The notes beneath the pieces are model-generated. The model was not told where the DNA came from and made no database searches. It saw nothing but the letters and a program-made list of their open reading frames with translations. 64,000 nucleotides of DNA from Salipiger abyssi (GTDB lineage: Bacteria; Pseudomonadota; Alphaproteobacteria; Rhodobacterales; Rhodobacteraceae): NCBI RefSeq assembly GCF_017311415.1, contig NZ_JAEKIS010000003.1:186001-250000 (forward strand), given 5' to 3'. This document shows positions 1-64,000 of the stretch, in pieces; position 1 is the first letter of the stretch, and every line of letters starts with the position of its first letter. The position numbers and the translations under genes are program-made.

Positions 1-72
1 TTTCCTCTAAAATATGTCCCAAAGTTGGACTTTCTGCCGCGAAAATGCCATGACTTGTCCCTAGAGGTCGAT

Positions 73-399
73 ATGCACACACAGCGCGCGAAATATCATC
101 TGGGCCAGGTTGTCCGTCACAAGAAGCACCCGTTTCGCGGTGTGGTGTTCGATGTCGATCCGGAATTCAGCAATACCGAGGAATGGTATGAGGCGATTCC
201 CGAGGAATCGCGCCCGATCAAGGACCAGCCCTTCTATCATCTGCTCGCCGAGAACGAGCAGAGCTTTTACGTGGCCTATGTGTCGGAACAGAACCTCATT
301 GCCGATTATTCCGGCGAGCCGGTGGATCACCCGGACATTCCCGATCTCTTCGGGGCCTTTAACGATGGCAGCTACGAGCTGCATTTCCAGCTGAACTGA
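73..399 (+). CDS. hspQ: Heat shock protein HspQ (YccV/hemimethylated-DNA-binding family)
   Basis: A 108-residue protein of the HspQ/YccV family. In enterobacteria HspQ is a small cytosolic protein that acts as a specificity factor for Lon and also affects DnaA levels. The whole chain is the single YccV domain: the N-terminal stretch around HLGQVVRHKKHPFRG (residues 9-23) and the SFYVAYVSEQNL segment near residue 64 are typical. The reading frame is open further upstream, but the family start matches the ATG at 73, so I chose it. The gene stands alone, 25 bp ahead of a LysE-type exporter. I do not see a convincing RpoH promoter in the 70 bp available. Family assignment is firm; the role is inferred from homologues. 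Confidence 0.93.
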   Translation: MHTQRAKYHLGQVVRHKKHPFRGVVFDVDPEFSNTEEWYEAIPEESRPIKDQPFYHLLAENEQSFYVAYVSEQNLIADYSGEPVDHPDIPDLFGAFNDGSYELHFQLN

Positions 400-424
400 C
401 GGAGCCGCAGGGGAGGGCGCGCCG

Positions 425-1039
425 GTGGAGATCGTGGCGGCCCTGTCCCTCGTGACGTCAACCGCGCTGCTGGTGGCGATCCCCGGGCCGAACGTGGCGC
501 TGATCGTCGCCAACACGCTGGCGTATGGGCTGCGTCTTGGCGTGGCAACTGTCGCGGGGACCACGCTTGGCGTGGCGGCCCAGGTCATGTTTGTGGTCGC
601 GGGGTTCGCGGCGCTGCTTGAGCTGGCCGCCTGGGGCTTTCAGCTGTTGCGCTGGGCCGGAGTGGCCTATCTGCTTTGGCTTGGGGTCAGCACATGGCGA
701 CGCGGGGCTGCGGCGCTGGAGGTGCAGGCGCCGCGACGTCGGAGCGTTGTTGCGCTGCTGGTGCAGGGGGCGCTGGTCGCGGCGGTCAATCCCAAGACGC
801 TGATCTTCAACGCGGCCTTCCTGCCGCAATTCGTGGCGCCGGGCGGCGGTGCCGGGGCGCTGGCCGGTGTGGCCGCGCTTTACCTAATGGTTCTTTTCAC
901 AGGCGATCTGCTCTGGGCGCTGGCCGCGCGACGGGCTCGTGGCTGGCTGCGCCATGCGGGACGGCTGCGGCACCGGATGACGGGCGGGCTCTATCTGCTG
1001 GCGGGCGCCGGGCTGGCGCTGGCACGGCTGCCGCGCTGA
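425..1039 (+). CDS. LysE/RhtB family amino-acid exporter
   Basis: A 204-residue inner-membrane protein starting at GTG 425. It has five to six hydrophobic segments and the LysE-family signature near the N terminus (AIPGPNVALIVANTLAYG, about residues 18-35), followed by a glycine-rich second helix. A conserved NPKTLIF motif lies in the middle (about residues 122-128), as in RhtB-type exporters. The family exports amino acids or homoserine lactone-like compounds; the substrate cannot be read from the sequence. It follows hspQ by 25 bp and converges on ltaE with only 2 bp between the stop codons. Export of threonine, whose aldolase is next door, is possible but only suggested by position. Confidence 0.9.
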   Translation: MEIVAALSLVTSTALLVAIPGPNVALIVANTLAYGLRLGVATVAGTTLGVAAQVMFVVAGFAALLELAAWGFQLLRWAGVAYLLWLGVSTWRRGAAALEVQAPRRRSVVALLVQGALVAAVNPKTLIFNAAFLPQFVAPGGGAGALAGVAALYLMVLFTGDLLWALAARRARGWLRHAGRLRHRMTGGLYLLAGAGLALARLPR

Positions 1040-1041
1040 TG

Positions 1042-2085
1042 TCAGAGCGACCGGGCGAGCAGGTCGGTGAATTCCGAGACCGCCTCGGGCGGCAGCGACC
1101 AGTCGCAGACCAGCCTTGCGGTGGCGATGCTGTCGTCGGGGCCGTCGAGACTGTCCCACATGCTGTAGACGGCGCCGGCGGCGTGCAGCTTGCGGTGTAC
1201 GCGGCGGGGCAGGTCGAAGAAGAGTACGTTGGCGTGGCGGTCGGTTTGCAGCGTCACGTCCAAACCCTTCAGCCCCTGCACGAGCTGGTCGCAACGCGCA
1301 TTGGCGCGGCCCGCCAGATCGCGCCAGAGATCGCCTTCGAGATAGGCGGCCATCTGTGCCGCGAGATAGCGATGCTTGGAGAACAGCAGCGCCCCGCGCT
1401 TGCGGCGCAGCTCGAATTCCGCAGCTTTCTCCGAGTTGAAAATCAGCACCGCCTCGACACCCATTAGCCCGTTCTTGGTACCGCCGAAGACGCAGATATC
1501 GACACCGGCCTTCCAGCTCATCTCGGCGGGGGTGACGCCGAGCTTGACGGCGGCATTTGCAAAACGCGCGCCGTCGAGATGCACCGGCAGGCCGAATTCC
1601 TGCGCCACGCCGGTCAGCGCGCGCAGCTCCTCCATGGAGTAGACATTGCCGCGCTCGGTGAGCTGGGTGATCGAGACCGGCCCGCGCAGCGGCCCGTGCA
1701 CGCCGCGTGTCTCTTCGCCGGCGATGGCGGCGCGCAGGGCCTCGGGGGTCATGCGGTCGCTGTCGCCCACCAGGGTCAGCTTGGCGCCGCCGGTGTAGAA
1801 TTCCGGCGCGTTGCACTCATCCTCATGGATATGCGCGGCGGGCGAGCAGAACACCGTGGCATAGGGCGGGCAGAGACAGGCGAGCGACAGCGCATTGGCC
1901 GCCGTGCCGGTGGGCACCAGATAGACCGCCGCCTCCGGCGCCTCGAACAGAGCGCGGAGATCCTCGGCCACCTGTTGCGACAGCGGATCGTTGCCATAGC
2001 CCATGGCGTGGCCCTCATTGGCGTGGGCCAGCGCGTCGAGAACCTGCGGCGCCACGGGACCGGAATTGTCGGAGGCAAAGAACAT
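1042..2085 (-). CDS. ltaE: Low-specificity L-threonine aldolase
   Basis: A 347-residue fold-type I PLP enzyme that cleaves L-threonine or L-allo-threonine to glycine and acetaldehyde in the cytosol. Visible landmarks are the N-terminal SDN motif (residues 5-7), His86 in AAHIHEDE, which stacks on the cofactor, Asp171 in HLDGARF, which binds the pyridine nitrogen, and the Schiff-base lysine Lys204 in FGGTKNG. Length is normal for the family. The start overlaps the stop of the upstream YcgN-type gene by one base (TGATG), so translation is probably coupled. It is the last gene of a minus-strand run that begins near 5.7 kb. Confidence 0.95.
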   Translation of the reverse strand: MFFASDNSGPVAPQVLDALAHANEGHAMGYGNDPLSQQVAEDLRALFEAPEAAVYLVPTGTAANALSLACLCPPYATVFCSPAAHIHEDECNAPEFYTGGAKLTLVGDSDRMTPEALRAAIAGEETRGVHGPLRGPVSITQLTERGNVYSMEELRALTGVAQEFGLPVHLDGARFANAAVKLGVTPAEMSWKAGVDICVFGGTKNGLMGVEAVLIFNSEKAAEFELRRKRGALLFSKHRYLAAQMAAYLEGDLWRDLAGRANARCDQLVQGLKGLDVTLQTDRHANVLFFDLPRRVHRKLHAAGAVYSMWDSLDGPDDSIATARLVCDWSLPPEAVSEFTDLLARSL

Positions 2086-2555
2086 CAGATCGGCTCCTCA
2101 ATGATGTGGTCTTCCCAATCGTCCTCGCCGATCTCGAATTCCGGAACGGTGCGATCCCGCATGGACACCCCGGCCTCATGCACCGTTTCCGGGTCGCCCG
2201 AGATCAGCGGGTGCCAGTCGAAGAGCGGCTTGCCCTCCCAGAGCAGCCGGTACGCGCAGGTCTGCGGCATCCAGTAGGCGTGCTCGTCGATATTCGTGGG
2301 TTTCAGCACGATGCATTCTGGCACGAACTGATGGCGGATCGGGTATTGCGCGCAGCGGCAGGTGCTGTCGTCGAAGAGGCGGCAGGCGACGCGGGTCAGC
2401 GCGACCTCGCCGGTCTCCTCGTCCTCGAGCTTGTTGAGGCAGCATTTGCCGCAGCCGTCGCACAGCGCCTCCCATTCGGCTTTGGAGAGCTTGGCGAGCG
2501 GCTTTTTCTCCCAGAACCGGGGCGCCAGCCCGTTGCGGTCGATCGGATCGCTCAT
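2085..2555 (-). CDS. YcgN/UPF0260 family cysteine-cluster protein
   Basis: A 156-residue cytosolic protein of the UPF0260 (YcgN) family, defined by a cysteine cluster: CDGCGKCC near residues 32-39, a further Cys in RVACRLF, then TCRCAQYP and a later C. The pattern suggests metal or Fe-S binding, but the biochemical role is unknown. Start choice: an upstream in-frame start exists, but the ATG at 2555 overlaps the ribF stop in a 4-bp ATGA, matches homologues and is preferred. It is placed between ribF and ltaE and is probably co-transcribed with both. Confidence 0.88.
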   Translation of the reverse strand: MSDPIDRNGLAPRFWEKKPLAKLSKAEWEALCDGCGKCCLNKLEDEETGEVALTRVACRLFDDSTCRCAQYPIRHQFVPECIVLKPTNIDEHAYWMPQTCAYRLLWEGKPLFDWHPLISGDPETVHEAGVSMRDRTVPEFEIGEDDWEDHIIEEPI

Positions 2556-3484
2556 AGCGCCGAGAGGATCTCGCGCGCCTTGGCGCAATCGGCATCCATC
2601 TGCTGGATGAGCGCGGCGAGCCCGTCGAATTTCACCTCAGGGCGAAGATACTCGACCAGCCCGACCGACAGGGTCGTCCCGTAAAGATCGCCGTGGAAGT
2701 CGAAGATGAAGGTTTCGAGATTGGGCTTGTTCTCGCCGAACATCGGGCGCACGCCGATGGAGGCGGCGCCGTGATAGCTGCCCTTGTGCTCGCCATCCAG
2801 GATTTGCACCAGCACGGCATAGACGCCGAGCTTGGGCGGGTGCAGCCCCTCGATGGACATGTTGGCGGTGGGATAGCCCAGCTCGCGACCGCGCTGCTCG
2901 CCACCGATCACCGGGCCCTCGATGCGGTGCCAGTGGCCGAGCTGTGCCGCCGCCTCGCGCGGGTTGCCGTCGCTGAGCGCCTGCCGGATCGCGGTGGAGC
3001 TGACCTGCCCGCCGTCATACTCCAGAATCTTGGCGACAGTGACGCCGAAGCCCAGCTCTTCGCCGAAGCGCTGGAGATCGCTGACGGTGCCCTTGCGGTT
3101 CTTGCCGAAACAAAAATCGGCCCCCACCACCACATGTTTGAGCCCGAGCCCGTCGGCGATCACCCTGCGGCAGAACTCCTCCGGTGTGAGCTCGGCCAGC
3201 GCGCTGTTGAAATTGAGCTCATAGAGCCGCTCCACCCCGAGCTTTTCCAGCCGCGAGGCACGCGCCTTGGAGGACATCAGCCGGAAGGGCGGGGTGTCGG
3301 GTGCGAAATACTCGCGCGGATGCGGCTCGAAGGTGAGCACGCCGAAGGGCGCGCCGCCGCCTGCCGCGCGGGCGAGGTCTATCACGGCTTGATGGCCGAG
3401 ATGCACGCCGTCGAAATTTCCGATGGCGACACTGGCGCCCCGGTCTTCGGGCTCGACATATTGGTAATCTCGGATGATCCGCAT
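2552..3484 (-). CDS. ribF: Bifunctional riboflavin kinase / FAD synthetase
   Basis: A 310-residue enzyme making FMN from riboflavin and then FAD. The N-terminal nucleotidyltransferase domain carries GNFDGVHLGH (about residues 21-30, the HxGH nucleotide-binding motif). The C-terminal half, from about residue 185, is the flavokinase barrel with the GYPTAN motif and the YHGAASIGVRP stretch. Length equals typical RibF. The frame is open far upstream, but the family start MRIIRDYQ at 3484 is clear. The stop overlaps the next start (ATGA). The 137 bp upstream hold a REP-like hairpin and no gene. No FMN riboswitch is visible. Confidence 0.95.
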   Translation of the reverse strand: MRIIRDYQYVEPEDRGASVAIGNFDGVHLGHQAVIDLARAAGGGAPFGVLTFEPHPREYFAPDTPPFRLMSSKARASRLEKLGVERLYELNFNSALAELTPEEFCRRVIADGLGLKHVVVGADFCFGKNRKGTVSDLQRFGEELGFGVTVAKILEYDGGQVSSTAIRQALSDGNPREAAAQLGHWHRIEGPVIGGEQRGRELGYPTANMSIEGLHPPKLGVYAVLVQILDGEHKGSYHGAASIGVRPMFGENKPNLETFIFDFHGDLYGTTLSVGLVEYLRPEVKFDGLAALIQQMDADCAKAREILSAL

Positions 3485-3588
3485 GAACGCAGGCCTAGCC
3501 CCAGCGGCCAGCATGCGCAAGGCGGCTCGGGGCGGGGAATGGCAATGCCGCCACAGAGGGGGCTGGTCTTGTGCCAGCGTGCGGACAC

Positions 3589-3614
3589 GGTGGGCAAGTA
3601 TTGCCCACCCTACG
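3589..3614. repeat. REP-like hairpin, copy 1
   Basis: Inverted repeat GGTGGGCAA-N3-TTGCCCACC followed by CTACG, in the 137-bp gap between ribF and yggS. Read on the minus strand it is CGTAG followed by the hairpin, the classic REP layout of a GTAG tetranucleotide at the 5' foot of a palindrome. The same CCCACCCTACG edge occurs at 10743-10755 and next to the RAYT gene at 33.3 kb. Confidence 0.75.
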
Positions 3615-3621
3615 GCATCCG

Positions 3622-4275
3622 TTATCCGTAATCGCGCTCGCCAAAGATCGCCGAGCCCACGCGTACATGGGTGGCGCCGAGCGCGATGGCCTCTTCGAAA
3701 TCGGAGCTCATGCCCATGGAGAGCCCCTCCAGCCCGTTGCGTTCGGCGATCTTGCCGAGCAGTGCGAAATGCAGCGAGGGCGTCTCCTCGACCGGCGGGA
3801 TGCACATCAGCCCCTTGATCGGCAGGTCGAGCCCGCGGCATTCGGCGATGAAGGCATCCGCATCGGCGGGCAGGATGCCGGCCTTCTGCTCTTCCTCGCC
3901 GGTGTTCACCTGAATGAAGAGATCGGGGCAGGCGCCCATCTCCTGTGCCAGCCGCGCCAGCGTGTTGGCGAGTTTCGGCCGGTCGAGCGAGTGAATGGCG
4001 GAGAAGAGCTCCATCGCCTGCCGCGCCTTGTTGGTCTGCAACGGCCCGATGAGATGTACGGAGACGCCCTCGTAGCGCTCCATGAAATCGGGCCATTTTC
4101 CGCGCGCCTCCTGCACCTTGTTCTCGCCAAAGAGCCGGTGCCCCTGCTCCAGCACCGCCTCGACCCGCTCCAGCGGCTGCACTTTGCTGACTGCGATCAG
4201 CTGGACCGAACCGGGGTCGCGTCCGGCCTCGGCTTCGGCTTTGGCGACGCGGTCGCGGATATCGGTCAGTCCCAT
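3622..4275 (-). CDS. yggS: YggS/PLPBP family PLP-homeostasis protein
   Basis: A 217-residue single-domain protein with the fold of the alanine racemase N-terminal barrel. Members bind pyridoxal phosphate and buffer B6 vitamers and amino-acid pools; they have no known catalytic turnover. Visible signatures are the PLP lysine Lys31 in IAVSKVQP, the HLIGPLQTNK segment, and the C-terminal SMGMSSDFEEAI and VRVGSAIFG motifs that hold the phosphate. The start overlaps the end of the upstream TPR-sulfotransferase gene by 10 bp, so the two are probably translated from one mRNA. Confidence 0.95.
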   Translation of the reverse strand: MGLTDIRDRVAKAEAEAGRDPGSVQLIAVSKVQPLERVEAVLEQGHRLFGENKVQEARGKWPDFMERYEGVSVHLIGPLQTNKARQAMELFSAIHSLDRPKLANTLARLAQEMGACPDLFIQVNTGEEEQKAGILPADADAFIAECRGLDLPIKGLMCIPPVEETPSLHFALLGKIAERNGLEGLSMGMSSDFEEAIALGATHVRVGSAIFGERDYG

Positions 4276-5738
4276 GGCTCGTCTCCCCAGGCTTCTATGA
4301 ACGGTTGCAGCTCGCGCTCGTATTTCTTCCAGGCCTGCGCCGACCCGGTATAGATCGGCTGGCGCACCTGACTGACGCTGAGCGTCTTCACGGCGTCGCT
4401 GTTCTTGTGGAAATCGAGGCAGGCGTCCTGCCAGTCAAGCCCCACCGCCGCGATCAGTGCGCGCGAGTGCGGTTCGGGGTCCGCCACCAGCGCCTCATAG
4501 CGGATCTCGTGGATGACGCCGGGCAGCGCGGCCTTCCAGTGCGCGACATGCCGGCGGAAGCGTTTGATCGCATGGGCGATATCCGCGAGGTCGTTGGCGT
4601 AGCGATGCGTGCCGGTGGCGAAGTAGTTCTTGTGGATCGACAGGGCGATGTCGCGCGGGTCGCGCTGCACGACGATAAAGCGCGCGCCGGGCAGCGTGTG
4701 ATGCAGCAGCCCGACGATCAGATAGGAGAGAATCGACTTGTCGGTGATCACCGGGCTGTCGCCGGGCACGTCGCGGCGCGCGAGCGTGGTGTAGCGTTCG
4801 GCGAAGGCGCGCAGCTTTTCCGGAGCGGTGTCGGCGAGGGGGCGCATGGCTTCGCCGGCGCCGAACATGCCATAGGCGAGCTTCAGCGCGAGGCTCAACT
4901 CGTTGCCAGCCGACACCTCGCTATGGGCGGCGAGGATGCGCTCGACCAGCGTCGTACCGGAGCGCGGCATGCCGGTGACAAAGACCGGGCGGGGGGAGAG
5001 AGGTTCCGTGAGGGCGGATTCGGGCGAAAGCCCTGCCTGCGCGTCGCGCACGGCGGTGAACTCGCGATCCTGCGCGGCGTTGTCGAAAGGCGCCGCCTTG
5101 CGCTGCAAGGCATTGGCGCGGGCAAAGCAGGCAAAGGCGCGCTGCGGTTGACCGGTCTCCTCCAGCGCCTTGCCGAGCGCGTAGCCGAGATGGATTCGCG
5201 GCTCGTCCTTCATCTCCTTGCGCGTCCAGAGCCGCTCCATCGCCTGAAGCAAAGGGTCGCCGGCGGAGAGCTTTTTCGTGGCAAGGAAGATGCGGTAGAG
5301 CTGCGCTTCGTTCGGGTGCTGGCGGATCAGCTTGCGAAAGATCTTCTCGGCCTCGTCGAACCGGCCGAGCAGTTGCAGGTAATGCGCCTTGTCGGCGCGC
5401 GGCTTCACCGCCTTGCCATCGGCGGCAATGAGCCGGTCATAGGCGGCGAGCGCTTCCTCGGCGCAGCCGAAATAGCGGAACCGCTCGGCGGCGTGCTGGG
5501 TGAGCTTGGCATTGCCGGGCGCCAATGCGACGGCTTTTCGCAGGTGGCGGAGGCAGGCTTCGCGGTCGCCCTCTTCGAAGGCGATTCTCGACAGGTGGAA
5601 GGGGATTTCCGGGCGCTGCGGATCCGCCTGCGCCAGCTGCGTCAGCGCGGTCCGGGCCTGTGCGAACTGGCCCTTGGCCATGAGGCCGGTTGCCTGCTGG
5701 AAGAGCCGGGTTTTCATCGCGGCGGAGAGCGGCAGCAT
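4266..5738 (-). CDS. TPR-repeat sulfotransferase family protein
   Basis: About 490 residues. The N-terminal half (residues 10-215) consists of tetratricopeptide-like helical repeats with alternating A/G/Y/L positions. The C-terminal half is a PAPS-dependent sulfotransferase domain, with the phosphosulfate-binding loop TGMPRSGTT (PRSGTT at 258-263) and a downstream QRDPRD motif that fits the 3'-phosphate site. Such TPR-sulfotransferases are common in Rhodobacterales; acceptors (surface polysaccharide, lipid or protein) are unknown. I placed the start at ATG 5738 because the longer frame would run through the porin terminator hairpin at 5772-5795. Confidence 0.88.
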   Translation of the reverse strand: MLPLSAAMKTRLFQQATGLMAKGQFAQARTALTQLAQADPQRPEIPFHLSRIAFEEGDREACLRHLRKAVALAPGNAKLTQHAAERFRYFGCAEEALAAYDRLIAADGKAVKPRADKAHYLQLLGRFDEAEKIFRKLIRQHPNEAQLYRIFLATKKLSAGDPLLQAMERLWTRKEMKDEPRIHLGYALGKALEETGQPQRAFACFARANALQRKAAPFDNAAQDREFTAVRDAQAGLSPESALTEPLSPRPVFVTGMPRSGTTLVERILAAHSEVSAGNELSLALKLAYGMFGAGEAMRPLADTAPEKLRAFAERYTTLARRDVPGDSPVITDKSILSYLIVGLLHHTLPGARFIVVQRDPRDIALSIHKNYFATGTHRYANDLADIAHAIKRFRRHVAHWKAALPGVIHEIRYEALVADPEPHSRALIAAVGLDWQDACLDFHKNSDAVKTLSVSQVRQPIYTGSAQAWKKYERELQPFIEAWGDEPWD

Positions 5739-5771
5739 TGGGCGGGCACCTCGGCGGTTGGACAAAAAGAA

Positions 5772-5795
5772 AAGAGCGGGCAAATGCCCGCTCTT
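5772..5795 (-). terminator. Rho-independent terminator of the porin gene
   Basis: Perfect 10-bp stem AAGAGCGGGC / GCCCGCTCTT with a 4-nt loop, followed on the minus strand by a T-rich run (TTTTCTTTTTG). It lies 24 bp downstream of the porin stop codon, oriented for minus-strand transcription. Confidence 0.88.
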
Positions 5796-5819
5796 CCCTT
5801 AGCGTAATCTCCGGGGAGA

Positions 5820-6863
5820 TTAGAAGCTCATGTTCAGACCCAGCGACCAGGTGCTGTCGTCGCCCGAGCCCCAAACGCCTTCCATGTCGGAGTAGCCGTA
5901 GCCGAGACGGGCTTCCAAGCCGCCGCCGAGGTCGTAGGATGCCGCGAGGCCCCAGCCCGACTGGTTGTCGCCGTCGTACTCGAACTGACCCCAGTTCAGG
6001 CCAACTGCGATGGCGTTCATTTCGTAGCCGAAGCCGACACCCACGTGGGTAATGTCGTCCGAGCTGCCATCAATGTCGGAGACCGAGTAGGTCAGGCCGG
6101 CGGAGATGCCATTGGCGAAGCCACCGGTGACGGCGATGCCGGTCACGTCAGCAACATCTTCCAGGGTCTGGTAGCCGAGGCCGACGGTGAGGTCGACCAT
6201 GCTGACCTGACCGCTCCAGGACACACCGACGCCCCAGATGGTGTCGCCGATGCTGTCATAAGCGAGGCCTTCGTCTTGCGCTGCGCTTTTGCTCATCACG
6301 CCGTCGGCAGTGATCACAGCATCCGAACCGTCTGCGGTCTGCTCGGCCGACAGCGAGAAGGTGAAGCCGTTGTAGGCGTAGTCGAAACGAGCGATCTGAC
6401 CGTCGGAGCCGGCACCGTCAAGGCCGGTCATGCCGAGCGAGTCACCGTCGCCGTGGTTGAAGCCAGCGTGAACGGTTTCGTCGTCGCTCAGCGAGGCGGC
6501 TGCCAGAGCCATTTCCGGGATGCGAGCGTCGTATGCACCGTCGGTGTCACCCATGGTCAGGGTTGCGCCACCGTAGGAGATGAAGACAGCTTCACCGCCC
6601 TGCTTGCCCGGCAGTTCGAAACGGCCCGGGTTTTTGTTGTCGGCAGCTTCGTCCAGATCGATGGTCGCACCGAAGGTCAGACCGTTGTCGGCTTCGCCCG
6701 ACAGGGTGAAGCGGATGTCGAAATCGGTGAAGAACTGGGTGTCAGCATCTTCCGTGGACGGGCTGTAGATACCCATTTCGGCGGTACCGGTCAGGGCGAC
6801 TTCAGCCGAGGCGACGCCTGCGGTTGCAACCAGCGCAGTGGTAGCAAACAGAATCTTTTTCAT
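5820..6863 (-). CDS. Gram-negative outer-membrane porin
   Basis: A 347-residue porin. It begins with a signal peptide (MKKILFATTALVATAGVASA, cleavage after residue 20), continues as alternating amphipathic beta-strands rich in Gly, Asp and aromatic residues, and ends with ...LGLNMSF, the terminal phenylalanine recognised by the BAM complex. This matches the general porins of Rhodobacter/Roseobacter, which form trimeric diffusion channels. The ATG at 6863 is chosen because it starts the signal peptide. It is monocistronic, with its own terminator and a 273-bp upstream region. Strong codon bias and an isolated promoter fit high expression. Confidence 0.93.
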   Translation of the reverse strand: MKKILFATTALVATAGVASAEVALTGTAEMGIYSPSTEDADTQFFTDFDIRFTLSGEADNGLTFGATIDLDEAADNKNPGRFELPGKQGGEAVFISYGGATLTMGDTDGAYDARIPEMALAAASLSDDETVHAGFNHGDGDSLGMTGLDGAGSDGQIARFDYAYNGFTFSLSAEQTADGSDAVITADGVMSKSAAQDEGLAYDSIGDTIWGVGVSWSGQVSMVDLTVGLGYQTLEDVADVTGIAVTGGFANGISAGLTYSVSDIDGSSDDITHVGVGFGYEMNAIAVGLNWGQFEYDGDNQSGWGLAASYDLGGGLEARLGYGYSDMEGVWGSGDDSTWSLGLNMSF

Positions 6864-6936
6864 TGTTTCCCTCATGTGTTCGTAAGGCACGTACCAATCC
6901 GGGTAGCCCGGCCTTGATGGGCTTTCTATGCGCCTT

Positions 6937-6944
6937 CCCCCCCC
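6937..6944. other. Eight-base poly-C tract upstream of the porin
   Basis: A run of eight C (eight G on the porin's coding strand) lies about 74-81 bp upstream of the porin start codon, in the untranslated leader or promoter. Homopolymers of this size are prone to slippage. No function is shown by the sequence itself. Confidence 0.5.
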
Positions 6945-7136
6945 GCGTTTGCAACCGGTCGCTGAAAGGCGCGCGGAACGAGCCAATCAGTGATGCGCAA
7001 TTGCCACAAAATTGCCCGCTGCCCCGAACGCCACACGGGAAAGCGCCTTGGTTCAAGGAGATTGACGGCTTGTCGCGCGCGGGTGTGCCGAGTATGCAGG
7101 GGGCGAAAGAGACGGGACGGGCAGGAGCTTTTGCCG

Positions 7137-7667
7137 ATGAAAATGATGCGGAACGCTGTGAGAGTCGCTCTGTTCGGCGGGATGATGGCTCTGGCCGGCT
7201 GCGGATCCGTCCGCGGCTGGTTCGACGGGCGCGGCTCCGACACACAAACCGTGCCGCCCGGCAACGCGGAGACCTCCGAGCAGATCATCGAGAAGGAAAT
7301 CTACGGTCGCGAGGGGCGCCCTGAGTCGACGATCTGGGACATTTTCCGTGCCCGCGAGGATGCTGGCAAGGTCGGCGCGGTGAATCGCTATATCTGGAAC
7401 GCCTCGCTCGACGTGCTCGATTTCCTGCCCGTCGAGTCGGTCGATCCGTTCACCGGCGTGATCACCACCGGCTACGGCACTCCGCCGGGCAGCGGCCGCG
7501 CCTATCGTGCGACGATCTATGTTTCCGATCCGGCGCTCGATGCGCGTTCGCTCAATGTCGCGCTGATGACCCGCTCCGGTCCTGTGGACGGCGCCACCGT
7601 GCGCGCGGTCGAGGATGCGATCCTGACCCGCGCCCGGCAGCTGCGCGCCCGCGACGGCAACCTCTGA
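7137..7667 (+). CDS. DUF3576 family outer-membrane-type lipoprotein
   Basis: A 176-residue predicted lipoprotein. The signal sequence ends in a lipobox ALAGC with the lipidated Cys at about residue 21. The residue after Cys is Gly, so outer-membrane retention is likely rather than Asp-type inner-membrane retention. The mature part has the DUF3576 features: a STIWDIFR segment, LPVESVDPFTGVITTGY in the middle and a C-terminal VEDAILTRARQLR helix. Function is unknown; the family is nearly restricted to alphaproteobacteria. A longer frame is open from 6990, but the lipobox and an AGGAG 13 bp upstream fix the start at 7137. It converges on the DUF1244 gene, with a double palindrome between them. 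Confidence 0.87.
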   Translation: MKMMRNAVRVALFGGMMALAGCGSVRGWFDGRGSDTQTVPPGNAETSEQIIEKEIYGREGRPESTIWDIFRAREDAGKVGAVNRYIWNASLDVLDFLPVESVDPFTGVITTGYGTPPGSGRAYRATIYVSDPALDARSLNVALMTRSGPVDGATVRAVEDAILTRARQLRARDGNL

Positions 7668-7691
7668 TAAAGGGCTGACCGCCGGGGTCGC

Positions 7692-7737
7692 GCAACTCTT
7701 TTCGAAAAGAGTTGCAACTTCCTTCGAAGGAAGTTGC
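7692..7737. repeat. Double-palindrome element, copy A (bidirectional terminator-like)
   Basis: Two perfect 24-bp palindromes share a central GC. The first has arms GCAACTCTTTTC/GAAAAGAGTTGC (7692-7715), the second GCAACTTCCTTC/GAAGGAAGTTGC (7714-7737). They sit between two convergent genes. A second copy with the same plan and compensating base changes lies at 57095-57140. Confidence 0.85.
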
Positions 7738-7744
7738 CCCGGGC

Positions 7745-8059
7745 TCAGCCGTCCTTGCTGACATTCTCGCGGAACGCGGTGTCGAAGGCGGCCTTCTTGG
7801 CGTCGTCCGCCTCGGTCTGATGCTGCGCCTTCCAGTCGTTATAGGGCATGCCGTAATAGATCTCGCGCGCCTCGTCCTTGCCGATCTCGATCCCGCGCTC
7901 GGCGGCTGCCTCCTGATACCAGCGCGACAGGCAGTTGCGGCAGAACCCGGCCAGATTCATCAGGTCGATATTCTGCACGTCCTTGCGATCTTCCATCAGA
8001 TGTTTGCGCAGCCGGCGAAAGGCGGCGGCCTCGATCTCGATGCGGGTCTGGTCGTCCAT
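7745..8059 (-). CDS. DUF1244 family protein
   Basis: A 104-residue cytosolic protein matching the DUF1244 family along its whole length. It has an N-terminal amphipathic helix (residues 5-22), then the conserved NLAGFCRNCLSRWY-type core (about residues 35-49) with two cysteines three residues apart, and the AREIYYGMPYNDWK motif near residues 63-76. The CRNC pair could bind metal, but the role is unknown. It lies 14 bp downstream of the N-formylglutamate amidohydrolase gene on the same strand and is probably in its operon. Confidence 0.92.
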   Translation of the reverse strand: MDDQTRIEIEAAAFRRLRKHLMEDRKDVQNIDLMNLAGFCRNCLSRWYQEAAAERGIEIGKDEAREIYYGMPYNDWKAQHQTEADDAKKAAFDTAFRENVSKDG

Positions 8060-8073
8060 GTCTTTCTCCTCCG

Positions 8074-8811
8074 TCAGTCCGGCACGTCGTCGAGCGCCGC
8101 CTCCAGCAGCGGCGCCAGTCGCGTGCCCCAGTGCTCTTGGGTCGCTTCCGTGGCAATGAGGTCGTTGCGCAGTTCGATCAGCGTGTTCACCCGCCCGTGG
8201 CGCAGCGCGTGCCGGTCGATGGCATCGCCGGGCAGGTGGCCGGGATAAGGCTGGTTGCGGCCCACGGTCAGATCCGGCTCGGCTTCGAGCCGGGCGATCA
8301 GCGGGGCCGACAGCCGCGCGTCCCAGGCGTGCAGGATGCCCACATGCCAGGGGCGTGTCGGGCGTCCGCGCAATTGCCGCGTGAAGGAATGCATCGAGAC
8401 GATGGCGACATCCTCGCGCGCCGCCGCCAGCGATTCCAGCGCCGTGTGATAGGGGCGGTGATAGGCGTTGAGCCGGCGCTCGCGCTCTGCCGCATCCGCG
8501 TGGCGGTTGCCGGGGATGACCGAGCCGTCATAGAGCCGCATCAGCAGCGTCGGGTCGTCCTCGCCGCGGTTGGGGTCGATCACCAGCCGCGAGAAATCCG
8601 CCCAGATCAGCGGCGAGTCGAGCGCTGCCGCCAGGGCGCGGGCCACGCCCAGAGCGCCTACATCATAGGCAATATGCCGCGCCATGTCCGCTTCGGGCAG
8701 TCCAAGGGTTCCCCCGAGATCGGGTGGCACGGTATTGCTCGCATGATCGCAGGTGACCAGAAACCGTCCGTTCCGGCCTTCTCCCTCTGTGTGATATGGC
8801 GTGTAGGTCAT
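8074..8811 (-). CDS. N-formylglutamate amidohydrolase family protein
   Basis: A 245-residue zinc-hydrolase of the FGase (HutG-type) family, which hydrolyses N-formylglutamate at the end of one histidine-degradation route. Visible family motifs are the VTCDHASNTVP segment near residues 19-29, the SRLVIDPNR block, the VSMHSF motif and the C-terminal IELRNDLI. No other hut gene lies nearby, so involvement in histidine breakdown is not supported by context. Some members act on other N-acyl amino acids. The start at 8811 (MTYTPYH) is chosen over an upstream in-frame ATG because it fits homologues. Confidence 0.86.
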   Translation of the reverse strand: MTYTPYHTEGEGRNGRFLVTCDHASNTVPPDLGGTLGLPEADMARHIAYDVGALGVARALAAALDSPLIWADFSRLVIDPNRGEDDPTLLMRLYDGSVIPGNRHADAAERERRLNAYHRPYHTALESLAAAREDVAIVSMHSFTRQLRGRPTRPWHVGILHAWDARLSAPLIARLEAEPDLTVGRNQPYPGHLPGDAIDRHALRHGRVNTLIELRNDLIATEATQEHWGTRLAPLLEAALDDVPD

Positions 8812-8876
8812 GGCTCTTGTCTGAAATCCTGCCCGCTCCACTTAGAGCAGTTGTGCCGCGAAGGGAATTGCGCAAT

Positions 8877-8890
8877 ACCTTCATGAAGGT
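8877..8890. promoter_or_regulatory. Palindrome in the amidohydrolase/pyk divergent region
   Basis: Perfect 14-bp palindrome ACCTTCATGAAGGT in the 152-bp gap between two divergent genes. Position and symmetry suit an operator for a dimeric regulator; which one is unknown. Confidence 0.4.
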
Positions 8891-8963
8891 GTTAGCGATA
8901 ACTGGTTTAAGGGTAAACAATTCGGGGCCGGGGCATGGGACGCGCCGGAGCAGGGAGACGGAA

Positions 8964-10409
8964 ATGAGACGTTTGCGCAAAGTGAAGATCGTGGCCACGC
9001 TGGGCCCGTCCAGCAATACATATGAAATGATCCGGACGCTGCACGAGGCCGGGGCCGACGTGTTCCGCCTCAATATGAGCCACGGCAGCCACGAGGACAT
9101 CACCAAACTGCACCGGCTGATCCGTCAGGTGGAAAAGGATCTCGACAGCCCGATCGCGATTCTCGCGGACCTTCAGGGCCCGAAACTGCGGGTCGGGACA
9201 TTCGAGAACGGCGAGGAAGAGCTCGACTGGGGCGATACGTTCCGGCTCGATCTCGACGAGGCGCCGGGCACCAAGAAACGCGTCTGCCTGCCGCATCCGG
9301 AGATCTTCCAGGCGCTCGGCGTCGGCGCGCATCTGTTGGTCAATGACGGCAAGATCCGCCTACGGGTCGAGGAATGCGGCGAGGATTTCGCCAATTGCGT
9401 GGTCGAGGCGGGCGGCACGATCTCCAACCGCAAGGGCGTCAACGTGCCCGATGTGGTGCTGCCGCTGGCGGCGCTGTCTGAGAAGGACCGCAGCGATCTG
9501 GAATTCGCCGCTGCACTCGGCGTCGACTGGCTGGCGCTGAGCTTTGTGCAGCGGCCCGAGGATGTGGAAGAGGCGCGCAAGCTCTGCGAAGGCCGCGCGG
9601 CGATTCTGTCGAAGATCGAGAAACCCTCGGCGGTGAAGGCCTTCGACAAGATCCTCGAAGTGTCCGACGGCATCATGGTGGCGCGCGGCGATCTCGGGGT
9701 GGAGCTGCCGGTGCAGGCGGTGCCGCCGATCCAGAAGCGCCTGATCCGCGCCTGCCGCAAGGCCGGTAAGCCGGTGATCGTGGCCACCCAGATGCTGGAA
9801 TCGATGATCGAGAGCCCGATGCCCACCCGCGCCGAGGTCTCGGATGTGGCGACCGCGATCTATGAGGGCTCCGATGCGATCATGCTCTCGGCGGAATCGG
9901 CCGCCGGTCAGTATCCGGTCGAGGCGGTGACCACGATGAACAACGTCGCTGCGGGCGTCGAGAAGGACCCGACCTATACCGAGATCATCGAGGCCTCGCG
10001 CAATATCGACCGCACCAGCGTCGCCGACGGCATCGTCGCCGCCGCGCGCGAGATCGCCGAGACCGCGAATATCAAGGTGATCTGCTGCTTCACCTCCTCG
10101 GGCACCACCGTGGCCAAGGTGGCGCGCGAGCGCCCGCGCGTGCCGATCATCGCCATGACCTCGCTGCGCGGCACCGCCCGGCGGCTGTCGCTGACCTGGG
10201 GGGTGAACTGCGTGATGACCGGCGAGCTTGAACGCTTTAAGCAGGCGGTGGTGAATGCCGCGCGGGCGGCGCGGGCGCAGGGCTATGCCGGCACCGAGGA
10301 CCAGATCGTGGTGACCGCCGGCGTGCCCTTCAACATCCCGGGCACGACGAACATCCTGCGCGTGGCACCCTGCGATGAGCGGCTGATCTATTCCACCGAT
10401 CCGGAATAG
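8964..10409 (+). CDS. pyk: Pyruvate kinase
   Basis: A 481-residue enzyme converting phosphoenolpyruvate and ADP to pyruvate and ATP. The N-terminal KVKIVATLGPSS (residues 6-17) and the FRLNMSHGS motif come first. The active-site signature LSKIEKPSAVKAFDKILEVSDGIMVARGDLG follows (from about residue 216), with Lys in IEK and the metal-binding Glu/Asp. The C-terminal regulatory domain includes CFTSSGTTVAKVARERP. Length is normal. A longer upstream frame is open, but the ATG at 8964 is preceded by GGGAGACGGAA and matches homologues. It is transcribed away from the amidohydrolase. Confidence 0.97.
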   Translation: MRRLRKVKIVATLGPSSNTYEMIRTLHEAGADVFRLNMSHGSHEDITKLHRLIRQVEKDLDSPIAILADLQGPKLRVGTFENGEEELDWGDTFRLDLDEAPGTKKRVCLPHPEIFQALGVGAHLLVNDGKIRLRVEECGEDFANCVVEAGGTISNRKGVNVPDVVLPLAALSEKDRSDLEFAAALGVDWLALSFVQRPEDVEEARKLCEGRAAILSKIEKPSAVKAFDKILEVSDGIMVARGDLGVELPVQAVPPIQKRLIRACRKAGKPVIVATQMLESMIESPMPTRAEVSDVATAIYEGSDAIMLSAESAAGQYPVEAVTTMNNVAAGVEKDPTYTEIIEASRNIDRTSVADGIVAAAREIAETANIKVICCFTSSGTTVAKVARERPRVPIIAMTSLRGTARRLSLTWGVNCVMTGELERFKQAVVNAARAARAQGYAGTEDQIVVTAGVPFNIPGTTNILRVAPCDERLIYSTDPE

Positions 10410-10452
10410 GGCGCTTCGCGTTTCGCGAATGGCGGGGGCTCTGCTAGGCTCG

Positions 10453-10483
10453 TTTCCGTGGCGGTTTCTCTCCGCCGCGGAAA
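10453..10483 (+). promoter_or_regulatory. Hairpin overlapping the ribosome-binding site of the next small gene
   Basis: Arms of 12 nt (TTTCCGTGGCGG / CCGCCGCGGAAA, one G-U pair) with a 7-nt loop. The 3' arm contains most of the GGAAAGG Shine-Dalgarno of the gene starting at 10491. There is no T-run, so it is not an obvious terminator of pyk. Confidence 0.5.
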
Positions 10484-10490
10484 GGCACAT

Positions 10491-10715
10491 ATGAGCCCCG
10501 ACCACCTTCTTGTCCTCGGCCTGTTTCTCGCTGTGATCGCTGTTCCGGCGATGCTCTCGGCCTATTCGGACGGGCGCCGGCCCTTTGTCGGTGCCGTGGT
10601 CGCGGTGGTCGCCGTAGCGGTGCTGTTGCATGGGAATACCAAGCAGCCGGACGGCTACCGGCTGGCGGATGTTCCCGACGCCGTTTACGGCGTGATCGGC
10701 GACATGCTCCGGTAG
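10491..10715 (+). CDS. Small two-helix membrane protein, unknown function
   Basis: A 74-residue protein with two predicted membrane helices (about residues 5-24 and 33-50) separated by a short polar loop SDGRRPF, and a soluble C-terminal tail ending VIGDMLR. I do not recognise a named family. The ATG at 10491 follows a GGAAAGG ribosome site; the frame is open upstream, but that part is the hairpin leader. It lies 81 bp after pyk on the same strand and ahead of the REP copy at 10732. Coding status is supported by the hydrophobic pattern and the ribosome site. Confidence 0.65.
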   Translation: MSPDHLLVLGLFLAVIAVPAMLSAYSDGRRPFVGAVVAVVAVAVLLHGNTKQPDGYRLADVPDAVYGVIGDMLR

Positions 10716-10731
10716 TGCGGCGCGCAGGGGC

Positions 10732-10755
10732 GGTGGGCAGATTGCCCACCCTACG
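10732..10755. repeat. REP-like hairpin, copy 2
   Basis: GGTGGGCA-N3-TGCCCACC followed by CTACG, immediately after the small membrane-protein gene. Same layout and same CCCACCCTACG edge as the copy at 3589-3614. Confidence 0.75.
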
Positions 10756-10781
10756 CGGTAGCCTGCGACGAGGATTCCCGC

Positions 10782-10810
10782 TTGCATCATAAGGCGCCCG
10801 GTCCTATAGG
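10782..10810 (+). promoter_or_regulatory. Candidate sigma-70 promoter of rpmI-rplT
   Basis: TTGCAT (10782-10787), 17-bp spacer, TATAGG (10805-10810). It lies 78 bp upstream of the rpmI start, in a gap that otherwise shows no gene. Confidence 0.5.
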
Positions 10811-10887
10811 AGGCGCCTCTACCCGCGCGGCCGGCCCGGAGTGGCATGCCGAGTCGCGCGTCAACGCCAAACGTCAAGGAGACGGAA

Positions 10888-11088
10888 ATGCCCAAGATGA
10901 AGACAAAATCGAGCGCCAAGAAGCGCTTCAAGGTGACCGCGACCGGCAAGGTCGTCGCAGGTCAGGCCGGCAAGCGCCACGGCATGATCAAACGCACCAC
11001 CAAGTTCATCCGCGATGCACGCGGCACCACCACGCTGTCGGCTCCCGACGCAAAAATCGTCAAGGGCTATATGCCCTACGACCGCTGA
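10888..11088 (+). CDS. rpmI: 50S ribosomal protein L35
   Basis: A 66-residue basic ribosomal protein starting [15 protein letters not shown], the L35 signature, with the [11 protein letters not shown] core near residues 30-40 and a YMPYDR C terminus. ATG 10888 follows CAAGGAGACGG. It is followed after 17 bp by rplT, the usual pairing. infC, which precedes these two genes in many bacteria, is absent here; this is common in alphaproteobacteria. Confidence 0.97.
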
Positions 11089-11105
11089 TAGAGGAGATCT
11101 GACAC

Positions 11106-11471
11106 ATGGCACGAGTCAAAGGTGGTACCGTCACCCACGCCCGTCACAAGAAGGTCATCTCGCAGGCAAAAGGCTATTACGGCCGCCGCAAGAACACCTT
11201 CAAGGTTGCAGCCCAGGCCGTCGACAAGGCCAACCAGTACGCGACCCGCGACCGCAAGAACCGCAAGCGCAACTTCCGCGCGCTTTGGATCCAGCGGATC
11301 AACGCGGCTGTGCGTTCGCATGACGAGGCGCTGACCTATTCGAAATTCATCAACGGTCTGACCAAGGCCGGGATCGAGGTGGACCGCAAGGTGCTCGCCG
11401 ATCTCGCCGTGCACGAGCCCGAAGCCTTCGGTGCCATCGTCGAGCAGGCCAAGGGTGCGCTGGCCGCCTGA
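11106..11471 (+). CDS. rplT: 50S ribosomal protein L20
   Basis: A 121-residue basic protein of the large subunit, with [16 protein letters not shown] at the N terminus and the [18 protein letters not shown] signature of L20 around residues 39-56. It is needed for early 50S assembly. It is in an operon with rpmI and ends before a strong bidirectional terminator. Confidence 0.98.
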
Positions 11472-11495
11472 GCCACTGCGTTACCGCCGAAAAAA

Positions 11496-11527
11496 AGAAC
11501 CGCGCCCGGCATCCCGGGCGCGGTTCT
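11496..11527. terminator. Bidirectional Rho-independent terminator (rplT / tRNA-Arg)
   Basis: 14-bp perfect stem AGAACCGCGCCCGG / CCGGGCGCGGTTCT with a 4-nt loop. The plus strand continues CTTTTG after the rplT stop. The minus strand continues with seven T, so the same hairpin can end the convergent tRNA transcript. Confidence 0.88.
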
Positions 11528-11557
11528 CTTTTGTGCGTGCCTTGCAACAAGAGGCGC

Positions 11558-11634
11558 TGGCGACCCGTGAAGGACTCGAACCCTCAACCTGCTGATTAGA
11601 AGTCAGCTGCTCTATCCAGTTGAGCTAACGGGCC
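11558..11634 (-). tRNA. tRNA-Arg (anticodon UCU)
   Basis: A 77-nt cloverleaf on the minus strand with encoded CCA. The acceptor begins GGCCCGU and pairs with ACGGGUC before GCCA. The D arm has AGCUCAACUGGAUAGAGC, the anticodon loop CUUCUAA reads UCU in a 4-5 bp CUGA/UCAG stem, and the T loop has GGUUCGAGUCC. It decodes AGA/AGG, which are rare in this GC-rich genome. Confidence 0.96.
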
Positions 11635-11647
11635 TTTGCGCCCGCCC

Positions 11648-11676
11648 GTTCTAGCCCCTTGCCACGACCTGTGCAA
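11648..11676 (-). promoter_or_regulatory. Candidate promoter of tRNA-Arg
   Basis: On the minus strand: TTGCAC, 17-bp spacer, TAGAAC, ending 13 bp before the mature tRNA 5' end, a suitable distance for initiation just upstream of the tRNA. Confidence 0.5.
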
Positions 11677-11766
11677 TTGCCCGCGAGGGCGCTTTTGCCC
11701 CTGCCGGCTTGCGTCTTTGCACTGCCCCCGGTAGGTGAAGCGCACAGACAATCCGAGGGTACCGGG

Positions 11767-12837
11767 ATGGATGACCTGCGCGACAAATATATCGACCTGA
11801 TCGCCGCCGCCGCCGACGAGGCGACGCTCGAAGAGCTGCGCGTGCAGGCGGTGGGCAAGAAGGGCGAAATCAGCCTCCAGATGCGGAGCCTCGGCAAGAT
11901 GAGCCCCGAGGAGCGGCAGGTCATGGGGCCGAAGCTCAACGCGCTCAAGGACGAGATCAATTCCGCGCTCGCCGCCAAGAAGGTTGCGCTGGCCGATGCC
12001 GCGCTCGACGAACGGCTGGCCGCCGAATGGCTCGACGTGACCCTGCCGGGCCGCGCCCGCCGCACCGGCAGCATCCACCCGGTCAGCCAGGTCTGGGAGG
12101 AAGCCACCGCGATCTTTGCCGATATGGGCTTTGCCGTGGCCGAGGGCCCGCAGATCGAGGAAGACTGGTACAATTTCGACGCGCTGAACATTCCCGGCCA
12201 CCACCCGGCGCGCGCCGAGATGGACACGTTCTACATGCACCGCGCCGAGGGCGACGAGCGCCCGCCGCATGTGCTGCGCACCCATACCTCGCCGGTGCAG
12301 ATCCGCTCCATGCAGAAGAACGGCGCGCCGATCCGCATCGTGGCGCCGGGTCGCGTCTATCGCGCCGATTACGACCAGACCCACACGCCGATGTTCCATC
12401 AGATCGAGGGGCTGGCGATCGACCGCGATATCTCCATGGCCAATCTGAAATGGGTTCTGGAGGAGTTCTTCTCGGCCTTTTTCGGCACCACGGTGAAGAC
12501 CCGCTTCCGCGCCTCGCATTTCCCCTTCACCGAGCCCTCGGCAGAGGTCGACATCCAGTGCCAGTGGAAAGACGGCTCGGTCGTGGTGGGCGAGGGCGAC
12601 GACTGGCTTGAGGTGCTGGGCTCCGGCATGGTGCACCCGAAGGTTCTGGAGGCTGGCGGGATCGACCCGAAAGAGTGGCAGGGCTTTGCCTTCGGCATGG
12701 GGATCGACCGGATCGCGATGCTGAAATACGGCATCCCCGACCTGCGCGCCTTCTTCGACAGCGATCTGCGCTGGCTGCGGCACTACGGCTTCGCGGCGCT
12801 GGACGTGCCGACGATCCGGGGTGGCCTGTCGCGGTAA
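11767..12837 (+). CDS. pheS: Phenylalanyl-tRNA synthetase alpha subunit
   Basis: A 356-residue catalytic alpha subunit of the class II PheRS heterotetramer. An N-terminal coiled-coil region (residues 1-90) is followed by the catalytic core: motif 1 region at [25 protein letters not shown], motif 2 around [21 protein letters not shown], and motif 3 [18 protein letters not shown] near the C terminus. Length is normal. The start MDDLRDKY at 11767 is chosen over the longer frame. pheT does not follow immediately; the next genes are a YrhK-like protein and a convergent ATPase, so the beta subunit must lie elsewhere. Confidence 0.97.
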
Positions 12838-12951
12838 GATCCCGGGTTTGGCGGGGCGGGGATTCGAGAACTGTCCTACGATCCCCACCCGCGCGAATCC
12901 CAGCGTAACGCGTGTAACGCAAGGCTCCAATCTGTCGCGAGGCCAACCGGC

Positions 12952-13236
12952 ATGAAGCTTTTCCACCACGCCAACCGCGAACGCAACGCCGATACACGCC
13001 GGGTCTATGCGCTGTTCGAGATCGTCTATACCGCCGTCGATTTCGCCGCCGCGCTGTGTTTTACCGTGGGCTCGGTGCTGTTCTTCTTTCCGGTCTATGA
13101 GATCCCGGCGGTCTGGCTCTTCACCGCGGGATCGGTGTTCTTCATGGCCAAGCCGACCATTCGCCTGATCCGCGAGATCAAGCTTTACCGCATGGGCAAG
13201 CTCGACCGGCTCGTGCATCGCGCCGAAGGCGAGTAA
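12952..13236 (+). CDS. YrhK-like small membrane protein
   Basis: A 94-residue protein with two membrane helices (about residues 30-50 and 52-70) and a charged cytoplasmic tail IREIKLYRMGKLDRL. This resembles the YrhK domain found alone or fused to longer membrane proteins; function is unknown. It is preceded by pheS (114 bp). The last codons and stop codon fall in the first unit of the 29-bp tandem repeat at 13216. Confidence 0.75.
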   Translation: MKLFHHANRERNADTRRVYALFEIVYTAVDFAAALCFTVGSVLFFFPVYEIPAVWLFTAGSVFFMAKPTIRLIREIKLYRMGKLDRLVHRAEGE

Positions 13237-13370
13237 CCCGGAGCCATCGCGCCGAGGGCGATTAGCCTGGAGCCATCGCGCCGAAGGCGGGTAGCCTAAA
13301 ACCATCGCGCCGAAGGCGAGTAGCCTATAACCCCAGTGCCGAAGGCGGGTAGTCTAGAGCCCCAGTGCCG
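13216..13370. repeat. 29-bp direct tandem repeat, about 5.3 units
   Basis: Units start at 13216, 13245, 13274, 13303, 13332 and (partial) 13361, each exactly 29 bp apart. The shared core is GCGCCGAAGGCGNGTAGCCT with a few substitutions. Unit 1 contains the final codons and stop of the YrhK-like gene; the last two units run into the stop region of the convergent ATPase gene and carry CCCAGTGCCG instead of CATCGCGCCG. Confidence 0.9.
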
Positions 13371-14874
13371 CGCGGGCGCGCCGCAAGGTCTCCTCCGCCG
13401 GTCCCGACGCGTCGATATGGTGCCAGTGGCCGGGCGTTTTTGCATCCCGGGCCTGCCGGGCCACCACCGTCGCATCCGCGTCGGAGGCATCGCCATGCCG
13501 GGCGCTGACGCGGGCCTGGAGCGCGGCGGTCCCGGCCTCCAGCCAGAGCGCCGAGAAGGCCACGCCGGTGCGCCGGGCCAGCGCCGCGAGGTCTTCGCGC
13601 TCGCCCGGGGCGAGCCATGTGGCGTCGATCACCACGCTGCGGCCCGCTTGCAGCAGGGTCTCGGCCCGCGACAGCAGTCGGCAATAGACCACCCCCGACG
13701 CCTCGGCGCCATAGGCATCCGCCGGCAGCCGGTCGAGCGGATCCGCGCCGGCGAGCTGCTTGCGTTCCAGATCGCTGCGCAGATGCACGGCGCCGGGCGG
13801 CGGGCCGATGAGCGGCAACAGATCGCGGGCGAGGGTGGTCTTGCCGGTGCCGGACATGCCGCCCACCGCCAGCAGCGTGGGCGGGCCGGCGGCGAAGCTC
13901 TCCAGCGCATCGTCGAGAAAGCCGAGCGCGCGCTCCGTGTGGTCGGAGATCTCGCCGGTGGCGCGGCCGGTCTGAACCTCGACCATGGCGCGGATCGCGC
14001 CGCGGATGCCGAGGAAATAGGGCAGGGCGGCGAGGCCGGCATCCTCCTCTCCGGCGGCGGCGAACAGCCAGGCGTCGAGCGCGAGGCAGGCGGCGCGGCC
14101 GAGATCGCGGTGGCGCAGGTCCATGATCAGGAAGGCGAGATCGTAGAGCACGTCGCAGGTGCCGAGCACCTCGTCGAATTCCAGCGCGTCGAAGAGCACG
14201 GGCCGCTTATCGAGCAGCACGATATTGTTCAGATGCAGATCGCCGTGACAGCGCCGTATATGCCCGCGCACCCCGCGCGCCTGCATGAGCGGCGCCAGCG
14301 CCGCCTGCCTTTCGCGCGCCAGGCTGCGGAACCTGGCGGCGCGGTCGGCGCCGAGCTCGTCCGTCATGCCGGCAAAGGCGGTCTCCAGCTCGGTGACGAT
14401 ATCGGCCATGAGCTTGGCGCCATCCGCGTCGCGCCGGGGCGATTGCGCGTGATAGTCATAGGCCGTTTGCCCCAGATCCTGTGCCAGAGCATCGTCCAGT
14501 TCCCCGCGCTCGGCGATGGCGGAGAGCTCGTTTTCCTGCGGAAAGCGGGCCATGCGCAGCACCCATTCCACCGGTTCGCCCTTGCCGTCCAGCTCCAGCC
14601 CGCCTCCGGGGCGGCGGGTCAGCGGGCAGACGTCGCGGTAGATCTGCGGTGCCGCCGGACGATTCAGATCAAATTCGCGGCGCAGCATCGCCTCGCGCAG
14701 CGGCAGTGTGGAGAAATCCATGTAATCGTAGGCGACTGCGCGTTTGATCTTGTAGGCGGTGTCGCGCGCAAGAAAAACATGCGCGCCATGGGTTTGCACA
14801 TGCGTCACCTCCGCGCCGCCGTGGCCGGCCGGGTCCGAAAGATAGGCGATCGCTTCTGATTGGTCGTCGGGCAT
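13354..14874 (-). CDS. Aminoglycoside-phosphotransferase-like / P-loop kinase fusion protein
   Basis: A 506-residue two-domain protein. The N-terminal half has an APH/choline-kinase-like fold, with the catalytic-loop motif RCHGDLHLNNI (HGDLHLNN at 210-217) and a metal-binding FDALEFDE segment downstream. The C-terminal half is a small P-loop kinase with Walker A GGMSGTGKTT (338-347) and VVIDATWL downstream, as in gluconate-kinase-like AAA proteins. This bifunctional arrangement is widespread in proteobacteria, but the substrate is not known and antibiotic resistance is not implied. It is convergent with the YrhK-like gene, and its stop lies in the 29-bp repeat array. Confidence 0.88.
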   Translation of the reverse strand: MPDDQSEAIAYLSDPAGHGGAEVTHVQTHGAHVFLARDTAYKIKRAVAYDYMDFSTLPLREAMLRREFDLNRPAAPQIYRDVCPLTRRPGGGLELDGKGEPVEWVLRMARFPQENELSAIAERGELDDALAQDLGQTAYDYHAQSPRRDADGAKLMADIVTELETAFAGMTDELGADRAARFRSLARERQAALAPLMQARGVRGHIRRCHGDLHLNNIVLLDKRPVLFDALEFDEVLGTCDVLYDLAFLIMDLRHRDLGRAACLALDAWLFAAAGEEDAGLAALPYFLGIRGAIRAMVEVQTGRATGEISDHTERALGFLDDALESFAAGPPTLLAVGGMSGTGKTTLARDLLPLIGPPPGAVHLRSDLERKQLAGADPLDRLPADAYGAEASGVVYCRLLSRAETLLQAGRSVVIDATWLAPGEREDLAALARRTGVAFSALWLEAGTAALQARVSARHGDASDADATVVARQARDAKTPGHWHHIDASGPAEETLRRARAALGL

Positions 14875-14993
14875 ATATGCCTCCCGCGCGATAGTTTGTA
14901 ACAGGCCCCGAAGGGTTGGCTATGACCGGAATCAATGGCGTTACGCCCAACCTGTGATAAAATACGACCGTCATCAAAGGGCGGAGGTTTGTC

Positions 14994-15335
14994 ATGAACA
15001 TGATCGCTACCAAAGACCGTCTCGAAACCGACGGTACGACTGACCGCGACTTCCACATTCGCTGGACGCTTGAGCCGTTCGCCGCGACGGCCATGCTGGA
15101 TGCATGGCTCGACTACGGCGACGAGATGCAGTCCTTCTATGCGGACCGGATCCGCGAGGATGTGGCAACCCAGCATCAGCTGCTGCATTGCAAGAGCCCG
15201 GTGGAGATGCTCCAGATCCAGGCCGGCTTCTTCCGCAAGGCGGTGGCCGACTACCGGATGCATGCGGGGCGCGTGTCCGAGTTGACACAGCGCCTGTTCT
15301 TCCCGCAGCCGGCGGCGGATCAGCCGAAGACGTAA
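14994..15335 (+). CDS. Phasin-family protein
   Basis: A 113-residue alpha-helical protein. The central QHQLLHCKSPVEMLQIQAGFF segment (about residues 60-80) and following helix match the phasin domain, whose members coat polyhydroxyalkanoate granules or associate with synthase. It is shorter than typical PhaP. The 3' end overlaps the end of phaC by 16 bp in convergent orientation, which ties it to PHA metabolism by position. ATG 14994 follows GGAGGTTTGTC. It could alternatively be a phasin-fold protein with another role. Confidence 0.75.
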   Translation: MNMIATKDRLETDGTTDRDFHIRWTLEPFAATAMLDAWLDYGDEMQSFYADRIREDVATQHQLLHCKSPVEMLQIQAGFFRKAVADYRMHAGRVSELTQRLFFPQPAADQPKT

Positions 15336-17062
15336 GTTCCAGGTGCTGCCCCGAGCGAGGGCAGCGCCGGTTTCTCAGCCGCCGCGCGTGTGCCGGTGGA
15401 GTGCGCCGCCAGCCACTCGGCCCAGGCGGGCCACCAGGATCCTTCGATCGGGGCGTGAGCGCCCTTCCATGTCTCTGCGGCCAGCGCATGGCCCGGCACC
15501 TCGCCGATGCGATAGTGCCGGCGCGGGTGGCCGGGCTCAGAGACGATGCCCGCATTGTGCCCGCCGCTGGTCAGCAGGAAGGTGTTGCTGCCATCGGCGA
15601 AGCGGGTGATCTTCCACACCGATTTCCACGGCGCCACATGGTCTTTCTCGGTGCCCACCGCAAAGAGCGGCGTCTCGATATCCTCGACCGACACGAGCCG
15701 CCCACCGACCTTGTACTGGCCTAGCGCCAGCCGGTTTTCGAGAAACAGCTTGCGCAGATATTCCGAATGCATCGTGGCGGGCATGCGGGTGGCGTCGGCG
15801 TTCCAGGCCATCAGGTCGTTCATACCGCCGCGCTCGCCCAGCAGGTAATCGCGGATGGTACGCGACCAGATCAGGTCGTTGGAGCGCAGCATCTGGAAGG
15901 CACCGGCCATCTGGTCGGATTTCAGATAGCCCTGCTCGGCCATGATATCCTCGAGAAAGGCGACCTGGCTGTCGTCGATGAAGAGCGTGATTTCTCCGGC
16001 TTCGGTGAAATCGACCTGCGCGGCAAGCAGTGTGAGCGAGGACAGCCGGTGATCGCCCTCGCGCGCCATGGCGGCGGCTGCGATCGACAGCAGCGTGCCG
16101 CCGAGGCAGTAGCCGGCGGCGTGGATCTTCTGGTCGGGCACCGCCTTGCCGATGGTGTCGAGCGCCTCGAAGATGCCGAGGCTGACGTAATCCTCCATCG
16201 ACAGCTCCGCATCCTCCTCGCCCGGGTTCAGCCAGGAGATCATGTAGACCTCGATCCCCTGATCGACGAGGAAGCGCACCATCGAGTTATGTGCCGAGAG
16301 GTCGAGGATGTAGTATTTCATGATCCAGGCGGGTACGATCAGCAGCGGCTCGGCCTTCACCTCCTTGGTGGTGGGGCGGTAGCGGATCAGCTCGATCAGC
16401 CGGTTGCGATAGACCACCTCGCCGGGCGTGATCGCGATGTTTTCCCCGACGGTGAAGTCGCCGGTCTCGGGTGCGGCGTCGCTGGCATAATCCGCGAAAT
16501 CCTCCAGAAAGTTCCGGAAGCCGCGTAGCAGGTTGGCGCCATGTTCCTCCTGTGTGCGGGCGGCGACCACGGGGTTGGTGAGCGCAAAATTCGACGGCGC
16601 CATCATGTCGAGCATCTGCCGCGTGGCGAAATTGGTCATATGGGCGTGCCTCGGCGCGACCCCCTGAACGTCTTTCGTGGCGGCGTCCCACCAGTTTTCG
16701 GACAGCAGAAAGCACTGTGCGAAAAGGTTGTATGGATAGCGCTGCCATGCCTCTTCGTGAAAGCGCTTGTCCGCCGTCATTTCGGCGCAACCGCCGCCGT
16801 CGGGCGACAGCGGGCAACTGACCGCCGCCTGCATCGCGCGCGCGGCATTGGCGACGGCTTTTTCCTGAAGCTGGGCCTGCTTGGCCGGCGAACCGACGAG
16901 ATGAACCGCCCAGTCGAACCAAGCCGTTGCCAGCCCCATGGGCGAGAGCCCCCCGGTCAGGCTGCCGATGGTTGCGTGAAAGGCGCGGTCTATGGCGTTG
17001 TGCGCTTCGGCGTCTCCGACCGGCACGGTGTGTTCGGGAGGGATGCTCGGACTGTGTTTCAT
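15320..17062 (-). CDS. phaC: Class I poly(3-hydroxyalkanoate) synthase
   Basis: A 580-residue cytosolic granule-bound enzyme that polymerises 3-hydroxyacyl-CoA. The lipase-like box GYCLGG carries the nucleophile Cys319 (in place of Ser), with Asp474 in TEKDHVAP and His502 in SGGHNAG completing the triad. The N-terminal domain (residues 20-200) is typical of class I enzymes of this size. The frame is open upstream, but ATG 17062 (MKHSPSIPP) follows GGAGAGAGGCC and is chosen. The gene is divergent from a CecR-like regulator and convergent with a phasin gene. phaZ and phaR are not in the window. Confidence 0.95.
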   Translation of the reverse strand: MKHSPSIPPEHTVPVGDAEAHNAIDRAFHATIGSLTGGLSPMGLATAWFDWAVHLVGSPAKQAQLQEKAVANAARAMQAAVSCPLSPDGGGCAEMTADKRFHEEAWQRYPYNLFAQCFLLSENWWDAATKDVQGVAPRHAHMTNFATRQMLDMMAPSNFALTNPVVAARTQEEHGANLLRGFRNFLEDFADYASDAAPETGDFTVGENIAITPGEVVYRNRLIELIRYRPTTKEVKAEPLLIVPAWIMKYYILDLSAHNSMVRFLVDQGIEVYMISWLNPGEEDAELSMEDYVSLGIFEALDTIGKAVPDQKIHAAGYCLGGTLLSIAAAAMAREGDHRLSSLTLLAAQVDFTEAGEITLFIDDSQVAFLEDIMAEQGYLKSDQMAGAFQMLRSNDLIWSRTIRDYLLGERGGMNDLMAWNADATRMPATMHSEYLRKLFLENRLALGQYKVGGRLVSVEDIETPLFAVGTEKDHVAPWKSVWKITRFADGSNTFLLTSGGHNAGIVSEPGHPRRHYRIGEVPGHALAAETWKGAHAPIEGSWWPAWAEWLAAHSTGTRAAAEKPALPSLGAAPGTYVFG

Positions 17063-17214
17063 GGCCTCTCTCCGTACCATTGTTTGCATCGCTTTGTGGC
17101 ATTGATTCCCGCTCAGTGTCTTGATCAAGCGCAAGAAACCGCCGCGACGTTGCGTTCTGTCTGGGCTGATAGCGTAACCTTTTCGTGTCACGGTTTGATC
17201 CCGGGATGCGAGAA

Positions 17215-17243
17215 TTTGATTGGATTTAATCAAACGATTGATT
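17215..17243. promoter_or_regulatory. Candidate operator of the CecR-like TetR regulator
   Basis: TTTGATT-N6-AATCAAA (17215-17234) overlaps AATCAA-N4-TTGATT (17228-17243): three alternating half-sites just upstream of the regulator's start. It is also about 155 bp upstream of phaC. Confidence 0.55.
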
Positions 17244-17255
17244 ATTGCATTCTGC

Positions 17256-17915
17256 ATGATCGAGAGTTCCGAGTCTCAGCTACCGGCCGCGTCGGCAGAG
17301 AGTACCCGTCGAAACCTTATCGACGCCGGGTTCGACCTGTTTGGCAGTCGGGGCTACGACGCGACCAGCACACGCCGGCTGGCGGAGCGGGCGGGCGCGA
17401 ATATCGCCTCTATCGCCTACCATTTCGGTGGCAAGGCCGGGCTGCGTCGGGCCTGCGCAGAGGCGGCGGCGCAGCGGATCGCGGGGGCGGTTGGCGCGCC
17501 GCGTCCCCGTGGCGACATCGCGCCCGAAGATGCGGCGGCTGAACTCGAAAGGGCGCTGCGCGGGCTGGTCCAACTGCTTCTCGATGGGGAGGGCGCCCGC
17601 GGGCTCGTCGGTTTCATGGTGCGCGAGCTCAATGGATCGCCGGAGACGGTCACGCTGATCTTCGAGCGCTTCCTCGGTCCCAAGCATCGCGAACTTTGTA
17701 CCCTCTGGGCCGCCGCGACCGGGCAACCGGCGGAGAGCGATGCCGTGAGGCTTTCGGTGTTCGCGACCATCGGCCAGGCGGTCTATTTCCGGATCGCCGA
17801 ACCTGTAGTGCTGCTTGGCATGGGCTGGCAGAATCTTGGGCCAGACGAGGCCGAGTGCATCGCCGATCAACTTGTGGCGCAGCTTCACGCCGCGCTGGAA
17901 AGGAGCCGGGTATGA
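17256..17915 (+). CDS. TetR/AcrR regulator, CecR (YbiH) type
   Basis: A 219-residue repressor. The N-terminal helix-turn-helix (residues 15-60) contains GYDATSTRRLAERAGANIASIAYHFGGKAGL, with the Y-H-F recognition-helix end of TetR proteins. The C-terminal domain resembles DUF1956 of E. coli CecR, including GLVGFMVRELNGSPE. The stop overlaps the next start (ATGA), and the following genes encode an MFP, ABC ATPase and ABC-2 permease, the same order as E. coli cecR-ybhGFSR. It is therefore probably an autoregulated repressor of this exporter. The ATG at 17256 is chosen because upstream codons fall inside the candidate operator. Confidence 0.85.
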   Translation: MIESSESQLPAASAESTRRNLIDAGFDLFGSRGYDATSTRRLAERAGANIASIAYHFGGKAGLRRACAEAAAQRIAGAVGAPRPRGDIAPEDAAAELERALRGLVQLLLDGEGARGLVGFMVRELNGSPETVTLIFERFLGPKHRELCTLWAAATGQPAESDAVRLSVFATIGQAVYFRIAEPVVLLGMGWQNLGPDEAECIADQLVAQLHAALERSRV

Positions 17916-18865
17916 CCGGATTGCTCTGTGCGCTGCCCTTTGCCGCCGCGCTGTTTTCCGCCTGCGCGGCGCCCGGCCCGCTGGCGACGGGCTATGTGGA
18001 GGGGGATTTCACTCTGATCGCACCGGTTGCCACGGCGCAGATCCGCGGGCTGGAGGTGGCCAGCGGCGACCGGGTAGAGGCCGGACAGACGCTGGTGGCG
18101 ATGGAGCATCGCGACGCCGAGATCGCGCTGGCCCGCGCCGAGGCGGCCCTGGCGCAGGCGCAAAGCCAGTTGCAGGATCTTCAGGAGGGCAAGCGCCCGG
18201 CAGAGATCCGCGCCATCGAAGCCTCGCTCGCCTCGGCGCAGGCACAGGCCGAGGATGCGGCACGCACCGAGGAGCGCATGGTGAGCCTCGCCGCGCGCGG
18301 GGCCGTCACCGAGAGTCAGCGCGACGATGCGGTGACCGCCGCAAAGGTGGCCAATGCGCAGGTGGCGCAGATCGAGGCGGAGCTTGCGGTGGCGCGGTTG
18401 CCCGCCCGCGCGCAGGAGATCGCCGCCGCCGAGGCGGCGGTGAAGGGGGCTGCGGCGGCACGCGATCAGGCGCGCTGGGATCTCGACCAGCGCAGCCTTA
18501 CCGCGCCCGCCACCGGCACCGTGTTCGACGTGATCCGCCACGAGGGCGAGATTGCTGGCCCGTCCTCGCCGGCGCTGTCGATGCTGGCCGATGGCGCGGT
18601 GAAGCTGCGGCTCTACGTACCGGAGACGGAGTTTTCCCGGGTCGCCGTGGGCACGCCGCTGGCGATCAACTGCGACGGCTGCGAGGCGGGGCTGCGCGCG
18701 CGGGTGACCTATATCTCCGACGAATCGGAATTCACCCCGCCGGTGATCTACTCGCTCGAGAACCGGCAAAAGCTGGTCTATCTCATCGAGGCGCGGCCCG
18801 TCGGCGAGAGCATGCTGAAACCCGGCCAGATCGTCGACGTGTCGCTGGCGGAGGATGCGCGGTGA
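17912..18865 (+). CDS. HlyD/YbhG-type membrane fusion protein
   Basis: A 317-residue periplasmic adaptor. A signal segment ends at a Cys in FSACAAP (about residue 17), a possible but atypical lipobox. A lipoyl/barrel-sandwich half-motif follows (PVATAQIRGLEVASGDRVEAGQ), then a long coiled-coil hairpin with alternating Ala/Glu/Gln heptads (about residues 65-180), the second lipoyl half (APATGTVFDVIRHEGE) and a beta-barrel domain. It is coupled to the regulator upstream and the ATPase downstream by 4-bp overlaps. It would link the inner-membrane ABC-2 pump to an outer-membrane channel. Confidence 0.87.
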   Translation: MTGLLCALPFAAALFSACAAPGPLATGYVEGDFTLIAPVATAQIRGLEVASGDRVEAGQTLVAMEHRDAEIALARAEAALAQAQSQLQDLQEGKRPAEIRAIEASLASAQAQAEDAARTEERMVSLAARGAVTESQRDDAVTAAKVANAQVAQIEAELAVARLPARAQEIAAAEAAVKGAAAARDQARWDLDQRSLTAPATGTVFDVIRHEGEIAGPSSPALSMLADGAVKLRLYVPETEFSRVAVGTPLAINCDGCEAGLRARVTYISDESEFTPPVIYSLENRQKLVYLIEARPVGESMLKPGQIVDVSLAEDAR

Positions 18866-19785
18866 GCGAGCCCGCCATAACGGTCACCGATCTCACCAAG
18901 CGGTTCGGCGGCAAGACGGTGGTCGACCGGGTGTCGCTCAGCGTCGAGAAGGGCGAGATCGCCGGGTTTCTCGGGCCCAACGGCTCGGGCAAGACCACCA
19001 CGATCCGGCTGATGTGCGGGCTGTTGCAGCCCGATGGCGGCAGCGGGCGGGTGCTGGGCCACGACATCCAGACAGAGCGCGGCGCGATCAAGCGCGAGGT
19101 GGGCTATATGACCCAGCGCTTTTCCTTCTACGAAGACCTGACCATCGAGGAGAACCTGAATTTCGTCGCGGGGCTCTACCGCATGCCCGGGCGCCGCCGC
19201 GTGGTGCGCGAGACGCTTCAGGATCTGGGGCTATACTCGCGCCGGGATCAGCTTGCCGGGTCGCTCTCGGGCGGCTGGAAACAGCGGCTGGCGCTCGCGG
19301 CTTGTGTCATGCACCGCCCGAAGCTCCTGATGCTCGACGAGCCCACCGCCGGGGTCGATCCCAAGGCGCGGCGCGATTTCTGGGACGAGATCCACCGGCT
19401 GGCCGCCGACGGTCTGACCGTTCTGGTCTCGACCCATTACATGGATGAGGCAGAGCGCTGCCACCGCATCAACTACATCTCTTACGGCACGCTGGTGGCG
19501 CGCGGCACGGTGGCCGAGGTGGTGCGCGATGCGGGGCTCACCACGATGGTGATCTCGGGCAGCCGCGCGGGCGAGGCGGCGCGGCGCCTGGAGGGCGAGG
19601 CGGGGGTCGATCAGATCGCGCCCTTCGGCACCACGCTGCATGTGGTGGGCCGCGACGGCGCGGCCCTGCGCGAGACGGTGGCGCGGGTGGCGGAGGAGAC
19701 CGGCACCGAAGCGGCGCCCGCCGAGACCAGCCTTGAGGATGTGTTCATCCAGCTCATGGGCGACGCGCAGGACAATATGTCATGA
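18862..19785 (+). CDS. ABC transporter ATPase (YbhF-like half)
   Basis: A 307-residue cytosolic ATPase with one nucleotide-binding domain. Walker A is GPNGSGKTT (residues 38-46), followed by a Q-loop at MTQRFSFYEDL, signature SLSGGWKQR, Walker B LLMLDEPTAG and the switch His in STHYMDEAER. The C-terminal 70 residues resemble the extra domain common in ABC-2 ATPases. E. coli YbhF has two such domains in tandem; this protein has one, so it should work as a homodimer. GTG start at 18862 overlaps the MFP stop by 4 bp. It powers the permease that follows. Confidence 0.93.
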   Translation: MSEPAITVTDLTKRFGGKTVVDRVSLSVEKGEIAGFLGPNGSGKTTTIRLMCGLLQPDGGSGRVLGHDIQTERGAIKREVGYMTQRFSFYEDLTIEENLNFVAGLYRMPGRRRVVRETLQDLGLYSRRDQLAGSLSGGWKQRLALAACVMHRPKLLMLDEPTAGVDPKARRDFWDEIHRLAADGLTVLVSTHYMDEAERCHRINYISYGTLVARGTVAEVVRDAGLTTMVISGSRAGEAARRLEGEAGVDQIAPFGTTLHVVGRDGAALRETVARVAEETGTEAAPAETSLEDVFIQLMGDAQDNMS

Positions 19786-20906
19786 CCCGGTTTCTCTCGC
19801 TCGCGCGGCTCTGGGCGCTGCTGGTCAAGGAAACCATCCAGATGCGCCGCGACCGGCTGACCTTTGCGATGATGATCGGCATTCCGCTGGTGCAGCTGAT
19901 GCTCTTTGGTTTCGCCATCAACAACGACCCCAAGGAGCTGCCCGCCGCGCTGGTGGCGCCGACGCAGGACAGGTTCACCCGGGCCATGGTCAGCGCGCTG
20001 GAACTCACCGGTTATTACCGCTTTATCGCGCCCGCCGCGACGGCGGCGAAGGCGGAGGAGATGATCACCCGTGGCGATGTGGTCTTTGTCGTCACGGTGC
20101 CCTCGGATTTCGGCCGGCGGGTTGAGCGTGGCGACGATCCGTCGATCCTGATCGAGGCCGACGCCACCGACCCGGCGGCGGCGTCGGGCGCGATTTCGAC
20201 CCTTGGCACGGTGGCGACCGAGGCGCTGGAGCGCGAGGCGGGGCTGCCGCAGGGCAGCGGGCCGGCGCTCTCGGTGGTGGTGCACAAGCGCTACAACCCG
20301 GAAGGAATCACGCAGTACAATATCGTGCCCGGGCTGCTGGGGGTGATCCTGCAACTGACCATGGTGATGATGACCGCCATGGCGCTCACGCGCGAGACCG
20401 AGCGCGGCACGATGGAGAACCTGCTGTCGATGCCCGCCACGCCACTGGAGATCATGCTGGGCAAGGTGGTGCCCTATCTCGGCGTGGGCGCGGTGCAGGT
20501 CGTGGTGGTGCTGGTGGCGTCGAAGGCGATCTTCGGCATTCCGATGGTCGGGCATCTCTCGGTGATCCTGATCGGGATCTTCGTCTTCGTGCTGTCGCTG
20601 GTGATCCTCGGCTATCTGATCTCGACCGTGGCGCGGACGCAGATGCAGGCGATGCAGCTGACCTTTTTCTTCTTCCTGCCCTCGCTGATGCTTTCGGGCT
20701 TCATGTTCCCCTATCGCGGCATGCCGGGATGGGCGCAGGCGCTGGGCGAGATCTTTCCGCTCACCCATTTCCTGCGGCTCATCCGCTCGGTCATGCTGAA
20801 GGGTGCGGACGTTCAGACCGTGGCGCAGTCGATGGCGGCGCTGCTGCTCTTTGTGCTGCTGCTGTCGCTGGCCGCCCTCATGCGCTTCCGCCGGACGCTC
20901 GACTGA
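19782..20906 (+). CDS. ABC-2 type transporter permease (YbhS/YbhR-like)
   Basis: A 374-residue inner-membrane protein. The first helix lies near residues 25-45 (FAMMIGIPLVQLMLFGFAI), followed by a large periplasmic domain to about residue 175. Five further helices follow, including the conserved ETERGTMENLLSMPATPLEIMLGKVVPY segment, typical of drug/lipid exporters of this family. The start overlaps the ATPase stop (ATGA). Only one permease gene is present, where E. coli has two, which implies a homodimer. The substrate is unknown. Confidence 0.92.
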   Translation: MTRFLSLARLWALLVKETIQMRRDRLTFAMMIGIPLVQLMLFGFAINNDPKELPAALVAPTQDRFTRAMVSALELTGYYRFIAPAATAAKAEEMITRGDVVFVVTVPSDFGRRVERGDDPSILIEADATDPAAASGAISTLGTVATEALEREAGLPQGSGPALSVVVHKRYNPEGITQYNIVPGLLGVILQLTMVMMTAMALTRETERGTMENLLSMPATPLEIMLGKVVPYLGVGAVQVVVVLVASKAIFGIPMVGHLSVILIGIFVFVLSLVILGYLISTVARTQMQAMQLTFFFFLPSLMLSGFMFPYRGMPGWAQALGEIFPLTHFLRLIRSVMLKGADVQTVAQSMAALLLFVLLLSLAALMRFRRTLD

Positions 20907-20912
20907 GCGGGC

Positions 20913-21890
20913 TCAGTCGGCGCGGATCGCTTCGGAGTAATCCGCGTCGTCGCCGGCGGCCTGCGCCTTGTCGGTGATCAGGGCGGCGGCGCGGCGCTCC
21001 TCAAGGCTGCCATTTCCCCCGAGCACGCCCAGCGAGTCGAGATATTCCGGCAGCCGCGCCGAGAGGATCAGCCGGCGGTCGATCGGAAGGTCCGCCTTGA
21101 GCGCCTGCGCCAGCCCGTAGACCACCGTCGTGCAATTGGCGAGCAGCGTGTTGTAGAAGCGCGGCTGCGCCTCCAGTTGCTGCGCCAGCCCGACATAGGC
21201 CATGAACAGCGCCCGCCGGTGCTCGGCCGAAAGCGCCACCGGGAAGAGCCTGACCTGCTCCTTGCGGTAATTGGTGCGCAGCTTGACGATATCCTCCTCG
21301 GTCGCGCCGATCAGCACCAGCTCGAACTGGCGGAAGAACCCACCGATCTCGTTGAAGGCCTCGTCTGCCTCGCGGCGGATCTCGACCGAGAACACCACAT
21401 GCTCACCATCCGCAAAGCCGAAGCTCACCAGCAGATGGGCGATGTCGGGGTTGTCCCAGACGGAGGTGATCATGTCGACGGTTTCGAGCTGCGAGAGATC
21501 GACGGTGCGCTCGGTCCAGCGGTGGGTGGCGTCGTCGGGGCTGCGCCAGTCGAAATCGCGCAGATCGGTGAGCGTGACGAGATCGCCGGCGACCCGCGCC
21601 TTGACCCCGCGCGAGACATCGACGGCCCAGTCGCGGTCCTGGCTCGGGGTGATGGTCATGTACCAGCCCGCCACCGCCAGCGCCGAGGCGGCCAGCACCG
21701 CCCAGCCGAGGCGCCTCTGGCGCAGCCGGGCGGCAAAGGCGAGGCAGAGTGCCACCGCCAGAGCCGCGAGCGCCGCGATGCGGGCAGGCCCTTCAAGGTG
21801 CAGCCAGAGCGCCATGCCGCTCCAGGCGGCGCCGGCAAGCGCTGTCAGGGCAAAGAGCAGATGGGCGATAAGACGGAACGGGCGGGTCAT
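20913..21890 (-). CDS. DUF4105 family membrane-anchored protein
   Basis: A 325-residue protein with two or three N-terminal hydrophobic helices (residues 8-29, 38-55, 62-78), then a periplasmic DUF4105 domain with the segments ITSVWDNPDIAHLLVSFGF, FNEIGGFFRQFELVLIGATEED and LLANCTTVVYG. The Cys in the last motif, with the preceding Asn, has the look of a papain/NlpC-like active site, but no activity is established here. It is the third gene of the minus-strand group headed by pspA, about 55 bp after the YiaAB gene, and converges on the ABC exporter. Confidence 0.82.
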   Translation of the reverse strand: MTRPFRLIAHLLFALTALAGAAWSGMALWLHLEGPARIAALAALAVALCLAFAARLRQRRLGWAVLAASALAVAGWYMTITPSQDRDWAVDVSRGVKARVAGDLVTLTDLRDFDWRSPDDATHRWTERTVDLSQLETVDMITSVWDNPDIAHLLVSFGFADGEHVVFSVEIRREADEAFNEIGGFFRQFELVLIGATEEDIVKLRTNYRKEQVRLFPVALSAEHRRALFMAYVGLAQQLEAQPRFYNTLLANCTTVVYGLAQALKADLPIDRRLILSARLPEYLDSLGVLGGNGSLEERRAAALITDKAQAAGDDADYSEAIRAD

Positions 21891-21944
21891 GGTCTTTTCC
21901 TTATCGGGCAGCCTGCGGGCGACGCGGGGCCGCCCGGGACAGTG

Positions 21945-22223
21945 TCATTCGTTTTCGCCGCTGACTTCGGCCAGCAGGCGCTCGGTGCGCGCATCTTCGA
22001 GCTTGTTATAGATCCGGTCCGATTCTTCCTTGTCGCGCAAGGCTTTGGTGATGGCGGCGGTGGAATAGACCAGCATCAGCGCGGCCATGGCATAATAGCC
22101 CTTGGCCGAAAAGCTGGCTTCGAGCGAATAGATGCCGCCGGCCATCATCAGCGCCGCGATGGAGAAGTTTGCATAGGTGAAGATGTTCCAGGCTTTGGAG
22201 ACTTTCGGAGTGTACTGGGTCAT
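21945..22223 (-). CDS. YiaA/YiaB two-helix membrane protein
   Basis: A 92-residue inner-membrane protein with the YiaAB two-helix domain: helices at about 14-32 and 42-60 (KGYYAMAALMLVYSTAAITKALRD), followed by a charged cytoplasmic tail. Function is unknown. It lies 41 bp downstream of the PspA-like gene. The start at 22223 (MTQYTPKV) is chosen from the family start; the frame is open upstream, but that part is a shadow of the PspA gene. Confidence 0.83.
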   Translation of the reverse strand: MTQYTPKVSKAWNIFTYANFSIAALMMAGGIYSLEASFSAKGYYAMAALMLVYSTAAITKALRDKEESDRIYNKLEDARTERLLAEVSGENE

Positions 22224-22264
22224 CGGTCTGGTTCCTGTGTTTTCGGGAAAGGGAAAAGGGGCGT

Positions 22265-22942
22265 TCAGGTGCGGGTCTGTTTGAGCCGGTCGAGCACGGC
22301 GGCGGCGTCGGGACGCAGCGGTGCGCCGCATCCGGCGGCGGCCAGCCTTGCGCTGGTGGCCTCGGCGCTGCCGGTGGCGGAGAGATCGGCCATGGCAACG
22401 GCAGTTGCTTCGGACAGGCCCTGCCGGTCTTGCAGGCGTTCGAGCGTCGCCTCGGCCTCGCGCAGGCTGTTGATCACGCCATCGGGCATGGTGCCGCGCA
22501 CGCGCTGTGATTTCGCCGTGGCATCGGCCAGCTGCTTGCCGCGCTGAAGCACGCGCAGGCGTTGTTCGGCGAGGCTGACCTCTTCGCGCAGCCGGCGGGT
22601 TGCGGCATCGTAGGTGGCGATCGCCTTTTCGGTATTGCCGCGCTCGGCCTCCAGCTCTGCGATGGCGGCGGCGGCTTCGGTGGCCAGATCCTCGCGGCCC
22701 TTGTCGAGCGCATCCAGCGCCCGCGCCTCCAGATCGTCGATCTGCTGGGTGAGCCGGTGCAGCGCCTTTTTCTCGCGCTCGCCATAGGCGATCACCATCG
22801 CCACCGAGCGTTTGGCGCTTTCCACGCCATGTGCGGCATCGCGCAGCTGCTGGCGCAGGATGGTGAGTGCATTGGCATCGGTGATTGCCTGGGCGGTATC
22901 GGCGCTCTGGCCGCGGACCAGGGTGATCAATGTCTTGAACAT
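22265..22942 (-). CDS. PspA/IM30 family membrane-stress protein
   Basis: A 225-residue protein dominated by long coiled-coil helices (residues 25-150) with an amphipathic N-terminal MFKTLITLVRG segment, as in PspA/Vipp1 ESCRT-III-like proteins that bind and protect stressed inner membranes. It lacks the pspBC partners. ATG 22942 follows GGAGG, which favours it over an in-frame TTG four codons upstream. It heads the pspA-yiaAB-DUF4105 group and is divergent from a TetR gene, with three copies of one operator between. Confidence 0.88.
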   Translation of the reverse strand: MFKTLITLVRGQSADTAQAITDANALTILRQQLRDAAHGVESAKRSVAMVIAYGEREKKALHRLTQQIDDLEARALDALDKGREDLATEAAAAIAELEAERGNTEKAIATYDAATRRLREEVSLAEQRLRVLQRGKQLADATAKSQRVRGTMPDGVINSLREAEATLERLQDRQGLSEATAVAMADLSATGSAEATSARLAAAGCGAPLRPDAAAVLDRLKQTRT

Positions 22943-22959
22943 CAGGGCCTCCAACTCTA

Positions 22960-23028
22960 TGAACCGTGTTCATGGACTTGATGCCAGAAGAGTGAACGTC
23001 GTTCAAGTATTATTTTGAACGTTGTTCA
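22960..23028. promoter_or_regulatory. Three TetR operator copies TGAAC-N3-GTTCA
   Basis: Sites at 22960-22972 (spacer CGT), 22993-23005 (GTC) and 23016-23028 (GTT), the last extended to a 17-bp imperfect palindrome with flanking T/A. They fill the 104-bp gap between the divergent pspA-like and tetR genes. Confidence 0.82.
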
Positions 23029-23046
23029 AAATAATTTGGAGGCCGT

Positions 23047-23667
23047 ATGGCGACGACCCGGGAAGAGAAACGCGCCGATCTGAAGCGCCGGCTGATCGAG
23101 GCCGCCGAGGCACAGATTCTGGAGAAGGGGCTGGCCGGGCTGAAGGCGCGCGAGGTGACCGCGCAGGCGGGCTGCGCGCTGGGCGCGCTTTATAATGCCT
23201 TTGAGGATCTCGACATGCTGGTGCTGCATGTGAACTCGCGCACGCTGGCGCGGCTGGGCGCGGCGCTGCAGGCGGCGCGCCGCGACGGCGCCGATGCCGC
23301 GACCGAATTGCAGGCGCTGGCGCGGGCCTATGTGGATTTTGCCTGCGACAATCAGCGGCTCTGGTCGGCGCTGTTCGAACATCGGCTGCCCGATGGTGTG
23401 ACGATGCCCAACTGGCACCGCGACGACCACGCGGTGCTGATCGCCGAGATCATCGCACCGCTGGGCGCCCTGCGTCCCGATCTCGATCCCGAGGCGCTTC
23501 GGCTGCGCGCGCAGACCACCTTTGCCGCCGTGCACGGGGTGGTGCAGCTTTCGCTTCAGGGGCGATTCGTCGGCGTTCCGCAGGAATGCCTGGTGGACGA
23601 GGTGGCGGCGCTGGTGGCGACGATGACCCGGGGCAGCCGGCCCGGTTCAGATCCGGCGGGCGCGTAG
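23047..23667 (+). CDS. TetR/AcrR family regulator
   Basis: A 206-residue repressor with an N-terminal HTH (residues 12-58, ending GALYNAFEDLDMLVLHVN) and a C-terminal ligand domain of the TetR_C_33/WHG type. It is divergent from the pspA-like gene, and three palindromic sites lie in the gap, so it most likely represses both directions. Its 3' end overlaps the end of the convergent glycosyltransferase gene by 21 bp. The ligand is unknown; a membrane-active compound would fit the target genes. Confidence 0.9.
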   Translation: MATTREEKRADLKRRLIEAAEAQILEKGLAGLKAREVTAQAGCALGALYNAFEDLDMLVLHVNSRTLARLGAALQAARRDGADAATELQALARAYVDFACDNQRLWSALFEHRLPDGVTMPNWHRDDHAVLIAEIIAPLGALRPDLDPEALRLRAQTTFAAVHGVVQLSLQGRFVGVPQECLVDEVAALVATMTRGSRPGSDPAGA

Positions 23668-24348
23668 CGCGAGGATCTGGCGCAGGGTTTCGGAGGGCGG
23701 CACCGTGCGGAAGATGTCGCGCAGCATGGCGGCATCGGCGCGCAGCCCGTCGACCCAGCCGCCGCGCTTGGTGTGCTTGAGCGGACTGTCGACGCCGGGC
23801 CAGCGCACGATGGCCAGCCGCAGCCCGTCGCTCAGCCAGAGCCGGTTTATGAACACCTCCAGCCCGAAGCGGGGCAAGCCGCGCAGCGTGGCGGTATGGG
23901 CGGCGAGCAGCGCGCGCGGCATCACCCGTTCGCCCGAGATGTAGTCGATCCCCAGTGCACGCCAGAGCAGCGGCGCATTGCGGCGCAGGCTGATCGCTGC
24001 ATCGGCGCGGCGCTCCAGCACCGGCGCGATGAGGTCGCTCAGATGATCCGCGTCGAGCCCCAGAAGATCGCTGTCGAGCAGCAGCAGATGCTCGCCCCGC
24101 GCCGCCTCGATCCCGGTGGCCACGGCGCGGCTCTTGCCGCCGTTCTGCGGCTGCCGGATCACCCGCAGCGTGGGCGCGTCTGTCGCCAGCGCCTCGGCAC
24201 GGTCTGCGGTGCCGTCGGAAGAGCCGTCATCGACCACGATCACCTCGCAGATCAGCGGGTGATCCAGCACGGCGGCCAGAACGGCGCCGATGCGGGGGGC
24301 CTCGTTATAGGCGGGGATGATGCAGGAGAGCCGGGGCGTGTCGGTCAT
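23647..24348 (-). CDS. Family 2 glycosyltransferase
   Basis: A 233-residue GT-A enzyme. The N-terminal CIIPAYNEAPRIG segment, VVDDGSSDGT (nucleotide-sugar site, about 38-47) and LLLDSDL (the DXD metal site, about 90-96) are clear. There is no membrane helix, so it is probably peripheral. It is the last gene of the operon 26.9-23.6 kb. Its start overlaps the DedA stop (ATGA). In this context it may glycosylate a lipid or a polyprenyl phosphate. Confidence 0.87.
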   Translation of the reverse strand: MTDTPRLSCIIPAYNEAPRIGAVLAAVLDHPLICEVIVVDDGSSDGTADRAEALATDAPTLRVIRQPQNGGKSRAVATGIEAARGEHLLLLDSDLLGLDADHLSDLIAPVLERRADAAISLRRNAPLLWRALGIDYISGERVMPRALLAAHTATLRGLPRFGLEVFINRLWLSDGLRLAIVRWPGVDSPLKHTKRGGWVDGLRADAAMLRDIFRTVPPSETLRQILALRARRI

Positions 24349-24917
24349 TTGCGCGTCGTCCTTTTCAGCAGCCAGACGATCCCGGCCATGATCAGAACGC
24401 CGAGCAGCAGCAAAGAGATCCGTGCGATCCAGTCGTCGATCTTGCTGTAGGCCGCGCCGAAGGCATAGCCGAGCGCCACGAAGAACAGGCTTTTCGGGAT
24501 GGTGGCCAGCAGGTTGACCCAGAAGAAGCGGAACATCGGCATCTTCGCGAGCCCCGCCGCCACCAGCACGGCGGCACCTGCGGAATGGGTGAGCTTGCCG
24601 ATCACCAGCGTGCGGCTGCCATTTTTCTGGAAATGGCCGGCGACCTGGGCGAGCCGCGCGCGGCTCAGCCCCATGCGGTAGCGCCAGCGCAGGGGCAGCC
24701 TGTGCAGCCCCCAGCGCCCGAGCGCGTAGAACCCCATGTCGCCCACCATGTCGGCGAGGATCACCACGATGCTGACGCTCCAGACATCAAGCAGTCCGCG
24801 GCTGGCGAGCCATGCGGCGATGACCGTCACGATGGGGCCTTCCAGCACTGCGATGGGCGCCAGGATGGCCAGCCCGTTCTTGGCGATCAGGGCTGCAACT
24901 GTCTCCAATCCCAACAA
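24345..24917 (-). CDS. DedA family membrane protein
   Basis: A 190-residue polytopic inner-membrane protein with DedA landmarks: the E-G/P motif in LAPIAVLEGPIVTVIAA (residues 18-34), the FYALGRWG segment and GKLTHSAGAAVLVAAG, similar to the conserved F/H-R-x-x-P-G region of DedA. DedA proteins act as lipid scramblases or transporters for undecaprenyl phosphate and phospholipids. It lies 3 bp after the GT21 gene and overlaps the GT2 gene, so translation is coupled. Confidence 0.88.
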   Translation of the reverse strand: MLGLETVAALIAKNGLAILAPIAVLEGPIVTVIAAWLASRGLLDVWSVSIVVILADMVGDMGFYALGRWGLHRLPLRWRYRMGLSRARLAQVAGHFQKNGSRTLVIGKLTHSAGAAVLVAAGLAKMPMFRFFWVNLLATIPKSLFFVALGYAFGAAYSKIDDWIARISLLLLGVLIMAGIVWLLKRTTRK

Positions 24918-24920
24918 GTG

Positions 24921-26048
24921 CTACTCCGCCGGGCCCGCCGGGGTCTCGGGCGCCATATCCGTTCCACGCCATGTAAAGCCGCGCCCTGTCCATGTGGCAA
25001 GCCAGAGCGCCGGAAGCAAGAGATCGCGCAGCAGCATCGCCGCGAGATCGCGCAAGGAGGCGGGCCAGCCGGCACTGCGGGCCAGTGCCAGCTCGGCGCC
25101 GTACCAGACCAGTGGCAGCGCGATCAGCGTGGATGCGGGCAGCGCGCCCATGGCCACCAGCGCGGCGAGGGCTGCCAGCGGGATCAGCGGGCCCTGAGCG
25201 ATTTCGGCGCTGAAGATCATCGGAAAGCCGTCGCGGCGCACGCGGCTCCAGCGCAGCTGCCGGTCCCAGACGGCGCGGGCGCTGCGCTTGCCGATGGGCT
25301 GCGGAAAGAGGCGGGGTGTCAGGCGCACATGCCGGCCCTGATCGCGCACCAGCTTGGTCGAGGCGACATCCTCGGCGAGGTTGCGCCCCAGCGCCGGCAG
25401 GCCGCCGCCGGCCTCGAGCACGTTGCGGTTCCAGAACAGTGTCTTGCCCTGGGCAAAGCCGAAGCCCAGCGAATCCGCCGCAAGCTGCCAGCGCCCTTGC
25501 GAGCTGTTCAGAAAGGCGCATTCCAGCGCGCCCCAGAAATTGCCGGGCCGGATGCCGGCGGGCGGCGAGGACACCAGACCGGTATTCTCGCGCCAGCTTG
25601 CCACCAGGGTGCGCAAATAGTCGCGCGGTAAAAGCAGGTTGCTGTCGGTCATCGCCACCCATTCGCTGCGCGCCGCGACATAGCCCTTGTGCAGATTGTT
25701 GAGCTTGGGATTGCCGCTGATGGGCGTCTCGCCAAAGAGCAGCGTCGCCTCGATCTGCGGATTGTCGGCGATGAGCCGCTGCACCAGCGGCACGGCGGGG
25801 TCGTTTTGCGAGGGCGCGCAAAAGATCACCTCGTAACGCGGATAATCCTGCATGAAGGAGGAGGCCAGCGTTTCGGCGTCGAATGTGTCGAGCCCGCAGA
25901 CCGGGCGCACCAGCGAGATATAGGGCAGGGCACTGTCGTCGGCCCTGGGTGGTGCCGGCCGGTGATGACGGCGCGCGGTGAGGCCGGCGCTGAGCAGATG
26001 CGCGGCGAGCGGTATGGCGAGGGCGCAGAACAGCAGAATCTCGGTCAT
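24921..26048 (-). CDS. GT21-type lipid glycosyltransferase (ceramide/diacylglycerol glucosyltransferase-like)
   Basis: A 375-residue membrane glycosyltransferase. An N-terminal anchor (residues 3-23) is followed by a GT21 catalytic domain with SLVRPVCGLD, NPKLNNLHKGY (residues about 112-122), the acidic VAMTDSN site, the third acidic site in NLAEDVAS, and the acceptor motif RQLRWSRVRR. Hydrophobic helices follow at the C terminus. Family members use ceramide or diacylglycerol; processive GT21 enzymes making glycoglycerolipids are known in Agrobacterium and Mesorhizobium. The start at 26048 overlaps the upstream phosphoesterase stop by 4 bp. Confidence 0.87.
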   Translation of the reverse strand: MTEILLFCALAIPLAAHLLSAGLTARRHHRPAPPRADDSALPYISLVRPVCGLDTFDAETLASSFMQDYPRYEVIFCAPSQNDPAVPLVQRLIADNPQIEATLLFGETPISGNPKLNNLHKGYVAARSEWVAMTDSNLLLPRDYLRTLVASWRENTGLVSSPPAGIRPGNFWGALECAFLNSSQGRWQLAADSLGFGFAQGKTLFWNRNVLEAGGGLPALGRNLAEDVASTKLVRDQGRHVRLTPRLFPQPIGKRSARAVWDRQLRWSRVRRDGFPMIFSAEIAQGPLIPLAALAALVAMGALPASTLIALPLVWYGAELALARSAGWPASLRDLAAMLLRDLLLPALWLATWTGRGFTWRGTDMAPETPAGPAE

Positions 26049-26878
26049 GCGATGCCTCCGGCGAGCGCGCCGCCATCGTTCGGAGCCTGCTGCGGCGGCA
26101 GCGGGCGTGCCGGGGTGCGGGCGCGCTCGGGGCTGTATTCGATCAGCCGCATCTGGCCTTGCCGGTCTTCGCCGAGGGCGGTCAGGCTGTCGATCCAGTC
26201 GCCGCAATTGGCGTACATGATGCCGTCGCGGTGGCGCAGCGCGGGCTTGTGTGAATGGCCGCAGATCACGCCCGCCGTGCCGGCGGCGCGGGCCAGCGTG
26301 GTCAGCCGGTTCTCGAACCGGTCGCCCATGGCCATCACCCGGTTGGCGCGGTCGATCACCCGCTGTGCCGGGCTGCGGCTGTGGCGGTCGAGCGTGGCGT
26401 TGCGGCGGTGCCAGTCGTCGATCTGGCGCAGCATCGCGTCGAGCCGGCTGCCGAGCCGGGTCATGAAATGCCAGCGGAGGAAGCGCGGGTCGCACTGGTC
26501 GCCATGCATCACCAGATAGCGGCGCCCGTCGGCGGCCTTGTGGACCACGGCTTCGCGCAGTTCCCAGCCTTCGACCGTCGCGTCGGGCGCGCGCATGGCG
26601 GAGTCGTGGTTGCCGGGCAGGTAGACGATCCGCGTTCCGCTCGCGACGCGAGCGCGCAGATCGGCGAGCACCGCTTCGTGGCTCTCGCTCCAGTGGATGC
26701 GGCCGCCATGCCAGATGTCGAAGATGTCGCCGACGAGATAGATCGTCTCGGCTTCGATGTCGCGGAGGAACTCGAGAACCTGCGCCGGGCGGCTGGCGCG
26801 GGCTCCGAGATGCAGATCGGAGAGGAACAGGCTTCGCAGGGTCTGGCGGGCGTCGGTGCCGGCAGGAGAGGACGGCAT
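26045..26878 (-). CDS. Metallophosphoesterase, PlcP/LpxH-like
   Basis: A 277-residue calcineurin-like phosphoesterase. Metal-ligand motifs in order are SDLHLG (20-25), GDIFDIWH (about 50-57), GNHD (about 89-92), MHGDQ (about 123-127) and CGHSHKPA (about 208-215). Databases often label such proteins UDP-2,3-diacylglucosamine diphosphatase (LpxH). Alphaproteobacteria, however, generally use LpxI for that step, and the coupled GT21/DedA/GT2 genes point to PlcP, the phospholipase C of phosphate-stress lipid remodelling. I see no convincing Pho box in the 154-bp upstream gap. Family firm; substrate inferred. Confidence 0.85.
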   Translation of the reverse strand: MPSSPAGTDARQTLRSLFLSDLHLGARASRPAQVLEFLRDIEAETIYLVGDIFDIWHGGRIHWSESHEAVLADLRARVASGTRIVYLPGNHDSAMRAPDATVEGWELREAVVHKAADGRRYLVMHGDQCDPRFLRWHFMTRLGSRLDAMLRQIDDWHRRNATLDRHSRSPAQRVIDRANRVMAMGDRFENRLTTLARAAGTAGVICGHSHKPALRHRDGIMYANCGDWIDSLTALGEDRQGQMRLIEYSPERARTPARPLPPQQAPNDGGALAGGIA

Positions 26879-27032
26879 TCGGGCAACTTCCTTCTTCGCT
26901 CGCCCGCCTTATGGCGGCAGGATGTATCGGGAATGTGACGTCATTTAACGCAATGAAAGCTCTTCGGGTTCCCGGTTTAGGACGGAATGCCGCAGTGCGG
27001 CGTTTTGTTGCCAGTGGGTGCTTTGCGGGGGC

Positions 27033-28127
27033 TTAGCCCGGGTCGGTTCCAGCGATGCCGTCCTTGGCAACCGAGACCGCTTTCAGCACCGCGTAAAGCT
27101 GCTGCCCCTCGCGCAGATCCAGCGCTGCGACGGAGCGGCGTGTGACCCGCGATAGGATCACATTGCCGCCCGCGTCGAGCTGCACCAGCGCGCCCGGACC
27201 TTCGCCGAGCCGCAGGGCGGTGACGGTGGCCGGCAGCACGTTGAGCGCCGAGATGCCCTCGGGCCGCCGCGTGGCGAGCATCACGTCCTGCGCCTCCACA
27301 TGCACCCGCAGCGGCGTGCCCGGCGCGCGGGCCACATGCGGGACCAGCAGGCGCAGATCTCCCGCCGTAAGCTCGCTAAGACCGTCGGGGTGATGCGCCG
27401 TCACCCGCGCCTCCAGCACCGCGCCCGCCGCGCCAGCGCCCAAGGGCGTGACTGACGGGTCGCCCAGCACTTCGGTGGCCGAGCCCTGCCGCGCGACGCC
27501 ACCGTTCTGAAGCGCCACGACCGAGGTCGCGAGCCGCGCCACCTCGGCGGGGGCGTGGCTGACATAGAGGATCGGCACCGAGGTTTCGTCGCGCAGCCGC
27601 TCGAAATAGGGCAGGATCTCTGCCTTGCGCGCCTCGTCGAGCGCTGCGAGCGGTTCGTCGGCGAGGATCAGGCGGGGATTGGCAAGCAGCGCGCGACCGA
27701 TGGCGACGCGCTGCCGCTCACCGCCCGACAGGCCGCCGGGACGGCGCGTCAGCAGCGGCCCGATGCCCAGCATCTCGACGACGTTGTCGAGCGGCTCCTG
27801 CGGGCCGGATTTCGGGGCGAACCAGCGCCCGTAGAGGAGGTTTTGCCGCACCGTCAGATGCGGAAAGAGGCGGGCATCCTGAAAGATATAGCCGAGCCTG
27901 CGCTTATGCGGCGGCAGCCAGATCCGCTGCGCGCTGTCGAAAAGCGCCCGCTCGCCGATGGCGATGCGTCCGGCATCCGGGCGGAAGAGCCCGGCCACCG
28001 CGTTGATGATGGTGGTCTTGCCGGAGCCCGAGCGCCCGAAGAGCACGGTCAGCCCGGGCGGCGCCTTAAAGGCGATATCGAGCGAGAAGGTGCCGAAGCT
28101 GTGCCGGATGGCGACGTCGAGGCTCAT
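27033..28127 (-). CDS. modC: Molybdate ABC transporter ATPase
   Basis: A 364-residue ATPase. Walker A is GRSGSGKTT (about residues 32-40), signature LSGGERQR, Walker B LILADEPLAALD, H-loop in VSHAPAE. The C-terminal 70 residues form a molybdate-binding TOBE-type domain (INVLPATVTALRLGEGPG-like region), which distinguishes ModC from other ATPases. It is the last gene of modABC. The start at 28127 overlaps the modB stop by 4 bp. The frame is open upstream, but that part shadows modB. Confidence 0.95.
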   Translation of the reverse strand: MSLDVAIRHSFGTFSLDIAFKAPPGLTVLFGRSGSGKTTIINAVAGLFRPDAGRIAIGERALFDSAQRIWLPPHKRRLGYIFQDARLFPHLTVRQNLLYGRWFAPKSGPQEPLDNVVEMLGIGPLLTRRPGGLSGGERQRVAIGRALLANPRLILADEPLAALDEARKAEILPYFERLRDETSVPILYVSHAPAEVARLATSVVALQNGGVARQGSATEVLGDPSVTPLGAGAAGAVLEARVTAHHPDGLSELTAGDLRLLVPHVARAPGTPLRVHVEAQDVMLATRRPEGISALNVLPATVTALRLGEGPGALVQLDAGGNVILSRVTRRSVAALDLREGQQLYAVLKAVSVAKDGIAGTDPG

Positions 28128-28816
28128 GTGCCGGCCACCCGTTTGGCGATCTTGCGCGACAGGATCTCGGACAGCATGAGCGCCGTCATGGCGATGGCCA
28201 CCGAGACGACGACCAGCCGCAGCGCCGAGGCCTCGCCGCCGGGCACCTGGAGGAAGGCGTAGATCGCCGAGGGCAGGGTCTGGGTCTGGCCGGGGATGTT
28301 GGAGACGAAGGTGATGGTGGCGCCGAACTCGCCCATCGCCTTGGCAAAGGCGAGGATGGCGCCGGCGAGGATGCCGGGCAGGATCAGCGGCAGCGTCACC
28401 GTGGCAAAGACCCAGAGCCGCGAGGCGCCGAGCGTGGCGCCGGCCTGCTCCAGTTTGGGGTCCACCGCCTCGATTGAGAGGCGGATTGCGCGGACCATGA
28501 GCGGAAAGGCCATGATCCCCGCCGCCAGCGCCGCGCCGGACCAGCGAAAGGCGAAGACGATGCCGATCTCCTTCAGCGGTGCGCCGATCGGGCCGCGCGT
28601 GCCAAAGGTCAGCAGCAGCACGTAGCCGGTGACCACCGGCGGCAGGATCAGCGGCAGATGCACCAGCCCGTTGAGGATCTGCTTGCCCGGAAACTCCCAC
28701 CGCGCCAGTGCGAAAGCGATGAAGATGCCGGGCGGCAGCGCCGCCAGCGTCGCCCAGAGCGCCACGCGCAGCGACAGCGCGACGGCCTGCCATTCCTCCG
28801 GGCTAAGCTGAAACAT
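28124..28816 (-). CDS. modB: Molybdate ABC transporter permease
   Basis: A 230-residue inner-membrane permease with about five to six helices and the binding-protein-dependent transport EAA-like motif (DPKLEQAGATLGASRLWVF, about residues 122-140) that contacts ModC. ModB forms the homodimeric channel. It lies 9 bp after modA and overlaps modC. Confidence 0.95.
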   Translation of the reverse strand: MFQLSPEEWQAVALSLRVALWATLAALPPGIFIAFALARWEFPGKQILNGLVHLPLILPPVVTGYVLLLTFGTRGPIGAPLKEIGIVFAFRWSGAALAAGIMAFPLMVRAIRLSIEAVDPKLEQAGATLGASRLWVFATVTLPLILPGILAGAILAFAKAMGEFGATITFVSNIPGQTQTLPSAIYAFLQVPGGEASALRLVVVSVAIAMTALMLSEILSRKIAKRVAGT

Positions 28817-28825
28817 TGCGGGCGG

Positions 28826-29599
28826 TTACTCCGTCAGGACGGTGAAACCCTGCCGCTCAAACGCGGCGCGCGCAACCGGCCCCTGTAGGTAATCGAGAAA
28901 CTCCGCCGCGATGGGGGTGTCGCTCTCGGCAAGCACGGCTGCCGGGTAGACGATGGGTGGGTGGCTGTCTTTGGGAAAGGCGCCCAGCACGGTGACATCG
29001 GGTTCTGCCGCCGCGTCGGTGGCATAGACGATGCCCATGGGCGCCTCGCCGGTGGCCACCAGCGCCAGCGCGGCGCGCACATTGTCGGCCTGCGCCACCT
29101 TCGGTGCGACACCGTCCCAGAGCCCCAGCGACTCGAGCGCCGCCTTGCCGTAGATCCCGGCGGGCACCGCGTCGACCAGCGCCATGGCCAGCCTGTCCTC
29201 GCCCAGCATGTCGGCAAGCGGCAGGTCGGGGGCGATCTCGACCGGCGTGGCGCCGGCATCATGGGCGATCAGCACGATGGCATTGCCCAGCAGGTCGGTG
29301 CGGCTTTCAGCGTCGATCAGGCCCTCTTCTTCCAGGGTGTCCATCCAGCCGACATTGGCGGAGATGAACACATCCGCCGGCGCGCCCGCCTGGATCTGTC
29401 GCGCCAGCGACGAGGAGCCGGCCAGCGAGATCACGGCTTTGTTGCCGGTTTCTTCGCCGTAGCGTTCCGCGACCTCGTCCATGGCGTTCTTCATGCTCGC
29501 CGCGGCGAAGACGGTGACGTCATCGGCCTGGGCGGCACCGGCGATCAGAGTGGTGAGGGCGATGGCGCACAGCCCGGGGGCGGGGAAAACAGCGGACAT
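28826..29599 (-). CDS. modA: Molybdate-binding periplasmic protein
   Basis: A 257-residue substrate-binding protein with a signal peptide (cleavage after AGAAQA, about residue 25). The mature N terminus has TVFAAASMKNAMDEV, with the oxyanion-binding Ser, and SLAGSSSLARQIQAGAPADVFISAN follows, another binding-loop serine set. The first gene of modABC. A palindrome fitting a ModE site lies 17 bp upstream of its start. Confidence 0.96.
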   Translation of the reverse strand: MSAVFPAPGLCAIALTTLIAGAAQADDVTVFAAASMKNAMDEVAERYGEETGNKAVISLAGSSSLARQIQAGAPADVFISANVGWMDTLEEEGLIDAESRTDLLGNAIVLIAHDAGATPVEIAPDLPLADMLGEDRLAMALVDAVPAGIYGKAALESLGLWDGVAPKVAQADNVRAALALVATGEAPMGIVYATDAAAEPDVTVLGAFPKDSHPPIVYPAAVLAESDTPIAAEFLDYLQGPVARAAFERQGFTVLTE

Positions 29600-29616
29600 G
29601 AAGGATCCTCAGGCTT

Positions 29617-29638
29617 GATATGTTTTGTGAAACATATC
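29617..29638. promoter_or_regulatory. Candidate ModE box of modABC
   Basis: Perfect inverted repeat GATATGTTT-N4-AAACATATC, immediately upstream of the modA ribosome-binding site and downstream of the modE stop. Its placement suits repression of modABC by molybdate-loaded ModE. Confidence 0.78.
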
Positions 29639-29664
29639 GCGTGCCGGAGGCGAGATGGCAAGCG

Positions 29665-30048
29665 TTATTTCCCATCGGGAACATCGGAGAGCAGCGATTG
29701 CAGCGCCGCGATCTCCTCGGCGCCCGCCGTGGCGGCGGCGGTCTCGAAGCGGCGGTAATGGTCGAGCACCTGTAACCCGGTCTCGGAAAGTTGCGCCCCG
29801 CCGCCCTTGCTGCCGCCGCGCGTCCGTTCCACCAGGGGCGCACGGAAGGCACGGTTCATTTCCTCGACGAGGCTCCAGGCGCGTTTGTAGCTCATCGACA
29901 TGGCCCGCCCCGCAGCGGCAATGGAGCCGGTCTGCTGGATAAGCTCCAGCAGATCCGCCTTGCCGGGGCCGAGCATGGCGCTGTCGCCGAACAGGATGCG
30001 CAGGCGCAGGCGGATTTCGGGGTCAGGGGGCTGGGATGTGGCGCTCAT
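29665..30048 (-). CDS. modE: ModE-type winged-helix molybdate regulator (DNA-binding domain only)
   Basis: A 127-residue winged helix-turn-helix protein matching the N-terminal domain of ModE: FGDSAMLGPGKADLLELI, GSIAAAGRAMSMSYKRAWSLVEEMN (recognition helix, about residues 45-69) and GGSKGGGAQLSETG (wing). The C-terminal molbindin domains of full-length ModE are absent, so molybdate sensing must differ or involve a partner. Such short ModE proteins are common in alphaproteobacteria. It lies 66 bp upstream of modA on the same strand. The start at 30048 is chosen over a longer frame. Confidence 0.88.
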   Translation of the reverse strand: MSATSQPPDPEIRLRLRILFGDSAMLGPGKADLLELIQQTGSIAAAGRAMSMSYKRAWSLVEEMNRAFRAPLVERTRGGSKGGGAQLSETGLQVLDHYRRFETAAATAGAEEIAALQSLLSDVPDGK

Positions 30049-30123
30049 GGCGCGGAGTGTCGGGGATCGCGCTTGCGCTTGCAAGCGCGGGAGGGTTGAG
30101 TTGCCGGAACGGGAGGGCCGGAG

Positions 30124-30729
30124 ATGTTCGACGCGAGACTGCTGCCGCTTCAGCGGCGTCTGCTGCACGGGCCGGCGCGGGCGCTGCACGGGCGCGGTGT
30201 GGGGGCCGATGCGATTACGCTTGCGGGCTTTGCCTGCGGGCTGCTGGCGGTGCTGGCGGCGGCCTGCGGTCTCTTCGGGCTGGCGCTGGCCGGGCTGGCG
30301 GCGAACCGGCTGGCCGACGGGCTCGACGGCGAGGTGGCGCGGCTGGCGGGGCCGACCGACCGGGGCGCCTTTCTCGATATCGCGCTGGATTTCGTCTTTT
30401 ACGCGCTGTTCCCGGTGGGTTTCGGACTGGCGGATCCGGCGGCCAACGCGGTGCCGGCGCTGGTCCTCGTGGCGAGCTTTGTCGGCACCGGCTCATCCTT
30501 TCTCGCCTTTTCGGTGATCGCCGAGCGGCGCGGCATCCGGGCCGACGCCTATCCCAGCAAGGGCATCTATTATCTCGGCGGGCTGACCGAGGGCGGCGAG
30601 ACCATCGCGCTCTTTGTGGCCATGTGCCTGTTTCCCGGCGCCTTTCCTGCGCTGGCGCTGGTCTTTGCGGCGGCCTGTTTCGTCACGACCCTGACCCGCT
30701 GGCTGGCGGGCTGGCGGCTCTTCGGCTGA
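30124..30729 (+). CDS. CDP-alcohol phosphatidyltransferase family protein
   Basis: A 201-residue inner-membrane enzyme. The diagnostic motif D-x2-DG-x2-AR-x8-G-x3-D-x3-D is present in DGLDGEVARLAGPTDRGAFLDIALD (residues about 64-88), with six hydrophobic helices. The family transfers a phosphatidyl or phospho-group from a CDP-alcohol to an alcohol acceptor; the specific product (PG, PI or PS type) cannot be told. The 3' end overlaps the convergent reductase gene by 47 bp. It starts 75 bp from modE, divergently. Confidence 0.88.
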   Translation: MFDARLLPLQRRLLHGPARALHGRGVGADAITLAGFACGLLAVLAAACGLFGLALAGLAANRLADGLDGEVARLAGPTDRGAFLDIALDFVFYALFPVGFGLADPAANAVPALVLVASFVGTGSSFLAFSVIAERRGIRADAYPSKGIYYLGGLTEGGETIALFVAMCLFPGAFPALALVFAAACFVTTLTRWLAGWRLFG

Positions 30730-31861
30730 GCATCCCGCCGCGCAACAGGCGCAGGGGCAGACGGCGCAGGGTGAGCAGCAGGAGCTCCGGATACTCGATC
30801 TCGCCGGCCAGAAGCGCCATGTAGCGCTGTCGTGCGGTGGTCGAGTCGTGAAAAAGCCGGGCGAAATACGGGCTCGTTTGGTCGGAAAAGATCAGAGGCC
30901 GCAAGAGGTTGGCATGTCGCAGCCCCCGGTGCAGCGGGCCAAGCGCGCGGCGGTAGCGGCTGAGCGCACTCTCGGGCGCGCCGTCGGCGAGGGCCTCCGC
31001 GACCGCTTTGGCGGCGTAGTGGCCGCTGAGGATCGCGTGGCCGATGCCCTCGCCGGTGATCGGATCCACCAGCCCCGCCGCATCGCCGGCCAGCAGGATG
31101 GCGCCGCGCCCGGGCGTCCGGCGGAAATCGCCGAAGGGCAGGAAATGGCCCTTGATCCGCAGCGCCTTTGGGGCATCGAGTTCGGAAAGATAGCGCATCA
31201 TCCCCGCGCGCATTCGCGGATTGCATGCGTGCAGCCCGCCGATGCCGATTGTGGTGCTTTCCGGTTTCGGAAAGCGCCAGCCATAGCCCCAGTTTGCGGC
31301 ACCGAAATCGATGCGGATCGGCTCCTGCGGTGCCGGCGGGGCCTCGGTCTCAAGCGCGAAGCCGATCTTCGCCTTGTCGAAAGACGCGCCGAAGAGATGG
31401 CGGGCGACGACGCTTTGCACCCCGTCCGCGCCGATCAGCGCGGAGAACGTCAGCAGCGTGCCGTTTTCCAGCGTGACCTGTCCCGCGCCGATCTCGCGCA
31501 GCCGCGTGCCGGTGAGATCCACCGCCCCGGCCTCCAACGCCAGCGCCAGCAGGTGATGGTCGAGCGAGAGCCGCGTGGTCAGGTGCAGCGGCGGGCTGTC
31601 GGTCATCTCGCCCAGCGGCGCGCCGTCCCGGTAGAAGACCAGCCGCTCGTGACGGGTGAGCATGTCGGGCGGGGGCAGGGCGGAGAGTGCCGCCTGATGG
31701 CTCAGACAGCGCCCTGTGATCAGCCCGCCGCAGAGCTTGTCGCGGGGAAAGACCGCCTTGTCGATCAGCGCGACGCGCAGCCCGGCCCGCGCGGCCACCA
31801 GCGCGGCGGTTGCACCGGCGGGACCGGCGCCGAGAACGATCAGGTCGAAACGGGTCAGCAT
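30683..31861 (-). CDS. Geranylgeranyl-reductase-like FAD-dependent oxidoreductase
   Basis: A 392-residue flavoprotein. It has the N-terminal FAD dinucleotide-binding motif VLGAGPAGATAA (9-20) and the KLCGGLITGR segment typical of geranylgeranyl reductases. A second FAD motif, LLAGDAAGLVDPITGEGIGHAI (about 273-294), contacts the flavin phosphates. Relatives reduce isoprenoid double bonds in chlorophyll/quinone or archaeal lipid pathways. No photosynthesis gene is nearby, so the substrate is open. Its C-terminal tail overlaps the phosphatidyltransferase gene by 47 bp. Confidence 0.86.
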   Translation of the reverse strand: MLTRFDLIVLGAGPAGATAALVAARAGLRVALIDKAVFPRDKLCGGLITGRCLSHQAALSALPPPDMLTRHERLVFYRDGAPLGEMTDSPPLHLTTRLSLDHHLLALALEAGAVDLTGTRLREIGAGQVTLENGTLLTFSALIGADGVQSVVARHLFGASFDKAKIGFALETEAPPAPQEPIRIDFGAANWGYGWRFPKPESTTIGIGGLHACNPRMRAGMMRYLSELDAPKALRIKGHFLPFGDFRRTPGRGAILLAGDAAGLVDPITGEGIGHAILSGHYAAKAVAEALADGAPESALSRYRRALGPLHRGLRHANLLRPLIFSDQTSPYFARLFHDSTTARQRYMALLAGEIEYPELLLLTLRRLPLRLLRGGMLSRRAASPPASGSGS

Positions 31862-31923
31862 CCGGGCTCCGCGTCATGGTCTGGCAGGATGACAATGTGG
31901 CGAAGCGCAGTTTGCGGCAATGC

Positions 31924-31937
31924 GGAATAGATATTCC
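31924..31937. promoter_or_regulatory. Palindrome in the reductase/DUF2892 divergent region
   Basis: GGAATA-N2-TATTCC in the 166-bp gap between divergent genes, next to an AT-rich stretch. A possible operator; the regulator is unknown. Confidence 0.35.
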
Positions 31938-32027
31938 AAATATTGCATTTGAATGAGCCGAGGCGTATCTTTCCGGACCGAACGCGGCGGAACGGGTCTG
32001 TCCGCGGAACTCGACAGGAGAAGAGAA

Positions 32028-32231
32028 ATGACGCTCGATCGTGCGGTGATGGCGTTTGCGGGGGTGATGATCCTGCTGAGCGTGGTGCTGACCGTCTGGA
32101 TCTCGCCCTACTGGATCTGGTTCACGGTGTTCATCGGCCTGAACATGCTTCAGGCGGCCTTCACCGGGATCTGCCCGGCGGCAATGATCTTTCGCAGGCT
32201 CGGGGTGAAGGCAGGCTGTGCCTTCAGCTGA
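32028..32231 (+). CDS. DUF2892/YgaP-type two-helix membrane protein
   Basis: A 67-residue inner-membrane protein with two helices (residues 5-24 and 28-46) and the NMLQAAFTGICPAAMIFRRLG motif typical of the DUF2892 family, including the Cys in TGICP; another Cys lies near the end. The same domain forms the membrane part of the YgaP rhodanese. ATG 32028 follows AGGAGAAGAG. It is monocistronic and ends before a terminator hairpin. Confidence 0.87.
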   Translation: MTLDRAVMAFAGVMILLSVVLTVWISPYWIWFTVFIGLNMLQAAFTGICPAAMIFRRLGVKAGCAFS

Positions 32232-32242
32232 GGCGCAAGAAA

Positions 32243-32270
32243 AAAGGCGCGCTCTTGCGGGCGCGCCTTT
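32243..32270. terminator. Bidirectional terminator between DUF2892 and cold-shock genes
   Basis: 10-bp stem AAAGGCGCGC / GCGCGCCTTT with an 8-nt loop. The minus strand continues into a six-T run, so it fits best as the cold-shock gene's terminator, but it also follows the plus-strand gene by 11 bp. Confidence 0.82.
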
Positions 32271-32291
32271 CGCTGGTCTGACCGCTGCGGA

Positions 32292-32498
32292 TCAGAGCAG
32301 TTCGATATTCACGGCGCTTTCGCGGCCGTCACGGCCGGCCTGAAGCTCGTAGGACACCTTTTGGTTGTCCTGGAGGCCGGTGAGGCCCGAACGCTCGACG
32401 GCGGAGATGTGCACGAACACGTCCTTGGAGCCGCCCTCGGGAGCGATGAAGCCGTAACCTTTGGTGGTGTTGAACCACTTCACGGTGCCAGTTGCCAT
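32292..32498 (-). CDS. Cold-shock-domain protein (CspA family)
   Basis: A 68-residue single cold-shock domain. RNP1 is KGYGFI (about residues 13-18) and RNP2 DVFVHIS (about 26-32), on a five-strand OB fold. It binds single-stranded RNA/DNA as an RNA chaperone. The start MATGTVKWFN is clear; the longer open frame is leader. The 247 bp to the next gene contain no other gene and probably hold a long 5' leader, as usual for csp mRNAs; I did not find a specific cold-box motif. Confidence 0.96.
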   Translation of the reverse strand: MATGTVKWFNTTKGYGFIAPEGGSKDVFVHISAVERSGLTGLQDNQKVSYELQAGRDGRESAVNIELL

Positions 32499-32745
32499 GG
32501 GTAATAACCCTTCTCTGTCTGTCTTGCCGCACGCGTGAGTGCTGCGGCCCGGCATGTCGTCAGTGCAGTATCGGTTGCGCTGCTGCCGGTGAAGGAGACA
32601 GGTAGGTCGATAGTGGTAACGTCTGCGGCCAAATGTATGGCAGAGGGGGCTGATTCCGGCAAGGGGTTTTGGGGACGTTGGCATTCCCTTGCTTTCTTTC
32701 GGGTCATCCAGCCTTCATTGACCAATTCGTTCCGATACTCTTGCC

Positions 32746-33300
32746 ATGTCCTTGTACCGACGTCCGAATATCACCGGCGCGACCGTCTTTTTCACCGTCT
32801 GCCTGGCGCAGCGCGGGGGCGCGTTGCTGATCGACGAGATCGAGGTCTTGCGCGACGCGGTGAAGGTGACGCGGGCACGGCGCCCGTTTGGGATCGACGC
32901 CTGGGTGGTGCTGCCGGACCATATGCACGCGGTCTGGACACTGCCGGGGGACGACTCGAAATATTACGATCGCTGGGGCGCGATCAAGGCGCGGTTTTCG
33001 AAATTCGTGCGGTTGAAAGCGGCGCGGACTGACGAGAGCACGGCGCGCCCGACACACAACGCCTTGGCTGACGAGCTGGAGCGGCTGCGTGTGGCGCGCA
33101 GCCCGAGCAAGATCGGCAAGCAGGATGCCGGGATCTGGCAGCGCCGGTTCTGGGAGCATCACATACGCAGTGAGGCGGATTACGCGGCGCATGTGCGTTA
33201 CTGCCTGACCAACCCGGTGAAGCACGGGTTGGTGGAGACGCCGGAGGCCTGGCCCTATTCCTCGGTGCATCGCGAAATCCGGGAAGGGCGGTGGCCGTAG
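32746..33300 (+). CDS. REP-associated tyrosine transposase (RAYT, IS200/IS605-like)
   Basis: A 184-residue Y1 HUH nuclease of the TnpA_REP family. The metal-binding HxH is in LPDHMHAVW (His59, His61) and the catalytic tyrosine is Tyr152 in VRYCLTNPVKHG. The WQRRFWEHHI segment is typical of RAYTs. These single-copy domesticated transposases bind and cut REP hairpins that begin with GTAG. A matching inverted REP pair follows directly, and the gene's TAG stop is the GTAG of the first REP. No left/right IS ends are seen, so it is not an active ordinary IS. Confidence 0.9.
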   Translation: MSLYRRPNITGATVFFTVCLAQRGGALLIDEIEVLRDAVKVTRARRPFGIDAWVVLPDHMHAVWTLPGDDSKYYDRWGAIKARFSKFVRLKAARTDESTARPTHNALADELERLRVARSPSKIGKQDAGIWQRRFWEHHIRSEADYAAHVRYCLTNPVKHGLVETPEAWPYSSVHREIREGRWP

Positions 33301-33369
33301 GGTGGGTTTGAAACCCACCTTTCGCACAATCGAACGCATCGCAAAGGTGGGTTTGAAACCCACCCTACG
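33296..33369. repeat. REP pair (BIME-like) following the RAYT gene
   Basis: Two REP hairpins in opposite orientation: CGTAG plus GGTGGGTTT/GAAACCCACC (33296-33319), and GGTGGGTTT/GAAACCCACC plus CTACG (33346-33369). Flanks ACCTTTCG and CGCAAAGGT are also near-complementary, so the whole 74 bp could fold as one long hairpin. Confidence 0.88.
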
Positions 33370-33379
33370 AAGACGGCAC

Positions 33380-35035
<1,656 letters not shown>

Positions 35036-35132
35036 GCGGTCCTCCGGCGAAATCTTCGGGGGCCTGTATCGCACCACGGCGGGGGAATGCAAAGGTCTGC
35101 CAGGCCGGACAGTGCGGGAAGTGCCAGACGTC

Positions 35133-35147
35133 TTAAGCGGATCGTAA
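35133..35147. promoter_or_regulatory. CtrA-like site upstream of the MCP gene
   Basis: TTAA-N7-GTAA, one mismatch from the TTAA-N7-TTAA consensus, 71 bp upstream of the MCP start and in the gap shared with ettA. Confidence 0.4.
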
Positions 35148-35217
35148 AGCTTTGCGGGTCATGTGCTGACAGCAAAGGTTTCACGGCCCGCCCGGGCCCG
35201 CATTCAGGAGTGCCGCC

Positions 35218-37587
35218 TTGTCCGAGCCCAAACGCAAGTTCCGCCGCAGCCGCTGGAAGCGGATGCAGTTGAAGTGGAAGATGCCGATCCTGATCGGCGT
35301 GCCGACGATCCTTCTGATGATTGCGGTGGTCGGCGTCAGCTATATTGAGGCGCGGATCGAGCTGGGCGCGCAGCGGGAAAAAGCGTTTCACAATATGCTG
35401 AAGGACCGTGAAGCCGCGCTCGCGGAGTGGCTGCACCGGGCCGAAACCGACCTGCTCGATCTCGCGGGCAGCCGGGCGGTGCGCACCGCGCTGCCGCTCT
35501 TCGAGCGCAACTGGCTGCTGCTCGGCGCGGATCCGGGCGGCCATCTAAAAGCCGCCTATATCGACGAAAACCCGCATCCTGTGGGGGAGAAGGACGAGCT
35601 GGTGCAGGCGGGTGACGGATCCGCCTGGTCGCAGGTCCATGGCGCCTATCATCGCGGCTTCCGCAACTTCCAGCGGCAGCGTGCATATTACGATCTGTTC
35701 CTTTTCGACCTCCAGGGCAATCTTGTTTACTCCGTCTTCAAGGAAGCGGATTTTGCCACCAACCTGCTCGACGGTCCCTATGCAGAAAGCGGGCTCGGCT
35801 CGGTGTTCAGCATCGCCGCTGGCGCGCCTGAGGGAGAGGTCACCTTCACAGAGTTCGGCAGCTACGCGCCGAGCGCCGGTGCGGCCGCGAAATTCGCCGC
35901 AACGCCGGTCTTTGACGATAGCGGCAGGCGTATCGGGGTGGTCGCGCTGCAAATCCCCATCGGCCATATTGCGCAGACGCTGGCAGGATCGGAACTGCTC
36001 GGCGAAACGGGGAGGGTCTATGCGGTGAATAGTGCAGGTCTCGCGCTGAGTTCGATCAGCGGGGAGACATCCTATGACGTGCTGGACCAACTGCCGGCGC
36101 TGCCGCAGGTACAAGCGGCGAGCTCTTCGGCCGAAGCCGTGTTCGACGATGCCACGGGCATCGGAGGAACGCGGGTTGTCGCCCTGACGAGCGCGGGGCG
36201 TTTTGCCGGGTCCAACTGGGGGTTCGTCGTCGAGCAGGACCGGACCGAAGCGCTTGTGCCGGAGCGCAATCTGCTGATCCTGACCCTGCTGCAACTGGCC
36301 GCCGTCGCAGTGGCGGTGTCGGGTCTCTCTTTCTTCGTTGCGCGGCTGCTGACCAGGCGTATCTCGCTGCTCTCGAAAAGCGTCGAGGGCATGTCGGAGG
36401 GCGATTTCGAAACCCTCGTCAACCAGATCAAGACGGGTGACGAACTGGGCGACATCGCGCGCGCGCTCGAACGTTTCAAGACAGAACTGGCCAAGGGTCG
36501 GGCTGCGACGGTTCGACAGGAACAGGTACAAAAGACCCAGCGTGAGGTGGTGGAGCTGTTGAGCAATGCGCTGTCTCGCCTTGCCTCTGGCAGCCTGCGC
36601 TGCCGCATCGACGCACCGCTGGATCCGGAATACGAGCAGCTGCGCAGCGATTTCAACGCAACGGTCGATGCGCTGACCAGCATCGTACAGGAGCTTCATG
36701 GCAGCGCCGAGCAAATCGGCGACGACGTGACAGGGCTCAGCGAGAATATCGACCAGCTGTCGCAGCGCACGGAGAACCAGGCCGCAACGCTGGAGCAGAC
36801 CGCCGCCGCGGTGGAAGAGATCACCAGCAACGTGAAATCGACCTCGGAAAGCGCCAATGCGATCGTCCATGCGGTACATTCCGCGCGTACGGAGGCAGAG
36901 CGCGGCGAAGTGGTGCGCGGAGACGCTGTGGCAGCGATGTCCAGCCTGGAGGAATCCTCCAAGCAGATCGGCCAGATTATTCGCGTGATGGAGGATATCG
37001 CCTTTCAGACGAACCTGCTGGCGCTGAATGCCGGGGTCGAGGCGGCGCGTGCGGGCGAGGTTGGGCGCGGCTTTGCCGTGGTCGCCTCGGAGGTGCGGGC
37101 GCTGGCGCAGCGCTCCTCCGACAGCGCGGCCGAAATCCGCGACCTGATCAAGCGGTCGAACGACAACGTAAGCAACGGGGTCAAGCTCGTTTCCGAGCTC
37201 GGCCGCTCGATCGAGACCATACTGGGGGAAATCACCGGCATTTCGAGCCAGGTTCAGGACATCGCCGGCGGCGCCTCGGAACAGGCGACGGGTCTGACGG
37301 AGATCAGCTCGGGCATGTCCATCCTGGATGATGTTACGCAGAAAAATGCGGCGATGGTCGGGGAAAGTGCCGATGCGGGCCGAACGCTTCTGCAAAAGGC
37401 GGCCGAGCTGCGCCGGGTGGTTGCCCGGTTCGAGGCTGGCGACATCGCCGGTCAAACCGAATGGGTGGCCGAGCCGGCGGCGGAAGACCCCGTCGATTGG
37501 GCCTTGCCGGAAACCGTCGAATCCGCGCCGCCGCCGCCGGCCCGCGTTGCTACCGGTAGCGGTGGCGCCGTGTGGGAGGATTTTTGA
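35218..37587 (+). CDS. Methyl-accepting chemotaxis protein
   Basis: A 789-residue transmembrane chemoreceptor. TM1 is near residues 24-42, then a large periplasmic Cache-like sensor (about 43-350), TM2 about 352-378, HAMP, and a long cytoplasmic coiled coil with the signalling-tip motif [22 protein letters not shown] (about 600-622). Glutamine/glutamate methylation regions flank the tip. A proline-rich tail ends in VWEDF, which fits the xWxxF tether that recruits CheR/CheB. The TTG start at 35218 is supported by AGGAG upstream. The ligand is unknown and no other che genes are in the window. Confidence 0.94.
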
Positions 37588-37728
37588 CGCCGCGGTGCAT
37601 TGTCAGATACAGACGACTTCGCAGCGGGCATTCGATCATGATAACCGGCTGGCGGCGCTGACCTTTCCAGTTGAATTTGGGAGCTGTTCCGGTGTCTGGT
37701 GGCTTTCGTTCGAACGGGAAGGCGTGCG

Positions 37729-38343
37729 ATGCACTGGAATGCGCATGAGACGGGGTTCCGGCTGGCGGCCGGGCAGACAGTCGGGCTGTTGGGGGGATCC
37801 TTCGATCCGCCTCATGCAGGTCATGTGCACATTACGCTGGAGGCGTTGCGGCGTTTTCGGCTCGACCGGGTGATCTGGCTGGTTAGCCCGGGCAACCCGC
37901 TGAAGCCGCGCGGACCTGCGCCGCTTGCCGAGCGGATGGCGGCGGCACGTCGCATCATGCGACACCCTAAGGTGGTCGTCAGCGATTTCGAGCGCCTCGC
38001 GGGCACCCGCCACACTGCCCGCACGCTGAAATCGCTGCGGCGGGGCTTTCCCGGTGTGCGCTTCGTCTGGCTGATGGGCGCCGACAATCTGGCGCAGCTG
38101 CACCGCTGGGACGACTGGCAGCAGATCATGGGGCAGATGCCCGTGGGTGTCCTGGCACGCCCGGGCAGCCGGATGGCGGCGCGGGGTTCGGTCGCGGCGG
38201 ATGTCTACCGGCACGCGCGCCTGCCGGCCCGCGCCGCGCCGCTGCTGGCGCGTTCGGCGCCGCCGGCCTGGTGCTTTGTCAATGTTCCGATGGTCGATCT
38301 CAGCTCCACCGAGCTGCGTCGCGACCGCGCGCGAAGCAGATGA
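37729..38343 (+). CDS. nadD: Nicotinate-mononucleotide adenylyltransferase
   Basis: A 204-residue enzyme adenylating NaMN to deamido-NAD. The nucleotidyltransferase motif [17 protein letters not shown] (residues about 19-35) with GxFDPxHxGH is clear. The [10 protein letters not shown] and the C-terminal SSTELRRD motif (ISSTxIR-like) complete the signature. The ATG at 37729 is preferred over a GTG 30 bp earlier. It lies downstream of the MCP by 141 bp and upstream of dacB. Confidence 0.94.
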
Positions 38344-38419
38344 GAAGCAGATGAAATGTGATCGTCCGTCGGCATCCTACCGCTTGTCGAACGCAGGGCG
38401 CTTCGGTTAGATCGGCGCC

Positions 38420-39919
38420 ATGACGCAACGGATTTCAAGGCGTGGATTTCTGACTTCGGTCGCGGCGGCGGGCCTCACGGCGGCATCGCCCGCCCTGGCC
38501 AATGCGCCCACGCAGTCGCTGAGACCGGTGGCGCGTGGCGAAGATCTGAGGCTGCGCAATCTCAAGACAGCAGAGGAGCTGATCGCCGCCGCCCGGCTCG
38601 ACGGGCAGGTGAGCTTTTCGGCGATCGATCTCAAGACCGGCGCACTGCTGGAGTCGCATGCGGCAGATACCGGGCTGCCGCCGGCCAGCGTCGCCAAGGC
38701 GCTGACCGCCTCCTATGCGCTGGACACGCTTGGCCCGGCATACACATTCAAGACCGAGATCCTCGCCACCGGCGGGGTGTCGGAGGGGATGATTCAGGGC
38801 GATCTCATCCTGCTCGGCGGCGGCGACCCGACACTCGACACCGACGGTCTTGGCGAGCTGGTCGCGATGCTGGCGGAAAAGGGCATCAAGGGCCTGCGCG
38901 GCAAGTTCCTGGTCTGCGGCAGCGTCTTGCCCTATACGCGCTCCATCGACCCGGCTCAGCCCGAACATGTCGGCTACAGCCCGGCGGTGTCGGGACTGAA
39001 CCTGAATTTCAACCGTGTGCATTTCGAATGGCATCGCGGCGGCGACAGCTATCAGGTCAGCATGGACGCGCGATCCGCCTCCCTGCGCCCGACGGTGCGC
39101 ATGGCCAGCATGGGCGTGGTGGCGCGCGATATGCCCGTCTATACCTATCACGATGCCGGCGCGCGCGACGAATGGACGGTTGCGCGTGGCGCGCTGGGCA
39201 ATGGCGGCGCACGCTGGCTGCCGGTGCGCAAGCCAGAGCTTTACGCCGGCGAGGTGTTGCAGGCGCTGAGCGCGTCCAAAGGGATCAAGCTGCCAGCGCC
39301 GCAGGTGGTGGAGAACTGCCCGGAGGGCGCGGTGCTCGCCAGTCGCGAGAGTGCACCGTTGCGGGTGGTGCTGCACGATATGCTGAAATGGTCGACCAAC
39401 CTGACCGCCGAGGCGGTGGGCCAGACGGCGACGCGGGTTCGGCTGGGGCAGGTGGGCTCGTTGCGCGAATCGGCCGAGGCGATGAACCTCTGGGCGCGCG
39501 AAACGCTGGGGCTCAGCCATGTGGCGCTTGTCGACCACTCCGGCCTCGGCGACCAGAGCCGCATCGCCTCGGCCGATATGGCAAAGGCGCTTCTGGAGAT
39601 CCGGCAGCGCATGGGGCTGAAACCGCTGCTCAAGAGCTTTCCGATGCGCGACGACAAGCGCCGGATCGTCGAGGACCATCCGGTCAAGGTTCATGCCAAG
39701 ACCGGCACGCTGAATTTCGTCAGCGGCCTTGCGGGCTTTGCCGATCTGCCGGACGGCTCGGAACTGGTCTTTGCGATCTTTTGCGGCGATCTGGACCGCC
39801 GCGCCTCGCTCACCCGGGCGCAACGCGAACGTCCCGAGGGCGCGCGGTCGTGGAACGTGCGCGCCAAGACGCTTCAGCAGGGGTTGATCGAACGCTGGGC
39901 GGTGCTGTCGGCGGTGTGA
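38420..39919 (+). CDS. dacB: D-alanyl-D-alanine carboxypeptidase/endopeptidase (PBP4 family)
   Basis: A 499-residue class C penicillin-binding protein of the peptidoglycan-recycling type. A twin-arginine-like signal (SRRGFLTSVAAAG) precedes cleavage near residue 28. Catalytic motifs are S90-V-A-K93 (SxxK), S325-T-N327 (SxN) and K427-T-G429 (KTG). It is periplasmic. A Tat signal is unusual for PBP4 of enterobacteria but common in Rhodobacterales. It starts 76 bp after nadD. Confidence 0.93.
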   Translation: MTQRISRRGFLTSVAAAGLTAASPALANAPTQSLRPVARGEDLRLRNLKTAEELIAAARLDGQVSFSAIDLKTGALLESHAADTGLPPASVAKALTASYALDTLGPAYTFKTEILATGGVSEGMIQGDLILLGGGDPTLDTDGLGELVAMLAEKGIKGLRGKFLVCGSVLPYTRSIDPAQPEHVGYSPAVSGLNLNFNRVHFEWHRGGDSYQVSMDARSASLRPTVRMASMGVVARDMPVYTYHDAGARDEWTVARGALGNGGARWLPVRKPELYAGEVLQALSASKGIKLPAPQVVENCPEGAVLASRESAPLRVVLHDMLKWSTNLTAEAVGQTATRVRLGQVGSLRESAEAMNLWARETLGLSHVALVDHSGLGDQSRIASADMAKALLEIRQRMGLKPLLKSFPMRDDKRRIVEDHPVKVHAKTGTLNFVSGLAGFADLPDGSELVFAIFCGDLDRRASLTRAQRERPEGARSWNVRAKTLQQGLIERWAVLSAV

Positions 39920-39926
39920 GGGCCGC

Positions 39927-40352
39927 TCAGGCGGAGAGATGCCGGGCGCGGGCGCCGCGCTCGATCGCTGCGGCGTGCAGCCGGTCGATATCCAGCTCGT
40001 AGCGGATTTCCTCGAGCAGCCGCAGCTCCTCTTCGCGCAGCGTGCCATCGGCGGCGGCCACGTCGCAGGCCAGCGCGTAAGCCGTTTCGAACAGCCGCTC
40101 CGGAAGGTTGTCGCGAACCAGCCCGAACAGCGCGTCGAGACCGTCTTCCTGCTCGAACAGCTCGAACACCATCTGCGACATGGTGCGGATCCGGTCGATA
40201 TCGTAATCGGCAAAGATCGGCAGCATGTTGACCGAGGATTCGATCTTGACCAGTTCGGCGGTGCGCAGGTTCTGGTCGGAAGCGGATACGGCGATCATGA
40301 GCGCCACGAGGCAATCTTGCGACGTCAGCGGATGCGGGGTGGCTTGGGTCAC
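39927..40352 (-). CDS. TerB-like (tellurite-resistance B domain) protein
   Basis: A 141-residue all-helical cytosolic protein with the TerB/DjlA-N domain: an acidic metal-binding region in MIAVSASDQNLRTAELVKIE (residues 18-37) and a second one in DVAAADGTLREEELRLLEEI (about 96-115). Stand-alone TerB proteins have unclear roles; tellurite resistance is not implied. It is convergent with dacB (7 bp apart) and divergent from lysK. Confidence 0.88.
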   Translation of the reverse strand: MTQATPHPLTSQDCLVALMIAVSASDQNLRTAELVKIESSVNMLPIFADYDIDRIRTMSQMVFELFEQEDGLDALFGLVRDNLPERLFETAYALACDVAAADGTLREEELRLLEEIRYELDIDRLHAAAIERGARARHLSA

Positions 40353-40473
40353 GGTGGCTCTTTCTAAATCCTCGGGTTGCCGGCAATTTATTGACCCCGC
40401 ACCCCGTCTGCAATAGGACGCGGGCGCATCTGCCCCGGCTGTGAAGGGGCGTTATCCCATGGAGTGTTTCGGA

Positions 40474-42051
40474 ATGTCCGATCTGCGCGAAGCTGCGATG
40501 AGCTCGAAGGCCTGGCCCTTTGAAGAGGCGCGCCGCGTCCTGAAACGCTACGAAAAGACGCCGCCAGAGAAGGGCTATGTGCTGTTCGAGACCGGCTACG
40601 GCCCCTCGGGCCTGCCGCATATCGGCACCTTTGGCGAGGTCGCGCGCACGACGATGATCCGCCGCGCCTTTGAGCTGATCTCGGATATTCCGACGCGGCT
40701 CATCTGTTTCTCCGACGACATGGACGGCATGCGCAAGGTGCCGGAAAACGTGCCGAACCAGAACCTGTTGCAGGCCAATCTGCAACGGCCGCTGACCAGC
40801 GTGCCGGACCCGTTCGAAGAGTTCGAGAGCTTTGGCCATCACAACAACGCCATGCTGCGGCGGTTCCTCGACACTTTCGGGTTCGAGTACGAATTCTATT
40901 CGGCGACGGAGTTCTACAAGACCGGGCAGTTCGACGAGATCCTGCTGCGCTGCGTCGAGAAATACGACGACCTGATGAAGATCATGCTGAAATCGCTGCG
41001 AGAAGAGCGTCAGCAGACCTATTCGATCTTCCTGCCGATCCATCCCGAAACGGGCCGGGTGCTCTATGTGCCGGTGAAGCATGTGGATGCGGCGAACGGC
41101 ACGATCACCTTCGACGACGATGACGGTGTCGAGTACACGCTGCCGGTCACGGGCGGCAATGTGAAGCTGCAATGGAAGCCCGATTTCGGCGCGCGCTGGG
41201 CGGCGCTGGGCGTCGATTTCGAGATGTACGGCAAGGATCACTCGACCAATACGCCGATCTATGACGGCATCTGCCGGACGCTGGGTGTGCGCCCGCCGGA
41301 GCATTTCACCTATGAGCTCTTCCTCGACGATCAGGGGCAGAAGATCTCGAAATCGAAGGGCAACGGGCTGTCGATCGACGAGTGGCTGACCTATGCCAGC
41401 ACCGAGTCGCTGTCCTATTTCATGTATCAGAAGCCCAAGACCGCCAAGCGCCTGTGGTGGGACGTCATCCCCAAGGCGATGGACGAATATCACCAGCAGT
41501 TGCGCGCCTTCCCCGGGCAGGACGCCAAGGGGCAACTGAACAACCCGGTCTGGCATATCCACGGCGGCGAGGTGCCGGAATCGAAGATGGTGGTGTCCTT
41601 CTCGATGCTGCTGAATCTGGCCTCGGCGGCGGGGGCCGAGCACAAGGATGCGATGTGGGGCTTTATCCGCCGCTACGCGCCCGACGCGACCCCGGCGAGC
41701 CACCCAGACATGGATGCCGCCGCCGGTTATGCGGTGCGCTATTACAACGACTTCGTGAAGCCGACCAAATCCTACCGGGCGGCTGAGGCGCAGGAGCGCG
41801 CGGCGATGGAGGATCTGGCGCAGCGGCTGCGTGACTACGACGGCGCGGTCGCGGATGAGGAGCTTCAGACGCTGGTGTTCTCGGTGGGCAAGGATCACGG
41901 GTTCGAAAACCTGCGCGACTGGTTCAAGGCGCTTTACGAGGTGCTGCTGGGTCAGAGCCAAGGGCCGCGTTTCGGCGGGTTCATCGCGCTTTACGGCGTT
42001 GCCGAGACCGTGACGCTGATCGAAAAGGGCCTGGCGGGCGAGCTGGGCTGA
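40474..42051 (+). CDS. lysK: Lysyl-tRNA synthetase, class I
   Basis: A 525-residue class I LysRS, the archaeal-type enzyme also found in many alphaproteobacteria instead of the class II LysS. The HIGH motif is PHIG (48-51) and the KMSKS-like loop is KISKS (290-294), in a Rossmann core; an alpha-helix cage domain follows. It charges tRNA-Lys. The GTG upstream at 40441 would add 11 residues; ATG 40474 fits the family. It is followed by a DUF4864 gene 57 bp downstream. Confidence 0.95.
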
Positions 42052-42108
42052 GCACCGGTTTGACCGGGTAAACGCGGGCGCTATCTCCGGACATCAGGAG
42101 GTGGCGCC

Positions 42109-42516
42109 ATGCGGAACGCTGTCATTGGCATTGTGATGGGACTGGTCTTTGCCCTGCCTGCGGCAGCGCGCGACGGGGCCGGGATCGAGATTGTGATCCG
42201 GCGGCAGATGGATGCCTTCCTGTCCGGCGACGTGACTACGGCCTACACGTTCGCCAGCCCTGGCATTCAGCAGCTGTTTCAGACGCCGGAGAATTTCGGG
42301 CGGATGGTCGAAGAGGGCTATCCGATGGTCTGGCATCCGGAGGATGTGCGCTTTGGGGCGCTGTCGGAGGATGAGACCGGCGAGATCTGGCAGCGCGTCT
42401 ATGTGCGGGACGCAGCGGGCGCCACGCACGCGCTGGATTACCGCATGGAGCAGATCGAGGGCATCTGGCGCATTTCGGGCGTGAAGATGGCGCCGGCGCC
42501 GGACCCGGCGGTCTAG
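42109..42516 (+). CDS. DUF4864 family secreted protein
   Basis: A 135-residue protein with a signal peptide (cleavage after PAAA, about residue 20) and the DUF4864 cone-like fold: IRRQMDAFLSGDVTTAYTFASPGIQ (about 31-55), FGRMVEEGYPMVW, and LDYRMEQIEGIWRISGV near the end. It is periplasmic and of unknown function. GGAGGTGGC precedes the start. It converges on the CHAD-domain gene. Confidence 0.87.
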   Translation: MRNAVIGIVMGLVFALPAAARDGAGIEIVIRRQMDAFLSGDVTTAYTFASPGIQQLFQTPENFGRMVEEGYPMVWHPEDVRFGALSEDETGEIWQRVYVRDAAGATHALDYRMEQIEGIWRISGVKMAPAPDPAV

Positions 42517-42527
42517 TGTTTCTTTGC

Positions 42528-43391
42528 TCAGCGTTTCCAGTGTTTTGACCACTCTCTCGGGAGGGTTTCTGCACCGCCTTCGAAGAGTGGAGCCGCGAGG
42601 CTACGGCTTTCATAGGCCAGCGTATCGCGGCGGGCGAGGGCGCGGCGGCGCAGGTCTTCGGCGGTGTCGGGCAGGTCTTCGCGGTCGAGCCGGTCGAGAA
42701 ATACCGAGAGATCCTGGTATTTGCCCAAAAGCTCGGAAAGAGCTTTGATCTGATCTCTGTGGGCGCGGATCGGGCGGGGCCAGAAGCCTTGCAGCAACCG
42801 GCTGTGATACCAGTGATATTTCACGCGCTTGCGCCAGTCGTGAAACGCCTCGGCATCCGCGCCGACACGCGCCGTCTCCATGTCTTCGGCGGCGCGGCGC
42901 CAGGTCTTTGACAGACCGGTCATGAGGATATCGCCGGTATCGCCTTTCAGGGACCAGTGGCTGCTGCGTTTGCGGATGGCTTTCAATGCCTTGCGCTGTT
43001 GTTTGAGCGCCATCTCGATCTCCTCCGGCGCCAGCGCTTCCCGTGTCTGCCCGCCAAGCGCCGCGCGCAGCGGGGCGTAAGGCCCGGGATCGGTATCGGC
43101 GAGCAGCGCGTCGAAGGTCTTCAGCAACACGCCCGCATCGCGCAGCGAGGAGGACATGCGCGCGGCATCGCGCGCGGCGGCGTTTTCCGCGGCATAATCC
43201 GGAAAGCCCGAGCGCATCAGCCGGTAGAGCCCGCGCAGTTTCTTGCAATGCTTGCGGATGTTGTGGATCGCCTCGTCGGCCTCGGCCACCGGGCGTTTGG
43301 TCTCGGCGATGGCGGCGCTCAGCTGTTCGCCCGCGATCCGGCGCAGGGCGGCGGTGAGGGACGGGTCGGAAGTCAGAATCCGGTAGGCCAT
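42528..43391 (-). CDS. CHAD domain protein
   Basis: A 287-residue alpha-helical protein with conserved histidines and basic residues typical of CHAD domains: AIHNIRKHCKKLRGLYRLMR (about residues 41-60) and FHDWRKRVKYHWYHSRLL (about 181-198). CHAD proteins bind inorganic polyphosphate and often localise to polyphosphate granules, here possibly near PHA granules. No triphosphate-tunnel domain is attached and no ppk is in the window. The frame stays open through the next gene, but the ATG at 43391 is the family start. Confidence 0.88.
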   Translation of the reverse strand: MAYRILTSDPSLTAALRRIAGEQLSAAIAETKRPVAEADEAIHNIRKHCKKLRGLYRLMRSGFPDYAAENAAARDAARMSSSLRDAGVLLKTFDALLADTDPGPYAPLRAALGGQTREALAPEEIEMALKQQRKALKAIRKRSSHWSLKGDTGDILMTGLSKTWRRAAEDMETARVGADAEAFHDWRKRVKYHWYHSRLLQGFWPRPIRAHRDQIKALSELLGKYQDLSVFLDRLDREDLPDTAEDLRRRALARRDTLAYESRSLAAPLFEGGAETLPREWSKHWKR

Positions 43392-43450
43392 GGCACGCTC
43401 CGGCTGTTGCGTTGGTGCAGTGGGGACCGTCACGGTGGTCCCAGTTCCTC

Positions 43451-43465
43451 TTAACACTTCGTTGA
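43451..43465. promoter_or_regulatory. CtrA-like site upstream of the beta-helix gene
   Basis: TTAA-N7-TTGA, one mismatch from TTAA-N7-TTAA, 80 bp before the start of the beta-helix gene and 60 bp upstream of the CHAD gene's start. Confidence 0.4.
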
Positions 43466-43544
43466 TACTTGCTGTTTGCGCGGGGTCAAACACCGGCAAT
43501 CTGCCGCGGCTCCGGAATCGATGCAGCAACAAAGGATCGAACGG

Positions 43545-45833
43545 ATGAACAAGGCGGTGACTGATGGTGTGGTGTTCATGCCCACACCCTTTTCGGAGGG
43601 GTTGGACGTATGGTCGCGCGGGAACGGAACGCCCGGCTCGGACACCTATAACGGCTTTGCGACGGCTGCTTATGTTCCGGCGGATGCGGATTTCGCCGGC
43701 TGTCTCGAGATTCTGAAAACCGAGGGCACACAGAAGCTGCGCTATATGGGCGAGACGCCGATACTGCCGGGCTGCTATCTGCGGGTGACGGCACGGGTCA
43801 AGGCGATCTCTGGGGTAATGCCCGCGGTGCGCATCGCCGGCTGGGCCGGGCGTGACAACGGCAGCCAGGTGACCGGGCTCGACACCACCGGCGACACGGT
43901 GCAGCTCAGTGCTTATGGCGAGGTGGTCGAGGTCTCTGCGATCATCGGCGGCGGCTCGCGCAACGGTGTCGATATGATCTGGGGCACCGAGCCGAGCTAT
44001 GGGCATTTCGGGCTCGACCTGACCGGATCGAATGGCGGCGTGGTGCGGATCGACGATATCGTCATCGAGGATATCACCAGCGTCTTCCTGCGCGACATGA
44101 TGAACTGGGTCGATGTGCGCGATTACGGTGCGCTCGGCGACGGCACCACCGATGACAGCGCGGCGTTCGAGGCGGCGGATGCGGCGGCGAACGGGCGCAA
44201 GATCGTGGTGCCGGCGGGCAGCTACAGCCTGGCGAACTCGGTTACGCTCGAACATCATGTGGAGTTCGAGGGCAGCCTTGTGATGCCCGACAGCGCCATC
44301 CTGTCGCTGACCAAGGATTTCGCCTTTCCGACCTATGTGGACGCGTTCGGCGGTGACGAGGAACAGGCGCTGAAGAAGGGTCTTCAGTCGCTGATGAACA
44401 ATGCCGATCACGAGAGCTTCGATCTTGCCGGGCGCCGGGTGTCGCTGAACGAACCGCTCGATGTGCAGGCGGCGGTCAATAACCGCGACACCTATGCGCA
44501 GCGCCGGGTGCTGCGCAACGGCCAGCTGCGCGCCGAGAGTGGCGGTAGCTGGGCCAGCGAAAGCGTAACCAGCACGGCGACCTATTCCGCCAGCAATCAC
44601 TGGCAGCTGACCAATGTCGCCAATATCGCGAATATCAAGGTCGGCAGCCTTGTCGAAGCCTCCGGTGTCGGGCGTGAGATCTATGTGAAATCGATCAATG
44701 TCGGCGCTCAGACGCTGACCCTGTCGCAGCCGCTGTCCGACGCGGTGGGCACGCAGAGCTACACCTTTACGCGGTTCAAGTATCTGCTCGATTTCAGCGG
44801 CTTTACCCAGCTTCAGAAATTCGAGATCGAGGATGTGGAGTTTCAGTGCTCCGAGCTTGCAAGCGGTCTGATGCTGGCGCCGTCGGGGCCTGTGAACGTG
44901 ATCCGCAACTGTGTTTTCAACCGGCCCGCCGATCGCTGCATCACCTCGATCGGCGAAGGCTGCCAAGGCCTGTTGGTGGATCACAACCAGTTCATCAGCG
45001 CCGAAGGCGGTCTTGCCACGCAGAACCGCAGCTCGGTGGCGCTCAACACCAATGCCAACGACGTCAAGATCCGCAACAACCGTGCTTCGCAGTTCCGGCA
45101 TTTCGCCGTTGTGTCAGGCGCCAACGGGGTGATTGCCAACAACCACTTCTTTCAGGGCGACAGCAATGGCAACGGCACGCGCAGCGCCGGAGTCGTTCTG
45201 TGTCTGAAGGCCACCAATACGGTGGTTTCCGGCAATTACATCGACAATTGTTTTATCGAATGGACCAACGAGCGCGAGCCCGAGCCGGATTTCGTCTCGG
45301 GCTTCGGTTTCTCGGGGCTGTCGATGACCGACAATGTCTGTCTCTGTTCGAATGTTGCCGACTGGTTCGCGTTCCTGGTGGTCAAACCTTACGGCCAGAA
45401 CCATCGCATCAACGGGCTGAACATCACGGGTAATCTTTTCCGCTCGGTGGGCGGTACGATCAACCGTGCCGAGCGGGTCGATACCTCTTTTGCGCCGCTC
45501 GACCTGTCGTCGATGCGCAGCATTACCATGACGGGGAACACGTATCTCAATGTGTCCTCGGGGGCGGAGAACCCGCTCCTGGTCAAACATGCGCAGAACA
45601 GCCACGCCCAGACATGGGTTGTCGATACGGAGGGGCGTCTGCCCTTTGGCGGCTACGCCATCGAAGTGGCCAGCCTGGTGCTGCGGTCGCGTCCGCGCGA
45701 TGTGAACAATCTGAGCCAGTATGTGACGCCCTATACATCCACACAGGAAGGCAGTGGGCAGGACATGGTGCATGCGATCTGGCCCGATGCGATCCGAGGC
45801 GATCTGACCATGCTGGTGCGGATGGACTACTGA
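43545..45833 (+). CDS. Pectate-lyase-superfamily / beta-helix protein, possible GTA tail-fibre protein
   Basis: A 762-residue protein without a signal peptide. An N-terminal domain of about 180 residues precedes the Pfam-type pectate-lyase 3 entry motif DVRDYGALGDGTTDDSAAFEAA (about 189-210). Right-handed parallel beta-helix rungs follow, rich in Asn/Gly/Val turns (for example NTVVSGNYIDN and GLNITGNLF), to the C terminus. This build is that of phage tail spikes and of the Rhodobacterales proteins often named glycosyl hydrolase 28-related. From memory it resembles the RcGTA tail fibre encoded away from the main GTA cluster; I cannot verify this. The start at 43545 follows AAAGGATCG. Confidence 0.75.
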   Translation: MNKAVTDGVVFMPTPFSEGLDVWSRGNGTPGSDTYNGFATAAYVPADADFAGCLEILKTEGTQKLRYMGETPILPGCYLRVTARVKAISGVMPAVRIAGWAGRDNGSQVTGLDTTGDTVQLSAYGEVVEVSAIIGGGSRNGVDMIWGTEPSYGHFGLDLTGSNGGVVRIDDIVIEDITSVFLRDMMNWVDVRDYGALGDGTTDDSAAFEAADAAANGRKIVVPAGSYSLANSVTLEHHVEFEGSLVMPDSAILSLTKDFAFPTYVDAFGGDEEQALKKGLQSLMNNADHESFDLAGRRVSLNEPLDVQAAVNNRDTYAQRRVLRNGQLRAESGGSWASESVTSTATYSASNHWQLTNVANIANIKVGSLVEASGVGREIYVKSINVGAQTLTLSQPLSDAVGTQSYTFTRFKYLLDFSGFTQLQKFEIEDVEFQCSELASGLMLAPSGPVNVIRNCVFNRPADRCITSIGEGCQGLLVDHNQFISAEGGLATQNRSSVALNTNANDVKIRNNRASQFRHFAVVSGANGVIANNHFFQGDSNGNGTRSAGVVLCLKATNTVVSGNYIDNCFIEWTNEREPEPDFVSGFGFSGLSMTDNVCLCSNVADWFAFLVVKPYGQNHRINGLNITGNLFRSVGGTINRAERVDTSFAPLDLSSMRSITMTGNTYLNVSSGAENPLLVKHAQNSHAQTWVVDTEGRLPFGGYAIEVASLVLRSRPRDVNNLSQYVTPYTSTQEGSGQDMVHAIWPDAIRGDLTMLVRMDY

Positions 45834-45855
45834 GCGGGGGCGGTCCTGGTGCCGA

Positions 45856-46338
45856 TCAGGCGCCGAGATCGCCGGCTGTCAGCACAAAGGCTTTGCCGAA
45901 CCCGCCATTGAGATGCGCCCCGGAAACCTCCAGGCGGAGCAGCGAGAAATCGGCAAAGCCGATATAGAGTTTCGCCTTGGGTTGCCGTTGCAGATAATGC
46001 GCCGACAAGGCGGCGTGATCGGGATCGCCGTGGCGCACGAAATGCGCCACGGCTTGCAGGCTGAGGCGCGGATGGGTCAGCGGGTCGCCCTTCGGGCCGG
46101 GTTCACCGACCAGCAGGGCGCAGGCGGGCTTGGCCGTCAGCGCCTGGCTGTGCAGGGCGAGATCGGACACAAGACTCAGGGGCATGCCATCCGGTCCGGG
46201 AACGACGGCGATACGGCTGACCATGGGCGCGCCGGTCGCGGGATCGCTTGTTGCCAGCGCGGCAAAGCGGGCGCTTTCGATCAGTCGTCGGGCCAGGGCG
46301 CGGGCATCGTTATCGGTGGGGCGGATCGGATTGGTCAT
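45856..46338 (-). CDS. Pyridoxamine-5'-phosphate-oxidase-like (HugZ-like) protein
   Basis: A 160-residue split-barrel protein of the PNPOx-like superfamily, with ARFAALATSDPATGAPMVSRIAVV (residues about 22-45) and LVSDLALHSQALTAKPACALLVGEPG as characteristic strands. Members bind FMN, F420 or heme; HugZ proteins degrade heme, but they usually have an extra C-terminal domain not present here. The cofactor is unknown. It is convergent with the beta-helix gene (22 bp) and downstream of an outer-membrane-like gene. Confidence 0.82.
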   Translation of the reverse strand: MTNPIRPTDNDARALARRLIESARFAALATSDPATGAPMVSRIAVVPGPDGMPLSLVSDLALHSQALTAKPACALLVGEPGPKGDPLTHPRLSLQAVAHFVRHGDPDHAALSAHYLQRQPKAKLYIGFADFSLLRLEVSGAHLNGGFGKAFVLTAGDLGA

Positions 46339-46378
46339 GTCGTCCAGATTATCCGCCCGCGCCGTGCTCCGAAAGAGC

Positions 46379-47050
46379 TCAGAACGCACTCCAGACGCCC
46401 ATGATAACTCCGAAGGTTTCGCTCCCGGTCAGATCCCATGTGCCGCCGAGCTCTGCGCTGACAAGAGGCGTGACCGGCAGCACGATGGATGAGGCGAGCC
46501 GCGCGAAGGGCTTTTTGCCGTGGGGCAGGCCGGTTTGCATCTGGAGCAGGAATTTGCGGTTTTGCGGCAGGTTCCAGCCCCATGTGAGGTCGAGTTTGTG
46601 ATCCGCCGCGCCGGTGTGGCGCGAGATTTCCGAGAGACCCTCGGCCGAGAGCCAGCCGTTTTTCAGCCCCAACCCCAGTGACAGGCCGGGGCGCAGCACC
46701 GGCTCCTTGTCGATGACACCCAGCCCCAGCTCTGCCGCGATCCTGAGGCCGGTATCGCGCGCGCGCAGCGGCAGGCGGGCAAAGACTACGGTCTTTCCGT
46801 CGCCCGACACCGACCGCCCCAGGTCGAGCCCGAGAGTGAGACGCTCGGTCAGGCCGTATTCCGCATAAAACGTGTAATATTGAGAGCTTGGTTTGCGCGA
46901 GGTCCAGTCGTCGATATCCTGTGGCCAGAATAGCCTGACCGCGGAACTTATGAAGACCCGGCCCTCCGCCCGCGGCCAGGCACCAGCCGTGACGTTGCTG
47001 GCGGCGACAAGCAGAGAGATCGTAACCAAAAAGACCGGCGCAATCCGCAT
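46379..47050 (-). CDS. Secreted beta-barrel-like protein, unknown family
   Basis: A 223-residue protein with a signal peptide (cleavage after VTAG, about residue 23). The mature part alternates Gly/aromatic amphipathic strands (YTFYAEYGLTERLTLGLDLG, GLSLGLGLKNGWL) and ends ...GVWSAF with a terminal phenylalanine. This pattern suggests a small outer-membrane barrel, perhaps eight to ten strands. I do not recognise a named family. Its start is 41 bp from the perfect CtrA-type site and it is divergent from parA. Confidence 0.7.
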   Translation of the reverse strand: MRIAPVFLVTISLLVAASNVTAGAWPRAEGRVFISSAVRLFWPQDIDDWTSRKPSSQYYTFYAEYGLTERLTLGLDLGRSVSGDGKTVVFARLPLRARDTGLRIAAELGLGVIDKEPVLRPGLSLGLGLKNGWLSAEGLSEISRHTGAADHKLDLTWGWNLPQNRKFLLQMQTGLPHGKKPFARLASSIVLPVTPLVSAELGGTWDLTGSETFGVIMGVWSAF

Positions 47051-47090
47051 CGGGGGCTCCTCGCTTGCGGTCATCCTGTCGCCGCCTTGG

Positions 47091-47105
47091 TTAATGCGAC
47101 GTTAA
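47091..47105. promoter_or_regulatory. CtrA binding-site match TTAA-N7-TTAA
   Basis: Perfect TTAA-N7-TTAA in the 137-bp gap between the divergent barrel-like gene and parA, 83 bp from parA and 41 bp from the other start. Confidence 0.6.
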
Positions 47106-47187
47106 GTGCATCGAAGCCGATGTCGGGAATGCCTATGCTGCAACTGCAAAAAGTGTATGGTGAAACTCTGGGAATCGGGGGAATGAC

Positions 47188-47829
47188 ATGGCCGGATCGG
47201 TCATCACGGTGGCACAGCAGAAAGGCGGGTCGGGTAAGACGACGCTGTCGGCGAATCTCGCCGTCGGCTTCCGCGCCATGGGGCGTTCGGTGGCGTTGAT
47301 CGACACCGATCCGCAGGGCAGCCTGGGCCGCTGGTTCATGACGCGGTTGGATCAGAATCCCGACGCGGCCGAGGGGATCGAATTCGCCACCTCTTCGGCC
47401 TGGGGCATCACCTATGAGTGCCGCAAGCTGGCGGAGCGCTTCGATGTGGTGATCGTGGATACACCGCCCAAGGCCGACAGCGATCTGCGCCCGGCGCTGC
47501 GCGCGGCGGATCTGGTGATCGTGCCGGTGTCGATGAGCCATCTCGATCTCTGGGCCACGGAAAGCGTGCTGGATCTGGCGCGCCGCGAAAACCGCGAGGT
47601 GCTGATGGTGATGAACCGCACGCGCCCGGGCACGCGTCTCTCGGGTGAGATCACGGCGGCGGCGCAGAAGATGGAGGCGCGGATCGCCGAGGCGCAGTTC
47701 GCCAACCGCGTGGGCTATGCCGAGGCCTTCGGCCACGGGCTGAGCGCCGCCGAGGGCCGCAAGACCCCGGCGCGCGCCGAGGTCGAGGCGCTGTCGGCAG
47801 AGGTGGCGCTGGTGCTGGCGAACGGGTAA
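47188..47829 (+). CDS. Orphan ParA/MinD-type ATPase
   Basis: A 213-residue deviant-Walker-A ATPase. Walker A is QQKGGSGKTT (about 10-19, with the signature lysine before GG), switch I DTDPQGSLG and Walker B VIVDTPP. It is shorter than chromosome ParA and has no N-terminal HTH. No parB or parS-like cluster adjoins, so it probably positions something other than the chromosome origin. It is followed after 38 bp by a kinase-like protein gene. It is preceded by a CtrA-type site. Confidence 0.88.
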   Translation: MAGSVITVAQQKGGSGKTTLSANLAVGFRAMGRSVALIDTDPQGSLGRWFMTRLDQNPDAAEGIEFATSSAWGITYECRKLAERFDVVIVDTPPKADSDLRPALRAADLVIVPVSMSHLDLWATESVLDLARRENREVLMVMNRTRPGTRLSGEITAAAQKMEARIAEAQFANRVGYAEAFGHGLSAAEGRKTPARAEVEALSAEVALVLANG

Positions 47830-47867
47830 AGGGGGCTCGACCCGCCCGACGCGGGAGAGGAGTGCCC

Positions 47868-48710
47868 ATGACCGATCTTGCCGCCCTCGCAGAGACGATC
47901 CGCCGCCACGAGGCCGCGCAGGGCCAGCCGATCTCGCGGCTGGGATATTTCTGTGCGCCGTTCCGCCCCGGCGAGGGGCCGTTTTCGGATCGGGTGATCA
48001 AGGTCTATCGCGGGCTGCGCGACGACGCGGCGCTCGACCGGCTGGCGGCGGCGCATGACGATTATGTCGCGGCGCTGCGCGAGACCGGCGTGCCGCTGCC
48101 CGAGACCGCGTTTCATCTGCTGGAGGGCGACGGTCCGCGCGTGCCGGTGATCGTGCAGGAGGCGTTGCCCGAAACCGCGCTGATGCGTCCGCGCATGCAG
48201 GCGGAGGGGCTGGAATCCACGCTGGAGATGATGGAAGCCGCCGGTCAGGTCATCGCGCAGTTCTGGAACGCCGCCGACCGTTTCGAGACGCGCATCGGCT
48301 TTCACCCCTCGATCCGCAATTTCGCGGTGCTCGACGGGCAGGCGGTGTTCTACGACACCTTCCCGCCGCTCATCCATTATTCCCGCGAGGAGATGGGCCG
48401 CATGCTGTTGCTGTTCTCCGACAAGCGGCTGATGCGGCTGATCGGCCCGCTGATGCGGGCGCGGGTGACGGGCATTCAGGACGAATGGTATTCGGCGCCC
48501 GAAACGCTGGTCGGGCTGGTGGGCTCGGCCTGCCGGCTGCGCCCGGAACATGCGCAGGCCTATCTCGACTGGGGCCGCGACTTCGCCGAACGCGCGATGC
48601 CGCGCTGGGCCGAAGAGGCGGTGGCGGGGATGCAGGCGGCGCCGCGCCTGCCGGGATACTGGACCGGGTTCCGCAAGCTGCTGGGGCTTCAGGGCGAACC
48701 CAATCTCTGA
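47868..48710 (+). CDS. Kinase-fold-like protein, unrecognised family (DUF6206-like?)
   Basis: A 280-residue cytosolic protein. Segments IVQEALPETALM (about 104-115), FHPSIRNFAVLDGQAVFYDTFPPL (about 145-168) have the order expected of a kinase-like lobe (hinge, then an N-F and D-T-F-P-P pair resembling a degenerate catalytic/metal loop), but a true HxD or DFG is not visible. I think of DUF6206 but am not sure. GAGAGGAG supports the ATG at 47868. It follows parA by 38 bp, so the two are probably co-expressed. Confidence 0.6.
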   Translation: MTDLAALAETIRRHEAAQGQPISRLGYFCAPFRPGEGPFSDRVIKVYRGLRDDAALDRLAAAHDDYVAALRETGVPLPETAFHLLEGDGPRVPVIVQEALPETALMRPRMQAEGLESTLEMMEAAGQVIAQFWNAADRFETRIGFHPSIRNFAVLDGQAVFYDTFPPLIHYSREEMGRMLLLFSDKRLMRLIGPLMRARVTGIQDEWYSAPETLVGLVGSACRLRPEHAQAYLDWGRDFAERAMPRWAEEAVAGMQAAPRLPGYWTGFRKLLGLQGEPNL

Positions 48711-48720
48711 CGCCAGGCAG

Positions 48721-48742
48721 AGATTTTTCGTACGAAAAATCT
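48721..48742. terminator. Perfect 22-bp palindrome between convergent genes
   Basis: Arms AGATTTTTCGT / ACGAAAAATCT with no loop spacing, between convergent genes ending at 48710 and 48756. A probable bidirectional terminator or protein-binding site. Confidence 0.65.
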
Positions 48743-48755
48743 TGGGCGCGGCACC

Positions 48756-49094
48756 TCAGTCCTGCGCAAAGATCTCCATCACCGTGGCGAAGACATCGCC
48801 GGGCAGGGCGGCGGCAAAGCTGTCGCGCAGGATCGGCCATTCCTCGCCGTTGTCCTGCGCCACCTCGCGCAGCGCCGAAAGCACGTCGCGCGTGCCCTGC
48901 GCCAGCACATTCAGCCGGTCGCCGTTTTTCAGCGACGCGTCGAGATACTCGTCGAACGTGTCGCCGAAAAGCTCCGCCGGCACGCCATGCATTTCGAGCT
49001 GATAGGCCTGATAGGCGAGGATCACCGCCCGCTTGTCGAGCAGGCTCAGCGCGGCCTCGACCTGCCGGACCGAGAGCGGTGTCCTCCGTCCCAT
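48756..49094 (-). CDS. Conserved helical protein, unknown function
   Basis: A 112-residue acidic, mostly helical protein starting MGRRTPLSVRQVEAALSLLDKRAVILAYQ. I do not recognise the family. Residues 3-30 could be a helical DNA- or protein-binding element, but no motif is decisive. It begins 2 bp after the fsa stop on the same strand and is presumably in its operon. The frame is open upstream through fsa, which is a shadow. Confidence 0.65.
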   Translation of the reverse strand: MGRRTPLSVRQVEAALSLLDKRAVILAYQAYQLEMHGVPAELFGDTFDEYLDASLKNGDRLNVLAQGTRDVLSALREVAQDNGEEWPILRDSFAAALPGDVFATVMEIFAQD

Positions 49095-49096
49095 GA

Positions 49097-49750
49097 TCAG
49101 ACGATCTTGATTCCGGCCTTTTCCGCATCGGCGAGAAAGGCGGCGAGGCCCTTGTCGGTCAGCACATGGTTGGCCATGGCCTTGATGACGGCGGGCGGGG
49201 CGGTGGCCACGTCGGCGCCGATCTTGGCGCAATCCGACATGTGGTTGGCGCCGCGGATCGAGGCGGCGAGGATCTGCGTCTCGTAGCCGTAATTGTCATA
49301 GATCTGGCGGATATCGGCGATCAGCTCGAGCCCGTCGAGATTGATGTCGTCGAGCCGCCCGATAAAGGGCGAGATGAAGGTCGCGCCGGCCTTGGCCGCC
49401 AGCAGCGCCTGGTTGGCCGAGAAGCAGAGTGTGACGTTGACCATCTTACCCTCGCCGGTCAGCGTCTTGCAGGCGCGCAGCCCGTCGAGCGTCAGCGGCA
49501 CCTTGACGGCGATGTTCGGCGCGATCTCGGCCAGCTTGCGGCCCTCGGCGATCATGTCCTCATACTCGGTGGCCACGACCTCTGCCGAGACCGGGCCTTC
49601 GACCATGTCGCAGATTTCCTTGGTCACTTCGAGAATGTCGCGGCCGGATTTGGCGATGAGCGAGGGGTTGGTGGTCACCCCGTCGACAAAGCCCAGGTCG
49701 TTCAGCTCGCGGATCGCGTCCACATCGGCGGTGTCTACGAAGAATTTCAT
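49097..49750 (-). CDS. fsa: Fructose-6-phosphate aldolase / transaldolase-like protein
   Basis: A 217-residue transaldolase-family enzyme of the small FSA/TalC type. [16 protein letters not shown] at the N terminus, [12 protein letters not shown], and the Schiff-base lysine in [13 protein letters not shown] (Lys about residue 84) are evident; [15 protein letters not shown] closes the barrel. It interconverts fructose-6-phosphate with dihydroxyacetone and glyceraldehyde-3-phosphate, or acts as transaldolase. It is divergent from priA. Confidence 0.94.
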
Positions 49751-49855
49751 TTGCGTCAGCCCTCCCGGCTTTGCTTGGCATTCGTCCGCGCGTGTCTTAC
49801 CCCATGGCTGGATGGGCCGAAAGCCCTTCATGCCACGCGCTAACGGAAACTCAAC

Positions 49856-52045
49856 ATGGATTCGTTCTACGACCAAGGCACGCTGGTCGCGGTTCTGACC
49901 ACGCAGCCGCTCGACCGGCTGCTGGATTACCGCGCGCCCGAGGGCGGCTGTTTCCAGGGCGCCTTTGTCGAGGTGCCGCTGGGGCCGCGCAAGGTGCTGG
50001 GCGTGGTCTGGGGGCCGGGCAAGGGCGATTTCGACTATGCCAAGGTGCGCTCGGTGATCCGGGTGCTGGATGCGGTGCCGATGCGCGACGAGCTGCGGAG
50101 CTTTCTGGAGCGCGCGGGCGATTACACCCTGACGCCGATGCCCGCCATGCTGCGGCTCGCCACCCGTGCGCCGGGGTTGGGCGAGGCGCCCTCGATGCGG
50201 CGCATCTACCGACTCGGCGAGGGCGAGCCCTCGCGTCTGACCGATGCCCGCCGCCGGGTGCTCGACGTGCTGCGCGACATGGGCGGGCTGGCGCTCACCC
50301 AGGGCGAGCTGGCCGAGGCGGCGGGGGTCACGCCCTCGGTGATCAAGGGGCTGGCCAAGCTGGGCGCCGTGCGCGAGGAGGACGCGCCGCGCGACACCCC
50401 CTTTCCCCGGCTCGATGCGGACTACGGCGGCAAGGATCTGGCGGAGGATCAGGCGAAGGCGGCGGAGGCGCTGCGCGCCGGCGCCGCGTCGGGGCGCTAC
50501 GGCACGGTGCTGCTCAAGGGGGTGACCGGCTCGGGCAAGACCGAGGTCTATCTCGAAGCGGTGGCCGAGGCGCTGCGGCAGGGCCGGCAGGCGCTGGTGC
50601 TCTTGCCCGAGATCGCGCTCACCGCCGAGTTCCTCACCCGGGTCGAGGCGCGGTTCGGCGCAAAACCGGCCGAGTGGCATTCCGGCGTCACCGTGACCGA
50701 GCGGCGGCGCGTCTGGAAACAGGTGGCGCAGGGCGGCGCGCAGCTCGTGGTGGGCGCGCGCTCGTCGCTGTTCCTGCCGTTCAGCGATCTCGGGCTGATC
50801 GTCGTCGATGAAGAGCACGACACCTCCTACAAGCAGGACGAGGGCGTGCTCTACAACGCCCGCGACATGGCGGTCCTGCGCGCCTCGATCTGTTCGGCGC
50901 AGGTGGTGCTGGCCTCCGCCACGCCCTCGCTGGAAAGCTGGGCCAACGCGGATGCGGGCAAATACACAAGGCTCGATCTGACCTCGCGCTTCGGCGCGGC
51001 GGTGCTGCCCGAGATGCGCAGCCTCGACATGCGGGGCGAGGATCTGCCCTCGAACCGCTGGGTCTCGCCCACATTGCAGGCGGCGGTGCGGGCGCGGATC
51101 GCGAAGGGCGAGCAGGCCATGCTGTTCCTCAACCGGCGCGGCTATGCTCCGGTGACGATCTGCCGGGCCTGCGGCCATCAGATCGGCTGCCCGCATTGCG
51201 ATGCGCGCATGGTCGAGCACCGGTTCCTTCAGCGGCTGGTCTGCCATCAATGCGGCGAGACGATCCCCAAGCCCGAGACCTGCCCGAGCTGCGGCGCCGA
51301 GGACAAGCTCGCAGCGGTCGGGCCCGGGGTGGAGCGGCTTGCCGAAGAGGCGGCGGCGCTCTTTCCCGAGGCGCGGCTGGCGGTGCTGTCCTCGGATCTC
51401 TTCGGCTCCGCCCGGGCGCTCAAGGAAGAGATCGTGCGCATCGCCGAGGGTGGCGCCGATATCGTCATCGGCACTCAGCTCGTGGCCAAGGGGCACAATT
51501 TCCCGCTGCTGACGCTGGTGGGGGTGATCGACGCGGATCTGGGGCTTCAGGGCTCCGACCTGCGCGCCGCCGAGCGCACCTTTCAGCTTATGCGGCAGGT
51601 GGCGGGGCGCGCCGGGCGGGCGGAAAAGCCCGGCGTGGCGCTGTTGCAGACCTATCAGCCCGAACACCCGGTGATCCGGGCGATCCTCTCGGGCGACGAG
51701 GAGGGGTTCTGGAAGGCCGAGGCCGAGGAGCGCCGCGCCGCCGGCATGCCGCCTTACGGGCGGCTCGCGGGGGTAATCCTCTCCTCGACCGATGTGCAGG
51801 AGGTATTCGATCTCGGCAACGCCATGGCGCGGCAGGATGCGGCGCTGCGCCGGGTGGGGGCGCAGGTCTATGGCCCGGCCCCGGCGCCGATTGCGCGGGT
51901 GCGCGGGCGGCACCGGGTGCGGCTGCTGGTCAAGGCGCCCAAGGGCGTGGCGCTGCAACCGGCGCTGGCGGAGTGGGCCGGGCAGTTCCGCCTCAAGGGC
52001 GAGCTGCGCATGGCCATCGACATCGACCCGCAGAACTTCTTCTGA
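49856..52045 (+). CDS. priA: Primosomal protein N' (PriA helicase)
   Basis: A 729-residue DEAH-type helicase for replication restart. A 3' DNA-binding domain occupies the first 110 residues. Walker A is [11 protein letters not shown] (about 222-232) and the DEEH Walker B is [13 protein letters not shown] zinc-binding region has repeated Cys pairs ([25 protein letters not shown]; about 440-490). The helicase C motifs [12 protein letters not shown] and [13 protein letters not shown] follow. The start at 49856 is the family start. It follows fsa divergently by 105 bp. Confidence 0.97.
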
Positions 52046-52172
52046 TCGCCGGGCATTGCCAGCCCCCCGATGCCGCCGGAAAATGCATGTCTTCGGGCAT
52101 TGTCCGTAACCTGCCGCGCTTCTTTGCCCGCTTGCCTTGTTTGTCCCCATGGGCGCGTCTACATCACATCGC

Positions 52173-52970
52173 ATGAAACGCTGGATCCCCTTTCTCAAGT
52201 CGCGCCCGAGCGTCGCCATCGTGCGGCTACAGGGCACCATCGGTGCCTCGGGCCGCAGCGCGCTCAACGATGCCGGGCTGCGGCCATTGCTCGAAAAGGC
52301 CTTTCGACGGGGCAAGCCCGATGCGGTGGCGCTGGAGATCAACTCGCCCGGCGGCTCGCCGGTGCAAAGCTCGCTGATCGGCGCGCGCATCCGTCGCCTG
52401 TCCGAGGAAACCGGCGTGCCGGTCTATGCCTTTGCCGAGGATGTGGCGGCCTCCGGCGGTTACTGGATCGCCAGTGCCGCGGACGAGATCTATGCCGACG
52501 AAAGCTCGATACTCGGCTCCATCGGGGTGATCTCGGCGGGGTTCGGCGCGCATGTCTTCCTGCAACGGCAGGGCATCGAGCGCCGGGTGCATACGGCGGG
52601 CAAGTCGAAAAGCCTGCTCGACCCGTTCCGCCCGGAAAAGGAAGAGGATGTGGCGCGGCTCGAAAAGGCGCTGGGCCAGCTGCACGACACCTTTATCGCG
52701 CAGGTCAAGACGCGGCGCGGCGACAAGCTCGCCGCCGATCCCGAGCTCTTCACCGGAGAGATCTGGATCGGCAAGGCGGCCTGCAAGGTCGGGCTCGCCG
52801 ACGGGGTCGGCCATCTGGTGCCGGTGATGAAGCAGAAATTCGGCGACAAGGTGCGGTTCCGCCGCTACGACATGCGCCGCCGGCTGCTGCCGCGCCTCGG
52901 CGTGGCCATGGCCGAGGACGCGCTGGAAGTCATCGAGGAACGCGCCGCCTATGCGCGGTTCGGGCTCTGA
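52173..52970 (+). CDS. Signal-peptide-peptidase-A-like serine protease (S49 family)
   Basis: A 265-residue protease of the SppA/S49 family. The catalytic-serine block [20 protein letters not shown] (about 93-112, Ser in AASGGYW) is followed by [10 protein letters not shown], and the Lys partner is probably in the [13 protein letters not shown] region (about 144). It is shorter than SppA and single-domain, as in the Rhodobacterales S49 peptidases. The start at ATG 52173 (MKRWIPF) is more likely than two in-frame starts upstream. The next small gene begins 1 bp after its stop. Confidence 0.87.
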
Positions 52971-52971
52971 C

Positions 52972-53139
52972 GTGCTGGCCAAGATCGTTGCGATATTCCT
53001 GATTGTGATGGCCGTGCTCGGTATCTTCGGAAAGCTCCGGATGCCCGGCGCCCGGCATCTGGCCGAAAAGAAATGCCCGCGCTGCGGCCGTTACCGGATC
53101 GGTAAGGGGCCCTGCGGCTGCGGGGAAAAGAAGGGCTGA
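52972..53139 (+). CDS. Membrane-anchored zinc-ribbon microprotein
   Basis: A 55-residue protein from GTG 52972, one base after the protease stop. A hydrophobic helix (about residues 3-20) is followed by a zinc-ribbon-like CPRCGRYRIGKGPCGCGEK, with CxxC and CxC pairs. It ends 2 bp before the Na/Ca exchanger. It is too small for most annotation pipelines, but the Cys pattern and tight spacing argue that it is real. Function is unknown. Confidence 0.68.
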   Translation: MLAKIVAIFLIVMAVLGIFGKLRMPGARHLAEKKCPRCGRYRIGKGPCGCGEKKG

Positions 53140-53141
53140 TC

Positions 53142-54098
53142 ATGGTCTTTGTCTACGCGGCGCTCGGGCTGGTCATCCTGCTTCTGGCGGGGGACGCGCT
53201 GGTCAAGGGCGCGGTGAACCTGTCGCTCAGGGTGGGCATCCCGGCGCTGATCGTAAGTCTTACCATCGTCGCCTTCGGCACCTCTGCCCCCGAATTGCTG
53301 ATCTCGATCCAGGCGGCGCTCGAAGGCGTGCCGGGGATCGCGTTGGGCAATGTCGTGGGCTCGAACACTGCCAATGTGCTTCTTGTGCTGGGCATCCCGG
53401 GGCTGATCGCGGTGATGCAGACTTCCACTCATGACACGCGCAAAAGCTATCTGATCATGCTGGCTTCGTCGGTGCTCTTTGTCGCGATGGCCTTTCGCGG
53501 CGTGTTCGACCGGCTGGCGGGGTTTGTGCTGCTGGCGGTGCTGGCCGTTGTGCTGACCGATTCCGTGCGCGATGCACTGCGCCACCGGCGCGAGGGCAAG
53601 CCCGACCCGGAGCTGGAGGATCTCGAAGAGCCCGAGGGCGCCGACCCGGACATGCCGGGCTGGAAGATTGCGCTCTTCTTGGGGCTGGGCCTGATCGGCC
53701 TGCCGCTGGGTGCCGACCTGCTGGTCGAGAGCGCCACCGAGATCGCGCAGATGTTCGGCGTGCCCGACACGGTGATCGGGCTCACGCTGGTGGCGCTCGG
53801 CACCTCGCTGCCCGAGCTCGCGACCACGGTGATGGCGGCGATCCGGCGTCAGGCGGATGTGGCGCTGGGCAATGTGATCGGCTCGAACCTGTTCAACCTG
53901 CTGGCCATCATCGGTGTGGCGGCGCTGATCAAGCCGATGCCGGTGGATCCGGAATTCCTGCGCTTCGATCTCTGGGTGATGCTGGGCGCCTCGCTGCTGC
54001 TTATGCCCTTCGTGTTCTGGGGGCGCGATCTGGGCCGGATCTGGGGCGTGATCTTGTCCGCGCTCTACGTGGCCTACATTGTCGTCGTGCTGATCTGA
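53142..54098 (+). CDS. Calcium/sodium antiporter (CaCA family)
   Basis: A 318-residue inner-membrane antiporter with the duplicated alpha-repeat: LTIVAFGTSAPELLISIQAA (about 44-63) with GNVVGSNTANVLLVLG, and the second VALGTSLPELATTVMAAIRR with GNVIGSNLFNLLAIIG. About ten membrane helices. The acidic loop (about 150-170) is cytoplasmic. It exchanges Na+ or H+ for Ca2+. It is placed between the microprotein and an SDR gene, 10 bp from the latter. Confidence 0.93.
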   Translation: MVFVYAALGLVILLLAGDALVKGAVNLSLRVGIPALIVSLTIVAFGTSAPELLISIQAALEGVPGIALGNVVGSNTANVLLVLGIPGLIAVMQTSTHDTRKSYLIMLASSVLFVAMAFRGVFDRLAGFVLLAVLAVVLTDSVRDALRHRREGKPDPELEDLEEPEGADPDMPGWKIALFLGLGLIGLPLGADLLVESATEIAQMFGVPDTVIGLTLVALGTSLPELATTVMAAIRRQADVALGNVIGSNLFNLLAIIGVAALIKPMPVDPEFLRFDLWVMLGASLLLMPFVFWGRDLGRIWGVILSALYVAYIVVVLI

Positions 54099-54108
54099 GG
54101 GGGACGCG

Positions 54109-54900
54109 ATGGCGATTGTAGAGAAACGCGCATTGGTGACCGGTGCGGGCCGGCGGCTTGGGCGCGCGATGGCGCTTCATCTGGCGGGGCGCGGTTTCGA
54201 CGTGGGGGTGCATTACGCGGGCTCCGAGGGGCCGGCGGAGGAGCTGGTGGGCGAGATCCGGGCGATGGGGCGGAGCGCCGTCGCCTTGCAGGCCGATCTG
54301 CTGCACGAGGCGCCCGCCGAGGCGCTGCTGCCGCGCGCGGCGGAGGCGCTGGGCGGGCCGGTCACGGTGCTGGTCAACAACGCCTCGATTTTCGAATACG
54401 ACAATCTCGCCAGCACCACCCGCGAGAGCTGGGACCGGCATTTCGACTCGAACCTGCGCGCGCCCTTCGTGCTGATTCAGGCGCTTGCGGCTCAGGTGCC
54501 GGAACCGCGCGGGGACGAGATGGGCGAGCCGCTGGCGCAGGGGCTGGTGGTCAATATGATCGACCAGCGGGTGCGCAAGCTGACGCCGGAATTCATGAGC
54601 TACACCCTGGCGAAATCGGCGCTCTGGACGCTGACGCAGACCGCCGCCATGGCGCTGGCGCCCCGGGTGCGGGTCAATGCGATCGGCCCGGGGCCGACCC
54701 TGCGCGGCGGCCGGCAGAGCGAGCAGCATTTCGCCCGCCAGCGCGCGGCGACGATCCTGGAGCGCGGTGCCAATCCCGGAGATATCACCGCAGCGCTGGG
54801 CTATCTGCTCGACGCGCCGGCGGTCACGGGCCAGCTAATCTGCGTCGATGGCGGGCAGCATCTGGGTTGGCGCACGCCGGACGTGCTGGGCGTCGAATGA
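54109..54900 (+). CDS. SDR family oxidoreductase (pteridine-reductase/FolM-like)
   Basis: A 263-residue short-chain dehydrogenase with the NAD(P)-binding TGAGRRLGRA (11-20, RR favours NADPH), NNASIFEY (about 87-94) and the catalytic Tyr in SYTLAKSAL (Y-x3-K, about residue 164). The TGxGRRLG signature is that of pteridine/dihydrofolate reductases such as FolM and trypanosomatid PTR1, but no fol gene is nearby, so this is inference. The last gene of the run from priA. Confidence 0.87.
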   Translation: MAIVEKRALVTGAGRRLGRAMALHLAGRGFDVGVHYAGSEGPAEELVGEIRAMGRSAVALQADLLHEAPAEALLPRAAEALGGPVTVLVNNASIFEYDNLASTTRESWDRHFDSNLRAPFVLIQALAAQVPEPRGDEMGEPLAQGLVVNMIDQRVRKLTPEFMSYTLAKSALWTLTQTAAMALAPRVRVNAIGPGPTLRGGRQSEQHFARQRAATILERGANPGDITAALGYLLDAPAVTGQLICVDGGQHLGWRTPDVLGVE

Positions 54901-55209
54901 TCTGCCCTTGGGTCAAGTTTTGCACCGGTCTTGGAATCGTTAGAAGAACGTTACAAAATCGTCGTGAGGTCAATGGGTTGGCACATGTTTGGAAAAAATA
55001 TCAAGCGTAATCAGTGTTTTATATTTTTGCCTAAAAAGAGGGCGATATAACGAACCGGCAAGAAAACAAGGAAAATTTCGAGCTGACGGGATTTTGCCCG
55101 CAGCTTTATCCACAGCTTTGGTGGATGGAAAATTCCTTGATCTTGTCCGTCCGGCATTGCAGCCCGAGCAGGAGAATCACGGCTTCGTGACGATTTGAGT
55201 GCCAACGAT
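54901..55209. other. AT-rich intergenic region ahead of uvrC
   Basis: About 309 bp without a convincing gene between the SDR gene and uvrC. It is the most AT-rich stretch in the window (about 54990-55100). A single perfect DnaA-box-type sequence TTATCCACA lies at 55106-55114. No cluster of boxes, GATC/AT-rich iterons or replication genes accompany it, so I do not call it an origin. It probably holds the uvrC promoter. A 69-codon ORF at 54989-55198 has no ribosome site and looks spurious. Confidence 0.6.
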
Positions 55210-57087
55210 ATGAGCGATACACCCCAGACGGAAAATGCCGACGTGCCGCACGGCTTTGAGGTGATTCAATCCTACCTCAAGACGCTGGATTCGAGCCCGG
55301 GCGTTTACCGGATGCTGGATGAGCAGAGCCGCGTGCTCTATGTGGGCAAGGCGCGCAATCTGCGGGCGCGGGTGTCGAACTATGCGCGTCCCTCGGGGCA
55401 TTCGCGGCGCATCTTCCGGATGATCTCGGAAACCGCGTCGATGATGTTTCTCACGACCCGGACCGAGACCGAGGCGCTGCTGCTCGAACAGAACCTGATC
55501 AAGCAGCTCAAGCCCAAGTTCAACGTGCTGCTGCGCGACGACAAGTCGTTCCCGAATATCCAGGTCACGACCGAGCATGCCTTTCCGCAGATCCGCAAGC
55601 ATCGCGGCGCCAAGACCGAGAAGGCGGCCTATTACGGCCCCTTCGCCAGCGCCGGTGCGGTGAACCGCACGCTGAACCAGCTGCAAAAAGTGTTCCTGCT
55701 GCGCAACTGCTCGGATTCCATGTTCGAGAGCCGTACGCGGCCCTGCCTGCTCTACCAGATCAAGCGCTGCTCGGCGCCCTGTGTCGGCTATATCTCCGAG
55801 GCGGATTACGCGCGGTCGGTAAAAGATGCGCAGCGCTTTCTCTCGGGCAAGTCGACCGGTGTGCAGGAGGCGCTGGCGGCGCAGATGATGGAGGCGTCCG
55901 AGGCGATGGAATTCGAGCGCGCCGCCGCCCTGCGCGACCGCATCCGCGCGCTGACCCAGGTTCAGACGGTGCAGGGGATCAACCCGCGCGGCGTGGCCGA
56001 GGCGGATGTGATCGCGCTGCATATGGAGGGCGGGCAGGCCTGCGTTCAGGTGTTCTTCATCCGGGCGCATCAGAACTGGGGCAACAAGGATTACTACCCC
56101 CGCGTCGGCGAGGATGTGGAGGCCGCCGAGGTGCTGGAGGCGTTTCTCGGCCAGTTCTACGACAGCAAGGAGCCGCCGCGCCTGCTGCTGCTCAGCCACG
56201 GGATCGAGAATGCGGACCTGATGGCCGATGCGCTTTCGGGCAAGCTTGGCCGCAAGGTCGAGATCGCGGTGCCGCAGCGGGGCGAAAAGGCCGAGCTGGT
56301 GGAGGGGGCGGCGCGCAATGCCCGCGAGAGCCTCGCCCGGCGCATGGCCGAGACCGCGACCCAGGCGAAGCTGCTGCGCGGGGTGGCGGAGGCCTTCGGG
56401 CTGGAGGCGCCGCCGCAGCGCATCGAGGTCTATGACAACTCGCATATCATGGGCACCAACGCGGTGGGTGCGATGATCGTCGCCGGGCCGGAGGGGTTCC
56501 TGAAGAACCAGTACCGCAAGTTCAACATTCGCGGCGACGACCTGACGCCAGGCGACGATTTCGGCATGATGAAGGAGGTGCTGACGCGGCGCTTCACCCG
56601 GTTGCTGAAAGACGATCCCGAGCGCGACAAGGGGCTCTGGCCGGATCTGCTGCTGATCGACGGCGGTGCCGGGCAGGTCAGCGCCGTGGCCGAGATCATG
56701 CGCGAATACGGGGTCGAGGATATTCCGATGGTGGGGGTGGCCAAGGGCATCGACCGCGATGCCGGCAAGGAGGAATTCCATCGTATCGGCCAGCGCCCCT
56801 TTGCGCTGCGCCACAACGATCCGGTGCTCTATTTCATCCAGCGCCTGCGCGACGAGGCGCACCGCTTTGCCATCGGCACGCACCGGGCGAAGCGCGCCAA
56901 GAGCCAGATGGCCAATCCGCTCGACGAGGTGCCCGGCGTGGGGGCCTCGCGCAAGCGGGCGCTGCTGGCGCATTTCGGTTCGGCCAAGGCGGTGTCGCGC
57001 GCCAATCTCGCCGATCTCAAGGCGGTGGACGGGGTCAGCGCGGCGCTGGCGGAACGGATCTACGCGTTTTTCCACGAAAACGGCTGA
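55210..57087 (+). CDS. uvrC: Excinuclease ABC subunit C
   Basis: A 625-residue nuclease of nucleotide-excision repair. The GIY-YIG domain is at about residues 28-110, starting SSPGVYRML...[14 protein letters not shown]. The UVR domain is at about 200-235 ([18 protein letters not shown]). An RNase H-like 3'-incision domain follows from about 390 (ISHIMGT-like [18 protein letters not shown]). Two helix-hairpin-helix repeats end the protein ([18 protein letters not shown]). The start at ATG 55210 lacks a strong Shine-Dalgarno; an in-frame TTG at 55195 is an alternative. Confidence 0.95.
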
Positions 57088-57094
57088 GCCGGGG

Positions 57095-57140
57095 GCAAAT
57101 CTTTTATCAAAAGATTTGCAAATTCCTTCGAAGGAATTTG
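57095..57140. repeat. Double-palindrome element, copy B
   Basis: GCAAATCTTTT-N3-AAAAGATTTGC (57095-57119) followed without gap by CAAATTCCTTC/GAAGGAATTTG (57119-57140). Same plan as 7692-7737 with compensated changes in the arms. It follows the uvrC stop by 7 bp and lies before an unrelated gene, so terminator function is likely. Confidence 0.83.
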
Positions 57141-57224
57141 ACGTCGCGCCTGTGACGGTCCGTGCACTGGACCTTCCTCGCGGTGCCGCCTACCGTGGCC
57201 GCAAATCTTCGGAGGACGCAATTC

Positions 57225-58088
57225 ATGGCAGTCGGAAAGAACATCCGCACCTATTTTCAGGGCATCTGGCACGATGGCGATATCCCGGTGATGAAGGCCG
57301 CCGATCACGGCGCCTGGCTGGGCAGCACCGTCTTCGACGGCGCGCGCTATGTGAACGGGCTGGCGCCGGATCTCTATGCCCATTGCGCGCGGGTGAACCG
57401 CTCTGCCGAGGCGCTGATGCTGGTGCCCACGGTCTCGACCGAGCAGATGGTGCAGATCGTCTGGGAGGGGCTTTCGGCCTATCCCAAGGACGCCGCCGTC
57501 TATATCCGTCCGATGTACTGGGGCATCCATGGCGATCCCACGGCGATCGTGCCCGCCCCCGACGAGACCGGTTTCGCCATCGGCCTCGAAGAGATCCCCG
57601 TCGCGCCGCCCAGTGCCACCACCACGCTCGGGCGCACGCGCTTTCGCCGCCCCGTCATGGAGGACGCCGTGGTCAACGCCAAGGCGGGCTGTCTCTATCC
57701 CAACAATGCGCGCATGCTGGCCGAGGTGCGGGGCCGCGGTTTCGGCAATGCTCTGGTGGCAGACGCCATGGGCAATGTCGCCGAAAGCGCCACCGCCAAT
57801 GTCTTCATGGTGAAGGACGGCGTCGCCTTCACCCCCATCGCCAACGGCACCTTCCTGTCGGGCATCACCCGGGCGCGCCACATCGAGAACATGCGCGCCG
57901 ACGGCATCGAGGTGCATGAGACGGTGCTTGGGTTTCAGGATTTCGAAGATGCCGACGAGGTGTTCCTCTCGGGCAATCTGCACAAGGTCACCCCGGTGGT
58001 GGGCTTCGAGCAGAGCAGCTATCAGATCGGCCCCGTCACCCAGCGCGTGCGCGAGCTTTACTGGGACTGGGCGGCGAGCGAGGGCTGA
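57225..58088 (+). CDS. Branched-chain-type amino acid aminotransferase (fold IV)
   Basis: A 287-residue class IV PLP transaminase. DHGAWLGSTVFDGARYV (about 26-42) and the Schiff-base lysine in DAVVNAKAGCLYPN (about residue 151) are visible, with GNVAESATANVFMVKDG and GTFLSGITRARHI. It is of the length of IlvE-like/D-amino-acid transaminases, and the substrate side is not settled by sequence. ATG 57225 follows GGAGGACGC. Confidence 0.9.
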   Translation: MAVGKNIRTYFQGIWHDGDIPVMKAADHGAWLGSTVFDGARYVNGLAPDLYAHCARVNRSAEALMLVPTVSTEQMVQIVWEGLSAYPKDAAVYIRPMYWGIHGDPTAIVPAPDETGFAIGLEEIPVAPPSATTTLGRTRFRRPVMEDAVVNAKAGCLYPNNARMLAEVRGRGFGNALVADAMGNVAESATANVFMVKDGVAFTPIANGTFLSGITRARHIENMRADGIEVHETVLGFQDFEDADEVFLSGNLHKVTPVVGFEQSSYQIGPVTQRVRELYWDWAASEG

Positions 58089-58155
58089 GCGCGCTCAGAT
58101 GCCCCGTTGCCAGTGCCGCGCCCCTGCGCCATGATCCCGCCGAGGGAGTGATGCC

Positions 58156-58611
58156 ATGCGCAAGTTTCTTGTCGTGCTCGACGACAGCCGCGAATGCCTG
58201 AACGCCATGCGCTTTGCCGCCATGCGGGCGGCGCGCACCAAGGGCGGCGTGACCATCCTTTCGGTGATTCCGCCGGATGAGTTCAACCACTGGATCGGCG
58301 TCGGTGACCTGATGCGCGAGGAGGCCCGCGAGCGCATCCATGCGCATTTCGAGGTCTTCGCGAAATGGATGCGCGACCGGCAGGGGGTGGATCCGCTGCT
58401 GGTGATTCGCGAGGGCGATGTGGTCAGCGAGATCCTGGCGCAGGTGCGCGAGGACGAGGATATCGGCGTGCTGGTGCTGGGTGCCGCCTCGGGCAAGAAG
58501 GGGCCGGGGCCGCTGGTCAGCCAGCTCAGCAAGGGCTCGGGCAGCCTGCCGATCCCGGTGACCATCGTGCCGGGGGATCTGTCGAAGGAACGGCTCGAAT
58601 CGATCACCTGA
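58156..58611 (+). CDS. Universal stress protein (UspA family)
   Basis: A 151-residue single-Usp protein with the N-terminal FLVVLDDSRECLNAM strand-loop and the ATP-binding-type G-2x-G-9x-G(S/T) region, here GAASGKKGPGPLVSQLSKGSGSLPIPVTIV (about 113-142). It is cytosolic and of uncertain ligand. GAGGGAGTG precedes its start. Confidence 0.93.
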   Translation: MRKFLVVLDDSRECLNAMRFAAMRAARTKGGVTILSVIPPDEFNHWIGVGDLMREEARERIHAHFEVFAKWMRDRQGVDPLLVIREGDVVSEILAQVREDEDIGVLVLGAASGKKGPGPLVSQLSKGSGSLPIPVTIVPGDLSKERLESIT

Positions 58612-58636
58612 CGCCGCGCGGGCGGTGGGCGCAGCT

Positions 58637-58660
58637 GGCGTATTTGCAAAGAGAAGAGAA
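58637..58660 (+). repeat. GGNGTATTT...AGANGA block, copy 1
   Basis: 24-bp block beginning GGCGTATTTGCAAAGAG, intergenic. It matches the reverse-strand block at 63572-63595 at 16 of 24 positions. Confidence 0.5.
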
Positions 58661-58911
58661 CAAGGGGGGCTCTGCCGATGCCCCGGGCGGATCGTCGCAC
58701 CTGCCTTGCCGGGGCGAAGGCCCGGCGCGCCGATCACGACGTCAGTGCAGACACTGCGGTGGGAGGGCGCTTCATCTGCCGCACCGGTTGCTGCGCCCGG
58801 ATGTGCTGGCAAGGGTGCTGGCGCGGATTAGGATCTGAGGCCGACGTGTTCTGACGGTTCACCGGCTGTTCCGAGGCGGATTTGGCCCCGGGACGCCGCT
58901 GGAGATCGAGA

Positions 58912-58926
58912 TTAGAATGGTTCTAA
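58912..58926. promoter_or_regulatory. Irr-type iron box (TTAGAA-N3-TTCTAA)
   Basis: Perfect TTAGAA-N3-TTCTAA, three bases upstream of a -35-like TTGACG and 62 bp before the nfu start. It matches the published ICE/Irr-box pattern TTTAGAA-N3-TTCTAAA at all but one outer position. Confidence 0.7.
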
Positions 58927-58929
58927 ACC

Positions 58930-58960
58930 TTGACGCCTGCCGACTGGAGGCGCATATACA
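58930..58960 (+). promoter_or_regulatory. Candidate nfu promoter
   Basis: TTGACG (58930-58935), 19-bp spacer, TATACA (58955-58960), 28 bp before the start codon. The spacer is longer than the usual 17, so I am moderately sure. Confidence 0.45.
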
Positions 58961-58987
58961 GGGGGCCCGGAGAAAGGTACCGCTCAG

Positions 58988-59545
58988 ATGTTTATTCAGA
59001 CCGAATCCACCCCGAACCCCGCGACGCTGAAGTTCCTGCCCGGTCAGTCCGTTCTGGGCAGCGGCACAGCGGATTTCCCCAGTGCCGAGGGGGCCGAGGC
59101 CTCGCCGCTCGCCAAGCGCCTCTTCGGTGTGAAGGGCGTTGCCGGTGTGTTCTTCGGCAGCGATTTCGTCACCGTGACCAAGGACGACACCGCGGATTGG
59201 GATCACGTCAAACCGGCGGTGCTCGGCGCGATCATGGAGCATTTCCAGTCCGGCGACCCGGTGATGGCGGGCGAGGGCGGTGCTTCGGGTCATGCCACCT
59301 TTGAAGGGGAAGACGAGGAGATCGTCGGCCAGATCAAGGAACTGCTCGACAGCCGGGTGCGCCCGGCGGTGGCGCAGGATGGCGGCGACATCACCTTCCA
59401 CGGGTTCGAGCGCGGTGTGGTCTATCTGCACATGCAGGGCGCCTGCGCCGGTTGCCCCTCCTCGACCCTGACGCTGAAGATGGGCATCGAGAACCTGCTG
59501 CGCCACTATATCCCCGAAGTCACCGAGGTGCGTCCGGTCGCCTGA
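58988..59545 (+). CDS. NifU-domain Fe-S carrier (Nfu)
   Basis: A 185-residue Fe-S scaffold/carrier. An N-terminal Nfu_N domain (MFIQTESTPNPATLKFLPG; residues 1-90) is followed by the NifU C-terminal domain with the cluster-binding CAGCPSS (about residues 157-163). It transfers 4Fe-4S clusters to target proteins. It is preceded by an Irr box, which predicts iron-responsive control. It is followed by tsaB after 14 bp, which may share its transcript. Confidence 0.94.
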   Translation: MFIQTESTPNPATLKFLPGQSVLGSGTADFPSAEGAEASPLAKRLFGVKGVAGVFFGSDFVTVTKDDTADWDHVKPAVLGAIMEHFQSGDPVMAGEGGASGHATFEGEDEEIVGQIKELLDSRVRPAVAQDGGDITFHGFERGVVYLHMQGACAGCPSSTLTLKMGIENLLRHYIPEVTEVRPVA

Positions 59546-59559
59546 CCGGGCCGGCGGAT

Positions 59560-60294
59560 ATGACTTCAGAGCCCACGGTTCTCGCCTTCGACACATCGGC
59601 CGCGCATTGCGCGGCCGCTCTGCTATTGGGCGGGCAGATCGTCGCCGAGCGCCGCGAAGAGATGGGGCGCGGTCAGGCGGAGCGGCTGATGCCGATGCTG
59701 GGCGCGCTGCTGGACGAGGCCGGCGCGGTCTGGGAAGAGCTCGACGCGGTGGCGGTCGGCATCGGGCCGGGCAATTTCACCGGCATCCGGATTTCCGTCG
59801 CGGCGGCGCGCGGGCTGGCTCTGTCGCTGGGCATCCCGGCCATCGGCGTGTCGGAATTCGAGGCTCTGCGCGGCCCCGGCGGTCTGCATGACAGCCGCCT
59901 CGAGCTGGTCAGCCTGCGCTCCTCCCGGCGCGGCGCCGATGTGGTGGTGCAGATGTTCGACGGCGCGGCACCCGCGGGCAAGCCGGTGGAGCTGGCGATC
60001 TATGACGATGCGGAAGCGCTGCGCGCGCGGCTGGCGCATGTGCCGGCGGGCGTGCCGGTGGTGGGCGCCGAGGCCGGCGCGCTCAACACCGTTCTGAATG
60101 AGGGGCGCGATGCGGCGGATGTGCCCTTTGCGGCCTATTGCATGGATTGCATGGGCGGGCCTGCGGCGGCCATCGCCCGCGTGGCGGCGGAAAAACTGCG
60201 CCTGGGCCAGCCCGGCCCGCGCCCGGCACCGCTCTATATCCGCCCCGCCGATGCGGCGCCCTCGAAAGAGCCGGCGCCGGTGATTCTGCGATGA
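59560..60294 (+). CDS. tsaB: tRNA t6A37 biosynthesis protein TsaB
   Basis: A 244-residue ASKHA-fold protein. VLAFDTSAAHCAAALL (about residues 7-22) and VAVGIGPGNFTGIRIS (about 65-80) are characteristic. TsaB forms a complex with TsaD and TsaE for threonylcarbamoyl transfer to tRNA A37. The start at 59560 is chosen because the longer frame is a shadow. It overlaps rimI by 4 bp (ATGA). Confidence 0.94.
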   Translation: MTSEPTVLAFDTSAAHCAAALLLGGQIVAERREEMGRGQAERLMPMLGALLDEAGAVWEELDAVAVGIGPGNFTGIRISVAAARGLALSLGIPAIGVSEFEALRGPGGLHDSRLELVSLRSSRRGADVVVQMFDGAAPAGKPVELAIYDDAEALRARLAHVPAGVPVVGAEAGALNTVLNEGRDAADVPFAAYCMDCMGGPAAAIARVAAEKLRLGQPGPRPAPLYIRPADAAPSKEPAPVILR

Positions 60295-60710
60295 CACCCG
60301 CCGCGCTGGCGGGCATCGCCACCCGCGCTTATTGCCATATGACCCCGTGGCGTGAGGCCGATTTCGCCGCCACGCTGGCACAGCCTACCACGCTGCTGAG
60401 CGCGGGGGAGGGGGCCTTTGTGCTGGGCCGCGTGGTGGCGGGCGAGGCCGAGATTCTGGCGCTGGCGACGGATCCCGAGCGCCAGCGGCGCGGCGCCGCC
60501 CGCGCGGTGCTGGCGCGCTTTGAAGCTGAGGCCATGGCGCGGGGGGCGGAAGAGGTTTTTCTAGAGGTGGCCGCCGCCAACGCGCCCGCTCGGGCCTTCT
60601 ATGAGGCCTGCGGATACACGCGCGCGGGCCTGCGCAAAGCCTACTATCCCTGCCCCGACGGAAGCCGGGATGATGCGCTGCTCATGCGCAAGGCGCTGCC
60701 CGAAAATTAG
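60291..60710 (+). CDS. rimI: Ribosomal-protein S18-alanine N-acetyltransferase-like GNAT
   Basis: A 139-residue GNAT acetyltransferase with the acetyl-CoA loop ATDPERQRRGAARAVL (R/Q-x-x-G-x-A) at about 61-76 and the EVFLEVAAANAPARAFYEACGY motif with conserved Glu and Tyr. RimI acetylates the S18 N terminus. Pairing with tsaB by ATGA overlap is the usual gene order. Confidence 0.88.
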   Translation: MTPAALAGIATRAYCHMTPWREADFAATLAQPTTLLSAGEGAFVLGRVVAGEAEILALATDPERQRRGAARAVLARFEAEAMARGAEEVFLEVAAANAPARAFYEACGYTRAGLRKAYYPCPDGSRDDALLMRKALPEN

Positions 60711-60754
60711 GCTTTGACCCTGCGCAACCCTACGGCCTCTCACGCAAAAAGCAG

Positions 60755-60783
60755 TTGACCCTCCTTCGCGTCAACGCCTTAAT
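60755..60783 (+). promoter_or_regulatory. Candidate sigma-70 promoter of the BMP operon
   Basis: TTGACC (60755-60760), 17-bp spacer, CTTAAT (60778-60783), in a 150-bp gap before the BMP gene. A good -35 match (5 of 6) with exact spacing. Confidence 0.6.
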
Positions 60784-60860
60784 CGGGGATGATCTGCATG
60801 GATCGGGGTACCGAGCGCGGGGGCAACGGCCCGCAGCCATCCAACACCTGGGAGCAAGAC

Positions 60861-61865
60861 ATGAGCTTGATGAAACATTTCCTCGGCGCTGCCGCGACGC
60901 TGGCACTGGGCGCGGGCGCCGCGCTGGCCGATCCGGCGCTGATCTACGATCTGGGCGGGAAATTCGACAAGAGTTTCAACGAGGCGGCCTATAACGGCGC
61001 CGAAGCCTATGCGGCGGAAACCGGCGGTTCCTACCGCGATATCGAGCTGCAATCCGAAGCGCAGCGCGAGCAGGCGCTGCGCCGGTTTGCCGAGGCCGGG
61101 TTCAACCCCGTGGTGACCACCGGCTTCTCGATGTCCTCGCCCATCGCCTCGGTCGCGGCGGACTATCCGGAGACGAAATTCGTCACCATCGACGGCTTCG
61201 TGAACCCCCAAGAGCATCCCAATGTGCTGTCGATCCTGTTCTCCGAACATGAGGGCTCCTATCTCGTCGGCATGATGGCGGCGATGGCGTCGGAAACCGG
61301 AATCGTCGGCTTCATCGGCGGCATGGACATTCCGCTGATCCGCAAATTCGCCTGTGGTTACGCGCAGGGCGCGCTGGCGGTGAACCCCGACGCGAATGTA
61401 ATCGCCAACATGACGGGCACCACACCGGCGGCCTGGAACGACCCGGTGAAAGGCTCGGAGCTGACAAAGGCGCAGATCTCGCAGGGCGCGGATGTGATCT
61501 ATGCCGCCGCCGGCGGCACCGGTCTGGGCGTGCTGCAAACCGCCGCCGACGAGGATATCCTGTCGATCGGCGTCGACAGCAACCAGAACTACCTGCATCC
61601 GGGCCAGGTGCTCACCTCGATGCTCAAGCGCGTGGACGTGGCCGTGAAAGAGGCGATGGAAGCGGGCGAGAACCTGGAAACCGGCGTCATGGTGCTGGGG
61701 CTGGCCGAGAACGGCGTGGGCTATGCGCTGGACGACGACAACGCCCCGCTTGTCAGCGACGAAATGAAAACCGCCGTCGACGCGGCGCGCGAGCAGATCA
61801 TCGCGGGCGAGATCGAGGTCCACGATTATTCGTCGGATGACAGCTGCCCCGCGCTGAGCTTCTGA
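60861..61865 (+). CDS. BMP-family ABC transporter substrate-binding protein
   Basis: A 334-residue periplasmic/lipid-anchored-type binding protein of the basic membrane protein (BMP/PnrA) family. The signal peptide ends AGAALA (about residue 23) with no lipobox. LIYDLGGKFDKSFNEAAYNGAEAY (about 27-50) and the nucleoside-binding ASETGIVGFIGGMDIPLI follow. Relatives bind purine nucleosides; this is expected but not proven here. The two next genes complete the importer. Confidence 0.92.
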   Translation: MSLMKHFLGAAATLALGAGAALADPALIYDLGGKFDKSFNEAAYNGAEAYAAETGGSYRDIELQSEAQREQALRRFAEAGFNPVVTTGFSMSSPIASVAADYPETKFVTIDGFVNPQEHPNVLSILFSEHEGSYLVGMMAAMASETGIVGFIGGMDIPLIRKFACGYAQGALAVNPDANVIANMTGTTPAAWNDPVKGSELTKAQISQGADVIYAAAGGTGLGVLQTAADEDILSIGVDSNQNYLHPGQVLTSMLKRVDVAVKEAMEAGENLETGVMVLGLAENGVGYALDDDNAPLVSDEMKTAVDAAREQIIAGEIEVHDYSSDDSCPALSF

Positions 61866-61959
61866 TTTTCCGACCTGCGGGGCGGCGCGATCCGCCCCGT
61901 GATCCAAGGGGCCGCGTGGCGCGCGGCCTCTGCCCTGTCCGGCAGGAGCCAACGACGCC

Positions 61960-63564
<1,605 letters not shown>

Positions 63565-63571
63565 GCCCGCC

Positions 63572-63595
63572 CTTTCATCTTTCTCGAAATACTCC
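63572..63595 (-). repeat. GGNGTATTT...AGANGA block, copy 2
   Basis: Reverse-strand 24-bp block beginning GGAGTATTTCGAGAAAG in the 83-bp gap between the ATPase and permease genes. It matches the block at 58637-58660 at 16 of 24 positions. Confidence 0.5.
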
Positions 63596-63647
63596 CGCCT
63601 GAGGCACCCGCGCCCGCAGGGCGCGCAACCCAGCAATGAGGCCCGGA

Positions 63648-64000
63648 ATGGATAAGATGCCCGCCTGGGCCGATGCGGTGCTCGTGCCCCTGATCTCGAT
63701 CCTGCTGGCGGCGATCCTGTCGGCCATCGTGATCCTGGCCATCGGCGAGAACCCGGTGGATGCGTTCAAGCTCATGGTCGACGGCGCGCTGATGCGCAGC
63801 TCGGGCTGGGGCTATACGCTCTACTACACCACCAATTTCATCTTCACCGGGCTCTGCGTCGCCGTCGCCTTCCACGCCAAGATGTTCAATATCGGCGGCG
63901 AGGGGCAGGCGATGATCGGGGGCCTGGGCGTGGCGCTGGCCTGTCTCTTCATCCCCTTCCCGCACTGGTCGGTGGCGCTCTTCGTCGCCATGCTGGCGGG
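63648..64000 (+). CDS. ABC transporter permease, BMP/nucleoside-type (partial)
   Basis: The first 117 codons of an inner-membrane permease, cut by the window end. A first helix lies at about residues 9-31 (LVPLISILLAAILSAIVILA), then ENPVDAFKLMVDGALM and the conserved FHAKMFNIGGEGQAMIGGL (about 79-97), the signature of the NupP/YufP and RbsC-like permease family. ATG 63648 follows CCCGGA. It completes the BMP importer with the two genes upstream; a second permease is expected just past the end. Confidence 0.93.
   Translation, partial: MDKMPAWADAVLVPLISILLAAILSAIVILAIGENPVDAFKLMVDGALMRSSGWGYTLYYTTNFIFTGLCVAVAFHAKMFNIGGEGQAMIGGLGVALACLFIPFPHWSVALFVAMLA

Follow-up and report, generated by a model that had tools for sequence, protein, structure and literature searches.

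The window analysed here (64,000 nucleotides of Salipiger abyssi) carries four closely packed minus-strand genes encoding a metallophosphoesterase (MPE), a GT21 lipid glycosyltransferase, a DedA protein and a GT2 glycosyltransferase. The question raised by this locus is whether these genes form a lipid-remodelling unit and, if so, what the unit makes and what controls it. The genes span positions 26878 to 23647, with spacings of -4, +3 and -4 nt according to the ORF coordinates (a 4 nt overlap between MPE and GT21, a 3 nt gap between GT21 and DedA, and a 4 nt overlap between DedA and GT2):

26045..26878, minus strand: metallophosphoesterase (MPE), 277 aa, PlcP-like clade, predicted phospholipase C yielding diacylglycerol
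24921..26048, minus strand: GT21 lipid glycosyltransferase (Pgt/ceramide-glucosyltransferase family), 375 aa
24345..24917, minus strand: divergent DedA/VTT membrane protein, predicted lipid transporter, 190 aa, TTG start
23647..24348, minus strand: GT2, GT-A glycosyltransferase, probable second sugar transferase, 233 aa

The Pfam profile search assigned a domain to each product: Metallophos_2 to MPE (E-value 4.4e-13); Glyco_transf_21 to GT21 (2.3e-51; 174 bits, curated cut-off 21.7); VTT_dom to DedA (6.9e-14; 52.8 bits, cut-off 33.9); and Glycos_transf_2 to GT2 (5.6e-28). Coordinates and domains agree with an earlier sequence-only reading of this DNA, which had described four coupled minus-strand genes of these types.

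Conservation of the four-gene cluster

The gene order MPE-GT21-DedA-GT2 is kept in the 20 Salipiger genomes (20/20, one of which, G009/L070, has its GT21 broken in two, as a frameshift would do) and in 23 of the 26 other genomes of the family having the module's MPE clade. Eighty of the 256 named loci found were examined: all four genes are present at 61 (including L271, where the DedA match is short only), and GT21 and GT2 occur together at 77. Spacing at the named loci is 20 nt or less in most gene pairs (MPE-GT21, 62/69; GT21-DedA, 68/68; DedA-GT2, 63/71). The family sample of 295 genomes includes 28 with GT2, 28 with the module's MPE clade and 27 with both, and the module occurs in Enterobacterales too. 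Because the order recurs across genus, family and named loci, the four-gene set is not accidental, and the earlier proposal of a real conserved unit stands. DedA is missing from 9 of the 80 module loci, indicating that it is not strictly needed. Rows whose translations had internal stops (L159) or whose lengths fell outside the set limits were dropped.

Two neighbours were rejected as components of the module: the TetR gene (23047-23667), matched at only 3/20 genus loci (the window, L065 and L067); and modBC, proposed as a fixed upstream partner and matched at 10/20 genus loci, the window included. Mutual exclusion between the module and canonical PlcP was also discarded: the two co-occur in 0/295 genomes, yet about 2 co-occurrences are expected by chance and the tree lacks 8 of the 51 genomes with a match, so that the zero carries no weight.

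The metallophosphoesterase and GT21

The first gene was expected to be auto-named LpxH, a name that would mislead. Its relatives are auto-annotated as UDP-2,3-diacylglucosamine diphosphatase, and MPE shares with LpxH the metallophosphoesterase domain and metal ligands. Against these likenesses, lpxI is present in 20/20 genomes of the genus (in the S. abyssi genome outside the cluster, which answers the proposed check for lpxI elsewhere); MPE lies below both curated LpxH cut-offs (54 bits, cut-off 190; 68 bits, cut-off 134); its GNHD motif is GNRD in E. coli LpxH; and the five other genera of the family searched for both (5/5) have lpxI and no match to the module-type MPE. That this gene encodes the genuine LpxH of the lipid A pathway is thus scarcely conceivable.

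The residues S20/D21/H23/G25, GNHD, G207/H208/H210, N224 and GDW are conserved in 90/90 module rows, which include some genes fetched twice, and in 25/25 canonical PlcP-type rows; C206 is present in 90/90 and 24/25, respectively. The metal ligands and the GNHD, CGHxH and N-x-GDW motifs are therefore common to MPE and the canonical rows. In the tree, from which 14 of the 19 fetched genus rows were left out, 36 module-type MPE rows make up one group (99/82), separated from the S. meliloti and P. aeruginosa PlcP rows, and the branching order among the groups adjoining the LpxH outgroup is not settled by the tree. The suggested phylogeny with PlcP and LpxH accordingly placed MPE apart from LpxH, beside PlcP and outside the characterised-PlcP clade. 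On these grounds (lpxI in 20/20 genus genomes, scores under the cut-offs, PlcP signature residues and tree position), MPE is not LpxH; it is a clade of its own beside the characterised PlcPs, with the PlcP signature residues. Identity to the two reference PlcPs is only 31-36%, so its substrate may differ.

Rather than diacylglycerol, the lipid that receives the sugar from GT21 could in principle be ceramide or a hopanoid. The best solved relative of GT21 is the ceramide glucosyltransferase 26qs (E=1.5e-36), and among NCBIfam models HpnI scores highest (192 bits), both being relatives within the GT21 family. The HpnI cut-off (310) was not reached, however; GT21 is 27% identical to an annotated HpnI vs 44-50% to three Hyphomicrobiales GT21s (none labelled Pgt); and squalene-hopene cyclase had no match in the 13/13 genus genomes searched. 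A ceramide or hopanoid acceptor is consequently very improbable, and the assignment of GT21 as HpnI was rejected on the cut-off and the unmatched cyclase. BtaA also had no match in the 13/13 genus genomes searched.

The association of these two enzymes has precedents. The available excerpts of one paper (PMC4796936) report plcP directly upstream of pgt-kind glycosyltransferases and name Pelagibaca (now Salipiger) bermudensis as carrier of a pgt homologue; the core idea is therefore known, and the sequence-only reading was right, as far as these excerpts go, to treat PlcP plus glycosyltransferase as an established pathway. The known PlcP-Agt/Pgt remodelling systems (S. meliloti PlcP; P. aeruginosa PA3219-PA3218; M. 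loti and A. tumefaciens Pgt) resemble the module in pairing a PlcP-type MPE gene with one for a lipid glycosyltransferase and in the predicted conversion of phospholipid to diacylglycerol to glycolipid. The module differs in its separate MPE clade, its recurrent extra DedA and GT2 genes and, in this genus, an operon with a sigma-EcfG-type promoter and without a Pho box above chance.

DedA and GT2

DedA proteins have few assigned substrates. The VTT domain is common to the module DedA and the UptA/YqjA-type transporters, and UptA is the best NCBIfam match (54 bits, cut-off 250). In the alignment, the module DedA differs from these transporters by substitutions at R130 (K in 92/93 sequences), R136 (G in 90/93) and the tryptophan (K142 in 92/93), and has H111 in 90/93. 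The essential residues of YqjA are E39, D51, R130 and R136 (PMC6849406), and the arginines and W146 of UptA contribute to undecaprenyl-phosphate binding (PMC11474028). R130 and R136 are thus replaced in nearly all module DedA sequences; the E39 position is a gap and the D51 position a P (both 93/93) in a region of uncertain alignment, where 8/9 other homologues also have the E39 gap. E26, present in 93/93, is close to this E39/D51 region. The Arg/Arg/Trp substrate site, which binds phosphate-bearing lipids, has become Lys/Gly/Lys. The predicted structure of DedA is of moderate confidence (pTM 0.63); its structure comparison gave no match at E<=0.001, and no solved relative was found by sequence.

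The GT2 model has a pLDDT of 94, and its nearest folds are GpgS (ranked first), GtrB, DPMS and ArnC. GT2 has the GT-A fold of GpgS and the GtrB/DPMS-type enzymes, and differs from them in its own conserved motif, DYISGER, and in adjoining GT21 or DedA in 80/80 loci examined (of 256 found). L267 was left out of the GT2 tree owing to its length.

The presence of GtrB, DPMS and ArnC among the nearest folds, the best match of DedA to UptA and 2 Patescibacteria loci (of the 80 named) that have DedA-GT2 but neither MPE nor GT21 would fit a different function: decoration of envelope glycans, for which GT2 would load a sugar onto polyprenyl phosphate and DedA would recycle or flip this carrier. We regard this function as distinctly unlikely: GpgS is the top fold for GT2, DedA is without the residues helping undecaprenyl-phosphate binding in UptA, the four genes include no polymerase and no GT-C, and, with 7 VTT matches in the own genome, the module DedA is not the sole candidate for the carrier job.

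The upstream region and the proposed pathway

Three elements were located upstream of MPE:

26947..26972, minus strand: sigma-EcfG-type promoter GGAAC-N17-CGTT, motif match
26923..26940, minus strand: conserved 18-bp element CGTCACA-N4-CGATACA
26908..26913, minus strand: putative -10-like CATAAG, after the 18-bp element

The exact motif GGAAC-N16/17-CGTT is upstream of the operon in 18 of the 20 genus species, with TGTT in the other 2, and always at -89 to -108; 500 dinucleotide shuffles gave a mean of 0.03 and a maximum of 1. Neither the other module loci (0/29) nor the remaining ones (0/27) have the motif, and 17 of its 20 matches in 478,838 strand-bases (19 genus loci) are at the operon promoter spot. 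The promoter is also present in Salipiger bermudensis HTCC2601 (L198). The spacer is near-random in sequence across the genus and 17 nt long in 17/20 genus loci; two papers give a sigma-EcfG spacer of 16 and a third GGAAC-N17-20-GTT, a range that covers the 17-nt spacer. The evidence used was the shuffles, the common position and the random-looking spacer; the -35 and -10 identities (100% and 95%) were set aside, because the alignment was anchored on the pattern. NepR was found in 19/19 genus genomes searched, NepR, PhyR and an ECF sigma factor are encoded side by side in the own genome, and the motif is present in each of 8 NepR-centred stretches. Both features of an EcfG regulon (promoter motif and a PhyR-NepR-EcfG genome) are thus present, and the operon in Salipiger looks like one carrying a general-stress (sigma-EcfG) promoter, as predicted from these motifs.

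Phosphate control, as the earlier reading had it, did not hold for this genus: Pho-box control was sought three ways and not found. Upstream of the operon no Pho box exceeds the chance level: the score in the window is 9/14, a value that 75/100 shuffles also reach, and two scans of the genus loci gave 0/20 and 0/13. Some other genera do have Pho boxes at their module loci (10/62 at p<=0.01; 6/29 at <=2/100 shuffles; the sets overlap); even among canonical plcP genes only 10/25 have one at <=2/100 shuffles, so that the feature is not universal there either. The 18-bp element is present in 20/20 genus upstreams and at 4/62 other module loci, with ATAA at the matching distance in 19/20 genus loci; located just downstream of the EcfG motif, it could act as another promoter under separate control.

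The locus might also be an ordinary phosphate-starvation PlcP-Pgt system, with the EcfG motif secondary and the 18-bp element a degenerate Pho box. The published plcP-pgt pairing and the Pho boxes of other genera favour this, as does the 7-4-7 tandem layout that the element shares with the Pho box. The element, however, occurs only once in the own genome with <=1 mismatch allowed, and Pho-box-like sites exist elsewhere in that genome (10 matches at 8 places; control pattern 0) and none at the operon. This explanation is unlikely, albeit the strongest of those weighed against ours.

In our preferred reading, MPE would cleave a phospholipid into diacylglycerol and a phospho-headgroup, as homology, the conserved active site and its partners suggest; GT21 would transfer a hexose from a UDP-sugar onto diacylglycerol, in line with the Pgt/GT21 family; GT2, from its near-constant linkage to GT21, would attach another sugar to this lipid; and DedA, with the rebuilt Lys/Gly/Lys site, may move the phosphorus-free lipid between leaflets. 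The promoter motifs would make the unit part of the general stress response in Salipiger and often place it under Pho control elsewhere. A self-contained unit that turns phospholipid into a neutral diglycosyl-lipid and distributes the product, under general stress here and often Pho elsewhere, is given a probability of about 0.58. A more specific version is tentative and less likely: a stress- and not phosphate-driven unit, with PlcP-like cleavage, two glycosylations and a DedA whose specificity has shifted from phosphate-bearing lipids to a glycolipid that lacks phosphorus, the regulator differing between genera.

None of the matches listed from main texts of the open-access literature joins PlcP with DedA, the VTT domain or EcfG, and we found no description of DedA and GT2 as fixed partners, of the Lys/Gly/Lys site of DedA or of the sigma-EcfG promoter. 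To our knowledge, the route of bulk glycolipids from the inner to the outer leaflet is an open question, and we know of no earlier DedA tied to glycolipid transport; the module DedA, if the proposal is true, would be the first. Its genetic tie to a lipid-glycosylation pathway gives this protein a testable substrate. The promoter result suggests that PlcP-kind lipid remodelling need not be a phosphate response and, if it is not, the reading of plcP-like genes in marine genomes would change.

A four-gene unit conserved in the genus

The four genes (Table) form a unit. As the sequence-only reading described, they lie on the minus strand with overlaps or 3-nt gaps: the spacing is -4, +3 and -4 nt, from 26878 down to 23647.

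Table. Genes of the module in the window (all with Pfam matches above the cut-off).
26045..26878, minus strand: metallophosphoesterase (MPE), start of the four-gene run at 26878
24921..26048, minus strand: GT21 glycosyltransferase, 4-nt overlap with MPE
24345..24917, minus strand: DedA/VTT protein, 3-nt gap after GT21
23647..24348, minus strand: GT2, 4-nt overlap with DedA; the run ends at 23647

The same order was found in all 20 genus genomes, in one of which GT21 was split as by a frameshift, and in 23 of the 26 non-genus family genomes harbouring the module MPE clade (the other three: one cut by the contig end, one without DedA, one with MPE alone). Of 295 family genomes, sampled at about one per genus, 28 had GT2 (E ≤ 1e-30), 28 had the module MPE clade and 27 had both; another 8 genomes, whose MPE matches were weaker, were left off the tree. 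The named set (the best 80 of 256 GT2 relatives from a GT2 profile scan of named genomes) includes 13 loci of the genus itself, others that repeat the family set and some cut by contig ends; all four genes were in order in 61 of its 80 loci, one with only a short DedA match. Partial sets were MPE-GT21-GT2 (8), GT21-DedA-GT2 (7), DedA-GT2-GT2 (2), GT21-GT2 (1) and DedA-GT2 (1). Intergenic gaps were ≤20 nt for 62/69 MPE-GT21, 68/68 GT21-DedA and 63/71 DedA-GT2 pairs of this set.

The full set was located on plasmids of Fuscovulum blasticum and Gemmobacter fulvus, and a Pannonibacter plasmid carried MPE-GT21-GT2 without DedA. The seven Enterobacterales loci cluster together in the GT2 tree (SH-aLRT 96), so these copies may be read as a single transfer.

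Among the incomplete copies were: three Enterobacterales loci with GT21-DedA-GT2 only and no MPE match (L234, L254, L270); two Patescibacteria contigs (L261, L267) that matched GT2 twice, once paired with DedA, and matched neither MPE nor GT21; and two Thioclava nitratireducens plasmids (L157, L159), one having an MPE without GT21, DedA or GT2 matches a few genes from an IS transposase, and the other an interrupted module copy adjoining transposase genes.

The metallophosphoesterase compared with PlcP and LpxH

Judged by its sequence, the MPE is PlcP-like, not LpxH. GNHD, CGHxH, N-x-GDW and the metal ligands are common to the module MPEs and PlcP (90 module rows, some being the same gene fetched twice, and 25 canonical PlcP-type rows, 'canonical' meaning placed by the tree with two references, the Sinorhizobium meliloti and Pseudomonas aeruginosa genes). 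LpxH, the name automatic annotation would give, was ruled out: lpxI, for which the sequence-only reading proposed to check elsewhere in the genome, was found there and in 20/20 genus genomes; LpxH model scores were far under the cut-off; and E. coli LpxH, although alike in domain and metal ligands, has GNRD instead of GNHD. The proposed phylogeny separated the module MPEs from LpxH but did not unite them with the reference PlcP rows: they carry the PlcP signature residues, yet form their own group (support 99/82). The window MPE is 36% identical to the S. meliloti and 31% to the P. aeruginosa reference, the two references being 44% identical to each other. The former, presumably SMc00171, adjoins AHL synthase and LuxR genes; the latter, which we take to be PA3219, adjoins glycosyltransferase and CyaB genes. 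PA3219 has been described (PMC8528852).

At another locus, L160 (CP090106.1), AHL-synthase/LuxR genes adjoin plcP on a replicon of 3.7 Mb that PLSDB labels pSymB but that looks like the S. meliloti chromosome.

Glycosyltransferases and the DedA substrate site

The MPE would yield diacylglycerol, GT21 and GT2 would add sugars, and DedA would move the glycolipid. The closest solved match of GT21 was ceramide glucosyltransferase (E=1.5e-36). Pgt of A. tumefaciens, a GT21 member (PMC8231724), produces diglycosyl-diacylglycerols and prefers diacylglycerol over ceramide (PMC3972451). Hopene cyclase and BtaA had no match in any of the 13 genus genomes searched. The solved folds nearest to the high-confidence GT2 model (pLDDT 94) were GpgS and then GtrB, DPMS and ArnC, so the fold does not fix one acceptor.

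R130 and R136 are needed in YqjA/YghB (PMC6849406). Their counterparts in UptA, together with W146, help to bind undecaprenyl phosphate (PMC11474028). Among 93 distinct module DedA proteins, the R130 position is Lys in 92, the R136 position Gly in 90, and the Trp position (W146 equated with module K142 by the same 28-residue spacing from the second Arg position) Lys in 92. Of nine other DedA homologues, 7 kept the first Arg and 6 the second; for two of these nine the alignment in this region was poor. Since these Arg/Arg/Trp positions are replaced, we infer that the module DedA may have a substrate without the phosphate. The genome holding the window has seven VTT matches, thus the module DedA need not be the housekeeping DedA.

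Another lipid-type pair sits past modABC: a CDP-alcohol phosphatidyltransferase gene (30124-30729, plus strand) and a geranylgeranyl-reductase-family gene (30683-31861, minus strand), convergent and overlapping.

Upstream motifs and relation to known systems

GGAAC-N16/17-CGTT was found in 18 of the 20 genus upstreams, the other two having TGTT in place of CGTT; it starts at -89 to -108 in all 20, and its spacer is 17 nt long in 17 of them and 16 nt long in the remaining 3. The published general-stress promoter is GGAAC-N16-CGTT (PMC7083833, PMC3892343), and that of Sphingomonas melonis, GGAAC-N17-20-GTT, includes the 17-nt spacer (PMC6599016). The motif was present in 0/29 other module loci, 0/27 remaining loci and 1/62 non-genus module loci of the named set; after dinucleotide shuffling, 0.03 loci had it on average (maximum 1). 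In the motif-anchored alignment, identity between species was 32% for the spacer and 29% for the 12 bases upstream of the motif, close to random. NepR was found in 19/19 genus genomes searched, and the motif near the middle of 8/8 NepR-centred genus stretches, with gene positions checked in the window's own genome only, where NepR, PhyR and an ECF sigma are adjacent. The module would thus be under sigma-EcfG-type stress control in the genus.

The phosphate-stress control suggested by the sequence-only reading was not borne out for the genus: a Pho box at ≤2/100 shuffles was found in 0/20 genus upstreams, 10/25 canonical plcP upstreams and 6/29 module loci outside the genus, and at p ≤ 0.01 in 0/13 genus and 10/62 non-genus module loci of the named set (two being near-identical Thioclava). 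Elsewhere in the same genome, Pho-box-like sites gave 10 matches at 8 places (control pattern, 0).

A second element was conserved in 20/20 genus loci:
26923-26940, minus strand: CGTCACA-N4-CGATACA

It is followed by ATAA about 10 nt later in 19/20, is a single site in the 5.2-Mb genome, and occurs outside the genus at four loci: L206 and L207 (Donghicola), L225 (Sinirhodobacter) and L241 (Sedimentimonas). It may be an activator box over a -35 region.

Salipiger bermudensis (L198), the renamed Pelagibaca bermudensis strain, has both module and promoter. A pgt homologue of Pelagibaca bermudensis, and plcP directly 5' of glycosyltransferases, the pgt kind included, were reported in PMC4796936, so the pairing of PlcP with a glycosyltransferase was already known for the genus; the word 'DedA' does not occur in the text of that paper. 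Among the matches listed from open-access papers, none linked PlcP with the additions seen here. Relative to the known system, these additions are the recurring DedA and GT2 partners, an MPE clade of its own, the replaced residues at the DedA substrate site and the general-stress promoter motif.
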